Source of the DNA: Pigoraptor vietnamica
Taxonomy: Eukaryota > Opisthokonta > Filasterea
Direction of reading: 5' to 3'
Assembly: GCA_943704525.1 (NCBI GenBank)
Contig: CALSCQ010003028.1
Coordinates: 1-58,790, forward strand
Length of the DNA: 58,790 bases
The notes under the pieces were generated by a model. That model saw only the letters and a list, made by a program, of their open reading frames with translations. It was not told the DNA's origin and did not search any database. Positions 1 to 58,790 of the stretch are shown here, one piece after another (position 1 is the first letter of the stretch; each line of letters begins with the position of its first letter). The position numbers and the translations under genes are program-made.

Positions 1-320
1 GGTGGGGGGGGGAGAGAGAGAGGGGGGGGAAGCCCAGCGTTTGCTGCTGACGCCTGGTAGCGCCAGAGTCCATTCAAGGGGGATCGCCCGTGTGTGCTAT
101 CTTTCGCCCAGTGCCGCTACAGTACCGGCATTCAAGCAGCGCTGAGGGCCGGCTGCCTGCCGGAGCAACGGCGCAAAGTTTGAGGGCCAGAATTCGACAT
201 ACCGGCAATATTGCGAGCGTAATGGTGGCGGGAGAATGGACAGACGTGCGATAAACTGACTCACGTGTATGCAAAGTACTCTGAAAGCATTGGTACTCTC
301 ATAAGAGCAGCAGGTGTTTT
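1..320. other. Left flank with no gene seen
   Basis: The first 30 or so bases are a G/GA-rich simple repeat. The rest has only short antisense frames with no recognisable protein. It lies downstream of the cyclophilin stop codon and probably holds its 3' UTR. Confidence 0.5.
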
Positions 321-1546
321 TCATAGCTGGCCGCAGTCTCCAATCACGACGGGTGTCGTCGGTTTGCCGTCCTTACTTCCACACGCCTCGATGCGCTTGA
401 CGACGTCCATGCCCTCAACCACTCTCCCAAACACCTACGACCGAGGTGAAGCAATATAAGAACATGTCGCACGGCCGTATCATTGACCCACTTGCACCAG
501 TAAAAGGGAAAATGGAGAACGCGCACCGTGTGTGTGGCAGTGTAAAAAGTACTCATTCGACTCCACCGACGATTCCCATTGAGGGAGCGCATGTTTCTAT
601 AGAAATGCGCCGTCGCAACCCACCACGTGCAGCCCGTCGAGTTGCTTCTGTGGGGCCGTCGTGATGAAGAATTGGGACGCGTTCGTGTTCTTGCCCGAGT
701 TTGCCATTGACACGACGCCCGCCTGGTCGTGCTTGAGCGAGAGACCGCCTTTCTCGTCGTTGAACTTGCGCCCGTAGATGCTGTCGCCCCCTGATCCATC
801 TCGCCGCACAATGTCTCCCCCTTGACACATGAACCCAGGCACTATCCTATGGAACGGAATTCCCTGCATGCACACGCCGCGCACGAATGCATGCACTCGA
901 TTGAGACGAGAGACAGAGGGAACTCCAGAGTGAGTGGGAAGACGGTTGACTAGAGAGAGAAGGAGAGAGTGAGGTGAAGACGGATGACTAGAGAGAGAAG
1001 GACTCCAGAGTGAGGGGAAGGCAACGTGGAGTAGATGCGAAATGGGTTCTGAATTGACACACGTGCCACCCACCTTGTAAGAGAGCGGCTTCCCACTCTC
1101 CTTCCCCTTGCCCTTCTCTCCAGTGCACAGACAACGGAAGTTTTCGGCGGTGTTTGGCGCGGCATCTGTGAGCAACTCGACCACGATTCGGCCAGCGCGC
1201 AGTGACGCGAGCGGCTCAAACTGCGCATCTCCTTTCCGCGACCACGACGGATCCGACGCATAGTACTCGCGTACAAGCGCCACTTCGTCTTGCGACAAAT
1301 CCTGAGTCAATCGTCACGATTCGTTAGAAGATGCATGCATGTGCCGAGTGTGGAAGCTGTGTTTGAGGCTTGAACGCAACACATCACGTGTGTCAGCCGT
1401 GCACCCACCGCAACACTCCTCGCTTGTATGCCGTACGACGACGCTGCTTCCCGCAAGAAGGCCTCTGCACGCTCGACGGCGGCTTGCGCAACAGCGTGCG
1501 GAGCCGCATCCCCTATATCGACATCAAGAAAAACGCGAACGGCCAT
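321..1546 (-). CDS. Cyclophilin-type peptidyl-prolyl cis-trans isomerase with an N-terminal insertion
   Basis: Four exons (1546-1409, 1301-1074, 863-624, 434-321) give 239 residues; all three introns are GT-AG and keep frame. Cyclophilins isomerise Xaa-Pro bonds and assist folding. [14 protein letters not shown] holds the catalytic Arg (R128, CypA Arg55) and the active-site Phe and Gln; [29 protein letters not shown] and the terminal GDCGQL are family hallmarks. The position of CypA Trp121 is Gln here (KQLDGLH), a change that weakens cyclosporin binding in known cyclophilins. The loop [13 protein letters not shown] resembles the divergent loop of CypD/Cyp40-like forms. Odd: about 65 extra residues separate strand 1 (VFLDVDIGD) from strand 2 (GRIVVELL), spread over exon 1 and the start of exon 2. 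There is no signal peptide, so the protein is probably cytosolic or nuclear. The start codon is the first ATG in frame with strand 1. The gene is head-to-head with THOC5. Confidence 0.9.
900..1020. repeat. Tandem repeat of about 40 bp inside cyclophilin intron 2
   Basis: About three imperfect copies of a unit that reads, on the coding strand, CTCACTCT, then a CT-rich run, then AGTC(A/T)(A/T)CCGTCTTC. It lies wholly inside the intron 1073-864 and supplies much of its pyrimidine content. Confidence 0.7.
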
Positions 1547-2506
1547 GTTTAAAAGGACGAGCTGTAGAATGTGCTTCGACGCAGCTAGCCCACTGGGCTT
1601 GTGCAACAACGAGAAAGCACTGAAGTTCTTCGCCTATTTTGTGTCGTTTGTTTTCGTACGGCTCGGTAAGACATTTTTTTTTTTTTTTTGGATGGGCGAT
1701 CGTCGCTCAGTGTTCGGCACGTGACTTCGCCTGTGTCAGCCAGTAATGGAAATCTTCATTTTGCGCTTCACTCTGCCGAAACCGAAGGACCATTCGCTGC
1801 CGTTACCGACGCCAGGCACACAAGAACACGACACTGCAACCTGCGAACTGGCATTAGAGTGAATTAGGGATCGATCAAAGCGACGGGAACGAAGGAGACG
1901 AATAGGGGACAGATGTCGGCTCGTGTGTGTGTGTGTATGTGTGTGGTGCGACGAGTGTTGGAGATGTGCGCCTCATTCAGAAAAACGTTCTCCGCATGGC
2001 AATTTCTCGGAATAATTCTAGAGCTGTAAGTTTTTTTTTTGTAATCACTGGCAATCTCCAACAGCCACACACACAGACACACACACACACAGCAACTGGC
2101 CCTGTTGCGTTCAATTCTCCCAAGAAGACACTTCAAGCGCGGCTCACCTCCAAACAGCTGTAAGGAACGGTCCGAGGCAACTGTGCTCCTTTTATGCTGG
2201 CAAACCCGTGGAGCCATGTGCGTGTTCCACTCCCGGATGCAAAACTTCATTGTCCTGTGCAAACTCTTCAATATGTGAATATTCAATCCGGGGTATTCCA
2301 AGGACACAACATGACCGATCAGCTGTAGCACTCGTTTTCCCCGCCATCCATCCAAACTCTGTCGTCGCCGCTCTCAAAAACGTGCACACAATTGCTGCCT
2401 TCAAGTGTGCTTCCACTGTCTGGCGTCTTATCTTTTTTCGTTCCCGTCCCCATCTTTCGGCGACTACTTGGGTGTGTGAGAGCGGCCGGTGCCCCACTCA
2501 GGCACC
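1547..2506. promoter_or_regulatory. Divergent intergenic region between cyclophilin and THOC5
   Basis: 960 bp between two start codons that face away from each other, so it should hold both promoters. A 14-15 base T run lies near 1673-1690, and short CA and TG runs near 1925-1945 and 2065-2092. A 163-codon minus-strand frame (2355-1864) has no recognised similarity and runs through the CA repeat; I do not call it a gene. Confidence 0.5.
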
Positions 2507-5418
2507 ATGTCGGCCATGGAGGGCGTTGAGGTCGCGCACGGCGGCACGCACTTTGAAGAGGCGTACGCGCGCAGCGTGACGAAGGAACTGCGGCATGCGC
2601 TGGAGCAGCTGCGGTCGCTGTGGCACAATGGTGGCAAGGTGTGTGTGTGGGCGCGCATTCTCGGTGCGAATTGAATTTGCAGCCAATACTGTCGATGTGA
2701 TTATCCATCTTTTTCTGACACGTTTTCATGGGTTTGTGCGCGCAGGGCGTGAACCAGGATGAAGTCGTTATGCGCTGTACGGTGTTACTGCTCGAACTCA
2801 AGCGCATTAACAGAGAGGCGGCGCTTTCCGGCAAGGCAAGTGTCACACGGCCGTTGATGGAAGACGTTTTTCATAGTGATCGTTCCTGAGTGTGTGTTGT
2901 GGGTGCGTTAGCGTGTTTGTGTCTGAGAGGCGCATGCTTATTCGCGTTCGTCTTCCACTCATCGTCTTCCACTCTGTCTGAGTTGCGTGCTTACACACAC
3001 ACGCGCATACACTCTTGTGTTGTTTGCGTGCGCGTTCTGCGGCACAGGCTATTGGCATGGACACGCAAGACACAAAGATGCGCATCGACGGCCTCAACCT
3101 TCACCTCCAAAACCTTCTCTACGAGCGCGACCATCTCTTGAAAGAGATCAAAAAGTGCCGCGATTTCAAGTCGCACGACCAGGAGATTGAGCTCGTCTCG
3201 GACGCCGACCTCGCCGCCATGCGCCCAGAGTCAGCCGCGCTCGAGGACCCGCACGCGGTGTGTGGCCGACCTTTGTTAATCTGCATGTCGAAAGTGGCAT
3301 TGAGTCTGTTGTCAGAGTGTTGTGATACGGAGGACCGGAATGTTTTCCATATTGTGTGCGTCGTTTCGTTGGATTCTGAACAGCCCCTTCTCCTCTCCTC
3401 CCCACAGCGCATGTTGGCGCGCCTGAGCCTTGAGCTCGAGGAGCGCAAGCGGCTGGGACAGGTGCTTTCGGAGCTGACAATGCGCAAGCACGACATGTCG
3501 GACGAGCTCTCGGCGCGCCGCAAGACGCTCGACGGCATCGGTGCTCATCTCGACGGCATTCTCAAGGCCAGCGCACCCCTCGCAGAGTTCCTGGGCAAGG
3601 GCGACGCACTCGCGCCGGTCGCGGGACACGCACCGCCGGGGACGTTCGCTGCGGCTGCATTGCTGCCTCGGCCTTTGTACGTCGTTCACGCGCACGCGTC
3701 AGCCTGCGGAAGCTCGTTTGGGTCGCCGGTGAGCGTGACGATTGTCGGCGACCTTGCCGAGGCGCGCGCGTTCAACGAGAACGCAGCAAACTCCGAGTCG
3801 CTGTGGCACAAGTCAGAAGAAGACGAGGACGAGGCCGATGGCGCGCAGGCAAAGCGCAGGCGGCGGCAGTCTCAGACGAGCGTTGTGAGCGAGCGGAAGA
3901 AGGCGCTCGTGGCACGGCACCCGCTCAGCGTGGAGGTCATCGTCGAGTGCGTCGAGAGCGTGACGGTGACGCTGCGCTTCGAGTACGTGCCGGCGATGTC
4001 TGTTGTGACGACGCATGCGTTTGCGCACGACCCCAAGGGGGCGACCGACCGCGCCAAGACGGCGCTGACGGGCGATTCGCTCCTCGTCGACCTCTATCCA
4101 GGCGATGCTGGCAACGTTGCGCCGAACGCGGCCGCCCACGTGCGAATGGATGCTGCGGGCGTGCGAGAGTTGGACCCCGCGACGCTGAAGGAGATGGGGA
4201 GGCCGTACCGGTGGGCGCAGTGGGTCGGTGGGCTGGACGCGCTCCCTCCGGCGGAGATGGCGGCGACGGATGCGCAGAGGGTGGACCTTCTCGCGTCGTC
4301 GCGGCACCACATCGCCTTGCTCTTTACTTTGTTGCAGCAGCGCGTCGCCGCTCGCATCGCGCTCTACGGTCTCGCCCAGAAGCTGCTTGCACGCTCAAAG
4401 GACGTCCCTCTGACGCCGTCCGCCGCCCGGCTGTTCAACCTGCGCCCGCTGTCGACCCTGTCGGACTTTAAGGAGATTTCGGGCGACGAATTCGATGCGG
4501 CGGCCAAGAAGACGGTTGGGGGTCCCGCGGGCCACTTTGCCGGCGTCGGCGGGGTGCGCTACTTCCGCGTGACATTTACGCGTGACGCCGGTGGGTGTTT
4601 GTTCTGTCGAACGGATCGTGAATCCACGCCTTGTATCTGTGATTCCTCGTTCCCCAATGTTTTGCGCTCGAGTTGTGCGTGCGCGGAGCCCGTTTTCTTG
4701 TTGACGACTTACAATTTTTTATTCGCCGTCCCGTCGGCAGCGTCCGTGTCGGCGGTCGTCGCCGTTCACCCCGCGTACCCCATCCAGCCGCCCGTGTTTC
4801 GCCTGTGGCTCTCGGAGCCGTTTGCGGCGGACACTGAGGCAGTGCGCGTGAGTGTTTCTTGTGTGCGGTTTGTTGGTGCGATGCTTTTTAAGGGGCCGCG
4901 CAAAGCTGTGTTGAAATATGTGCTCAACCTTTGTGATGTTTGCAGGGTATCGAGAAGGAGCTGAACGTCCACTACCGTGACGTCACTGTCCCCGGGGAAG
5001 AGGCGTCGCTGCTTGCGAACCAACTCCGCATGTTGCAGGTGGGTCACCCTGGGCTCCCTCGTGGCGCAGTGGTTTGTAGCTGTGCCCTCCCGAATGTTAT
5101 TCGCGCACGTTGCGTGACTCCATCTCATCTGTCCGTCTTCCCTTTCCTTTTTTTTAACGCAGATGTGTTTTGACATTTTGGTGGAGACTGAGAAGACCGA
5201 GGACTCCGCTGGGCGCATCTTCCTCCGAAAACACAAGTGGGTTGCGGTTGGGGTTGGGGTTAGAAGTGGGTGCGCGCACGTGGCGTTATCACGTTGCCAC
5301 TGTCAACGTGCGAGTGAAGTGCATTTGACACTGGCGTCTGCCTGTCACGTGCAGGGGCCGCGACCGCGCTCGGCCGTTCAAGTACAACCACATCCTCTCG
5401 TTCTTCGGACAGCGATGA
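2507..5418 (+). CDS. THOC5: THO complex subunit 5 (THOC5)
   Basis: Eight exons (2507-2638, 2746-2835, 3048-3257, 3408-4590, 4741-4847, 4946-5038, 5163-5236, 5355-5418) give 650 residues, against 683 in human. THOC5 is part of the nuclear THO/TREX complex that couples transcription to mRNA export. Diagnostic stretches are LHLQNLLYERDHLLKEI with KKCRDFKSHDQEIELVS near residues 83-120, the coiled-coil segment RLSLELEERKRLGQ, the late motif KELNVHYRDV, and a C-terminal exon ending RPFKYNHILSFFGQR that matches the human PFKYNH end. A basic cluster (KRRRRQ) mid-protein may be a nuclear signal. The start was chosen because exon 1 joins in frame and no upstream ATG does. Intron 2 has a GC donor. Its 3' end faces that of IFT140. 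Confidence 0.95.
2836..3047 (+). other. GC-AG intron in THOC5
   Basis: Exon 2 ends in AAG and the intron opens GCAAGT, the classic strong context of GC donors; the acceptor is CACAG before GCTATTGGC. This splice restores the conserved THOC5 reading frame, and nearby GT alternatives do not. Confidence 0.75.
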
Positions 5419-5680
5419 GCGCTTGGCTCCACTGCGCTGCAATGCGCTCCATTGTGACATATAAGAGACCTCGTTGCCCCACAGCGCAAAGTCAACCGCG
5501 TCTGTGTATTTACGCACGCGCAATAAGGCAGCACTGCCCGAAAAGGAACCGCGAAAACGAACAACAACAAGAAAAAAGAAACGCAAAAAAACACATGCAC
5601 AGCCATCATAATCAAAGCACCATCAACAACGCGTCAGACGTACGCGCGCACGAAACGCCAACTCGACGCACAGTGGCGCG

Positions 5681-8600
5681 TCATCGCTCATCGATGTCTT
5701 CGCCAATGTCGTCGTCGTCCTCGTAGCGGCGCGACGCCGTCGTCGGGCGCTGCTGCGGGGGCGGCTGCTGGTGCTGCGCGCGCGCGGGCTCCGCCTGCTT
5801 CTTGAGCGGGACGCCGACCTCGCGGTGAATCGCCTCGAGCGTGTGCACGTCGACGTAGTACGCCGCGTTGACATTGGGCAGGCGCTGCCTCATCGTCTCG
5901 AGGAGCGAGTAGGCGCGGCGGAAGTCCCCGCGGCTCGCCGCAAACTCGACGAGGAGGCCGTACACGTCGCCGCTTCGCACGGCCGACTCGAGGTCGGGCT
6001 CCTCGAGCAGCAGCTGGCACTGGCGGATCATCTCGTCGGGGTCGGTCGCGCCGAGCTTTCGGGCGGCGACAAACTTGTTGACGAGGTGGATGCGGTTCTG
6101 AAGTGAGGCAACGGCCGCCTCCTGCTCGGCGGGGTCGCGCATCTTCGCCTTGGTCATGCACTTGAACGCCTCCTTGAGCGCGCCGAGTGCCTTCTCGTAG
6201 TTTTGGTACTCGTCAATCTCGACCTGCGCGCACGCGTCGTAAAAGCCCGCGAGCGAATCCAAGGCGCGTCCCTTGGTGTAAAACCCGATAATGTTCTTCA
6301 TGATCTCCGGGTCGCTGCGCCAGTCGAGCGTCTGGAGGTAGTTGGCCGCCATGACGTAAATGTCCTTGTTGCGCGACACGCCCGCAAAGAACACAATCTT
6401 CTCCGTGTCCCCGGACTTGAGCAGCGCCTTCATCGCCTGCACCTTGTCGCCCGCCTGCGTGAACTTCTTGCACGCAAGGTGGTACGACCGCTGCTGCAAG
6501 CACGCGTCGCCGATGCGCATCAGCAGCCGCTGCCGCGTCGCAGAGTCCGCCTCCGTCTCCTTCCCTTCCTTCTGCGCCGACATGCGCTCGGCCATGTCCT
6601 CCGTGATCGGGATCGCGTGGTCCAGACACATGCCAATCGCCTCCTCAAACTTCTTCGCGACGAGCATCAGCTGCACGGCCTTCTCGTACTGTTGGTGCTC
6701 GATGAAGAACGCAGCGCACCGGTTCACCGTCTCCGGGTCCGTCCGCTCGTCCAGGTCCTCCGCAATCTGCCGGAGGGCGTCAAACTGCTGCGTGCGGAAG
6801 CACATGTCGAGCGCACGGGAGATCTCGCCGGCGCGGTGGTACAGCACGATGGCCTTGTCCGTCATGCCCTGCTTCGCCTCGTAGTAGCGCGCGGCGTCCA
6901 GCATGTCCTCGGGCTGCGCCTGGAGGGCGAGGTTGAGAATCTCGTGGTCCATTTGGTGCTCCTTTGCGATGCGGATGGCGTGGTTGAAGCAGCGCGCGCG
7001 TGCAAAGTAGCGCACGGCCTGCCGGAAATCCTCCTGCGCCTCGTACTGCTGCGCGAGGTGGTAGCACGCCAGCGGATCGTCCGTCTCGTTCGCGATCGCG
7101 TTGGCCTTCTCGAGGTTGCCGCAAAGACAGTACACGCGCACGACCGAGAGGTGGTCCCGCGCAGCCTCGTAAAACTGCATGGCCGTGTCCATCTCTCCCG
7201 CGCTCTCGGCAAACTGCGCCCACCACTTGCGGAGCTGCGCGTCGCTCGACCGGTTCACGTACGCCTCCAGCTCGACGGGGCGGTCGGCCAGCATCCGGGG
7301 CACCTCGAACCGGTGCGTCTCGGAGCGCTCGTACATGTCGATCGCGCGCGAGATCTCGCCGCACGCCTCGAGGAACTTGCCGTACGCGTAGCACGTCGTG
7401 CGGAGGTTGATGCGGTCGTTCTTGCTCGCAATCGCCAGCGCCTTCTCCCACTGCCCTCCGGCCTGGTAGAAGCGGTTCAGTAGGTCATACCGCTGGCACG
7501 CCATGTACAACCGCTCCGCCTCGTCCGGCATGCCCACGTGCACCGCGAGCGCCGCAACGCGTGCGTCGAGCTCGGGCTCCTTCATCGCCTCGCGCAGGGC
7601 CTTGGCGCCCGCAGCATTGCCCATGTGGCCGAGGCAGAGAGCGGCGACGTCGAGGCGCTTCGTCTTGACGCACATACGCGCCATGTTCTCCCACACGCTG
7701 CCGCTCTTGATGAGCTTGACCGCCTTGAACGCCTCGTCCATGTTGCCGACCGTCATGTGGAAGCTAAAGTCAACCATCGCGCTGCGCGTGCCGGCGTCGC
7801 AGTCCTCGAGCCCCACAAAATCGCGCATGGGACGCCCAACGATCAGGCGTTGACCCGGCTGCACATCGCCAGACGACCGCCGCGCGTAGAAGAGGAAGGG
7901 CACCTCGACGCCGACGAGGCAGTCCATCCCCTGCTCGATCCCAGGGCCCGGCTGCATGAACAGGCCGCCGGCATCGGGGGCCGCGAAGATGGTCGCGATT
8001 TCCGTGTCCATGAGGCCGGGGTGCAGCGGGCGCGCCTCGACGATGAGGACCTTGTGCTCGTGCGGGTCCCAGTAGTGTCGCACGGGATAGCGCGCCGACG
8101 TGCTAAAATCGTACGACAACACGCTATCAGACTCGACGTCCCACACGTGGATGCGCATGTCTGGCTGCCCGCTCGCCGCGCTCAGGGTCGCCTTGGTCGT
8201 GAGGATGCTCACGCGCGTGCCCGCGCAGTTGATGCGCGCAGAGACGACGCCGCCAACGCCCGTGACGGCCTCCAGGATGTTCTTGCCCACGGTGTGAGGG
8301 CGCACTTCGCGGCGCGACACGTCGTACACGCGAACAAACCCATGCGAGGTCGCGACGACAACGAATCCCTTGATCGCGTCGAGCGCAACGGGGTCCCCTT
8401 CCGCCTCGGACAGAGTGAGCGTCTGCTTCGGCGTGCCGTTGAACGTGCACACCTGCACCTTGCCGGCCTCCCCGATAAACACAGAGCCGTCGCACACGGC
8501 AATCGTCTGCGACGTCGACGCGAAAGAGCCGATCGGGCGCACAATCGGCGGCTCCTGCGCAAGCTCGAACGTCTCGACCTGCTTCCCGTTCCAGATGACG

Positions 8601-10988
8601 ACATTGTCGCGAGTGACGTACACCCCCTTGATGTGCATGTCCGACTTGACCTCGGCGTCCGTGGCAAACCCGTGCCGCTCGATCGCCAGCCGGCTGGGGG
8701 CCGTCTGGACAGCCCCCACCCCGTCCCGGAAGTGGTGCACCATCACGTGCTCGTCCAGGATCTTGACCGTGTCGTTGAGGTTGGCGGCGAGGAGGTTGCG
8801 GCGCGAGCCCCACGACACCTGCTTCACCACGCCGCCGACGTTCGACGGCGGGAGAAACTCCCAGCACGAGCGGCCGTCGTCGCGCGAGCCCGTCACGTCC
8901 CAGCTACGCGCGCGTCAGCCAACATCGCATCGATCAGTCGGATGAGCAAACCGACACACGTGGAGACAGGAGCATCAACGCTACGACACAAGCGCGCGTG
9001 ACCCCACGAGAGAGAGAAAGAGCAAAGGCAGACCCACCCAATGAACCGCCACATGACGACGTGGCCCTTGTCGGTGCCACCGGCAAGAATGCCCTTCATC
9101 GACGAATAGGCCGCCGACAGCACGCGGTCAGACTCCGTGAAACCGGTGTGCTGCGAGAGGGAGAGGTTGTAGTTGTCATCCCGCTCGAGGTCCCACACGC
9201 GGATCTTGCTCTCTCCGGACGCCGTCGCAAGCAGGCCCATGCCCGCCCAGATAATGTCCGTCGGATTCGGTCCCACGCTCAGCTTGACCTGCGGCAGAAG
9301 CGAAGGGCGGTGAGAATGTGCAAAACGCTATGTGCTGCACACGCACACAACACACGAGCGAAAGAAAGACGGCGTGACAGGAAGTCGCGCACGCACACGC
9401 ACACGCAAGCGCGGCGTACGCACCTCCATCACTTTGTAAGCCTTGCCGTCGCGGGGGACGAGGTGCTGCGAGAGCATCATAGACGTCGTCACGGCGAGCA
9501 CGGCGTCGCGGCCCTCGTAAAACAGCAGCTGCTGGATGGGATCGCCGACCATGAACGCCTCCACGCACTGCCCGCAGTCGTCCGCGAGATACACGATGCC
9601 CTTCTCGCCACCAAAGAAGAAGGGGGGACACTCGGCGGCCGGGAGCGGATTGCGACCGCCCGCCGCGCCGGCGAGACCGCCCACAGCGCCCTGCTGGTTG
9701 CGCTGCGCACGGCGCCAGTTCATGTCGCCGCTCGGTGGGTTATCGGGACCGTAGCGGGAAAACGCCGACGGGTCCGGGCCCAGTTGATTGCTGATCGTGT
9801 GCGCGCGAAGGTTAAGTGAGTTCGTTAGTGCAGTGGCCTTTTTGCATGGCCACCCCCCTCAACCCCAAACCACCTTCCCACGGAAATTCATCACGTAACA
9901 ATAGAGGGACAGAACTACGCACTTGAGGCTGTCGAGCTTGTCCGAGAGCAGCGCGCGGAACACGCAGTGCGTCATGGCGCCCGCCTTGCGGTAAGTGCAC
10001 ATGGAAGTGATGCGCCCACGCTGATCGGCACGCCACACGCCAACAACGCCCTCCTGCGCACGTGACAGCGGCGATGTGAGATCCGGATTTTTGAGAGGAG
10101 AAGAAGGAATAAAGCAGAACGGAAATGCGTAACACACGGCGAAACCATCGCCCTCAGCAATAGCACAAAGGGTTGAGACAGTAGTATCGCTTACAACGGA
10201 CAGATACGAAGTCCTTCAAAAAAGGACGGCTACCATGATCGCAGCAGCACCCACCTCGTCGCCCGAAATGAGCCGCGTGCCGGTCGAATTCCACTCGAGG
10301 AAGCGAATGCGGCCCTTGTGCAGGGAGACGTCCTCGTGCAGAAAGTGCTCGTGCTCGTTCCACAGGGAAATGGCGCCTGCGGTGCAAGTGGATGTGGGCG
10401 CTGAGTACTCGCATACGCAACACACGGCGTGTGCATCACAAACATTCTCGCACACACAACACACGAAACTTAAAACAAGCAATTCTTGTGTCTGATCCAC
10501 GCCTACGCACGTCAAAAGAGAGGAATCCGCAGAGGACGCAGGCGCAGTCAGGACGTCACCAACCCACCGGTCTCCCATCCCATCGCGAGCACCTTGCGGA
10601 GAGGGTGCCACTTGATGGCCGTCACGAGAAACGCGTTCGAAATGGACGCCGTCTCCACCAGCTCACCCTGAGCGACCCACCGACCACCAAATGTCAGGCG
10701 CAGTCCGTCGCTCATTATATATAATCACGCCCAAATCCAACTCTATCTGGAGCGTGCGCAAACTAAAGGTGCGCCAAGCGCAGAAGACAACGGCAGCGCA
10801 TCGAAGAATACGGATGGCCCAACTCGTACCTCGTCCAAGTAAAAGCGGATCGTGGAGCCCGACACGCCGGCGCGCTCCTCCTCCGACGCTACGGCAAGGA
10901 TGGGATAGTTGTTGTGCCACGCCATGTGCGTTGTGCGGCCTCCATCCCCCTCCGGGCGCTGGATCTTCGTGTCGAAGAAAAGCGCCAT
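5681..10988 (-). CDS. IFT140: Intraflagellar transport protein 140 (IFT-A subunit)
   Basis: Seven exons (10988-10830, 10667-10568, 10376-10255, 10053-9923, 9790-9424, 9288-9038, 8903-5681) give 1,450 residues, against 1,462 in human. IFT140 is a core subunit of the IFT-A complex for retrograde transport and cargo import in cilia. The N-terminus MALFFDTKIQRPEG and HMAWHNNYPILAVAS match IFT140; WD40 blades follow (GAISLWNEHEHF, RLISGDE, GVVGVWRADQRGRI, THCVFRALLS). The last exon codes the second propeller and then a long TPR-like alpha-solenoid from about residue 700, with units such as AAKKFEEAIGMCLDHAIPI and QQYEKAVQLMLVAKKFEEA. The C-terminus is acidic (YEDDDDIGEDIDER). Splice phases agree at every junction and the frame is intact, so a working cilium is likely. 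Head-to-head with the 11552 gene. Confidence 0.95.
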
Positions 10989-11551
10989 CTTTGCTCAAAG
11001 CGCACCCCCGGCGAGAACAGTGCAAGGGCCGTGCGCTTCAGAGCGCGCTTTTGTGGTCGACAAAGTGGGAGCCCCAAAGATCCGTCCGGCCTCTGACACT
11101 CGCAACGACGCACAATGCCACAACAGACGCGTGCGGGCGTGTGCTTCCCGCGCCCCTGAAAAAAAGCGCCGAGAGTGTGATCGCAACAATAAAGTGCGGC
11201 TACCCAACTCACAGTGCACATTCCATTCTGAAACATCGGCTGTTCAAACACAGCCTGACTGTTAGCGAGATCTCGGTTGTTTTCGATGTAAACAACGGCA
11301 GCGCACAGACGGTTCAGCAGCGCTCTCCTTTGTTTAGCACTTTCTTCCATCTCCTCGCTCTCTCCTCGCTCCCTCTCGAGGCACAACGCACACGCAATTG
11401 GGGTCTCTAACTATCGCGAGCATCCCTGTGTTTTTCGCTGGGCGTGCGTTGTGTGCCGTGTCACTTCACTTGCACAACCATGGCTGTGGACCGTCGACGC
11501 GCCGCATAGCGCCCACTGACGCTGCTACCGAGAGCAGCACGTTGTTTCAGA
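10989..11551. promoter_or_regulatory. Divergent promoter region between IFT140 and the 11552 gene
   Basis: 563 bp between opposed start codons. I recognise no protein and no clear TATA box. A pyrimidine-rich stretch lies near 11340-11385. Confidence 0.5.
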
Positions 11552-12931
11552 ATGGCATCGCGCCCCGCTTCGCAGGTGCGTACGCGTGCAGACTCCCTGT
11601 CTCGACACGAGTGTATTGACGTCCATGTGCGCAGGGCCAGCGCGTGTCGGCCGGTTCTGTTTTGCGCATGTTCGTGGCGAGTGCGGCGCCTCTTTTTGCT
11701 GCAACTGCGCCTGCGCGAGATCCGGCGTCGCTTTTCGTATATGTTAAGAATGCGGTTGAGGCGGTCGACAAGGGTGCGTGCAGTTGTTTGCGCACTGTCG
11801 GTTCGTGGACTCGCGTCACGTCACACGTTTGTCCATCTCTCTCCTCATGCAGCCACGACCGAACGTACAATTGTGCTGGAATGGCTTGAAAGCCGCGCCA
11901 GTCAGCTCGTCGATCTGCTCGCATCACATCCGCGCGAGTCGGTGCTCGCCGTCCTCGTGATTGATTTGTCAGAATACGCTGCGTCGGTGCTGGAGCGGCA
12001 GTCGACGGTTGTGTGCTCTCCATCGCAAGATGCCGCCGACGGAAGCACGCCCGAGTTTCTTCGTTGCACAAATTGCGGCCGCATGAAGGAGGCGCGCAGT
12101 GTCAAGACGCAGACGGGCGAGGAGGAGACGACATTTGCGTCGGTGGCCGATCGCGTGTTCTCGTCGCGGTTTTTCACGGCCATGAGTACGGCCGTCACGC
12201 AGGCGACCAATTCGCTGAGCGCAGCAGCAGCGCCGGACTCTGCGAAGTTCTTCACGTCGCAGGAACGCGGCGTCGATGTTGGCGAGATTGAGCGCGTTCT
12301 TCTCGCGCACTTTTTCACATCGCTGGAGAAGGGCGCGCCGCCAGAGCCCGTCGAGATTCTCCCCACGATCCCCCTCATACCGCCGAAAGTGATCAAGGAG
12401 ATGCAGCCGAAAGCGATGGAGAAGCCGGCGACCGGCAAGCAGATCACAATGTCGCGCGGCGCGGACGACGTGCCCGTGACGGTGCAGACGTCCAGCAGGC
12501 AGGCGGCCAAGTCCAACATCTACTACCGGCCGGTGACGGAAATTGGCGCGATCGACGAGAACAACATGCGGCGATCGTCGCCATCGGTGTCGTCGTCTGA
12601 CAGCTCGAGGCGAAAAGACTCGTCTTTGAGTGCGCACGGGGGGGCCGGGGGGTCTGCGGCGGCGGCGAAGGAGGCGAAGGAGTGGACTAAGGAGAAGCCA
12701 CCCAGTTCGCCGGATACCCATTTGAAAAAACGCTCGGCGACGCTTGAGGAGGGCGCGAAACGGCCACTGACCCCGGAGGAGCAGCGAATGCGATCTGTGT
12801 CATCGACAGACGAGTTGGTGAGTGAGTCGAAGCACGTGAGGTGGGCCGTGTGGGTGGTTGTTGTGTTTAACTGGACTCATTCCCGTACGCAGTTCCAGAT
12901 ATGGAAATCGACGCGCGAGAACGTCAAGTGA
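11552..12931 (+). CDS. Unrecognised protein with a conserved-looking front half and a low-complexity tail
   Basis: Four exons are proposed (11552-11575, 11635-11773, 11853-12817, 12893-12931), giving about 388 residues. The first exon codes only MASRPASQ. The front half looks folded and helical (SVLRMFVASAAPLF, TIVLEWLESRASQLVDLLAS, VLAVLVIDLSEYAASVLE), followed by a CTNCGR element that could be half of a zinc site. The middle repeats FFTS-type motifs; the back third is Ser/Lys-rich with many possible phosphosites. I do not recognise a family. The last exon is the least certain: splicing at GTGAGT gives the end FQIWKSTRENVK, but another acceptor choice would change the last residues. It is head-to-head with IFT140 and convergent with the SLC25 carrier. 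Confidence 0.65.
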   Translation: MASRPASQVRTRADSLSRHECIDVHVRRASACRPVLFCACSWRVRRLFLLQLRLREIRRRFSYMLRMRLRRSTRVRAVVCALSVRGLASRHTFVHLSPHAATTERTIVLEWLESRASQLVDLLASHPRESVLAVLVIDLSEYAASVLERQSTVVCSPSQDAADGSTPEFLRCTNCGRMKEARSVKTQTGEEETTFASVADRVFSSRFFTAMSTAVTQATNSLSAAAAPDSAKFFTSQERGVDVGEIERVLLAHFFTSLEKGAPPEPVEILPTIPLIPPKVIKEMQPKAMEKPATGKQITMSRGADDVPVTVQTSSRQAAKSNIYYRPVTEIGAIDENNMRRSSPSVSSSDSSRRKDSSLSAHGGAGGSAAAAKEAKEWTKEKPPSSPDTHLKKRSATLEEGAKRPLTPEEQRMRSVSSTDELVSESKHVRWAVWVVVVFNWTHSRTQFQIWKSTRENVK

Positions 12932-13293
12932 AGACACTGGTCGAGCATGGGCTAGAAAATGGGCGCCGTGTTTGTGCAGGTTGCGTTGGCTGCGTGCGTG
13001 CGTGCGTGCGTGCGTGTGTGCGTGCGAGTGCGTGCCGTCTGCGCGTAAAAAATTCCAGAAAATGCCGAGACGAGTGCGATGTGGCACATGTCATTGGTAA
13101 TGATAGCAAGGTCTCCCAAGTGGGCCTTTAGGGCCGGCACGCAGTACGCAGAGGGGTGACAAGCCCCGCTGCGACCAACGGCACGCTGAACAGAGGCGAG
13201 ACGCACGCGGTCGACAAAACCGAGAACGACGCCATCGCGGTAGAGAAGGGATCTGCGCCATTGAGCGCTAGGTAGCTAGCTAGCTAAGCAGCG
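12932..13293. other. Convergent 3' intergenic region with simple repeats
   Basis: 362 bp between two gene ends. It holds a (TGCG)n run near 12987-13030 and an AGCT repeat (TAGCTAGCTAGCTAAGC) near 13272-13289. No coding potential is seen. Confidence 0.6.
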
Positions 13294-14981
13294 CTAGTCG
13301 GCCTGCACGGGGAGGCCCGGCGCATTTCCTACACTTTGTCGGTCCTCCGCGCCGCTGTTTTCCAGGAAACGCATCGTCATTGTGTACACCTGCGCACAAC
13401 AACAGAGTGAGCGAGATGTCGCAAAGGGGGATCGCAAGGGGGGTCCTTCACGCAGAAAAACAAAAAAAAAAATAAAAATAAATAAATAAAATGTGAAGAC
13501 CGACAGCGAGTGAGATGTGGCAAGATGGAATAAGGTGACTGCGGCGAGTGAAAGTACGATCGGAACAAAGTGAAGAGCAACCGCTCACCATGAACGTCAT
13601 TGCGTTCGTAGGGATTGCGCGGACAATTGTCGCGTTGATCTGCGCGCAAGATCGACAACAGTCAGACGCATTCCACCCACACACATATTACCCCCCTCTC
13701 CCCTCCCCTCAAATCCACATTGACGCCTCGCATGCCAAGCACACTTGGACGCCCACCCCTCGAAAGAAGACGGCCATTCCCTCCGCCCTGTAGCTCTTGA
13801 GCGCGCAGTCGACCATGCCCTTGTACTGCGGGTGCGACAGCGAATCGGCCTGCAGCCGCGACTTGATGACGTCCGACGGATACGTCGACACCCATCCGCA
13901 CACGCCTCCAAGGCCACCGGCCACCATCAGCGCGAGCGGGCTAAGGTCCGACGTGTCCTTTCCAGGCGGCGTGAGAAGGCGGCACAGGTATTCGTAGCTC
14001 GCAAAGTACGCGCCGTAGCTCGGCGTCTCGCGAATGACGGTGACAGCCATGCCCCTGTAGCAGCCGCGAATGCCGTGCGTGCGGAGCGTTTGCCGAAAGC
14101 AGTCCCAGGGGCCCTTGTAAATCGTCGGCGCTCCCGGCGCGCCCTGCATTTGCATCTGCGTCTTCATGAGCTCGATCGGGCAGCTGATGGTACTGTTGAC
14201 GACGCCCGATATGGAGCCCGCCATGAAGATCGCGCTGAGCGACGGCGGCTGCGACTGGTCCGTCTGAAAAAAGCGGAGGGCATTGCCGTACACGCCAAAG
14301 AGAAACGCGTTGACGACCATGACGCCGGCCATTGGCGATGCCATGCCCTTGTACAAGCCGAGCACCTGCGCCGTCGGAGTGCACGCAAGCGACAGTTCAG
14401 TCGTCTTGGTCGCACTCTCCCCCCAATCCAGGACAGTTGTTTGTCACATGTCAGCCACAACGGAAGCCCACCTTTTCTTGCCGGAGGATGGTGGTGAAAC
14501 AGTTGAACGTGCCCGTGTAGCGCAGCGGTTTGCCGGACGTGTGGTCTTGTGTTTGCAATCGCACCTTCGGAGAAAAGTACAAGCAAGGTACATTGGCCAC
14601 GGGAGAGGACATCGCACGCATGTTCCCACACACGCGCATAAGCACACGCTGCACGTAAATGCAAATCGACATGGTCGCACCTTCACTGTGTCAAAAGGGT
14701 GCCCGGCGAGGATACCCGCGCAACCTGGCAATTACATTGCGAGTGTAAGTGACTCAAAGGCATGCAAGTGCACTACAAATGCATCCACTTCACGCACGAG
14801 AAGCACAACAAGCGCATCGATCCCGCACCTCCGAGTGTGCCGGCAAAAAAGTCCTTGCCGAACTCCTTCCAGTCGGCATCGAGATTGTCTGAAAAACAGA
14901 CGGCAACTGTGTCAACACAAGTTTCATCAACGACTACTGTCGTTGATGGCCCATGCGCACAAGCGTACCTTCCCCCGCCAT
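13294..14981 (-). CDS. Mitochondrial carrier, SLC25A29-like (basic amino acid / acylcarnitine carrier group)
   Basis: Seven exons (14981-14969, 14888-14829, 14724-14681, 14564-14472, 14365-13757, 13639-13589, 13389-13294) give 321 residues. Three carrier repeats are plain from their Px[DE]xx[KR] signatures: HPFDTVKVRLQTQ, CPIELMKTQMQMQ and YPSDVIKSRLQAD. The context GCAGILAGHPFDTVK, RETPSYGAYFASYEYL and FFRGINATIVRAIPTNA fits the SLC25A20/29/45/47/48 group, best SLC25A29, which moves basic amino acids across the inner mitochondrial membrane. Substrate is inferred from family only. Exon 1 is just 13 nt (MAGE plus one base); I chose it because it is the only ATG upstream that splices in phase with DNLDADWKEFGKD. 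Head-to-head with the EH scaffold gene. Confidence 0.9.
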
Positions 14982-15885
14982 TTGTACGTATGCGAAAACG
15001 CCGCAGCCTCACGAGGCCGGGCACACTTTGCGTTGTTTCCTGTCGTGTGCCAAATAAGCCACTTCGGTGGCGTTCGAACGTAAAAAATCACCGACTCGCA
15101 CTTCCAGCTTAAGCCCTCCCGACGTGCATACAACCGAGTGAGCTAATACGCACACAATCGTCGCAAGAGGGACGTCGAGAGAGGGACGGAGACTCCTACT
15201 GTGCAAGGCGTACCCTATTACTTTGCAGTACCCACGTGCAGCGCTGTCAAAGTGCCCCAATCGCCTGACGTTCGTTGAGCAATCAGTGAAATAACCGAGA
15301 TCTCGGCACAAATCCATTACCTCTAGCGAGGGCTCGGCAATAATTCTTCCAGTCACGTGAGGATTTGTTTTCCGCGCATTCCGCATCCGGGGTGGGCTAG
15401 TACTGGCCCCATAGTGGCGCCTCCGCCCACCGTCCTGTGGTCGAACACTCAGCTGCCGCACTCACTTTGCGCGCGTGCGTGCACGCACACGCAGAGCACG
15501 CGCAACTCGCACACACGCGCGGCAGCAGCGCAAGGACATTGCAGCTGTTCGGTTTGCTGCTTGTGCTTAACACTTCGCCCTGGCCTCGTGGGCATCTTTG
15601 TTTTTCGTGGGAGGGCGGCGCGTGAATAAGCTGTGGGCGCCACATTGCAATCGCCCCTCGGCACAAGCGGGGTTGTTTGCGTATTCGCTGTGCCGCCGCT
15701 TGACTTTCCCACATACTCTGTGACTGCTTGGACACTTAATAATCGCTGGGACTTTCGTGGTCGTGCTCGGGTGTTGTGGTCGTGGGCGATACTGGGCCCC
15801 CAACGGCCGCCGCTGTGGTTGCGGCACACCGGCTGTCCACGCCGCGGCGCGTTCGCGAGCGCCGCTGGCGCGCCGTGCGAACACA
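14982..15885. promoter_or_regulatory. Divergent intergenic region, carrier / EH scaffold
   Basis: 904 bp between opposed start codons. Only overlapping short frames of no clear identity are present. It should carry the promoters and 5' UTRs of both genes. Confidence 0.5.
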
Positions 15886-17308
15886 ATGGAGGGCATGCGC
15901 CTGTCGCCGGAGGAAGCGGCGTACTATGGCGAGCTCTTTGCCATGGCGGACGTCCAGGGCGTCGGGGTTGTCGGCGGGGCGAACGCGGCGCAGTTTCTGC
16001 GGCTGTCCATGCTCCCGGACGAGCTAATGATGCAGGTGGGGCGTCCTTCATGCAACGCGGGCGCGTGCTTGCTCCTCGCTGTGCGTGCTTGGGGTGGTAG
16101 ATGTGCAGACGCGTGGGACGGGACGTGTTGCAGAAGCGTAGCACATTCTGATTCCCTCAACTCAGTCCAATAGCGTATGCACCGCTGACGAATCGGATGT
16201 GTTTGTTCGGCGCAGCTGTGGGACATGTGCGACACTGCCCACGCAGGCTATCTCGACCGACAACAGTTTTATTGTGCGATGCGGCTTGTCGCCCTTGCAC
16301 AAAACAACATTGCGCCCTCTGTAGAGGCTGCGATGGCGGCACCGGGTGGGTTGCTAGTGACGGCACTCCTGCGGCACTCCCTGCCCTCGTGTTCGCTTGG
16401 ATCCGCCACTCACACGGGAGATATCTCGCTCTCTCTCGGCCCTCGTGTTCGCTCGGATCCATTACTCACACGGGAGATATCTCCCTCTCTCTCGGCAGGC
16501 CTCCCGCTGCCCGTGTTTCAGGGCATCAACAGACCGCACTCGCAGCCGGAAGTGCAGGCGCCGAAAGCGGCTCCAGCGTTCGACTCTGTTCAGAGCTCGC
16601 ACACGCGCACCGGCTCGCTGGATTCCGGTGCCCTCGCCGCCATGCAGCGCGCGGCCGCTGCGGACGGCATTGTGTCACCGACGGGGGGATCTTCGGGCAG
16701 TCTGTCGACGCCTGCAGGCGGCAGTCGCAGCGCGCTCGGAATGCCGCCGGCGTCTGCCATTCCCGCACACCTCACGGCGCACGCGCGCGCGTCGTCTTGG
16801 GATGCGTCGATGGCGCGCTCCGGGAGCATAGGGTCGGCGCAGATTGTGCTGGAAGATCTCGGCCGGACGCCGCCGATGTCGCCCATGAATGTGTCACGCG
16901 GCGACGTGTCGGAGACGGATGTGCCGTGGGTCGTCACGGCGGCCGACCGGCAAAAGTACGAGCTTAGCTTTCAGCAGCTGAACCCGACCAACGGCGCACT
17001 CAACGGTGGGCGGAAATTCGCGCTGTATGTTCGTTGCCGGTTTGGATGCATCGTGTGGCGTGTGCCAAACCTTGTGCGTGCATGCATGAAGGAGGGCGCA
17101 CTGTTCATATTTGCTGCTCAGACGCGTCTGCTGCTGTGCGGCCTGGAGTAGTGAGCGCGCCGCCGCGTGTGAGGGCGCAATGCTCAAGTTTTCCGTCGTC
17201 GCTCTGTTGCAGGGGAGCAAGTCAAGGCCTTTTTTGAAAAGTCGGAGCTTCCCGCGAAAGAGCTCTCTGCCATTTGGTGCGCATCCCATTCGCATCGTCT
17301 GCTTTGCG

Positions 17309-17407
<99 letters not shown>

Positions 17408-20400
17408 GGTGGCATGAGCTGTCTTGTCGCATTCACGCACGCACAATACTCGGCGACTCTGTCATCTCAAAATGCACACGCACACAAACCCACAACGCGC
17501 TGTCGTTACTTCGATTGATCCAATTCAATCGCTCAATGCAATTCCCCCCGACCCCCTTGCAGGAAATTGTCCGACGTGGACACGGACGGCCGTTTGACGC
17601 TCGACGAGTTCTGTGTGGCGATGGACCTCATCTTTCGCCGGCGGCGAGGAGAAGACCTTCCCGCCACTCTGCCGCGCGCGTTTGTGCCGCCGAGCTTTCG
17701 CGCGCCAAGTGCCCAGCCGGCCGCGCAGTTTCTCGGGCAGAGCCAGTCGTGGTCAGCCCCAGACAACAGCACCAACATGGCCGCGTTTGCGAAGGCCACG
17801 ACGTCCGCGCCGCTTATCTCGCTGGACGAGACGGTCACCTCGCCGGTCCCACCGACCGCGCAGCCCGAAGTGCATGGACTCGTGGCAGCGTCGGCGTCGA
17901 CGTCTGGACAGCTGCTGGGTGCCGACGACTCGCTCAACCCGGACGACCCCACCGCCAAGCGGCGCATTTCGGAACACTGGTCGCAGTTTACGATGGAACG
18001 CGCCAAAATGTCGTCGGCTTCCGACGCTCAGCCACCGCAGGCAACCGGATGGTCTGCTTTCGACACGCCGTCGGTCCCTGAGGAGCCTGCGATGTACGCA
18101 CAGCCCGCGCTTGGACAATCGCAGGCGCACGCGCACGCCCACGGCAATTCACACGCACAGGGAATGGCAGGTCGGCCGCACCCGAGCGCGCTGACGATGA
18201 CTCACCGGATGTCGAGCGGCAACGATGACTCGCTTCCTTCGCCGTCGCTATCCGCGAGCAGCGAGATCACGTTTGAGGCCGACGAGGAGTTTGAGGAATC
18301 GGACGCGATCACGCGCAAGGACAAGGGGCGCGGACCCGGCGTGTCGCTGAAGAAGATGCTGTTCCCCGGGAAGTGGAAAGCGCTCGACCAGGACGCACCG
18401 GCAGAGGGGCACAAGAAGGAGAAGGAGAAGGAGGGCCACAAGGACGACAAGAAGAAGGAGGAGACCAGGGACCCGTGGGAGGGCCCGCCGCCCAAAACGG
18501 ACAAGGCCGAAAAGAAGGGATCGGTGGGTGGAAGGGGCGAGACACGTGTGGGACGCCGCACGCTGGAGTCCATGCTGCGTTTTTCTGTGCTTGACATGTG
18601 CCACTTCTCACTCTGACCGTCTCTACGCAGGTGGCGTCGCTGTCGGCCTCGCATCACCGCGACCGCAGCCTCAGCGCCAACCCGCAGGCGGCGCCGCCCA
18701 CTGCCACACTGTCTCCCGCTGTGCCCGACGGCAGTCACCTGCGCACGAGCCCTGCGGCCCCTCGGCGCTTCACGGAGGGCGGCAAGACGGCCGCAGCCGT
18801 CCCGCTCTCTTCCGCGCCTCCCGCACGCCCGGCGCCCCCCTCCATGCTGCAGGCTGCCGTCGACCCGAGCAAGTCGTTGTCGGCGTCGCAGCTTGGGGCG
18901 CAGCCTGCGGGTGGAATGCTGCCCCCGCCGCCGGGCGCCGGTCGCCCGCGAGCGGCTTCGGAACGGCCACCGTCGGATCCGTCTGTGTCTGTGCCGGAGC
19001 CGCAGCCTGCACCCCAAACACAGCCCCAATCGCAACCGCCGCCGGCGCGACCCCGCCCGCCCTCGATGGTTCAGGGCATGGAGTCTGCGCCCGCCGAAAA
19101 TGCCGAGCGCAAAGTGCCACCGCCGCGGCCGTCGCTCCCCGTCGCAGCGGCTTCGCCCTCGCCCACGCCGGATGCAGAGGCTGGCGAACGCAAGGTGCCG
19201 CCGCCACGGCCATCCATGCCCACGGTGACGTCGCTCGCACATGCAGCGGAAGAACCGTCGGGCGATCGCAAGGTCCCCCCGCCGCGCCCATCTCTCCCAG
19301 TGTCGCCCTCTCCCCCTCTGTCCGAGCCCGAACCAGAGCAGCGTAAGCCGCCGGCGCGGCCCGCCCCGCCACAGGTCGCAGGAGAGGGGGAGCGGCGGCC
19401 GTCGTCGGCGTCTGCGCCTGCACGTCCTCCTGCGCCCACGCCACCCGCGGCTGCGTTGGGGATATCGGACAGCGAGGAGCCGCCCATTGCGCAGGGAAAG
19501 CGGCCGTCCATTCCTCCGCGTCCCTCGTCATCGCTGGGTTCGGAGGGTGAGTCGGATTCGTCGAGCTCTTCTGCGCGTGCGCGTGCCCCGAGCCTTCCGC
19601 CGCGGCCCTCTGCACCCGCACTGGCCGTCATCCCCGCGGCTGACGAGGAGCGCGAGAAGCCGCCGCTCCCGCCGCCCCGGCGGCGCTCCGTCAGCCGCAC
19701 GATCGGCGATCCCTCGGAGCTCAACAGCGACCAGGAAGGAGGAGGACCCGCCACGCTCGACGTTCCGTCTGCGGAGCCGCTCAAGTCGGCATCGCGCGAC
19801 CGCCCGCGACAGATGGGCAAGAAGCCCCCGCGTCGCATCAGCTGGTCGCAGATGCAGAATGCGCTGGCTGCGGCCGAGCGCGGCGCCCTTGCCGACTTTG
19901 GGATGCCCCTGGAGGCCCCGCCGCCGGAGGAACCGGCCGAGGAGGAGTCGTCTTCGGACGATGAGGCCGTCGTTGAGGAAGGGTCGAGCGGGGAGGCGCT
20001 GTCGGACGGCGTCGGCGTGGACCAGCCGCCCCGTGCAGCCCGGCCACCGCGACCCAGCGCGCCTGCGCGTCCTCCCGTGCCCGCCAAGCAAGAGAAGCGC
20101 GACTCGAAGCCCGAGAGGCCGCCGCCGCCCGCGCGCGCACCGTCGAAGGACGATGTGAAGCCGCCCGGGCAGCGCCCTCCGCCCCCCGCCGCGACGAAGG
20201 TGGCGCAGGCCGAGCGCGTGGTGCGCGTGTACCTTGACGACGACACGTTCAAGACGTTTGGGATGCCGGCCGACGCGGTTGCCTCTGAGGTGATCAAGAC
20301 GGCGCTGTCCCGAAACCGCAGGGACGCGTCGAAGTTCGGCGACTACATGCTGTTCGTGCGCCGCGATGGTGAGTCTCGCTCCTTTGTAACTGTTTGCAAG

Positions 20401-20863
20401 CTCGTTTCCTCTTATCGCAAACATGAAGCGCCAGTGTGGCGTTTTGTGGCGTCTTGTGTGTTTGTCATATGACAGCGGGACTGAGCGTTTCGTGACTTGC
20501 CCCGTTGCAGGCGGTCAGAAGGAAAAGCCGCTTCGCATGGACGAAGAGTGCTTTGCGTCGATTGAGGACGGCGACGTTGTCGAGTTTTCGTGCCGCACGC
20601 GCCCTGCCACGGGTACGTCGAGCGGGCGCGGTGCAGAGGAGGGTCCGAGCACGCGCAGCGAGAAGGAGCGCATGAAGCACGCGAAGGAACTACGAAGCTC
20701 CATCAAGAAGCTGCGGCACAAGACGGAGGTGCTCAGCCGGCTCAACCTCGAGCTCGAGATGGAACTCAGGCGAGAGACAGAGGCGCGCATGACGCTGGAG
20801 GCCGAGCTCGCGGCCGCCAACGCACGGCTGCGGGACGCGCAGCAAGCGCAGTCTGACGCATAG
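15886..20863 (+). CDS. EH-domain scaffold with proline-rich SH3-ligand array, RA/ubiquitin-like domain and coiled coil
   Basis: Seven exons (15886-16035, 16216-16345, 16499-17005, 17213-17276, 17563-18523, 18631-20368, 20511-20863) give 1,300 residues. EH domain 1 spans about residues 1-93 (PEEAAYYGELFAMAD, then LWDMCDTAHAGYLDRQQF). EH domain 2 spans about 238-325 and keeps the pocket Trp (W284) and a canonical calcium loop DVDTDGRLTLDE (288-299). EH domains bind NPF peptides on endocytic adaptors. Then comes a long Ser/Pro region with repeated SH3-ligand blocks (three near copies of RKVPPPRPS, plus KPPARPAPP, IPPRPSS, LPPRPSAP). Residues 1133-1215 look like a Ras-association/ubiquitin-like fold (RVVRVYLDDDTFKTFGMPAD, FGDYMLFVRRDGG). 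The last 70 residues are coiled coil. The front resembles Eps15/intersectin; the RA-like end does not. Confidence 0.85.
16384..16497. repeat. 57-bp tandem duplication in EH-scaffold intron 2
   Basis: Two near-identical copies (16384-16440 and 16441-16497) share CTCGTGTTCGCT, GGATCC and CACACGGGAGATATCTC. The second copy ends at the intron acceptor CGGCAG, while the first has CGGCCC at the same spot. Confidence 0.85.
17311..17406 (+). repeat. (GT)48 microsatellite in EH-scaffold intron 4
   Basis: An uninterrupted run of GT dinucleotides, 96 bp, fills a third of the 286-nt intron (17277-17562) that splits EH domain 2 just before its calcium loop. Confidence 0.95.
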
Positions 20864-21156
20864 GAGGCGCAATGCGTGTGTGTGCGTGAGTCGCGTGAGT
20901 CGCGGGCTTGGGGATCTCTGCGTGTAGGCGTTGCGTGAAGAAGTGTGCGTGCGTGCGTGCGGCGTATTGGCGTATTTTCTTTTTCTTTTTTTGTGGCGTC
21001 TTATTGGCGAATGGCGTGGCGAAATGGCGTACACATCTGAATACACTGCAAATTGTCACACGTGATAATGCCACGCAAATTTTATAATGGCAGACGCACG
21101 CAAGCGACAACACGCAAAGACTGAAAACGCACAGCACACGCACGCACACGCCGCTG

Positions 21157-23830
21157 TCAAGGAAGCGCAGAGGACGATAATGTCTGCGTGGGTGCCTCGC
21201 TCATCGTGGAAACGCGCAAGCTCGGCGCCGCAGCGGCCGCGTCGTTCGACGTCGACGCGCGCATGCTGGGGATCTGCGCGGACACATCCACAACTCCGGG
21301 CAGTGCGGCCGCAGAAGCGCTTGGAGTGGCACCTTCTGCTGCGTGCTCAGCGTCACGGGGTAACGACGACCCAAATCCGAAGGCGCTGCACGGCGGACCA
21401 TCGATTGAGAAAAGGAAGAGGCGCAAGTCCTTGAGTGGGTCACGCGCACACGAGAACGCATACGTTGGCACTTCTACTAAGTGAAAGAAGAACAAGGACG
21501 CAGATCGATCGTGAGGCAGCGTGCACACACCTCGGCATGCGTGGACCGCACACTATGTAGCAAAAATTCGCAAAACAGCTGCCGACGCTGTACGGGTTGT
21601 GCGCGTCACGCCCAAAGGGCTGCTTGATCTGAGGAAGAATCGCATCAAAAAAAATGAGCACGCGACAACAACAGCCGGGAAACGACATCGCAATAGGAGA
21701 AAGTCTTCACGCCGTTTGCGACAGCGAGGGGTCATGTCGGGTGTGTGCGGTGCATACGTGACGAACGAACAGAAGCATCCGCTGAGGCCCACCTCCTCGT
21801 TTGTCGTCTGGTTGGTGCACGTGAGATAGGCGTGGAAGCCCGCAAGGCCCACGACGGACCACATCGCAAGGAACGCAAAGCCCCCTATCACGATGGTGGA
21901 GAGGGATGGGCAGCAGGGAGGGCAGCGCGGGAGAGGCACTTGCGGTCAAGGAATGCACGCATGCTTGCAACAGACCAGTCGCACGCAGGCAGAAAATGAT
22001 TGAGGGATCGGCGTAGGAGTGCGCGTGGGCGTGTCCCGATGGTGATGGCGTCTTCAGAGTCGCTGAGTGAACGATTAAGAAGTGTGTTGGCGTGCGAGTG
22101 CGCGAATCACACACATGTCGAATGCGAAATTCGTCGCGTTTTCGACCGCACTAACGCAACGGCTGCAATGTAACGGCGCGGATATCTCATGGGCGAGTGC
22201 TGGACAGCCTTGAGGAAGGGCGACGAGTGGTGCGGGTCCTCGTCCTCCACCTCCTTCGTCTTCTTGTACAGCATGACGGCGCACGACGCGACGATGCACA
22301 GGCTGAGGGCCGCCACGCTCGCGACGAAGAGAAAGAACGTGCGGTAATTGCGCTCGCCGATGCAGTTGCACACCTGCGGCACAGCAGTCGCAGCGGGCGT
22401 CACCCGCGTCAGATAGGAGTGGGTCCCCCTTCTCTTTCTCTGGTGGCTAAACAGGGCTCCCAACAATTTGAGGGACGATACATAAAAGAAAGAAGAAGAA
22501 GACACGGCGGAGTGCACGCACCCAAGGGCAGTGGTGGTCGAAGCGAGCTGCGCAACGGAAACAAAGGGGAAAGGAGGATTACAATTGTGCGGCAAAAGCG
22601 AGTCACGGTTGTCAAAAGTCATATCGGCACGGATGAGCGTGGGACACACAGTTCGTGTCAGACATAGGCGTTGAATCCCATCGACTCTCCTCCGAGGTCA
22701 CCGTGCTCGACCAGGCGACCGGCTANNNNNNNNNNGTGGGGGGGGGGGGGGGGGAGGAGAGAGAGAAAGGCCGCCTCCACTTGAGTTCCACCCACCGACG
22801 CAGTTGTCGCACGTCGAACAGTGCGACGCGCGCGGCGGCCGGAATATCTTGCACGTGAAGCAGTACTTGAGGGTGACGCGGTGCCCGTTCACAATGACGT
22901 CCTTCTGACGCGGCTTCGGGACGTAGGCGGCAGGCGAGACGCCCAGATCGACAGGCGCTGAGGGACGGTGCCGAGAGCTCGTGTGAGGAATTGTTGCAAT
23001 TGCGCGCGCACACACACACCCCAAAGACGCACGCCACACACACACACATTATGCGCTTAGACATACACGCAGCAGTACATACGCAAACTGCGACAGTACG
23101 CACGCCACACACACACACATTATGCGCTTAGACATACACGCAGCAGTACATACGCAAACTGCGACAGTCCGCCACCCTCACGGAAGTCACACACACACAC
23201 ACACACACACACACCACACACACACACGTGCATTTCCAACACCGGCCACTTCGGCACGGAGTGATACCCACTGCCATCCTCTTGGCTTTCATCGACATCC
23301 GAGCGCGGTATGATGCCCGGATCGCTGAACGCGGTCGTAAAGAGAAAGAAGAGGGTTGATATGGTGAGATAGCCCGCGACGACGGGGAGTGCGGGCGACA
23401 CGTGCGACCAGAGGTATGGCGCCCTGCGTTGGGAAGTCGAATCGACTAAGCGCAAGCACACAACAATGACACGTACGCCTTGAGGAACCTCCTGCGCATC
23501 AACAGCGGGGTTAACCACACAGAATCCGAACTCAACACACATCATCTAAAGTGAGGCCACAATATAAAGCGTACGAACGAACACAATTCAGGCTCCCGCG
23601 GGACATGCGCAAACTTCGCAAAGTGATTTCACGTCCACCCACTCAAAGCCAAAGAAGAGGCCGCAGGGGACGACAATCAGCGCGACCGTGAGCGCGAGCA
23701 CGTGCACATCCGGCGACGTCACGAGGCGACCGCCGCACAGCACGCGGCTTCGGCCATTGTACGCGCGCCACTTTCGCTCCGTCTCGGGCATGCGGATTAG
23801 CTGATAGTCGGACCCTCGCCGTGGCGGCAT
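21157..23830 (-). CDS. DHHC palmitoyltransferase, ZDHHC9/14/18 group
   Basis: Eight exons (23830-23643, 23423-23272, 22957-22796, 22547-22522, 22373-22175, 21884-21793, 21628-21531, 21385-21157) give about 381 residues. The enzyme S-acylates cysteines on membrane proteins, usually at the Golgi. Order: [10 protein letters not shown] and a first membrane span, second span ending FSDPGIIPR, then the cysteine-rich domain [17 protein letters not shown] with CDNC, FDHHCPW (catalytic Cys174), [10 protein letters not shown], two more spans, TTNEE, NPYS and CGPRMP, all as in human ZDHHC9. After DHHCPWV a Cys replaces the usual Gly/Asn. The DHHC core is a 26-nt exon. The exon 5 donor (GTTACA) is uncertain. 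The last exon was placed at a pyrimidine-rich acceptor and codes a Ser/Ala-rich tail. Intron 3 holds an assembly gap. Confidence 0.88.
22726..22735. other. Assembly gap (10 N)
   Basis: Ten undetermined bases followed by a GTGGGG and poly-G run lie inside intron 3 of the palmitoyltransferase. The true gap length is unknown; the flanking exons still join in frame. Confidence 0.98.
23028..23169. repeat. 71-bp tandem duplication in palmitoyltransferase intron 2
   Basis: Two almost perfect copies (23028-23098, 23099-23169), each with a CA run, then ATTATGCGCTTAGACATACA and CGCAAACTGCGACAGT. The intron also holds a longer CA run just beyond (23189-23228). Confidence 0.9.
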
Positions 23831-24291
23831 TTACAAGTATCCACGTCCCAGAAACACACTTCCCCCCTCTGCTTCGCTCTTCGTCTCGGGATTGCCCACA
23901 CGTGCGTCGTGCGCCCTACCCACGGCGGCACACTTGAACTGGGCGACTAAGGGACACTTCTACACAGGCCACAGATGCGCCTGACACTACGACGCGCCCA
24001 CTTGTCTTCGAAAGGGACGGGAATGCGCGCGACGAAGAACCACCACTGAAATCAACGGCCCATGCAAAGCAAAACACATGTCGGCGTGTTGGTGCGACGC
24101 GTGAGTACCCCTGGTGCGACGTATGTGTGCTCTCGTTCGGATCAGCTGCGGGCACCCAAATCAGATAGCCGACTTTTCACAACACAATTCAATGTATTGC
24201 AATTCACGAGTCCCGGCCAATTCTAACCCCCACCATTGACTAATCCGCCACTCAGTCTGCCAGCGCAGTCCACTCGGCCGGCACTTCGTCG
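23831..24291. promoter_or_regulatory. Intergenic: palmitoyltransferase promoter and NFX1 3' end
   Basis: 461 bp between two minus-strand genes. It should hold the palmitoyltransferase promoter and the NFX1 3' UTR. I see no gene in it. Confidence 0.45.
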
Positions 24292-27200
24292 CTACTGGTC
24301 GTCAACGGCAGCACCAGATCCCGCGTCCGCCTTCTTCTCCGTCTCTTCAACGTCGTCGTCCCATGCGTCCGGAACCTCGCGATCATTCGCCACGAGCGGC
24401 GCAGGCGCAACAACAGGCGTGGCGTTCGAAGAAGGCTCACTCCCGGCGCGAGTCTCCGGTCGCGATGACAGCGGGGACCACGAACTCCCACCCATTTCAC
24501 CGCACAGTTCAGCCACATCGGGCCAGTCCCATGCGTTTCGCGTCTTGCTCTGCGGAGCCGTGACTTCGACGGGTGCATGCTTCGTCGCGCTCGCCTGCAC
24601 GAACCGCGCCGTGGACGCGTACGTGGAACAGAACGCCGCGAGGGTCGATAGCAGCACGGGGGGAACGGCCGACCGCTGCGGCATTGCGCCGACTTCGACG
24701 CTGCGATTCGGCTCCGGATCGATGCTCTCTGCATTGAGGCGATACGCCTCGGCGAGCTCGTGGGCGACGCGCCGGTTGGTTTGGTTCATGACGGGCAGGC
24801 GGTGGCGGCGGGGCTGGTTGTCGTCGCGGGCGCGTGCACACAGCGTCGCGTACTCGCGCTCGAGATACTCGACAAGCCGCTTACCGCTCTCCGACCCTTT
24901 GGCATACTGAAAGAGGAACTCGGAGAACGGTGGAGGTGGCAACGCGGACACGTTCGCGTCCTCGATTTCGAGCGCGGCCGCAAGCCGGCGATTGCGCTCG
25001 GTAGCCGCGCACACGCCGTCGCACTCGAGGGCGGCGTTGGGACGGAGCGCGAGCTTCGCGGAGACGTCGTCCCCGCTCTTTCCGGCGCTCATCGCAAGGG
25101 CCGCCGACAGAGACTCTCGCGCGTCGACTGCGTCCGCGCACGGCATCTTCGAAGCCATGCGACCACACATGCACGTGACGGGCACGGCGTGCTTGCACGC
25201 GCGGCTGTCCGTCGGGCATGGCTGTCCGGGATGGCAGCGCAAGGGACACGGGTGTCCGCAACGTGTGAGCGGGAGGTTGCAGCGTGCGCAGCAACTGGCG
25301 GGCGCAGCATCCGACTCGCCAGGGCCAGAACGCGCAACGATTGATGCAGCAGTGACGGGCGTCTGGACGTCGGGCTGCTTGGGTTCCTGGCAAGGGCCGC
25401 CGTGGCACGTGCGTCGGCACTTGTGGACGCCGCACGAGAGCGGCTTGGCGCATTCGTTGCCGCACGACACCTCCTGGATGTGGCAGGGAACGGTTTTGCG
25501 CGCTCCGTGGCCGCCAACGCAGGGCCGCTGCACGAGGACCGTGCACGGCGGGCAGTTCGCATCAGAGTGGCAATTGTGCATGACTGCATAGAGGACGGAA
25601 GGAGAAAAAGTCAGTACGTGCACACATCCCCACATCCCTCTCCTTAAGCGACAAGCGATACAGAGACGCCAATCCCACCTGGGTGCTGGGTGCACGCGTG
25701 CTCCCTATTGCATGGCATGTTGCATAAAGGTGGCGGCGTACCGCACGGCACCGGCGGCAGAATCACCGCGTTGCCGCAGCGGCACGACACTTCCTGGAAG
25801 TCCGCGCGGATGCAGCGGTCGCAGTGGCCCTTGTGGCACAGCATCTCGCAGTTGTGGTGCCCGCAACGGAGACGCTTGCCGCACACAAGCGTGCACAGGT
25901 GCGCGGGATCGTCGGGACCCTTCCCCGGGCAGCAACGGTTGTTGCACTGGTGGCGTCCGCACGACCGCATCGAGCTGCACACGCGCGCGCAAGGGGGAGC
26001 GGTGAGCGGCTCGCCGGCTGCACGGTCGGCGCAGCGCACGAGTGCGCTGGTGGACCCGCACGCGCACGTCGCCACGAGGCTCTCGTCGCAGGGCGGGCAC
26101 GGGCCGTCGTGGCACCGCGCCTTGCACGTGTGGAGTGGGCCATCACCAGTGTCGCACGCGAGGGGCCGGCCACAGACGCCGCCACACTTCGGCACAGGGT
26201 CGGTGCACGACATACGGGGCTTTGCAAGGAGAACGTCGAGCGAGACCGAACCGCACGGGCACGTGTGAACAGCGGTGGGGTCCATCGGACATGCGCCGCA
26301 ACCGCCCGCGTGACAGCGCCGCTCACACGCGTGCTTTCCGCACGACAACAGCCCCGAGCACAGCGAGCCGCAAGAGTAGTGGCCGGGATCCTTCTTGACA
26401 TTGGGCGATGTGTCAGGCGTCCCCGTGCCGCACGCCGCGTCACGTGTTGTTGCCCCGCAGTAGCACTTCTGGACTTCGCGCACGGCGCAATCGGGGCAAG
26501 GGCCGTCGTGACACACCAGCGTGCAGGTGTGTCGCCCACACGCCAGGCTCTTCCCGCACACCTTCGAGCAGCTCCACACGCCCGAGTTATCGCTGCAACG
26601 AGTGCGACGGTTGTGCTTTCCACAGCCGCACTGCTGCTGCACGCTCACGAGACAGGGAGGGCAGGGCCCCGGGTGACAGGGAATCGAGCACCGGTGGGTG
26701 CAGCGCACGTCCTGTCGACGCTTGAGGCAAGCCTCACCGCAGCCTGCGCAAGCGGGATAGCGACCCGTTACATCGATGCAGAGACAAGAAGAAAAGGCAC
26801 AAAGGAAACTTAGACAGTAATGTGCCGCGCATACTCACTGTGCGGCGTGATATACGGGTTCCACTCGGGCTCTCGGACCTTGCCACAGAAGCACCTATAG
26901 TTGATGTGCCGCTGCGACGACGGCGCTTGGCATCCGGGGCAGCGCCACGCTTCCTTCTTGTTACCGCTCGCTGGGAAAAACGGATTTGTCAAAACGCGTT
27001 GCATGAGAGGCACGGCGACATTAGGCAGAACATTAAGCAGAGCACGCACGTACCATCGGGTTGCAGCGACGATGCAGCCCACTTTTGCACGCAGCGGAGG
27101 TGAAAGACGGCATAGCAGCACGCACACGAGTATACCGCGTCGCGCTTGCGGACGACATCGCAGCACACCATGCACTCGCTCGACTCGGCCGTCAACGCCT

Positions 27201-28062
27201 CGATGAGCTCCGCCGTACGATCACCCACTGGCGCCACTGCTTCTTCCCGCCGTCCACGTCCCCGAGCACTCGGGTGCTGCGCGCGGCCACCCCGCACTGC
27301 ACCGTCCGCCGGCATGCCACTTGCGGGCACGCCGCGACCCACGGGAATACGCGCCTTGTTCCCCTCGGCACGACTGTGGGACGCCTTGCCGGGTGACGAC
27401 GGCCCGGGAGATGGCGATTCTTCAACGGCGGGTACTTTCGGACCCACGGCGTCCGGAGTGAACGGCGCCGCCGACGCCGAGAGAAGCGACTTGAGCGGCG
27501 CTTGCGGACTCGGCGTTTCCACAGCGACCGTTACGCCGTCCACAGCACCGTCCCCCGAAGCCCGTTCGTCAGGCACCGACGAGGGTTCCGCAACACGCTG
27601 CAGCAACGTTACTTGGCCATGCCCACGCCCGCGCCCACGTGCGTCGCCACCCCGTCCACGCCCGCGACCGCGCCCACGGCCCCTCTCACGTCCGCTATCC
27701 CGACCTTCGCCTTCAATCGCAGAAATGGGCGTAGATTCATCCAAATGTGCAGGCTCGGCGGACTCGACATCGTTGTCGCCTCGACTCGCCGCGGAACTAT
27801 GGGCGCCCCTTCCGCGGCCTCGCCCACGACCACGTGCGCGTCCACGACCCCTCTCGCGGGATGCCTCACTCCCAGCCTGCATCTCCGCGCCGCCCACGCC
27901 GTCTTGCGCTGGATTTTCTGTTAGTGGAACACGCGCTCCACCGCGTGCGCCCCCTCGTCCTCTTCGCTGGCCGCGACCGCGCTGACCTTCGGAAGGCACG
28001 CCCGCACTCGCCATCTCCGCCTGCGCGACGGGGTAGAACATGACACCGTCGGCGTCCGCCAT
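24292..28062 (-). CDS. NFX1: NF-X1-type zinc finger protein (RING, NFX1 repeats, R3H)
   Basis: Four exons (28062-27054, 26970-26839, 26743-25679, 25583-24292) give 1,165 residues; human NFX1 has 1,120. NFX1 proteins are nuclear, with an atypical RING E3 module and transcription or RNA roles. The N-terminus is RGG/GRGR-rich (about residues 25-165), typical of RNA binding. A RING/PHD-like module starts near residue 297 (CMVCCDVV, HLRCVQKW, WRCPGCQ). HSCGEACLKRRQDVRC opens a long row of NFX1 fingers with C-x-H/C spacing (CGRHTCTLVCHDGPCPDC, CGKHACERRCHAGGC, CGHHNCEMLCHKGHC). An R3H domain lies near 965-1035 (LPVMNQTNRRVAHELAEAY then DPEPNRSVEV), which binds single-stranded nucleic acid. The C-terminus is acidic. 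The start is the first ATG before the RGG tract. Head-to-head with the F-box gene. Confidence 0.93.
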
Positions 28063-28324
28063 TCTCTCTCTCTCTCTGTCTTACTTTCTCGCTCTCTTCT
28101 GTTAGTTACGCCGCGTTTTTTTTTTGAAGATTTCCGAAGAAGGAGCAATTATTGACGCGGTTTCGCGAGACGTTTTCGCTGTGTGTCACGCCGCGCATTG
28201 CGACAGTCGCCGAGCGTGACGTCACGGAGATGGATCGCTCAAATATCCTCAACAACAACTTTTTTCATCGCCAATATTCGTGTGTGTTTTTCCTCACCCT
28301 CGAGTGAAGTTTCGTCGACGACCA
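28063..28324. promoter_or_regulatory. Short divergent promoter, NFX1 / F-box-ankyrin locus
   Basis: 262 bp between opposed start codons, with a CT-rich stretch next to the NFX1 start (28064-28102) and a nine-base T run near 28119. It is the shortest head-to-head spacing in the window. Confidence 0.5.
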
Positions 28325-30523
28325 ATGGACGTCTCGGAGGGCGCGAGCGACGTGTCGCTTCTTCTCGACTTGTCGGAGGAGGTGCTCGTCCACATCGTCA
28401 AGCTCGCGCGCTTCACGCTGACGGACGTTGGACACCTCCGAGCGACGTGCAAGCGCCTCTACGATTTCCTCAATCGCATTCGCGACACGGTCGTCAATGA
28501 CAGCGTCGTCGGCGATTTGTCGCGGTATCGCCCGTACGGGTACTGGAACATTGACCTGGCGGCGAAGAGCGGGCACCTCGAGGTGATTCAGCTGCTCCAC
28601 GAGGACGAGGTCAAGCGGGGTCGTTTTACGCACTGTTCGAACGAGGCGATCAAGTTTGCGCTCGAGCGAGGGGACTGAGACGTGTTTGCTTTCATCGCCC
28701 GCAACCGTTGCGAGGTTTTTGCGTCGCCAACAGGCAGCAACTTCATATACTATCCGCTTCGAAGCGCGCCTGTTAACGTCCTTCGGTCTGTGTGGCCGTT
28801 TGAGAACCTCGCGCGCGAGCAACTGTCCCTTCTTGTCGACGAAATCCCATCGTTCGTCAACCTCGAGGCGCTCGATGTTCTCCTATCCGCAATTATTGTC
28901 GGAGATGCTCGTTTAGTTTGGCGCGTACTCGAGGTCGCTGTCTTTCCGGACCCGCCTGCTCGTTCGCTCATTGACCTTGTTGGTTCTGCGGTCGAGTGCT
29001 ATAATGCCAGCGTCGACGGGTCAACGATCCTTGATCTCGTCCTTGGCGCATGCAGGTCGCAGCGGCTCGACGAAGAGGGCATCTCGTTTGCGCTCTTGTG
29101 TGCAGCGTATTCGATTGAGCGTTTTGATGTGGAGGTCGCGCATTCGCGCGCCCGTATCGATGTGAGCAAACTCTCCTTCAACAGGAAGTGTAAACTTGCG
29201 ACTGCGGCAGCACGGGGGCGACACAAGCCAGAACTCGCACGCCTTCGCGAACTGGGTGTGTCGTGTACCGTGGCGTTTGGGACGCACGAGGACATCTTGC
29301 GGGGTCGGGCGGCAGGACACTTTCTCGACTGCTTTCTGCACGGCGACTACGATGCAGCGGCGGCTGTCGCGCCTTTGCTCACCACAGCCCGTATTTGTCG
29401 TGTGGCGTGGACCATGCTGCAACTCGGGAGACTGGACGTGCTGCGGTGGATGAACGAACGCGACCTCCTCAAGGAGAGCCGGGCCCTCGCGTTCTTCGAG
29501 GATGGTAGCGGCGACCTGGAAACATTGGAGCTGATCAAGGAGTTCTCCCTCCGCCTGTCGCCGGTTGTTCTCACGCAGGACATCGTCGATTTCGTCTTGT
29601 CGGTCATTCGGAAGTACCGCGTTAAAGGCGCCATGCCGCTTATCGCCGCCATGTGGATCGCGCCCGTCGTCGCGCGTGGGGATGCCTCGCTGCTTCGTCA
29701 CCTGTGCGAGTCGGTCGACGTTGCCACCGTCTACTCGTTTGATGGTCTGTACCGCGCGCAAAACGTGAACGTCGCCGTTGCGGAGGGGCACTTTGCGGTG
29801 GTCGAGTACATGCGTGAATGCGCGGCGCACTCCCATTCGCGACACGGAGCGGTCGCGTGAGGCAAAGTGGTACCACCCTGAAAGCCGCCCCTTCAACTTG
29901 AGCGGAGCGCTCGAGATAGTTGTGCGCGGCGGCCATTACGCGCTGGCTCGCATGCTCGCCCGACGGTTGCCCGGTCAGGGTGCGACTCGGACGAGTGCAG
30001 TTGCGTCGAGGCGGTGGCGTCTCATTCATTGGATGCTGAGCCGCGACACTTCGGCGCCGTCGACGGAAGATCTCCAGTCCGCGCTGCTGGCGGCAGTTTC
30101 TGACGGTCGACTCGAGCTAGTTCGCTGGTTCGAGGAGAGCTATCCGCGCGTTTTGCAAGGCATTGAGCCGCGACGCGTGGCCGGATGCCTTCAGGCTGTG
30201 CCGGCGATATGGCGTTCTGGCGCGCCTTTCTCGAATCGTATGCGGTATTTCGGATCGAACCGTCTATTGATGTCACGTGCTACGACACGTTTGTCATTGA
30301 ACGGGCGCTGGGGTTCGATCTCCTCAGACGCCCGCTATGTCTCCCACGCTGGGCAAACATGGGGCGAAGGGACGTGCTTCAGGCGGCGATCTATTTTCGG
30401 GTGCCCGTGTCAGGGACCAAGGATCACGTGTCCTCTTCGCTCGATCTGTGGAAGAACCTCTCGTTGAAGCAGTGGTTGTTTGGGGCGTTGGATGCAGGCA
30501 AATTCGTTCGCTCCCCAGAGTAA
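28325..30523 (+). pseudogene. Broken F-box / ankyrin-like repeat gene, giant-virus style
   Basis: The locus opens with an F-box-like segment (LDLSEEVLVHIVKLA, LRATCKRLYDFLNRI) and continues for about 2 kb with helical repeats of degenerate ankyrin type (LAAKSGHLEVIQLL, NVAVAEGHFAVVEYM, ALEIVVRGGHYALARMLA, VSDGRLELVRWFEESYP). This layout, an N-terminal F-box and many weak ankyrin repeats in an intronless gene, is common in amoeba-infecting giant viruses and in some protists. It shows about three interruptions and looks decayed. It could be an old virus-derived copy or a dead host gene; sequencing error is not excluded. No intron is evident, unlike all its neighbours. Similar codon use to the neighbours suggests it is not very recent. 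Confidence 0.65.
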
Positions 30524-30728
30524 AAGTCTTCGTACGCATGCCCCGGCATGCTCCCAGGACCTGTTACACGTTGTTACTCGTGTTACCTCCACGTGTTGCA
30601 TGATGAAGCGTTGACAGCCCAGACGTTGCCCTCTCTGCTCGGCTCAATCAAGGTACACCATTTCTCGCACTTGTGTGTTGTGTCTCTGCGGACACCCGAC
30701 ACGACGATTCGCGCGTCCCTCGCGCAAG

Positions 30729-33700
30729 ATGAGCGCACAAGAGCTGAAGGAGCGTGGCAACGCCGCCCTCCAAAAGGGCGACGCGGCCGCAGCTCACATG
30801 CTCTACAGGTGCGCTTCGTCGTTGTCTCTCGCTCCTCAGTGGAGCCGATTGATAGGCGTGCGCGGTTTAAGACGACCCGGCATCCGTTCTCTTCTAGACC
30901 ACCGTTTGAGATGAATGACACGGATCCACTCACACCACACTTCCCCCCTTTTTTGCGCACGCAGCCGCGCCGTTGAACTCGAGCCAAACAACCACATACT
31001 CTGGGCCAATCGCTCCGCCGCCGCATTCTCCATGGGCGAGTACGCGAGCGCCCTCTCGGATGCGCGGCGCGCGACCACCATCTGCCCGTCGTACGTGAAG
31101 GGGTACACACGTAAGGGCCAGTGCCTGCTGGCGCTCGGTCGCCCCCACGAGGCGCTGCTTGTCTTCTTCAATGCCCTGACGCAGGATCCCAACAACACGT
31201 TTGCACGCACCCGCATTGAAGAGTGCATGACTGCGCTTCCCCACGCACGCTTCAAGCCCGCCCTCGACCACTGCTTGCGCGCTGTTCAGCTGCGCTACGG
31301 GGGAGGCGCCGATGCCAGGAAGGAGCGGTGGCTGCGCGCGATGACGCCCTCGCAACGCAGTGCCATTCTGAAGAAGGGCCTGGCGAGCAGCGAGGGCTCG
31401 GCGCTGCGCCTGTCCAAGGCGCGTACGGACGAGTGGGCTTTGACGTTTTGCGACGACGTCACGGCGTATAGCGCGGCCGTTGCGTCCATGCGCGTGTTTG
31501 AGACTGTGGACAACGCCGTGGAGGTGCTGTCGTACGACATATGCTCCCTGCCACGCGTCGGCGTTGTGGACAAGAAGGCGCTCGAAGGCCTGTTGCCGGT
31601 CTGGGCGATGGCGCGCGACTGGTGCCTGCGCGACCTCCCCAACGTTGTGCGCGAAGACGATCTCTCGTTGCCCGAGTGCGCTGCCTTGTGCTGCGGTGCC
31701 TTTGCCGCCTTCGAGGGTGCGCTGCAGGTGCAGTACGCCAAGCGAGACGGCACAGCGGGTGCGGACGCCGGAACCCCTCAACGCACGGCGGGCGGCGCGA
31801 ATTCGGCGAAGAGTCCGACGGAGCACAGCGTCAAGAGCAAGTCGTCGGGGCCGCACTGCGCGTCGTGTCCCTCCTTCCCTGATGTGAGCGTCAAGGCGAT
31901 GAAATACCCCGGCGATGCCAGTGATTTGAAGAGGCTCAGCCCACCCGAGAGTGCCGATTTGACGTGAGTCTCGTCGGCTTTTGTACTGCGCGTGCATGTG
32001 TTTTGTGCTCTTTCTTCGCTTGTGCGTGCGCGTGAGTACCTGTGTGAGACTGGCATGTTGTTGCGATGTGTGTACATGAGAAGTATGATGCCTTGCTTGG
32101 GTCGGCACGCGCTTTCCACGCCTCATACATTGCCGCGCCACCTCTCCCACTGCCCGCAGTGATTCGATGGTCCGCAACACCTTCGTGAAGGCGTCGCTCG
32201 ACCCCTCCCTCGCCAAAACCCTCCCGATGCCTCTCCTGGAGCGCCTCTGCGCGTCCGCGCAAGGCAACCCACTCCACGGCGACGCTGTTCTTGTTTGTCT
32301 CGGTACGGCCGCCCTCCACGCCGTCTCGCATTTCCTCCTCCTTTCCCCCCCGCCCCCCCTTTCCTTCTCACACCAAAGATGGCTTCTACCGTGTGTCAGA
32401 ACTTCTTCGCTTTGCGTACCGTTTGCCGAGCCCCCGCTCTTCTTTTCGATCTCAATTATTTTCGCGTGTCGCCATGCACTTGGGATAACCATACGTTTGC
32501 ATGCCTTTTGCGGGCTTCTTCCTATTCTGCGTTTGCCCTTCCCCATCCCTAACTGCTTGCGTCGGATTGACTGGTTGCTTTCGCAGCGCTTGCAAACGCC
32601 GCGGAGCACGCACGCGAGCTGGTCCTATCGGAGGGCGTTGCCAAGGCTCTCGTCGCTTTTCTTCAGGACGTGCGCCCTGCGCCCCTGGTCGCTCAGGCGA
32701 TTGCGAACGTGTTGGGCACGAATGCGCCCAACGTGGAACTCATGGCGCGGTGTGGCGCATTTCCTGCGATCGAGAAGATGCTGTCTCAGATCGACCTCGA
32801 CGGTAGCGCTGCGAACGCCCCGGGACTTTCGGTGTGGGAGCACCTCGCGCGCGGTCTCGGCAACGCCGCCGTTGTGGCTTGGCGTGCCGCGCGTGCGAAT
32901 ATCGTACAGACGGGATGTGCGTCGCTGCTTTTGTCTGCCGCGAAGCGGGACGGGCAGCCGGTGGCGACTGCTGCTGCCGCTCACGCCGCGCTCGTGCACG
33001 TGATGGGGGAGCAGCCGGCGGTCCCTCCTAGCGGCACCGGTGGTCTCGATGCGCTTTTTGACATTTCGACCAGCGCGCGCGGCCGCAAGCAGCTAGGGCT
33101 GGGAATGCCATGGCCGAAGGAGAAGTTGACGATGGAGGACGCGCGGGGGGAGTGGTTCATGTTCAGGCCTGACCAGAAGGGTGCGTCATTTGTGTGTGCG
33201 TGGTGAGAGTCTCTTATGTTCCATACTGACACGCACGCACGCACACGCATACACGCATGCACACTGGCAGGCATCGTTATTTTGTTCTCCGCGACGTACA
33301 TCGATCCCCTCGATTCGTGGATATACGTGGACTTTCTCTTCAACTGCAAGACGAGTCACCTGCGTAACACGGTGCTTGTCCTGTCGACCGAGGCGAATGT
33401 GCGCGCGCGCTTCGATGCGCTCTTCGCCGAGCGCGGCATGCACCTCCGTCTCAGCGAGATGTGTCACATCACTCCCGAAGCGGCCGTGTGCCTCGTGCGC
33501 ACCGCCTTCGCGTGCACGCCGTACGAACTTGACAATAATGCTAAGCAGGGTCTCGAACTCGTGAACGCGTTGTCGTTGAGGGGTGAGTTGGTTCTGTTGC
33601 ACTGGACGTTGCCCTATCAGTCTGCCCAACTCTCCCGCACAGGAATGTGCATACATACGCGCAGCGGCTATCCTTCGTTCCTGCCCCCTGTTTCTAATGC

Positions 33701-34814
33701 TTTGCCTCTCTCAGCGGAGCGCCCGATTCCCTCGTTCCGCACCATCGTCGACGTGGCACGCGCCAGCTTTGACGTGCAGAACATCCACGTCGGGAGCGTC
33801 CTGCCCAACCCCCCGCTGCACGACATCTTCTCGTATGAGGCGTGGAGGGACTTCACTACACTGATGGGATGGAACGTACACACGGGGCAATTCGACCTGG
33901 CCGGCGTGCCCCCGCCCCCGCCGGAAATTCGGGTTCGCGTGCTGGATTACCGGTCCCCAATCACGCCGCCGACGCGCCAGACTATCGAGGTGCGCACCTG
34001 TGCAACGTTGTGCCGGCCGCGCTTTAGCGCTCACATGCTAGCATGTTCCCGCTTTTGTCTCTGTCCCCTGTGCCATTACCGCTTCACCTTTTTTCAAGCT
34101 GTCGTGTGCGCGCTGCGTCCCACATGCTCTCATTGTATCTGGCTCGTCCATGTCTTTGTCGCATCCAACCGAATCCGCCTCTTCATGGTGCGGCAGTGGA
34201 TCAAGATGGCGGCCAGCCGCCTCGAGACCGCCGAGGACTTCCTGGAGCTCGTCGTCGCGCTGTTTCGCACGACTGCATTCTGGGCCAAAGAGCGCAACGC
34301 CCTCGATCTTGCCGGTGCTCTCGTCCACAACGCAAACTACGTCGAGGCCATACTGCAGGCGGTGAGGCAGAAGCGCAAGCCCCACGGCAGCCTTATCTGC
34401 AGCGGTCCGGTGCGCGCAATGATCGAGCGCGGGGTGCACTGCTACAATTTGCGATCGCGCTCTGGCGAGGAACTTGCCGGCTGGTGCAGGAGGAAGGGCG
34501 CCGAGGCGGCCATGTATGAGGCGCTCTTCTTCTACGGTACGCAATGCGCCCCGAAGCTCTGCCCGCGCGACCCCGCGCTGAGTGCGTGGGCTTCGGCCAT
34601 CCTCCGCGAGCTGGCCAAGTGGGGCAAGCGGGTCGGCGGGACGGTGATGCCCCCGGAGAGCGTCGTGTGCAACTTCATTCGCAACACCGGAAGCGCGATG
34701 GCGGACGTGGGCGCAGAGACGGCGGAGGACGTAGTGCAGTACTGCGGGCATTCCATATGGTCCATGATTGCTTCTGTGGGGCCGGAGATCTACGAGTACC
34801 GGCCGAGAGAATAG
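30729..34814 (+). CDS. TPR / armadillo-like repeat protein, unrecognised family
   Basis: Seven exons (30729-30808, 30965-31963, 32160-32302, 32587-33180, 33271-33582, 33715-33989, 34197-34814) give 1,006 residues. Residues 1-110 form three TPR units of co-chaperone type (LKERGNAALQKGDAAAAHML, NHILWANRSAAAFSMGEYAS, VKGYTRKGQCLLALGRPHEA). Such TPRs often clamp the C-terminal EEVD of Hsp70/Hsp90. The rest looks like a helical solenoid with ARM/HEAT character (ALANAAEHARELVLSEG, LVAQAIANVLGTNAPNVELM, ARCGAFPAIEKML), followed by segments I do not know. Layout and size resemble UNC-45 (TPR, ARM, UCS), but I cannot show a UCS domain. The end IWSMIASVGPEIYEYRPRE is followed by a clean stop. All junction phases agree. 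Confidence 0.78.
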
Positions 34815-35137
34815 AAGCCCGCCTGCGACATGCATATACAGAGCCCTTGAATGTGACGTCATGTTACTTTGGACATATTTCAGTAACAGTTTTCGTTTTC
34901 CGAAATCTCGGCGTAATTTTGTGGCTCACACAACATTGAGACGGGCGCGTTGTCCACGCATCCCCTCAAGGTCTCAGTCGCTTCCGCGTTTATAAGTCGT
35001 CGCCCCTGTGTCGCCAATTTGTCTGTTGCGTTTATCTTAGCAGAGGCTTCGGTGCGCATTATTAGCACGCGAGTGTGGTGTGCGTGTGCGTGTGTGCGTG
35101 TGAAGTGTGTTGTTGCGTCCCGTGACGCGCAGTGAGG
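34815..35137. promoter_or_regulatory. GRB2 upstream region
   Basis: 323 bp between two plus-strand genes. It should contain the TPR/ARM 3' end and the GRB2 promoter. A TG-rich tract lies at 35073-35110, just before the GRB2 start. No gene is seen. Confidence 0.45.
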
Positions 35138-36296
<1,159 letters not shown>

Positions 36297-36457
36297 GCTG
36301 GCCACGTAGGGTGGCTGCGTGGGGTGGCTCTTGATATTGCGTCTGCCGTTTCGCTTCGCTAAAAGCCTCTGTGGGTCTAGTTATTGCGCATCAACGTCTG
36401 TTAGTGCAGTGTATTTGACGCGAACGAGAGAAAGGCATAAAACAGATTGGAGTGCAC

Positions 36458-36459
36458 AT

Positions 36460-36490
<31 letters not shown>
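36458..36490. repeat. (CGCA)n repeat between GRB2 and the TALE gene
   Basis: About seven CGCA units lie just after the TALE stop codon in the short convergent gap between the two genes. Confidence 0.85.
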
Positions 36491-36491
<1 letters not shown>

Positions 36492-36494
36492 CGA

Positions 36495-37944
36495 TCACTT
36501 CTGCGACTTCTTCTTGTCCTTTTTCGACGACGCCGCTGGAGGCGTCGCCTTGAATGCCTTTGGCACACGTGTGGCGAACGGCGGGCGCATGCCGGGCGGC
36601 ACCATGCCCGTTAGCAGTCGTGCCCCTTCGTCGTACCGATACTTGGAGTAACGGTACGCAGCCGGCGGCGGGAACACCTTGCGCTCGTGCATAGCCGCCG
36701 CTGCAGGTGGCTGCCCCATGTATTCCGGATACGACGCCCACGGCGCCCCCTGCGTGTAGTAGTTCGGCGGCGGCGGAAGCTGGTGGACGTTGCGATCGTA
36801 GCCACGCTGTTCGGCCTCTTCGGCGGGTGATTCGCGCCCGGTGCGCGCCTTCTTCCGCGTGGGCGTGTCTTCGCGCGACTCGGACGACGCGCGCATCGTT
36901 TCCTTCGTCGCTCGGGCGGCCATGTGCGGCCGCGGGGCGTACCCGCCCGCGCGATAGGGCCCCACGTGCGCGTAGCCCACCTGCGGCTCGTAGTTCGGCA
37001 TGGGCGGAGGCGGCCCGTACATCGGGCGCGGCATGTGCGGGAGGTACTGCGGGGACATCCCAGCGTAGTCGACGCGCGGGGGGGCGCTGTACCCGTACGG
37101 CATCATGGGCGCGCGGTCGATCCACGCGGCCTGCACCTGCGACTTGGCCTGCTCCATCATGGGCTGGAGATAGCGGCGGCGCGCGTTGATGAACCAGTTG
37201 CTGATCTGATTGAGCGAGAGGCCGCTGGCGTCCGACAGCTCCTTCTTCTCCTCCTCGCTCGGGTAGGGGTTCGTCATGTGCTCAAACAGCCACGAGCGCA
37301 GCTGCGATATCGAGTCTTTCGGGAGATTGCGCCGGCGCCGCTTGCGCGAGGGCTTCGAACCGTCGTCGTCGTCGTCGTCCATGCTGTCGGTGGACGAGCT
37401 CGTGGAGGAGGACGAGGAGTCAGAGTCACTCTCGCTCTCGGCGTCGCCAGAGCTGCTCTGGTCGGCGTCGCTGCCGCCCTTGTCCTTGGGAGCCAGCTTC
37501 ATGTTCATGAGAATCTCCGCCTCCGCTTTGGCGTCTGCGCAGGAAAGGGACACGCAGGAACGAACGTGAGCGTCCGAGACTGCCGGGCCGGCAGAGCTCA
37601 CAAACAAAGCAACAGGTTGCGCGCATCCACCCGAGTAGATCGTCACCTTCCAGCGCCTTCGACTTTTTCGCGTGCTTGCTTCGCTTCTTGCTGCGTCGCG
37701 ACTTCTTCTCCTTGCGATGCTTCTTGGAAACGCGTCCGCCGTTGCGGCTCTTGGGCACTTTCTTGGCGGGCGGCGCTGTTTCGGCGAGGGGCGCGGCCGT
37801 CTGCACCTCCGCAGCAGCTTCGTTTCCGGTAACAGCGACTGCCTGCACGGGCGCAGCAGCCTCGCTTTCCGCCGGTGTAACAGCGGTCACACTCTCTTTT
37901 GCCGCTGGAGCCGGCACGTCGGGCTGCATCGTTTCGGCGTCCAT
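36495..37944 (-). CDS. TALE-class homeodomain protein, MEIS/TGIF-like
   Basis: Two exons (37944-37647, 37534-36495) give 445 residues. The homeodomain lies at about 165-224: [16 protein letters not shown], then the three-residue loop extension with [12 protein letters not shown], then [23 protein letters not shown] and WFINARRR mark the TALE superclass; the pattern is closest to MEIS/PREP and TGIF. It is a DNA-binding transcription regulator. The N-terminus has a lysine-rich block ([20 protein letters not shown]) and a Ser/Asp acidic run (130-158) just before the homeodomain. The C-terminal half is Pro/Tyr/Met-rich ([25 protein letters not shown]) and ends in a lysine tail. I see no MEIS or PBC domain upstream, so subclass is not settled. 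The start is the only ATG before the basic block. Confidence 0.92.
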
Positions 37945-38906
37945 TTTACGTCCGGACTGCGCAGAGAAAAGGAGCAGAAAATTTTGTCACTGTAACGTGC
38001 AGAACTTTCGCGAAAAAAAACGAAGCATTTGCGCGACGAGACGGCTGAGGGCGCTTGACTTCCCCGCGACAACGAGCGGCTAGAAAAAAAAAAAGGCGTG
38101 ATGGAACTCACCCGTCCGGCTTTTGTGTCCTGTCGCGCAATGTCTTCGCCCCGCACTTACGTGTCACGCGGGCGTGACAAACTCACGCAACGGACAAACT
38201 TCGATGGCAGAAATTTGTGTAACAACGTCGCGCAAAAACTGTAGATCGGACGGGATACGCCCACGACGGAATTTAGTGTGCACAAATATAAAGAAGATGT
38301 GTTGAAGATGAGAGGAAGAAGGGCGCACAGCGTGCGCGAAGTGTGCGCGTTGCGTGTGCGTGCATGACAGATGCGGTCAGCACCGGCGATTTATTTGGCA
38401 CAACATTTCCATAGAATTTCCATAGTCACGTGCGATTATTTCACGCGAGAGGATTTAATTCCCATGGGACACCCTGACAGGGGTGGCCGAAAGATCAAAG
38501 CAAATAAACGCGTGTCCCATACATTTTTCATACATTTGGGCTGTCGTAATAATTGCACTATTGACATGGCTTGTCAGGGCCAGTGCCATCGGCCGTCGAT
38601 TTGGGATTTCTTTCTGAAAATGGCCAAATTTGGCGGCTTGCCTCAATTCCGGGGGTGTTGGCCCTAGCATATTACTGGTCTTTACAGCACTTACACTTAT
38701 CCACACTGAGTTACGAGTGTCATAGCGCCCCCTTGATTCAGAAAGGTGATGCCGCGCGCGTATGATGTGGCGGCCACTGTCGTGCGGCCGCCATCAAGTT
38801 TAGTCTTACGTGGCCCGTCAATGGGTGCCGCCATATTTGCGAGTTCATAGCACGACTTTTCTTCAGGGCCCGTTGGCGATGTACAACTTGGTCTGTGTAT
38901 TGAACA
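37945..38906. other. Intergenic, TALE promoter side and USP36 3' side
   Basis: 962 bp, lower in GC than the genes around it, especially 38380-38710. It holds poly-A runs near 38018 and 38083-38094. I find no protein, tRNA or repeat. It should contain the TALE promoter and the USP36 3' UTR. Confidence 0.5.
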
Positions 38907-41900
38907 CTATCGCACCCCGTTCATACGATTTCCGTGCGGCTTTGCGTGTCCATTCGCGTGCTTTGCACTCGACGGCTTCCCGTTTGGCCTCGGCTCACCA
39001 CCGGCGCCATGTGACCGCTTGAACTGTAACAAAGACCCGGCGTGTGATTAGGAACCCGGCACATATCCCTAGTGGCACTCAAGTGGTTCACTAACCTCAT
39101 TCTTCCGCGTCTGCGCAGCCTGGAACGGGTTGATCTTCGGTCCATCCGAAGAATCTTGGTCCTCGTCCTCGCCATGCGACTCTTGGCGCTCCTTCTTTAC
39201 ACGCTTCACGTGCCCGCGATCGATCATCTCATCAATCTCGTCCCGTTTCCGGCGCCGCCTCGAGTCGCTCTCATCACTCACGTCCACGGCATCGACCGTG
39301 TTTGCAGAGTCATTCCATCCCAGCACTACACGCGAAATACAACGAATCGCATTAGGGGCAAATCGAGCCGACTAATTCAGTACCACCAGCAGGTACAAAC
39401 ACTCACCCGCACCGCCCATCTTTTCAAAGGAGGAGGCCGAGAAAACTTCACGCACACTGTCGTCCCGTTTGCCGTCCCACTTCTTCTTCGCGACGACCTT
39501 CACGTCGCCAGTGCCCTTCACGCCCACTCGCGTCTCCGCCTTCTCCGCTTTCACCGCGGCACCAACGGCGGCAGGCGCAACACTCTCGGCACCGTCCGAT
39601 TTCGACCGCTTCACGGAGAGCGATGGCACATCGTCCTCAGCCGCCCGCTTCTTTGACGGCACCACGTCGTCCGAACGCGCGGCGGTCGGTTTCCTCTCAG
39701 AAACCTCCCACCCGAATCCCAGCAGCTTCGACGGGTCCACAAAAGCGTGGGGAGTATAAGGTCGCACTTCCCACTGCGTAACGCTCTGCACGTCGCTAGT
39801 AATGCCATTGACGCCGTTGGAACCGCCATTCGCGGTGGCGGTCGTCGAAGAGACGGGCGTGTGCCCGTTCACGCCGTTCGTCTTAACAGCACCGTTCGCG
39901 ACAGGCGTCCGCATCGCAGCGCGCTCCCGCAGTTTTGCCTCGGCCTTTTCTCGGTTGAGTCGCTCTCCCACGTCGGTCGCACCAACAGGCGCGGGCGGCG
40001 CGGCGATTGGCGTCTTTGGGGTCCCGTTCGCGACAACCTTAGATGCTCCGTTCGCCTGTCGAGAACAATAGCACTGGCGTTCAGCCGACGGCTACAAATA
40101 AATGAGGGAATTTGATGAACGGGCCACATACCTGCGCTACTGGCCTTGGCACGGCCGGCGCTGCGTCCGCGCGCACGTACATCAGGAGGTACGCGTGCTG
40201 CTTGAGGACTTGGTTCAAGCTCACTTGCTGGACCTGAGAACAAGAGGGGTCGGAAGAGATGAGAAAAAGAAACTAACACATCGGAAAAGGTAAGGAAGAG
40301 CAACTCCTCCACTACATGCTGCACACAAAGAGTCGCACGCACCGAAGAGTCGTTCATCGAGTACCAGACGTTGTTCGAATTGCGCACGAAGCAGTAGTAA
40401 TGGCCAGAGTGGCACGAGAAGCCCGAATGCACGAGGACCGCATAGAGGCGGTACTTGGGTCGGTCGGTCTGACGAGCGAAAAATTAAAGCGAGCCATGAA
40501 GACAACAAATCGAGGCAAATGAACACATGCCCACAGCGAGGACGATTCCTTCGAACGGCAAGCAAACGCACGTCGCACACGGTCACCCACCTGGCCCTCG
40601 CTCATGTAAGGCGCGATGTCGAGCGTCTCCTTAAACTCGACAAAGCTGCCAATCTTCCCAGTGTAATCGAAACGCTTCAGTTGGACGGTCAGCACCTTGG
40701 GCGCGCGGTACACAGTCAGTCGCTTCGACGCCGTGACCTTCTTCGCGCACCTGTGGAGAGAATTTCCGCCCAGTGTCAACAAGGGCGTGCGACTCAGTGC
40801 AACGCGGGCTGAAAAGCTTACCTCGAGCACTTGTAGGCGTTGTCCTTCTCCAGAATTTCGGGGCGCGTGAAGTGGCTGAATGCGCGTTCCACGGAGCTAC
40901 ACCTCTTAATCTGCACGTGGGGTGGGTGAATGAGAGATCAGCACAGTATGTCCAGACTGCATCCACACCCACGCACGCTCGTACCTCCAGGGAGAGATCG
41001 AGGAACGGCTCGAACACGTCCGACTCGAACGCGCAGACCGAGCACTTGACCTGGCTGCGCAGATGACCCCCAAACACGCGGTGTACGAACGTCGTCTCCT
41101 TAGACCGCTCGTCGAGCTGGAGGCTACAAGGGGACGGGCGCCCAATTCAGCGAACGATACGGAAAGCGAGGGTCATGCACGAAAGCGCAGTACCGACGAT
41201 GCCCACGCACGGACAAACACCCACGCGGCAGCATTGAGGAGGCAGCTCTTCTGCATTCCGTCCACGACATATCGCAGAAACTCGTGCGAGTCCTCCTGGC
41301 GTCCGAAGCGGAATTGCTTGCCGATGTCTGCGATGGACGGGGACGCGCGCGTTTAACGGCGAACGCTAAGGGTCCGCAAAACACACGACATATCGGCTCG
41401 AGTGGCCATCCTTAGGACACGCAAACACAGACACGAACGACATGGGATGGCGGCTCATATGACGTAAGAAACTTCCACTCACTCTTCAGGTTCTGGATTA
41501 TGTTCTTTGGCCGGATCGCGCCGCCCGCGCCACCGCCCAGTGCGCGCTGTACGTGACGCTCCATCTCGCAGAAGGCGCAGAAACTCGCCGCGCGGCCTGC
41601 CATTGTATGCGACAGATTCCGAATTAGGACGTGTCGAAAACCCATCAACAAGGCGCACATAGCGAACACTCGCCAACACCGCCGAGCACGGCCACACAGT
41701 CGGAACCGCAGTTGTACCCACACTGCCGTCCATGCTCGCCGGTCAGCATGTAGTTTGCCAGGGGTGGCGTGTACGTCAGGCACTGCAGAACCGAGTTCAG
41801 GAAGCACGTGTTCCCCAGATTCGCCAGGCCGCAGCCGATCTTACGCGTCTCGCGCCACGACAACATCTCCACAACGCGCTCGTCAGGAAAGAGGATGCGC

Positions 41901-42175
41901 TTCGGAGACAACAGTCCCGATTGCACCGGGGCGTCTCCATCCCCCGCCTTCCCATTCGCCGCAGCGCCCTTTGTCGCCGACGATGTGGCCCCGCGCGCTT
42001 GCGTCTCTTCCTTCGGAATCAGCGCAATGTACTTTCGCTTTAGCTGATCCATGTGCGTGTCCGGCCGCGTCGCCGGCACGAAGCGGATTTCGCGGTGCTC
42101 TGCGTCGCGTTCCGCGCGGAGGGCATGGTCGATGGAGGATCGCCGCGGCGGACCGTCGTCCAGCGGCTTGCCCAT
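38907..42175 (-). CDS. USP36: Ubiquitin carboxyl-terminal hydrolase, USP36/USP42 type
   Basis: Eleven exons (42175-41680, 41596-41483, 41327-41221, 41116-40985, 40910-40822, 40750-40591, 40468-40343, 40233-40132, 40055-39407, 39325-39096, 39023-38907) give about 773 residues. The enzyme removes ubiquitin; USP36 acts in the nucleolus. Catalytic Cys124 is in [20 protein letters not shown], His389 in CHSGHYYCF and Asp406 in [47 protein letters not shown] and [10 protein letters not shown] match USP36 closely. Unlike most catalytic cores the C-terminus is also recognisable: [12 protein letters not shown] and [11 protein letters not shown] match the end of human USP36. Exon 9 is rich in NG dipeptides. 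The last intron (GTTAGT donor) is inferred; without it the protein stops at 39069 after a few other residues. The GTG upstream of ATG 42175 was not used. Confidence 0.93.
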
Positions 42176-43018
42176 GTCGTGGCCGACGATTGATCGCACA
42201 CCAGTCACACCACAGCCGATTTAAACGCGATCGGCCTGACAAGGTGAACGCACGTGACAATTAGAACGAGCGAAATGCAAGCGAGTGCTCTAAGAAGACG
42301 GATGAATCGGACGCGTCCGCAGTCCTCGCGATTAAACGACCCAAGAAAGATGCGAACGGCAGCTTTTGTGGCCTATCGCGGTGAGGGTGGTGCGTGATGA
42401 CGCCTTGGGCTCCTCATGTCCGATTTGTCGAGCCAGTTGTATCAAAATCTGATCGCCATTTCACTCATGATGATCCCCACGTGCAGACGGCAATAAACAG
42501 GACCAGTTGGCGGCAGTTAGTGGCGCGTTGGATCTCAGGCTGCCGAACTGCTATGTGCACAACATTTGCGTAAGCAAGGGCAAAATGGGGACTTAGATGT
42601 CAAAGGGAAAGCGCCGTTTGACGTTCGAGTCATTGAGAGCCAAGTCTATATATCAGTTAGTTACTGCTGCCAGCCCGCCCAGCGGTGACCGGCCGGCGGG
42701 CATCAATCGCAGCCGATGTGTTCAGAACAGGCACTGCCGCGGGCAGCAGCTGGAGGGCTTCTCGTGGAATGAATGTGCAGTAGCAGGGTGAATGCAATAG
42801 TTTACAGGGTGGTTTGATGTTGCCTCAATTGTTATGTGAGCGATGCTGCAGTGTCCGTATGTCGTATGTTCAGCAGCAGAGGCAGTCTCTGAGGATCGGC
42901 TCGATTTCTTCATATTTACATGTTTAATGTTATGTACAATAATGCAAAGAGACGCACGCGCGAAACCAGTCCGCTGCCGCGATGCCGACACGCTCAACGC
43001 CCGCCGCTGCTTCTCCTC
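42176..43018. promoter_or_regulatory. USP36 upstream intergenic region
   Basis: 843 bp between two minus-strand genes. It should hold the USP36 promoter near 42180-42400 and the 3' UTR of the next gene. No coding or repeat structure is evident. Confidence 0.5.
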
Positions 43019-44257
43019 TCACTTGGCCGTCACTGTCAGCGCCGTGTGCAGCCGGTGCGCAAGGCCGAGTGCGCTTCCCCTCTCCGCTTGAGCCTCCAGC
43101 GCAGCCCTCAGCACGTCGCGCACGTACTCGGAAGACGCCAAGTCGATCGCCTTTACGCCGTGCGACAGGCGCGACACATCGTGGCCAGCGTCGATCAACG
43201 CGTGAAGCACCGTGACATCGCTGTACACAGCCGCCATGTGGACGAGCGAGAGGCCGTCGCCGACGTGTCCCCGCGAACGACGCGCAAACTCCTTCGCGTG
43301 AGCCGCATCGCGCTCCTCGTCGATGAACGCGCCCGTGCTGCGTCGCCGCGCGCGCTCGTAGAGCATGCGGTGGAGCGCATTCGAGGCACTCGCAGATTCG
43401 GACTGGCGCGAAGGAACGGCATCGCGCGTCTCGCGGAGTGCGTTGTGCACCAGCTCCAATGTGGACAGGGACGCCGGGTCCTGCGACGCGGAGATGGCCG
43501 CTACGACGCGCTCGTGCAATCGCCGCTGAATCGAGCCCACCTATGGGATGTACAAATTAGCGGTCGCACACGTGCACGCACGCGACATTGTGTGGAGTCG
43601 ATATAGGTGAAGCACGTGAGACGTGGCTACAATTAAAAAGCACTAAGCGATGACAGCGAAGGAGCGTGCGCTTACCTGGCCCACAAGCCTGGCGTTGACC
43701 CGCGCGGCGATGGCGGAGAAATCTGTCGTGCCTTTACCAATGCGGTGGTTGATGAACGCGCACCACGTGGGAAGAGCGTCCGGCGATTTTTCCACGAGCA
43801 CGCGCAGCCGCGTACCCTTGTCCTCGACATCCTCATCGCTGGCACACAGCGCCACCGTGTACGACACTACCTCGACGCCGAGCGACGAGTCGATGGCAAT
43901 CCGACAGGCGATGTCCTCAGTATAGGGGAGGCAATCGAACGACTTGCGCTGCGCAAGGCAACCAAGGGGTCAGCATTTGCTGGTGATCAGCGACATGCGC
44001 ATGCGTACTACGCACGAGCGAGTATGAGCATTCTCTCCGCCCACCTGAGGATCTTCAGCCTTGCCGCGCGAAACACGAGCGTGCACAAGCTGCTCAATAC
44101 GCGTCGTGATGCAACCCCTCGGCAGGATGACCTCGTGGAGAGACACCCGCCCGCACTCTTCCGAGAAGAAGAGGAGCCGCGCCTGCCCCTTGACCTCTCC
44201 GTCCGTCACGAACGCAGAGGCAAAGACCGCCTTGACCGTGTTCACAAAGCACTCCAT
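43019..44257 (-). CDS. Unrecognised protein with a C-terminal ankyrin-like unit
   Basis: Three exons (44257-44045, 43948-43676, 43540-43019) give 335 residues, and all junctions are phase 0. The N-terminal half looks like a mixed alpha/beta fold I do not know (MECFVNTVKAVFASAFV, QARLLFFSEECGRVSLHEV, RIAIDSSLGVEVVSYTVAL). The C-terminal part has one clear ankyrin-like unit, DGLSLVHMAAVYSDVTVLHA followed by LIDAGHDVSRLSHGVKAIDL, which would support protein binding. The start is the first ATG; a TATAA-like element (CCTATAAGG) lies about 70 bp upstream on the coding strand (near 44330). Frame and splicing are intact. The function cannot be stated. Confidence 0.75.
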
Positions 44258-45261
44258 TTCTTCTTGTCGCGATGCTGCCGTCGTCCTTCGCCGTCCGATG
44301 AAGGAGTCAGGGGGGTCGAGTCCAGTCCTTATAGGCGTCCGAGAGCAGATTCGGCTGCCACGAGGGGACACCCTTGGGGGAGTCCTTCAAATCGCACGAA
44401 CTGTTGCGCAGGCGTGGCGCACTTTAGATACGATCGGACTCCACGCTGTCGCGAACGCGGTGTCCGCCCCACATTCCACGCGTGCCAGCGCGCGTCAGCC
44501 CACCCCCACACAGTGAAGGCGGCGATCGCTTAAATATAGGCACGCGTCCAATTCGCCAATCTCCACCCTTGACGCCCGAAAAGCGGTGTGCGGCGAAGAT
44601 AAACGCGAACGGCTTGTCCGTACCCGCGGAAAGATCCAGTCGCCACGGACACGAATTGTGACGAAGAGGACGTTGTCCAGCAATATAAGCGGTGGCTGTT
44701 ATCGAGTTGCGCCGATGGCCATGTCGTTGTAGATCTTTTCATCGGGGGCGATTGCACCGAGGGAGTCGGAGTGTGTGACGGGCAATTGGCGTGACGAAGG
44801 CGGATGGAGAAAGGCTCATGTGCCAGAAGAGGAAATGTGCGTGTCCGCTGTCACGGCAACCACGTGGATTCTCGCCAAGCCCCCACAATGGGGACTCGTG
44901 AATTGAAAAAGGGGGCAATTGTGCAGAGATTTACGCGGACAATGTCAAATTAATGGACTGAGCCAGCCCATCCAATGCATTTTCTCGCCAGAATTTTGTT
45001 CACTTGCCACATATGGAAGTTACTTGTTTTGGACATCCGACGTCACGCCGTTGTCCGTTACGGAGCACGAAGCACTGGCAGCTACAACCCGGTCGATAAA
45101 CACGAGCTAACGCGACTGACAAGCTTTTGTCCCTCCGCCCTTCCCCTGAAGTAGCTGGGCAGAACGGCTACCCGTGGGCGGTGCGTGTGCCGTGCAATTT
45201 GAGAGTCTCTAGGGTGTGTTGTACGTCCTCCAACAAGTGTGTTTGAAGCCATCAAACCGAT
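44258..45261. other. Intergenic, about 1 kb, no gene seen
   Basis: It lies between two minus-strand genes. Scattered frames under 75 codons show no similarity I recognise. Part of it (44258-44500) should be the upstream region of the ankyrin-like gene; the rest is unassigned. Confidence 0.45.
44325..44336 (-). promoter_or_regulatory. TATA-like element upstream of the ankyrin-like gene
   Basis: On the minus strand the sequence GCCTATAAGGAC lies about 70 bp before the proposed ATG at 44257, a plausible core promoter spacing once a short 5' UTR is allowed. This is positional inference only. Confidence 0.35.
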
Positions 45262-46605
45262 TTATTGACCCCGCCACCAGGCCAACAGACCAAGACCGGG
45301 CCCGTCCACCGAGCCCTGTTCGCGAAAAGGCACAATAAGAATTGATGGGCAGGCGATCATTGGGACACAACGTAACAACCCACCGTCAAAGTGTAAGGCG
45401 CAACTTTTTGGCGCTCAACGTCAATCTGCATCTGCTCGTCGGCCGTGGCCGGCATAACAGGCGCCGCCTCGGGTTGGGATGGGTCAGATAGTGCCGGCGC
45501 ATCAATGAACGACTCGCGCTCAACGCGAAAGCGAATCGGCTCGTCCAAGTCCATCCACAGTTCATATTCGCCGTACTTCCACATCCATAATCGCTCCTCG
45601 GGATCACTGGCGCAATACGGTTATGGAAAGCACACGCACAGAGAGACAAGCACTGCGCGAATCATTAGTCGCAGGCACACCATATTGGTTTCACAAGCAC
45701 GATTCGGTCAACCGTCGACAGGACACTGAGCATGCAGCTGCTAAAAAGGGGACGTTGGGGGATACAACACGGTGTCCTTCTGGAGGTTTTCCGCCGGAAT
45801 GACAATGTCCTCAAAAAAGCCCATGGACACTGCGAGAAAGATGCAAACGGAACAGCATGAGCCAACAAGCCTGCACTTCCACTTCCATGCAAAGCAGCAG
45901 TGCTTTTTTTCTTTTTTTATCGACACCACACAGTAATATTCCCCTCAAGAGCACAGCTCCAAAACGATAGTTAGCGACATGGGTGCCTGCCCACCGTGTA
46001 GCCCTTGGTCGGTGCAACTTTTTATCCGCCCGGAGAGCACTTCACCAATAAACGGGCGAAATACGACATAACGAAATTTCACTGCGGGCGACGCATGTAA
46101 CGGTTAGCGATGGGAATTGGCTTGAAGCACATCGAGACAGCGCAGCGCGGCAAACAGACCTTGCGTGTGAGTTGACCCGTCACCGGGGTATATGTATGGG
46201 TCGCCAACGTGAATAATGTCAAAGAGGCAGATGCACAGCCCGACATCCTTGACCACCTGCGGGAATTGGCACAGCGACAAGAAAATAGGAAATTACCAAC
46301 ACTGAGCACGCGAAACGCACAGAAAACAGGGCATTACCAACACCGGCAGAGTGCGTATGTCCCAAGCGAAACACTCAGAAAATAAGGCATGACAGAGTGC
46401 GCCCCCATGCGAAGCACACACAGAAAAAATGGCATTACCAACACAGGCGGAGTGCGTAAGTCCCATGCGACGATCGCTGCCGATTGCTGCGTACCTTGTT
46501 TGCTAGTCTGCTGTTGAGCTCGTCGTTGATGGCTTCTGCCTGGTCCCTTCGAAAGTCGTCCGGGAGAGTGCGAATGACGTCCTTGAACTCAGCGAGGAAG
46601 AACAT
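45262..46605 (-). CDS. POLR3H: RNA polymerase III subunit RPC8 (POLR3H, Rpc25)
   Basis: Six exons (46605-46495, 46256-46160, 46081-45995, 45829-45766, 45606-45384, 45315-45262) give 211 residues; human has 204. RPC8 pairs with RPC9 to form the Pol III stalk, the counterpart of RPB7/RPB4, needed for initiation. The order of landmarks matches POLR3H throughout: [114 protein letters not shown]. Two donors are weak (GTCTGT, GTATCC) but are the ones that keep this match; GTATCC gives VFDPEERLW, which aligns with the human KFDEAEQVW. The stop follows WWRGQ. The start sits 475 bp from the synaptogyrin start, head-to-head. Confidence 0.94.
46300..46475. repeat. Degenerate tandem repeat in POLR3H intron 1
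   Basis: At least three imperfect copies of a roughly 55-65 bp unit with the pieces GGCATTACCAACAC, GGCGGAGTGCG, GTCCCA and GCGAA. They occupy most of the intron 46494-46257. Confidence 0.7.
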
Positions 46606-47080
46606 CTTCTCGCATAGGACCCCACGCACGCAAGCGCAACTTCTAAATTTCAAAATAAGGCAAACAAGAAAGTTCCACAAACGCGCAGAGGCGTGCACGT
46701 GTGCGCACAACCGCCCCGTGGCCGTTCACAGTTCAAAGCCGTGCGTGCCGCCGGAATCTGTGTCGGAAACTGTCACGTGATTTCCTAAATCTCTGCGAGT
46801 CATCCCAGATTTGGGAAGAATTCGAGTCACGCGTGCACTTTGGCGCGTGTGTCCGCACCACGCAACACACACACACACCACTACGCATACACACACGTCA
46901 CGCTCCGACAGCCACAGACACAGCGACGCAATACCCCGCTGCGCACACCGCACTCGCGGCTCGGTTGGTCTCTGTCCGTTTGCTAGGCAGTCTGCTCCAC
47001 GATATAATCGAGGGGTATCTGCTGTGTTTTTATATTCGCCCTTGTGTCACGGTTGACGCTGTAGCGGAGAGATAACGAAA
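46606..47080. promoter_or_regulatory. Divergent promoter, POLR3H / synaptogyrin
   Basis: 475 bp between opposed start codons with a CA run near 46865-46895 and AT-rich sequence close to the synaptogyrin start (TATAATCGAGG near 47003, TTTTTATATTCG near 47027). Confidence 0.5.
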
Positions 47081-47726
47081 ATGGTCGACATCGGCGCCGT
47101 CGTTCGCCGCCCCTCGTTCATTCTCCGGCCTGTGGAGATTGTGAGTTTGCCTTTATTGCGCGATTTGTGAGAAGCGTATTGCATGTACACCATGTGTTGT
47201 GTTTGTATTGCGTGTTCGTGTTAACTTACCAAGGGCTATTGCGTCTGTAGTTGTTGACTTCCAGTGACATCCCACTCGCTGTTATTGCTGCGCAGCTGTT
47301 CGCCATCATTGTGTTTGGCTGCATCGCGGACAAGTGCAAGATCGCCGGCGTGTGCGTTTACAATGGCAAGTCGGCCAACTGCAACTACGGCATTGGCATC
47401 GGCGTGACGGCCTTCATCATTGCCCTCGTCTTTGTGCCCCTCGAGATCCTCTGGGACTCGTGCGAGGGCCGCAAGAAGGTGCTTGCCGGCATTGAGACTG
47501 TGCTGTCTGCCGTGTGGAGCCTGCTGTGGTTCGTCGCCTTCTGCCTCCTCGTCAACCAGTGGAACGCCGGGCACACGGGCGGCCTCCCCTCGAGCGTCAA
47601 GAACGCCGCCCAGGCCGCGATTGCCTTCAGCTTCTTCTCGATCCTCACCTGGGTGGGTTGCGGCTACTGTGCTGCTGCACGTCAGCACGTGCCCTATCTG
47701 CCGTGTGTCTGATTGTGTGTGTATGT

Positions 47727-47766
<40 letters not shown>

Positions 47767-48140
47767 TTGTGTGCGCGCGGGTATGCTTGTATAAACAACT
47801 TGTGCGAGTGTGAGTGTGAGGCGAGTGTGAGTGTGAGCGTGTGTGGTTTTGTGTGTGTGTTTTTGTGTCTGTGTGTTCTGTGAGTGCGTCTGTGTTGTGT
47901 TACGTCTCAGTTCCCCCCTGCACCTCCGACGCACCGCAGTGGCTCACAACACCAACCAACAATGCCTCTCCCGCGCAGATCCCCTCGACGTTCTTTGCCA
48001 TCAAGAAGTACAACAGCGACGGCGAGGCGTCCGGCTGGGGCAGCGTCCCCGAGGGCGGCGGCCAGTACGGCGGCTCGTACCAGGGACAGGCTGGCAACGA
48101 CGGCGCGTTTGCTCCTCCGCCCGCGGCCTCGTACCAGTAA
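47081..48140 (+). CDS. SYNGR: Synaptogyrin family MARVEL membrane protein
   Basis: Three exons (47081-47140, 47296-47652, 47979-48140) give 192 residues. Synaptogyrins are four-span vesicle membrane proteins. RRPSFILRPVEI then LFAIIVFGCIADK matches the first span of animal synaptogyrins without gaps, which is why I take the acceptor at 47296 over the one at 47251 (that would add 15 residues). CVYNGKSANCNYGIGIGV, GRKKVLAGIETVLSAVWSL, WFVAFCLLVNQW and AAQAAIAFSFFSILTW follow in family order. The C-terminal tail is Gly/Tyr/Gln-rich (EGGGQYGGSYQGQAG), like the cytoplasmic tails of the family. The likely job is in vesicle traffic; synaptic function is not implied. Intron 2 carries a TG microsatellite. 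Confidence 0.93.
47714..47764 (+). repeat. TG microsatellite in synaptogyrin intron 2
   Basis: TG/TATG run of about 50 bp within the intron 47653-47978, followed by further degenerate TGTG and GTGAG repeats to about 47875. Confidence 0.9.
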
Positions 48141-48780
48141 ACGTGCCGTTCCGTCGCACGCGATGGCGACCCGCGTCGCGTGCGCCAGTCCAGCGGCAAC
48201 CTTCGCGAATATGCGTGCACGTGCCTTGCGTCCGCGCCAGTTTGCCTGCGTTGCGGCCTCTCGTGTGTTGTACTTCTAACCCCCTCTCCTCCAACTGATT
48301 TGCGCGTCGTCGTTATTCTCACCGCGCGTCGCGGCCGTCGCCGGTGTCTGTCTGTCTATGAAGATATCCTTTCGTGTATATGGGTCTCAGACACGTGCGC
48401 TCAGACACGTGCGCTCAGACACGTGCGCTCAGATTTGAATAGACTGGGGTAACCCAAGGTAGCGCGTGAACATGGGGAAAGCGAGCCTTATTGCCATACA
48501 TTCGCTAGCGAGCACTTTAACAGAGAGCCATGGGAAGCGAGCCTTGTTCCCACAGACATTCGTCAGCATGCACTTTAAAAGAGAGACATGGGAATCTCAC
48601 TGACATATTCGCCAGGTAGAAAGAAAGACACAGCGACTTGTTCCACGGACATTCGCCAACGAGCACTTTATAGAAGAGAGACGCGGGTACTCGCAGACGC
48701 AGTAAGCAACGCAACAAACGCAGCCGACGACGCACGACACGGCAGACGCAAACGCATTGGGCCAACAGAACATGTTGTCA
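48141..48780. repeat. Convergent intergenic region with two tandem-repeat arrays
   Basis: A short array of the 14-mer GCGCTCAGACACGT occupies 48384-48432 (three copies and an edge). From 48470 to about 48690 lie about four degenerate copies of a 60-65 bp unit built of ACATTCG, CGAGCACTTTA, AGAGAG and ATGGGAA. No gene is seen between the synaptogyrin and LCL2-like stops. Confidence 0.75.
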
Positions 48781-49521
<741 letters not shown>

Positions 49522-49873
49522 TCTCTCTTCTTCTCGCGTCTCTCTCAATGTGCTGAAAATATCTCCAATATGCAAATGGACGGCATCAAATAAAGATTTC
49601 ACAGCTGTCACATCAGCCACGTAACATTCACCCCACGCGCAGTCGTAACAGGTTTCACAGACATGCCATTTTCAGTTTCAGCAGTCCCTCCCAGCACCAG
49701 GCCGAGAGAGTAGTTTAATAGGTGTCGCAAGCCATTCACACACACACACACAGCGCTCACAAGCGCAACACAATTGCACGCACGCGCACGCACGCGCAAA
49801 TAAGAAAGAGAGAGAGAGCACTCAACGGTCCGAACGGCCATACCCCATCGCAACAGTACCAAGTGGCTGGCAT
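49522..49873. promoter_or_regulatory. LCL2-like upstream region / surface-protein 3' end
   Basis: 352 bp between two minus-strand genes, with CA and CGCA runs at 49738-49800. No gene seen. Confidence 0.45.
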
Positions 49874-52800
49874 CTACACGTCCGACGCGGCCACGCTCAG
49901 ATCGTCGAGCGGGATGGACTGCATGCGCTCGAGTCCCCCGGGCGGTCCGTTAGCGCTGGCATCCTGCGCGGCCTTGAACTCGGCGATCTGCCCCAGCTGG
50001 TCCATATTGATCAGGTTCGTGAACGTGCGGCGCAGCTCGACCTCGTTCTGCTGGCGCGCGTGCACCTCCTCCTCCGTCGGCAGCCCGGCAAGCGTCGAGA
50101 GCCGCCGCGGCACAATCTTCTCGAGGAAGGAGGGGCGCCGCGCGCCCGACTCAGACGCGGCCACGGCGTCCGCAATGACGGCCTCTGCGGAAGGCGGGGG
50201 CGGGACGATCATCTCGGCGACGACCGAAGGGCGGCTGGTGCCTGCCATCTTCGCAAAGCTGCCGGGGATGGGCTTCTCCTCCTCCCTTCGGCGACGGCGC
50301 AGGAGGAAGCCCGCGATAAGGACGAGCAGGAGGGCGAGGAGCACGCCGCCCACAATCCCGCCGACAATAGCGCCGACGTTCGAACCCCCGCCGCTCGACA
50401 CGAAGAGGAGGCTGTTGGGATCCACGTAGCCGTACTCGGTGTACATGACAGTGACGAGCTGGTTGTAGCGCGCCGTGTTGCCGCACGAGTCGGTCGCGTT
50501 CCACTTGCGGAAAATGTGGAAGTTTGTCGGGCACCCCTTGGTCACCGTGAGGTTGCGCGTGTCGTCCGTTGTCTCGTTGAGAGCCACCGTCACGACACCG
50601 TCGCACGCGTCCACGGCAGAGAGCGCACTCGAGGGCCGCGGGTCGAAACACCGCACCACAACGGAGGCTTGTTGGGCGTCCACAAACCGCGGCGGCGTCG
50701 TGTCGTGCAGGCGCACCCTCTGTGACGCCGTTGCCACGTTGCCGCACGCGTCCGTCGCCGTCCACACACGCGTGAGGGTGCGGTTCCCCGCGCAGCCACC
50801 GAAAGTGACCGTCACGTTGAGGTCCAGTTGCGCGGCAGAGCATGCGTCGACCGCGGTGACGGGATTCGGAATGTCCACGCCGCACTCGCCAGAGAAGTCC
50901 GCGGGGACGTGCAAAAGCACCGGCGCCGCAGTGTCCGACACCGTGATGCGCTGCACCCCGACGGCGGCATTGCCACAGCGATCGACAGCGCGCCACGTCC
51001 GCACGAGAACGTACGACCCGTTGCACACGACGCTTTCCTTGGTCTCCGTGAGCGTGATCGTGATGTTTCCCGGCGAGTCGCAGTCGTCCGTCGCCGTCAC
51101 CGTGGCTGGCGCGGGAATCGCAGAGCAGCTTGCCGCGGCATCGGCGGGGACTCCGCTCAGCACCGGCGCCTTCGAATCCGCGTACTCGAGGTACTGGTCG
51201 AGACCCGCTTGGTTGCCGCACCTGTCCACCGCGCGGAACTGGCGCAGCACCGTGTACGTGTTGGGGCAGGCGCCGTTGAACCGCGAGACGGTCACATTCG
51301 GCGTGACAGGACCGTCATCCGACACGGTGACGTTTGGCAACGGGTCTCCGCACTTGAGGTGCACGATGGGTTCCCCGACGAACACGGGCGGAGTGGCGTC
51401 GCCGACGGAAACCCTCTGCGTGACGTAGTTGAAGTTGCCGCAGTCATCCGTCGCCGTCCAACGCCTCGTCAGGACGAACGAGTCGGGACACGAGCCGTTC
51501 TCCCTCGTTTCCGAGAGAACGACATTCGCTGCGCCAGAGCAGTCGTCGGTCGCAGACAGGACAGGAGCCGGGGGCACGCCACTGGTCGAGTGAATCGTGG
51601 CGTTCGGAGTGGCATTGAATGCCGGGGCGACCGTGTCCGCCACGTAGACGAAGCGAACGGCAAGCGCCACATTGCCGCAATCGTCCACCGCACGCCACGT
51701 GCGCCGCACACTGAAGCTCTGCTTGCATGTGAAGACGGGCTGGTCCTCCGTGAACTCGACGTTTCCCACAACTGTACCGCACTCGTCCACGGCCGTCACG
51801 ACGGGCGCGGCCGGCACCGACGAGCCGCACGTCAGAAAGATGTCGTCGGGCACCCCCTGAAGGACCGGGGGAACGGAATCAAACACCTGAACGACGCGCT
51901 CGGCCGATACCGCATTGCCGCAAGCGTCCGCGCTCGACCACGTGCGCCTCAGCGTGTAGTTGCCCGTGCACAGCACGTTTTCCTTGGCATCCGAGTACGT
52001 GACGGCGATGCTTCCATCGCAGAGATCGCGCGAGGACACCATGGAAGGCCCCGTCTTGAGGGACGGGTCGGAGCACGTGAGCGACGTCGCGCCCGGCAAG
52101 CCCGACAGCACCGGCGCCGTGTAGTCCGCCACGCGAACCGTTTGGGAAGCCGCGACCTTGTTGCCGCACGAGTCCGTCGCCGTCCACGTGCGCGTGATGT
52201 TCACGCGGTTGTCGCACGTCTTCTTGACGTCTTCGGACAGCGTAACGGCGGGGCTCGAGTCGCAGCGATCCGAGGCGCGCATTTGCGAGGCAGTTGCGGC
52301 GGGAACTTGCGCAGCGCACTCATACGTTGCGTCGGCCGGGACAACGGTGAAGAACTCTGGACGCTTCCTGTCCACGACGTTGATGTGCTGCACTATCCGG
52401 CCGACGTTGCCGCACGTGTCAATGGCCTGGAACGTCCGCACGAGCGTGTACGTGTTGGGACACACAAAGTTGCTCTTGACCTCGCTCGGGCGCGCGTAAA
52501 TTTTGCCGAGGCAGCCCTCGCCGACGGGATTATCGATGCAGTCGCGCGAGGAATCGCAGTAGTCAATCGCAATGGCGTCCTGGGCGGCGGGAAGGAGGTC
52601 GCAGTCCGCAAGCGCCACGTCCGAGAACACGGCGCCCCCGAGGAACAGCGGCGGCGCGTTGTCGCCCACGTTGATCGTCTGCGTCTTCGTGGCCGTGTTG
52701 CCGCACCAGTCCTTCGCGACGAACGTCCGCGTGAGCGTGAAGTTACTGCCGCAACCCCCGAGCATCTTTGTCTCCTGCGTGATCAGCGCGGGGTTCGGAT

Positions 52801-55800
52801 CGCAATCGTCCGTCACGTTGACGGGCTCGTCCTCGACGCTCTCGAGTTCCCACGCATCCTGGCACGTCATCGCCGAGTCAGTCGGCACGTCGTTGATCAC
52901 AGGCGCCTTCGTGTCCGTCACAATGTTCCTCGCTTCCGCCCGAACCACGTTGCCGCACCCGTCCGTCGCCTCCCACGTGTACACGCGCGTGAAGCTCCCT
53001 CCACACGCGCCGGGTTCGTCGTTCTGCGTCATCGTCACGTCCACCGATCCGAAGCAAGCGTCCGTGGCTGTGACGGCCGGGGGAACCGCGACAACGTCGC
53101 ACGCGTCAGAGCGGTCCTCCGGTATGCCGGAGAGCACGGGTCCCGCCGCGTCCTGAACGCCGATTGTCTGGGACGCCGTTGCCGTATTGCCGCACGCGTC
53201 CTTCGCCGTCCACGTGCGCACGAGCGTGTACTGGTGCGCGCAAGACCCGTTCATCCGCGCCGTGGACACGGTTACGACGGGGGCGATGTCGCAGTCGTCG
53301 ACGGCCGAAACGGCGACCGCGTTTTCCGCCGGAACGCGGTCACACGCGACGTTCTGGTTCGCCGGGACACCGACCAGCGTCGGCTTCGTCTCGTCGACGA
53401 TCGTCACGACCTGGGTGGCGGTGGCAGCGTTCTGGCACTGATCCGTGGCAGTCCATGTGCGCGTGAGGGTGAAGGCTTGGCCGCACGATCCGGCAGCCTT
53501 CGCCTCATTGAACGTGATCGTCGCCGTGCCGCAAACTGCAGTGGCGCTGAGCGACGGAACAGCGGGAATGGCCGAGCACGCCGCACGCACGGTGGCCGTC
53601 GGCGTCGAAGCAAACGAGGGCGCAGCGGCCGAAGCCACAGTGATCGTCTGCGTCTTCGAGGCGACGTTCCCGCACTGGTCAGTCGCTGTCCACGTGCGCA
53701 GGAGCGTGAAGCGCCACGGGCAGTTGCCGTCCACGCGCGTCTCCCTGAACGCAACTGTGGCCGTTCCGCACGAGTCGGTCGCAGTGACGGTCGGCGCCGC
53801 GGGCACCGCATTGCACGCCACAGTCGCGTCGGCGGGAACGCCCACGAGAACGGGCGCCTCGTTGTCAAAGGCAGTCACACGCTGCTGGAATGTCTGCGTG
53901 TTACCGCACGCGTCATTGGCCACCCACGTGTGCACGCGCGTGAAGTTGCCGGGGCACGCGCCGTTAATGGTCTGCAGGGTCGGACCCGACACGGTCACCA
54001 CCTGTCCAGACTGGTTGAGGCCGAGGACTGTGGGGACGACAATGGCAACGCTGCACTTGGTCGAGTAGTCGACGGGGTTCGGCAGGCCGGTCACGTTGGG
54101 AAGGCGCCCGTCGGACACGAGAATCGTCTGCGTAACTGTTGCGGCATTGTTGCAGCCGTCAATAGCGGTCCAGTTGCGCTTGAGCGTGAACGTGTTGCTG
54201 CACGTGCCGTTGACGCGCGTCTCCGTCCCGGGAACGTTGATGGCGCCAAAGCAGTTGTCCTGTGCCGTCTTGGCCGCAATCGCCGGCACCGTGTTCGCTT
54301 GCGCAAAGGGGAATTGAATCGTCTCGGATTGAGCGCCGCTGAACACGGGGGGAGTGGCGTCGCTCACGGTGACCAATTGGCTCAAAGAGGCAGTGTTTCC
54401 GCACGCGTCGGTCGCCGTCCACGTGCGATTCATAGTGTACGACTGCGCGCAGGCCCCGTTCGTACGCGTCTCCTTGTACGTCACTGTCGCGCTGCCGCAA
54501 TTGTCCGTCGCTGTCACAGTCGCGGCAGGCAGAGGGTTTTCGCACGAGATGGCAGTGTTCGCGGGGACGCCGCTGAGGACCGGCTTGGTCGTGTCCTTCA
54601 CGTTGACCGTCTGCACAAACGTCGCCACGTTGCCGCACTCGTCCGTCGCAGTGTACGTACGCACAATCTGATACGTCGACGTGCAGGAACCGGGATTCGT
54701 TGCCGTGGTCATCGTCACAGTCACCGGCGAGCCGCACTCGTCCGTTGCCGTGAGGGTCGGTGCGGCGGGTATGCTGCTGCACTCGGCGTCGATGATGGCC
54801 GGGGGCGGCGACGTAAACACAGGCGCCGCCGTGTCCGTCACGTTAATCGTCTGCGTGCTCGTCGCCGTCAGTCCGCACGCGTCCGTCGCCGTCCACGTGC
54901 GCTTCAGCGTAAACTCGTTGGTGCACTTGCCGTTCGTGCGCGACTGCGAAAACGTAACCGACGCCGCACCGCAGTTGTCCGTCGCGGTAACAGTCGGCGC
55001 ATTCGGCAGAGTCAAACACGTGGCCGAGGCGTTCACAGGCACGCCCACAAGCACCGGCACGACATTATCGGTCACCGTGATCGTCTGAGAGGCCGAGGAC
55101 GGGTTGTTGCACGCGTCCACCGCCGACCACGTCCGCTTCAGCGTATAGCGGTTGGGGCAGTTGCCAGCCGTCTTAGTCTCGTCAAAGGTGAGCTTCGGGG
55201 CGGTGTCGCAGTCGTCCTTGACAGCCACATTCACGGGCGCAGCGGGCACCGCCTCGCAAGAGACCGTCGCGTCCAGCGGCACGTTCGAGATGGCAGGCGC
55301 GACATTGTCCGTCACCTGCACAACCTGCGTCGCCGTCGGGGACGTGTTGCCGCAGACGTCCTTCGCCGACCACGTGCGCGTCAGCGTGTAGGCAGTCGCG
55401 CACGAATTGGTTCTCGTCTCCGAGAAGGAGACTGTCGGCGTGCCCGAGCACGAGTCCACGGCCGAGACTTGCGCAGTTGGCACGGGGTCCGTGCACTTGA
55501 CGGTGACGGGCGCAGGCACGTTCTGGAGGACAGGGGCCTCGCGGTCGCTCACCGAAATCTTCTGCTCGTACTGCGTGACGCCCCCGCATTGAGCGATGGC
55601 CCTCCACCGGCGGAAGATCGTGTACGTGTTGGCGCACGACCCCGCCTGCGTCACGTCCGTGGGGTTCACGTTGAAGAGCGTCCCCGCGCACGTCTCTTGC
55701 GCTTGCAGTATGCCGCCCGCAGGCACAGACTGGCACGAGACCGAAATGTCCGAGGGAACGCTCGTGAACTTGGGTGCGGTCGCGTCGAACGGGTAGATGT

Positions 55801-58142
55801 AGTAGCGGAACGTGTTTGCGTTGCCGCACTCGTCGCGCGCGGTGACCGTGCGAGTGATCGTGTAGTTGCGCGGGCAAGCACCCGGCGTCGTCGTCTCGTT
55901 CGTCGCCGACAGCGTCACGGTCCCGCCGCAGTTATCGGTGGCCGTGAGGGTGACGGGCGAAGGAATGGTCGAGCCGCATGCAACGGCCTGGTCCGCTACG
56001 TTCGACGTGAACGTAGGAGCGACGTTATCCGTGACGTTGATCACCTGCGTGTACGTCGCCGTGTTTCCGCACTTGTCCGTGGCAGTCCACGTCCGGGTCA
56101 GAAGGTACTGGAACGTGCACGCTCCCGCCGTCCTTGTCTCGCTCTGAGTCACGGTCGTCGAGTTGTTGCAATCGTCCCTTGTCGAGAGCGTCGGCATAGT
56201 GGACACGCCCGTGCAGGAGACCGTTGCGTTGGCGGGAGGATTGATGAAGGTCGGCGGGTTCTTGGACACTGAGACGAAGGGGAAACGGATATGGAAGATT
56301 TAAATTGATGCTTGTCAGCATAAAGGACATCCGCGCAGAGACAGGCATGCGTTCGTCAAGCAGAACAAGGACAGGACCGCGCCACATCCACGCGCACCCA
56401 CATGTCTTCACCGTCCCGTTGTTGGAGTTGACGCCGCTGTAAATCCCGGTCGAGTTGGCCGTGCACGACACGACGGCGCCCACAAAGTTGGCGCTCGCAA
56501 AGATCACGGGCATTGGCATGGTGCGCGTCGTCGTGCACTTGGGGAAAGTGATCGGGGTAAAAACCGCGCTCCCGTCTGCCGCGCGGCACGTGACCGTCGT
56601 GTCTTGGTCCGGCTGGTAGCTGAGTGTGATGTTGACAGTGCGGGGAATGTTTTTGTAGACGATGAAGGAGGCGTCCCTGCTCTCTGTCGAGAGCGTAACC
56701 GCTGTGCGCGCGCAGGGCGAAATGAAAAGGGATGAGCGAGCGACCGCGCAGATTGAAGTAAGGTAATAATGGGAGTGCACGCAGGCCGAAATGAAAAGGG
56801 ATGAGCGAGCGACCGCGCAGATTGAAGTAAGGTAAAGGGAGTGCACGATTGAGAGACAACTGACATAGAGAGTTAGGGTTAGGGTCAGTCACCCGCACAC
56901 ATCGAACTCCAGGCTTTGTTTGGCCACTCACTCGGAGAAAAGTAGAGGGTCGTCTCGGCGTAGAACGTGCTGCCAGTGGTGTGTCGCTCGGCGTTGAAAA
57001 TGCTCAGCGTGTACTCGTTCCCGGGGATGAGAATGAGCTGCGCTCACGCAAGAGTTGCACACGTTCAGGAAAACACGATACATGCACGCAAGCGCGCGCA
57101 CACACACGAACATGCACGCACACACGCACGCACACGCACGCACACGCACGCACACGCACGCACACGCAATCGCAGGCAGCACATTGTCACGTACATTCTG
57201 CACGACACCCGTGTTGCTCGTGATCTTGGTGTTTGGCGGGAGAGAAATCGTCGCAGACTCGGGAGAATGAAGGCCGCCAAGATCTGATGATTTACGCACA
57301 ATCACGCACGCACACGCACACGCACACACGCACACACGCACCACACACACGCACACACACGCACATACACACACGCGCGCAATGGAGTCAGTTCCCACAT
57401 TGAGTGTGAAGCAGGGATGCACAGATAAATGTTACGACAGCTCGCCGCACACCCACCGACGACGAGGTACCCCTCGATGAACGCCCAGAAGTCGTCGTCG
57501 CCAGAGAAAGTGAACGACTCGAAGCCCTTGTACTGAAACTTGAACTTGAGCTCCGTCGTGAAGGCATAGTTGTTGCCGTTCGTGTAATAATCGTTGAAGC
57601 CGAGGCCATTCAGAGGGAAATAGTTCGTCCCGTCCGTCTGCTGGGCGGCCGCCGTCCTGAACTTAGCGGAACCGGCAGACACGCGCGACCACTTCATCTT
57701 GCCATCCACGCGAATGTTCTTCAGGCCGCTCGCGAACGGCCCGTCGTTGAACCACGTGTAGAAGCTGTCGTTGCTGATGAACGCGCGCCTGTTCTCCGCG
57801 AGGCTCCAGATGGAAGGGTTGGGCGTGGGTTTGCTGCACACAGTTGACATTCCGTTAAAGTCCAGAACAAAAAGGACTTAAAGGAGAATGAATTTTCCCG
57901 AGAAACGGCACGCACCCGTTCGCGTCAAGCGTTTGCAGGACGACGTTCTTCGTGGACGTCGGATAGCTGCTCCGCTCAAAGTCGGGATGCCGCTGCGAGG
58001 GGCTGGACGGGTATCCGCTGTGGTGGTCGCGCCACACGACGTCAAAGTACACGTCGGTCGTCTCGCATTGCGCCGTCACACCGACAACGGCGAGCGCAAG
58101 CGCCGCGGCAACCCACAGAGCAGTCTCGGCATGGCGCGCCAT
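49874..58142 (-). CDS. Giant type I membrane protein: fibro-slime/PA14-like domain plus 24 HYR-like repeats
   Basis: Six exons (58142-57916, 57833-57457, 57283-57195, 57037-56932, 56701-56402, 56268-49874) give 2,497 residues; the last exon is 6.4 kb. A signal peptide (cleavage near GVTAQC) leads into a fibro-slime/PA14-like lectin fold: VYFDVVWRDHHSG, HPDFE, FTFSGDDDFWAFIEGYLVV, LGGLHSPESA, NEYTLSIFNAERH. After about 110 linker residues come 24 repeats of 75-90 residues (about 367-2310) of HYR type, each ending near TRTWTATDACGNTATATQT and opening APVLSGVPADATVSC, with four to six Cys per unit. One membrane span (coded near 50300-50377) is followed by a stop-transfer RRRRR and a 141-residue tail. 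It is probably a surface adhesin or receptor. The repeats closely resemble those of Bacteroidetes surface proteins. The frame is intact throughout. Confidence 0.9.
50300..50377 (-). other. Transmembrane segment of the HYR surface protein
   Basis: About 26 hydrophobic residues (Gly/Val/Leu-rich, starting VGAIVGG and ending IAGFLL) preceded by a Gly/Ser linker and followed by RRRRREEE. This orients the repeats outside and the tail, with its Ser and Pro motifs, inside the cell. Confidence 0.9.
56711..56888. repeat. 69-bp tandem duplication and TTAGGG pair in surface-protein intron 4
   Basis: Two near-identical copies about 69 bp apart share CGAAATGAAAAGGGATGAGC and GAGCGACCGCGCAGATTGAA. They lie beside the acceptor of the intron 56931-56702. 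At 56871-56885 the sequence GTTAGGGTTAGGGTC gives two telomere-type hexamers. Confidence 0.85.
57100..57170. repeat. CACACGCACG microsatellite in surface-protein intron 3
   Basis: A run of CACACGCACG units inside the intron 57194-57038. A second CA/CG run lies at 57301-57380 in intron 2 (57456-57284) of the same gene. Confidence 0.9.
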
Positions 58143-58790
58143 TTTTCGATGCAGGGATCAGCAACTGAGCGCCGAGTACACTTCAAGGTGCGGGGCTCGC
58201 AAATAGGCGCGACGCGCCAAGTTTCGAAGCGAAGCCAATTGGTGGGCGCGCGATCCAAAATTCCTGGCACCTCGATTTTGCGATACGCTTTTCTCTCACA
58301 ACATCACGACTTCACAGCAGCAGAGCGCGTGCTCCGTGTGCTTGCCGCATGCACGGAGAGGGAAAGAGTGTAAGCCAGGAAAGCGAACAGCCTCGCGTGT
58401 TCCTCGACGTGTGATTTCGCAGCCGTCGCGCGTGGAAGTGCCCGCCCTCTGCATCGGGATTTTGAGCCCCTTTGGTGTCAAATCGATCGCCCAAAGTGCT
58501 GTCCAGGTAACACGAAATGGCCCGGATTGGATATTTTACCCGCAATTTCCAAAATGGGCCTTTTCACGTGCCGCACCCTCTGTTTAGCTTGTAGCGAGAT
58601 CAAGGACGTTTTTTGATTGGATAAATGTTTAGCGAGAATTCGTTAAGTTCCATCATTGCCGAAATGGACGCAGGTGTACTGAACGGGGTATGCAACTCTC
58701 GATTCCTGATTTACCACGGTCCCGGGGACTTGTGGCCCCGGATGACGCGACATGATTGGCCGAAAAAGTGACCCTCTAAATTCATATTTT
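58143..58790. promoter_or_regulatory. Right flank, surface-protein upstream region
   Basis: 648 bp upstream of the signal-peptide exon. It should contain that gene's promoter. I see no gene, RNA or repeat in it; the last 300 bp are lower in GC. Confidence 0.45.

What the first reader, a model, noticed from the sequence alone, without database searches (positions are those of the whole stretch)
49874..58142. Surface protein joining a fibro-slime/PA14-like head to 24 bacterial-looking HYR repeats
Seen: signal peptide, GDDDFWAFIEG-type fibro-slime fold split by introns, 24 Cys-rich repeats in a single 6.4-kb intronless exon, one membrane span, 141-residue tail. Known: repeats ending TRTWTATDACGN are abundant in Bacteroidetes surface proteins, and fibro-slime domains occur in bacteria and Dictyostelium. 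Inference: the repeat block may have entered by transfer from bacterial prey and been fused to an intron-bearing head and a eukaryotic tail, making a prey- or cell-recognition receptor.
Basis: partly seen in the sequence, partly recalled or inferred. Interest (0 to 1): 0.8.

Follow-up and report, generated by a model that had tools for sequence, protein, structure and literature searches.

The report
Stapled-stalk adhesin of an animal relative
A single-celled relative of animals carries a pair of genes for a very long cell-surface protein, a sugar-binding-type head on a stalk of 24 repeats anchored in the membrane, and the way cysteines vanish in pairs from neighbouring repeats suggests that each stalk unit is chemically stapled to the next.

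Summary
Minus strand 58142-49874 gives a six-exon, 2497-residue gene: putative signal peptide, fibro-slime/PA14 head over exons 2-4, 24 HYR_4C repeats in one 6395-base exon, one membrane span, 141-residue tail. It is one gene: a paralog in the same genome keeps all five introns, and a 2530-residue protein of Opistho-2 (Pigoraptor chileana) has the same head, 24 repeats and tail. The species is probably a Pigoraptor-like filasterean. Transfer from bacteria is neither shown nor excluded: GC3 of head and repeats is alike, the array predates the species split, and a tree of single repeats is unresolved (p-AU 0.547). Two further findings: (1) cysteine losses covary between neighbouring repeats, C1(n) with C2(n+1) and C3(n) with C4(n+1), hardly within repeats, so each joint is probably stapled by two disulfides; (2) a 2.6-kb gene-conversion tract covers about repeats 3-13 of the two paralogs. 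Best reading: a membrane-anchored, fibrillar-adhesin-like protein with a covalently braced stalk, for holding prey, surfaces or partner cells. Pairing, ligand and function are inferred.

The parts
57916..58142 (-). exon 1: start, putative signal peptide, first part of the head
   Evidence: gene model; signal peptide by eye
57457..57833 (-). exon 2: head; fibro-slime match begins here (from 57574)
   Evidence: TIGR02148 residues 163-262, PF07691 residues 141-265
57195..57283 (-). exon 3: middle of fibro-slime domain
   Evidence: same exon in paralog
56932..57037 (-). exon 4: end of fibro-slime domain
56402..56701 (-). exon 5: about 100 residues with three cysteines kept in all three family proteins; no Pfam match
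49874..56268 (-). exon 6: 24 repeats, membrane span, tail, stop
50429..56251 (-). 24 HYR_4C repeats (residues 373-2313)
   Evidence: PF23237 E 1e-90; 24 profile matches
53180..55804 (-). gene-conversion tract shared with the paralog (residues about 521-1396, repeats 3-13): 94.2% identical against 68.2% elsewhere
   Evidence: two-breakpoint fit, four-fold sites 474/527 against 285/598
53852..54346 (-). repeats 9 and 10: repeat 9 lacks C1, repeat 10 lacks C2 (paired loss)
51164..51622 (-). repeats 20 and 21: repeat 20 lacks C1, repeat 21 lacks C2 (paired loss)
50300..50377 (-). membrane span, residues 2331-2356, followed by RRRRR
   Evidence: Kyte-Doolittle maximum 2.80
49877..50299 (-). 141-residue tail, presumed cytoplasmic
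50012..50059 (-). conserved tail motif ARQQNE(V/I)EL(K/R)RTFTNL
   Evidence: same in paralog and Opistho-2 protein

Best explanation
The gene encodes a eukaryotic, membrane-anchored protein built like a bacterial fibrillar adhesin: an N-terminal fibro-slime/PA14 head, a small three-cysteine region, a stalk of 24 HYR_4C beta-sandwich repeats, one membrane span and a short tail with a conserved motif. The stalk works as a braced rod: at each joint C1 and C3 at the far end of repeat n form disulfides with C2 and C4 at the near end of repeat n+1, so the head is held well off the membrane by a rod that cannot easily bend or unzip. The head most likely binds carbohydrate on prey, starch or partner cells, and the tail links to the cytoplasm. 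The gene exists as two dispersed copies whose stalks have been partly homogenised by gene conversion. Shown: gene structure, domains, repeat count, family in two species, conversion-like tract, cysteine covariation. Inferred: disulfide pairing, rod mechanics, ligand, adhesion role, tail function.
For: Gene model and domains. Paralog with the same exons and phases, dN below dS in every segment compared. Opistho-2 protein with the same layout. Staples: in the other 119 proteins listed, C1(n)/C2(n+1) phi 0.83 and C3(n)/C4(n+1) phi 0.93, against 0.17 and 0.08 within a repeat (tolerance 2). In the three eukaryotic proteins 6 of 6 C1 losses are followed by a C2 loss in the next repeat, with no unpaired loss in 68 adjacent pairs (5 scored and 1 unaligned). 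In 20 stretches from 12 bacterial genomes 13 of 15 losses lie at the free array end where no partner repeat exists. The paired columns are 94-95 residues apart, more than one 79-residue period (columns). The AlphaFold2 model of repeats 6-8 (pLDDT 90.8) puts C3 and C4 in turns at opposite ends of strands of about 10 residues in all three repeats, so a C3-C4 bond inside one repeat is implausible. Best fold match SraP adhesin (4m00, E 3.4e-8), then cadherins. PA14 is a frequent, promiscuous adhesive domain in bacterial fibrillar adhesins (PMC8286594); fibro-slime proteins are implicated in cellulose adhesion (PMC4668043); the Pigoraptor/Syssomonas paper reports adherence to prey before feeding (PMC7147346).
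Against: Exceptions: 42 of 692 losses in the 119 proteins have the partner present (63 more unknown), 5 of 22 in the 15 proteins, 2 of 15 in the genome stretches. C4(n)/C3(n+1) also shows a weaker correlation, phi 0.41. The genome stretches hold no paired losses inside arrays, so they test only the end effect; overlap with the 119 proteins was not checked. Partners of the end cysteines are unknown: C1 and C3 of last repeats do not covary (phi 0.03). No ligand test; the head has no PDB match by sequence at E up to 1. The tail was found in no protein but the Opistho-2 one (limited to proteins of similar length).
Confidence: 0.72

Rival explanations
1. Chimera by bacterial transfer: the repeat exon was taken from Bacteroidota and fused to a eukaryotic head and tail.
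For: HYR_4C matches in 26 of 198 genomes of the phylum of the Saprospiraceae locus (19 over cut-off), against 10 of 200 (none over cut-off) in the phylum of the Rhodobacteraceae locus. Among the 120 listed repeat hits only Opistho-2 comes from a eukaryote source; those of the others that bear organism names are bacterial. The repeats are one intronless exon. By mean of all pairs, 43 of 119 arrays are closer to the window's repeats than these are to each other.
Against: GC3 is alike and overall codon use of the repeats is no further from the head and tail (0.114) than IFT140 is from THOC5 (0.192). By best match the window's repeats are closer to each other (mean 73.1 bits) than to 23 random repeats of the other proteins (68.1) or to a typical single array (median 63.1, maximum 74.1). 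The array is older than the split from Opistho-2. One eukaryotic clade of repeats is not rejected. A 1077-codon intronless frame also occurs in the IFT140 gene. Only 120 of 2220 hits were visible.
Confidence: 0.35
2. Ancient eukaryotic HYR_4C family, vertically inherited and lost in most lineages, or passed from eukaryotes to bacteria.
For: Old, internally diverged array; a clade of eukaryotic repeats is not rejected; window repeats closer to each other by best match.
Against: No eukaryote-source protein other than Opistho-2 appears in the visible repeat hits (120 of 2220; 20).
Confidence: 0.2
3. The four cysteines pair inside each repeat (C1-C2, C3-C4), and the neighbour covariation is a by-product of block duplication.
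For: Losses are concentrated: 182 C3/C4 paired losses lie in 29 of 119 proteins.
Against: Losses would then co-occur within a repeat; phi within is 0.17 and 0.08. 34 C1/C2 paired losses lie in 15 proteins. Shuffling repeat order within arrays gives means of 15.7 and 74.2 against 63 and 200 observed. Free-end losses in the genome stretches and strand topology point the other way.
Confidence: 0.12
4. Two adjacent genes or an assembly chimera read as one.
For: Only the abrupt change from intron-rich head to intronless repeats.
Against: Paralog with the same five introns; Opistho-2 protein spanning both; THOC5, IFT140, R3H and Homeobox_KN genes in the window.
Confidence: 0.02

Closest known systems
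Opistho-2 (Pigoraptor chileana) protein P0014, EukProt Opistho-2@78054
   Same: Head, exon-5-type region, 24 repeats, membrane span, tail motif; 62% identity over the searched repeats
   Different: Its repeat 8 groups with repeat 13; membrane span plus tail only 34% identical to the window's
Bacteroidota-type HYR_4C surface proteins (PF23237)
   Same: Same repeat, same cysteine columns and same neighbour covariation of losses
   Different: Many list the sorting or gliding-motility domains PF18962 or PF13585; none of the 119 lists PA14 (PF07691)
Bacterial fibrillar adhesins (PMC8286594, passages; RTX adhesins PMC7493085, abstract in a listing)
   Same: Adhesive domain plus tandem stalk; PA14 is a frequent adhesive domain there
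   Different: This one is eukaryotic and intron-bearing, with a membrane span; RTX repeats are stiffened by calcium in the linkers, here the predicted stiffener is a pair of disulfides
Staphylococcal SraP ligand-binding region, and cadherins
   Same: Best-ranked solved folds for the three-repeat model (4m00, E 3.4e-8; cadherin chains)
   Different: 22% identity or less in the 50 rows shown; cadherin joints are braced by calcium (recalled)
Fibrobacter fibro-slime proteins
   Same: Same named domain (TIGR02148); implicated in cellulose adhesion (PMC4668043, passages read)
   Different: Bacterial; I recall no HYR_4C stalk in them and did not test it

Membership tests
HYR_4C (PF23237) | profile match over the curated cut-off | tested here: met
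   E 1e-90, 298 bits against cut-off 27
HYR_4C (PF23237) | four cysteines per repeat | tested here: met
   19 of 24 repeats have exactly four; repeats 9, 10, 20 and 21 have three, repeat 16 six
Classical HYR / hyalin repeat (PF02494) | profile match | tested here: not met
   not reported for the exon-6 protein at E up to 0.1; both PF02494 matches listed in the genome are on contig C387
Fibro-slime domain (TIGR02148) | profile match over cut-off | tested here: met
   78.8 bits against 45
PA14 lectin-type adhesin (Flo/Epa) | PA14 profile match over cut-off | tested here: met
   28.3 bits against 24
PA14 lectin-type adhesin (Flo/Epa) | calcium-coordinating Asp-Asp pair and glycan binding | not testable with these tools
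   GDDD is conserved in all three heads, but no structure or binding data; the DcisD motif is described in PMC8621652
Fibrillar-adhesin-like protein (PMC8286594) | adhesive domain plus tandem stalk domains in one protein | tested here: met
   PA14 plus 24 repeats; the word HYR does not occur in that paper's main text, and its supplement was not seen
Fibrillar-adhesin-like protein (PMC8286594) | bacterial cell-surface protein | tested here: not met
   gene is eukaryotic (introns, neighbours); so it may work like one but is not filed as a member
T9SS-exported Bacteroidota surface protein | C-terminal domain PF18962 or PF13585 | tested here: not met
   no such match in the exon-6 protein at E up to 0.1; membrane span instead

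The most novel reading that the evidence does not exclude
HYR_4C arrays, in bacteria and in this animal relative, are covalently braced cables in which every repeat is bound to the next by two disulfides. A filasterean lineage captured such a ready-made bacterial cable, put a fibro-slime lectin head on it and a membrane span under it, duplicated the gene, and still homogenises the two stalks by gene conversion, giving a long stiff tether for prey capture or joint feeding.
Probability: 0.35. Interest if true: 0.8.

Novelty: new variant of a known kind. Interest (0 to 1): 0.62.

Why it matters
Fibrillar adhesins are described as bacterial. An intron-bearing, membrane-anchored counterpart in a relative of animals shows the same design in a lineage close to animals, and gives a concrete candidate for how such predatory cells hold prey and each other. 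The predicted pairing of cysteines between neighbouring repeats would define a stalk braced by covalent bonds where RTX adhesins use calcium; it concerns the HYR_4C family as a whole and can be tested with two or three recombinant repeats. The conversion tract gives a clear case of a receptor-like pair whose stalks evolve together while heads and tails diverge.

Tried and rejected
Rejected: (a) a long open frame on the other strand, 50726-56272, 1848 codons: 114 of 300 synonymous reshuffles of the window's repeats reach about that length and the paralog's longest is 757 codons, so codon bias explains it. (b) Settling the bacterial origin by a tree of single repeats: 79 columns; 118 rows (48 eukaryotic, 70 of 3456 others), then 110 after dropping 8 long rows; unresolved. 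The paralog's 24 repeats were left out because of the conversion tract. (c) Composition as a sign of transfer: GC3 alike, overall codon use similar, though single codons differ (for example TCG 0.24 of serine in head and tail, 0.51 in repeats). (d) genome-contig scan with the window's repeats: 2 loci only, one weak. (e) A first alignment of 22 overlapping three-repeat pieces went out of register; 8 pieces served for the PDB sequence search, 7 non-overlapping pieces for the model. (f) End cysteines pairing with each other: no covariation. (g) In one search, where unaligned first repeats counted as C1 lost, 65 C1-only losses appeared in the 119 proteins and 8 in the 15; with unaligned positions set aside 4 and 1 remain. 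(h) Head fold: not submitted, since the head is spliced from several exons and the structure tool takes unspliced sequence.

Papers: PMC9492541, PMC7147346, PMC8286594, PMC4668043 and PMC8621652 by passages; PMC7493085 by its abstract in a listing. Searches without any paper: 'HYR domain' with 'fibro-slime'; 'HYR-like domain', 'HYR_4C' or 'PF23237'. Listings ('HYR domain' or 'hyalin repeat' with choanoflagellate, Bacteroidetes, horizontal gene transfer, disulfide; 3, 3, 6 and 5 papers) were seen, not opened. The library holds open-licence papers only.
Full report
GENE. The minus strand from 58142 to 49874 holds one gene of six exons with five GT-AG introns; the frame closes across every junction and gives 2497 residues. 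Profile searches put fibro-slime TIGR02148 (78.8 bits, residues 163-262) and PA14 (28.3 bits) in exons 2-4 and HYR_4C PF23237 (E 1e-90) in exon 6. A profile built from repeats of the three family proteins finds 24 repeats in each. One hydrophobic span (2331-2356) is followed by five arginines and a 141-residue tail without cysteine; the repeats hold 32 N-glycosylation sequons against a shuffled mean of 22.6. The window also holds THOC5, IFT140, an R3H and a Homeobox_KN gene, so it is eukaryotic nuclear DNA.

FAMILY. The same genome (32.5 Mb, 1395 contigs, unnamed) has one full paralog at C156:33822-41738, 2482 residues, with the same five intron places and phases. Against 28 kb of C156 around it, the nucleotide comparison found similarity only over the gene (blastn rows; its tblastx rows were unusable). 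The protein search over 5.8 billion sequences scored 7990 candidates and listed 120 of 2220 hits; one comes from a eukaryote source, the 2530-residue Opistho-2 protein. PMC9492541 states that Opistho-2 is Pigoraptor chileana, a filasterean. Head, repeats, membrane span and the tail motif ARQQNE(V/I)EL(K/R)RTFTNL align end to end in all three. Its serial number, 78054, exceeds the protein counts given for P. chileana in that paper (37,783 from transcripts, 14,510 from the genome), so it probably comes from a transcript assembly and supports the head-repeat junction at RNA level; that is inference. The window's species is therefore likely a Pigoraptor relative, perhaps P. vietnamica (inference). 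Searches with the Opistho-2 head (120 of 505 hits listed) and with its last repeat, membrane span and tail (20 hits) showed no other protein with the layout; the head's next hits are a PA14 protein of unnamed source and a Dictyostelium firmibasis PA14 protein, and the other hits cover 25-32% of the query. Both searches saw only proteins of about 0.55-1.75 times the query's length. The same genome has further fibro-slime matches on C1186 and C805; neighbouring frames look cadherin-like on C1186 and EGF-like on C805 (read by eye), so the head seems to be reused on different stalks.

HISTORY. For 23 of 24 repeats the best match in the Opistho-2 protein is the same-numbered repeat, and for 24 of 24 in the paralog; the exception is repeat 8, which in Opistho-2 groups with repeat 13 (SH-aLRT 96), as after a replacement inside the array. 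Outside the tract described next, identities window-paralog, window-Opistho-2 and paralog-Opistho-2 are 0.726, 0.640 and 0.680 in the head, 0.577, 0.570 and 0.557 in repeats 1-2, 0.657, 0.627 and 0.656 in repeats 14-24, and 0.452, 0.344 and 0.484 in membrane span plus tail, so duplication and species split look of similar age. Inside 55804-53180 (2625 nt, residues 521-1396, about repeats 3-13) the two paralogs are 94.2% identical against 68.2% elsewhere; four-fold sites agree at 474 of 527 inside and 285 of 598 outside, while both copies are 63-64% identical to Opistho-2 there. I read this as gene conversion after the species split; the direction is unknown.

TRANSFER QUESTION. For: HYR_4C is common in the listed Bacteroidota-type proteins and was met in 26 of 198 genomes of one phylum (19 over cut-off) against 10 of 200 (none over cut-off) of another; the two phyla were reached through a Saprospiraceae and a Rhodobacteraceae record. 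By mean of all pairs 43 of the 119 other proteins are closer to the window's repeats than these are to each other; in a sample of 30 of them it is 10 of 30, while most of those arrays are much more self-similar. These proteins were listed because they resemble the window. Against or neutral: by best match the window's repeats are closer to each other (mean 73.1 bits) than to 23 random other repeats (68.1, sd 2.7) or to single arrays (median 63.1, maximum 74.1); GC3 is 0.825, 0.836 and 0.876 for head, repeats and membrane span plus tail; codon distance repeats to head and tail 0.114, IFT140 to THOC5 0.192; the array is old; single-repeat trees are unresolved (18 changes; 14 changes and one clade not rejected, p-AU 0.547). 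I leave the origin open.

STALK MECHANISM. Repeats 9 and 20 lack the first cysteine and their followers 10 and 21 lack the second, and the same holds in the paralog and in Opistho-2. This suggested bonds between neighbours. In the other 119 proteins (3693 repeats, aligned with the profile), with cysteines sought within two alignment columns and unaligned positions set aside, C1(n)/C2(n+1): 3057 both present, 34 both lost, 14 one lost, phi 0.83; C3(n)/C4(n+1): 3013, 182 and 28, phi 0.93. Within a repeat phi is 0.17 and 0.08; reversed neighbours give -0.01 for C2(n)/C1(n+1) and 0.41 for C4(n)/C3(n+1). Over tolerances of 0 to 3 columns and both ways of treating cut-off repeats, phi is 0.63-0.85 and 0.70-0.94. 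Paired losses lie in 15 and 29 proteins. Shuffling repeat order inside arrays gives means of 15.7 and 74.2 paired losses against 63 and 200 observed (that count includes partly aligned repeats). If the bonds join neighbours, a lost cysteine should lie next to a lost partner or at the array end where no partner exists. In arrays of at least two repeats (single repeats dropped), the 119 proteins have 692 losses: 155 at the free end, 432 with the partner lost (each pair counted from both sides), 63 partner unknown, 42 exceptions. In 20 stretches from 12 of the 26 matching genomes: 13 of 15 at the free end, 2 exceptions; these hold no paired losses inside arrays. In 15 further proteins: 9 free end, 4 partner lost, 4 unknown, 5 exceptions of 22. 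The paired columns are 94-95 residues apart, beyond one 79-residue period, so any such bond joins different periods. An AlphaFold2 model of repeats 6-8 from seven window pieces has mean pLDDT 90.8 and pTM 0.68; strands 31-41, 48-58 and 63-72 and their equivalents put C3 in the first turn and C4 in the second in all three repeats, that is at opposite ends of the domain, which fits bonds across joints and not within. Best-ranked solved folds are SraP and cadherins (TM-scores 0.29-0.48 over the query in the rows shown, so the multi-domain arrangement is not matched closely). The mature window protein has 98 cysteines, none in the tail. Not resolved: partners of the end cysteines.

FUNCTION. PA14 was the third most frequent adhesive domain, and a promiscuous one, among bacterial fibrillar-adhesin-like proteins (PMC8286594); fibro-slime proteins are implicated in cellulose adhesion (PMC4668043); PA14 adhesins of yeast bind sugars through calcium (PMC8621652); and the paper on Syssomonas and Pigoraptor reports adherence to prey before feeding, joint feeding and aggregation (PMC7147346). 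Together these make a long, stiff, membrane-anchored glycan-binding tether the most likely role. The conserved tail motif suggests a cytoplasmic partner. No experiment supports this yet.

Noticed in passing
window 50726-56272, plus strand: 1848-codon open frame antisense to the repeats; explained by codon bias (114 of 300 synonymous reshuffles reach about that length; paralog 757).
   Followed up: yes
G000:C387:15158-15882 (L041): Another gene with EGF-like and HYR-looking repeats; two PF02494 matches and one PF23237 match of 28.6 bits.
   Followed up: partly
G000:C805 about 3700-9900 (L040): Fibro-slime head with EGF-like repeats and a membrane-span-like segment downstream, by eye.
   Followed up: partly
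G000:C1186 about 7500-9900 (L039): Fibro-slime head with cadherin-like sequence and a membrane-span-like segment downstream, by eye.
   Followed up: partly
P0014 repeat 8: In the Opistho-2 protein repeat 8 groups with repeat 13: exchange inside the array too.
   Followed up: partly
repeat 16, window 52358-52648: Carries an insertion with two extra cysteines (six in all), kept in the paralog and the Opistho-2 protein.
   Followed up: no
window 56711-56887: Intron 4 holds a 69-base tandem duplication and a short TTAGGGTTAGGG stretch read.
   Followed up: no
window 48928-49059: Nearly pure TG, GA and GT dinucleotide runs downstream of this gene.
   Followed up: no
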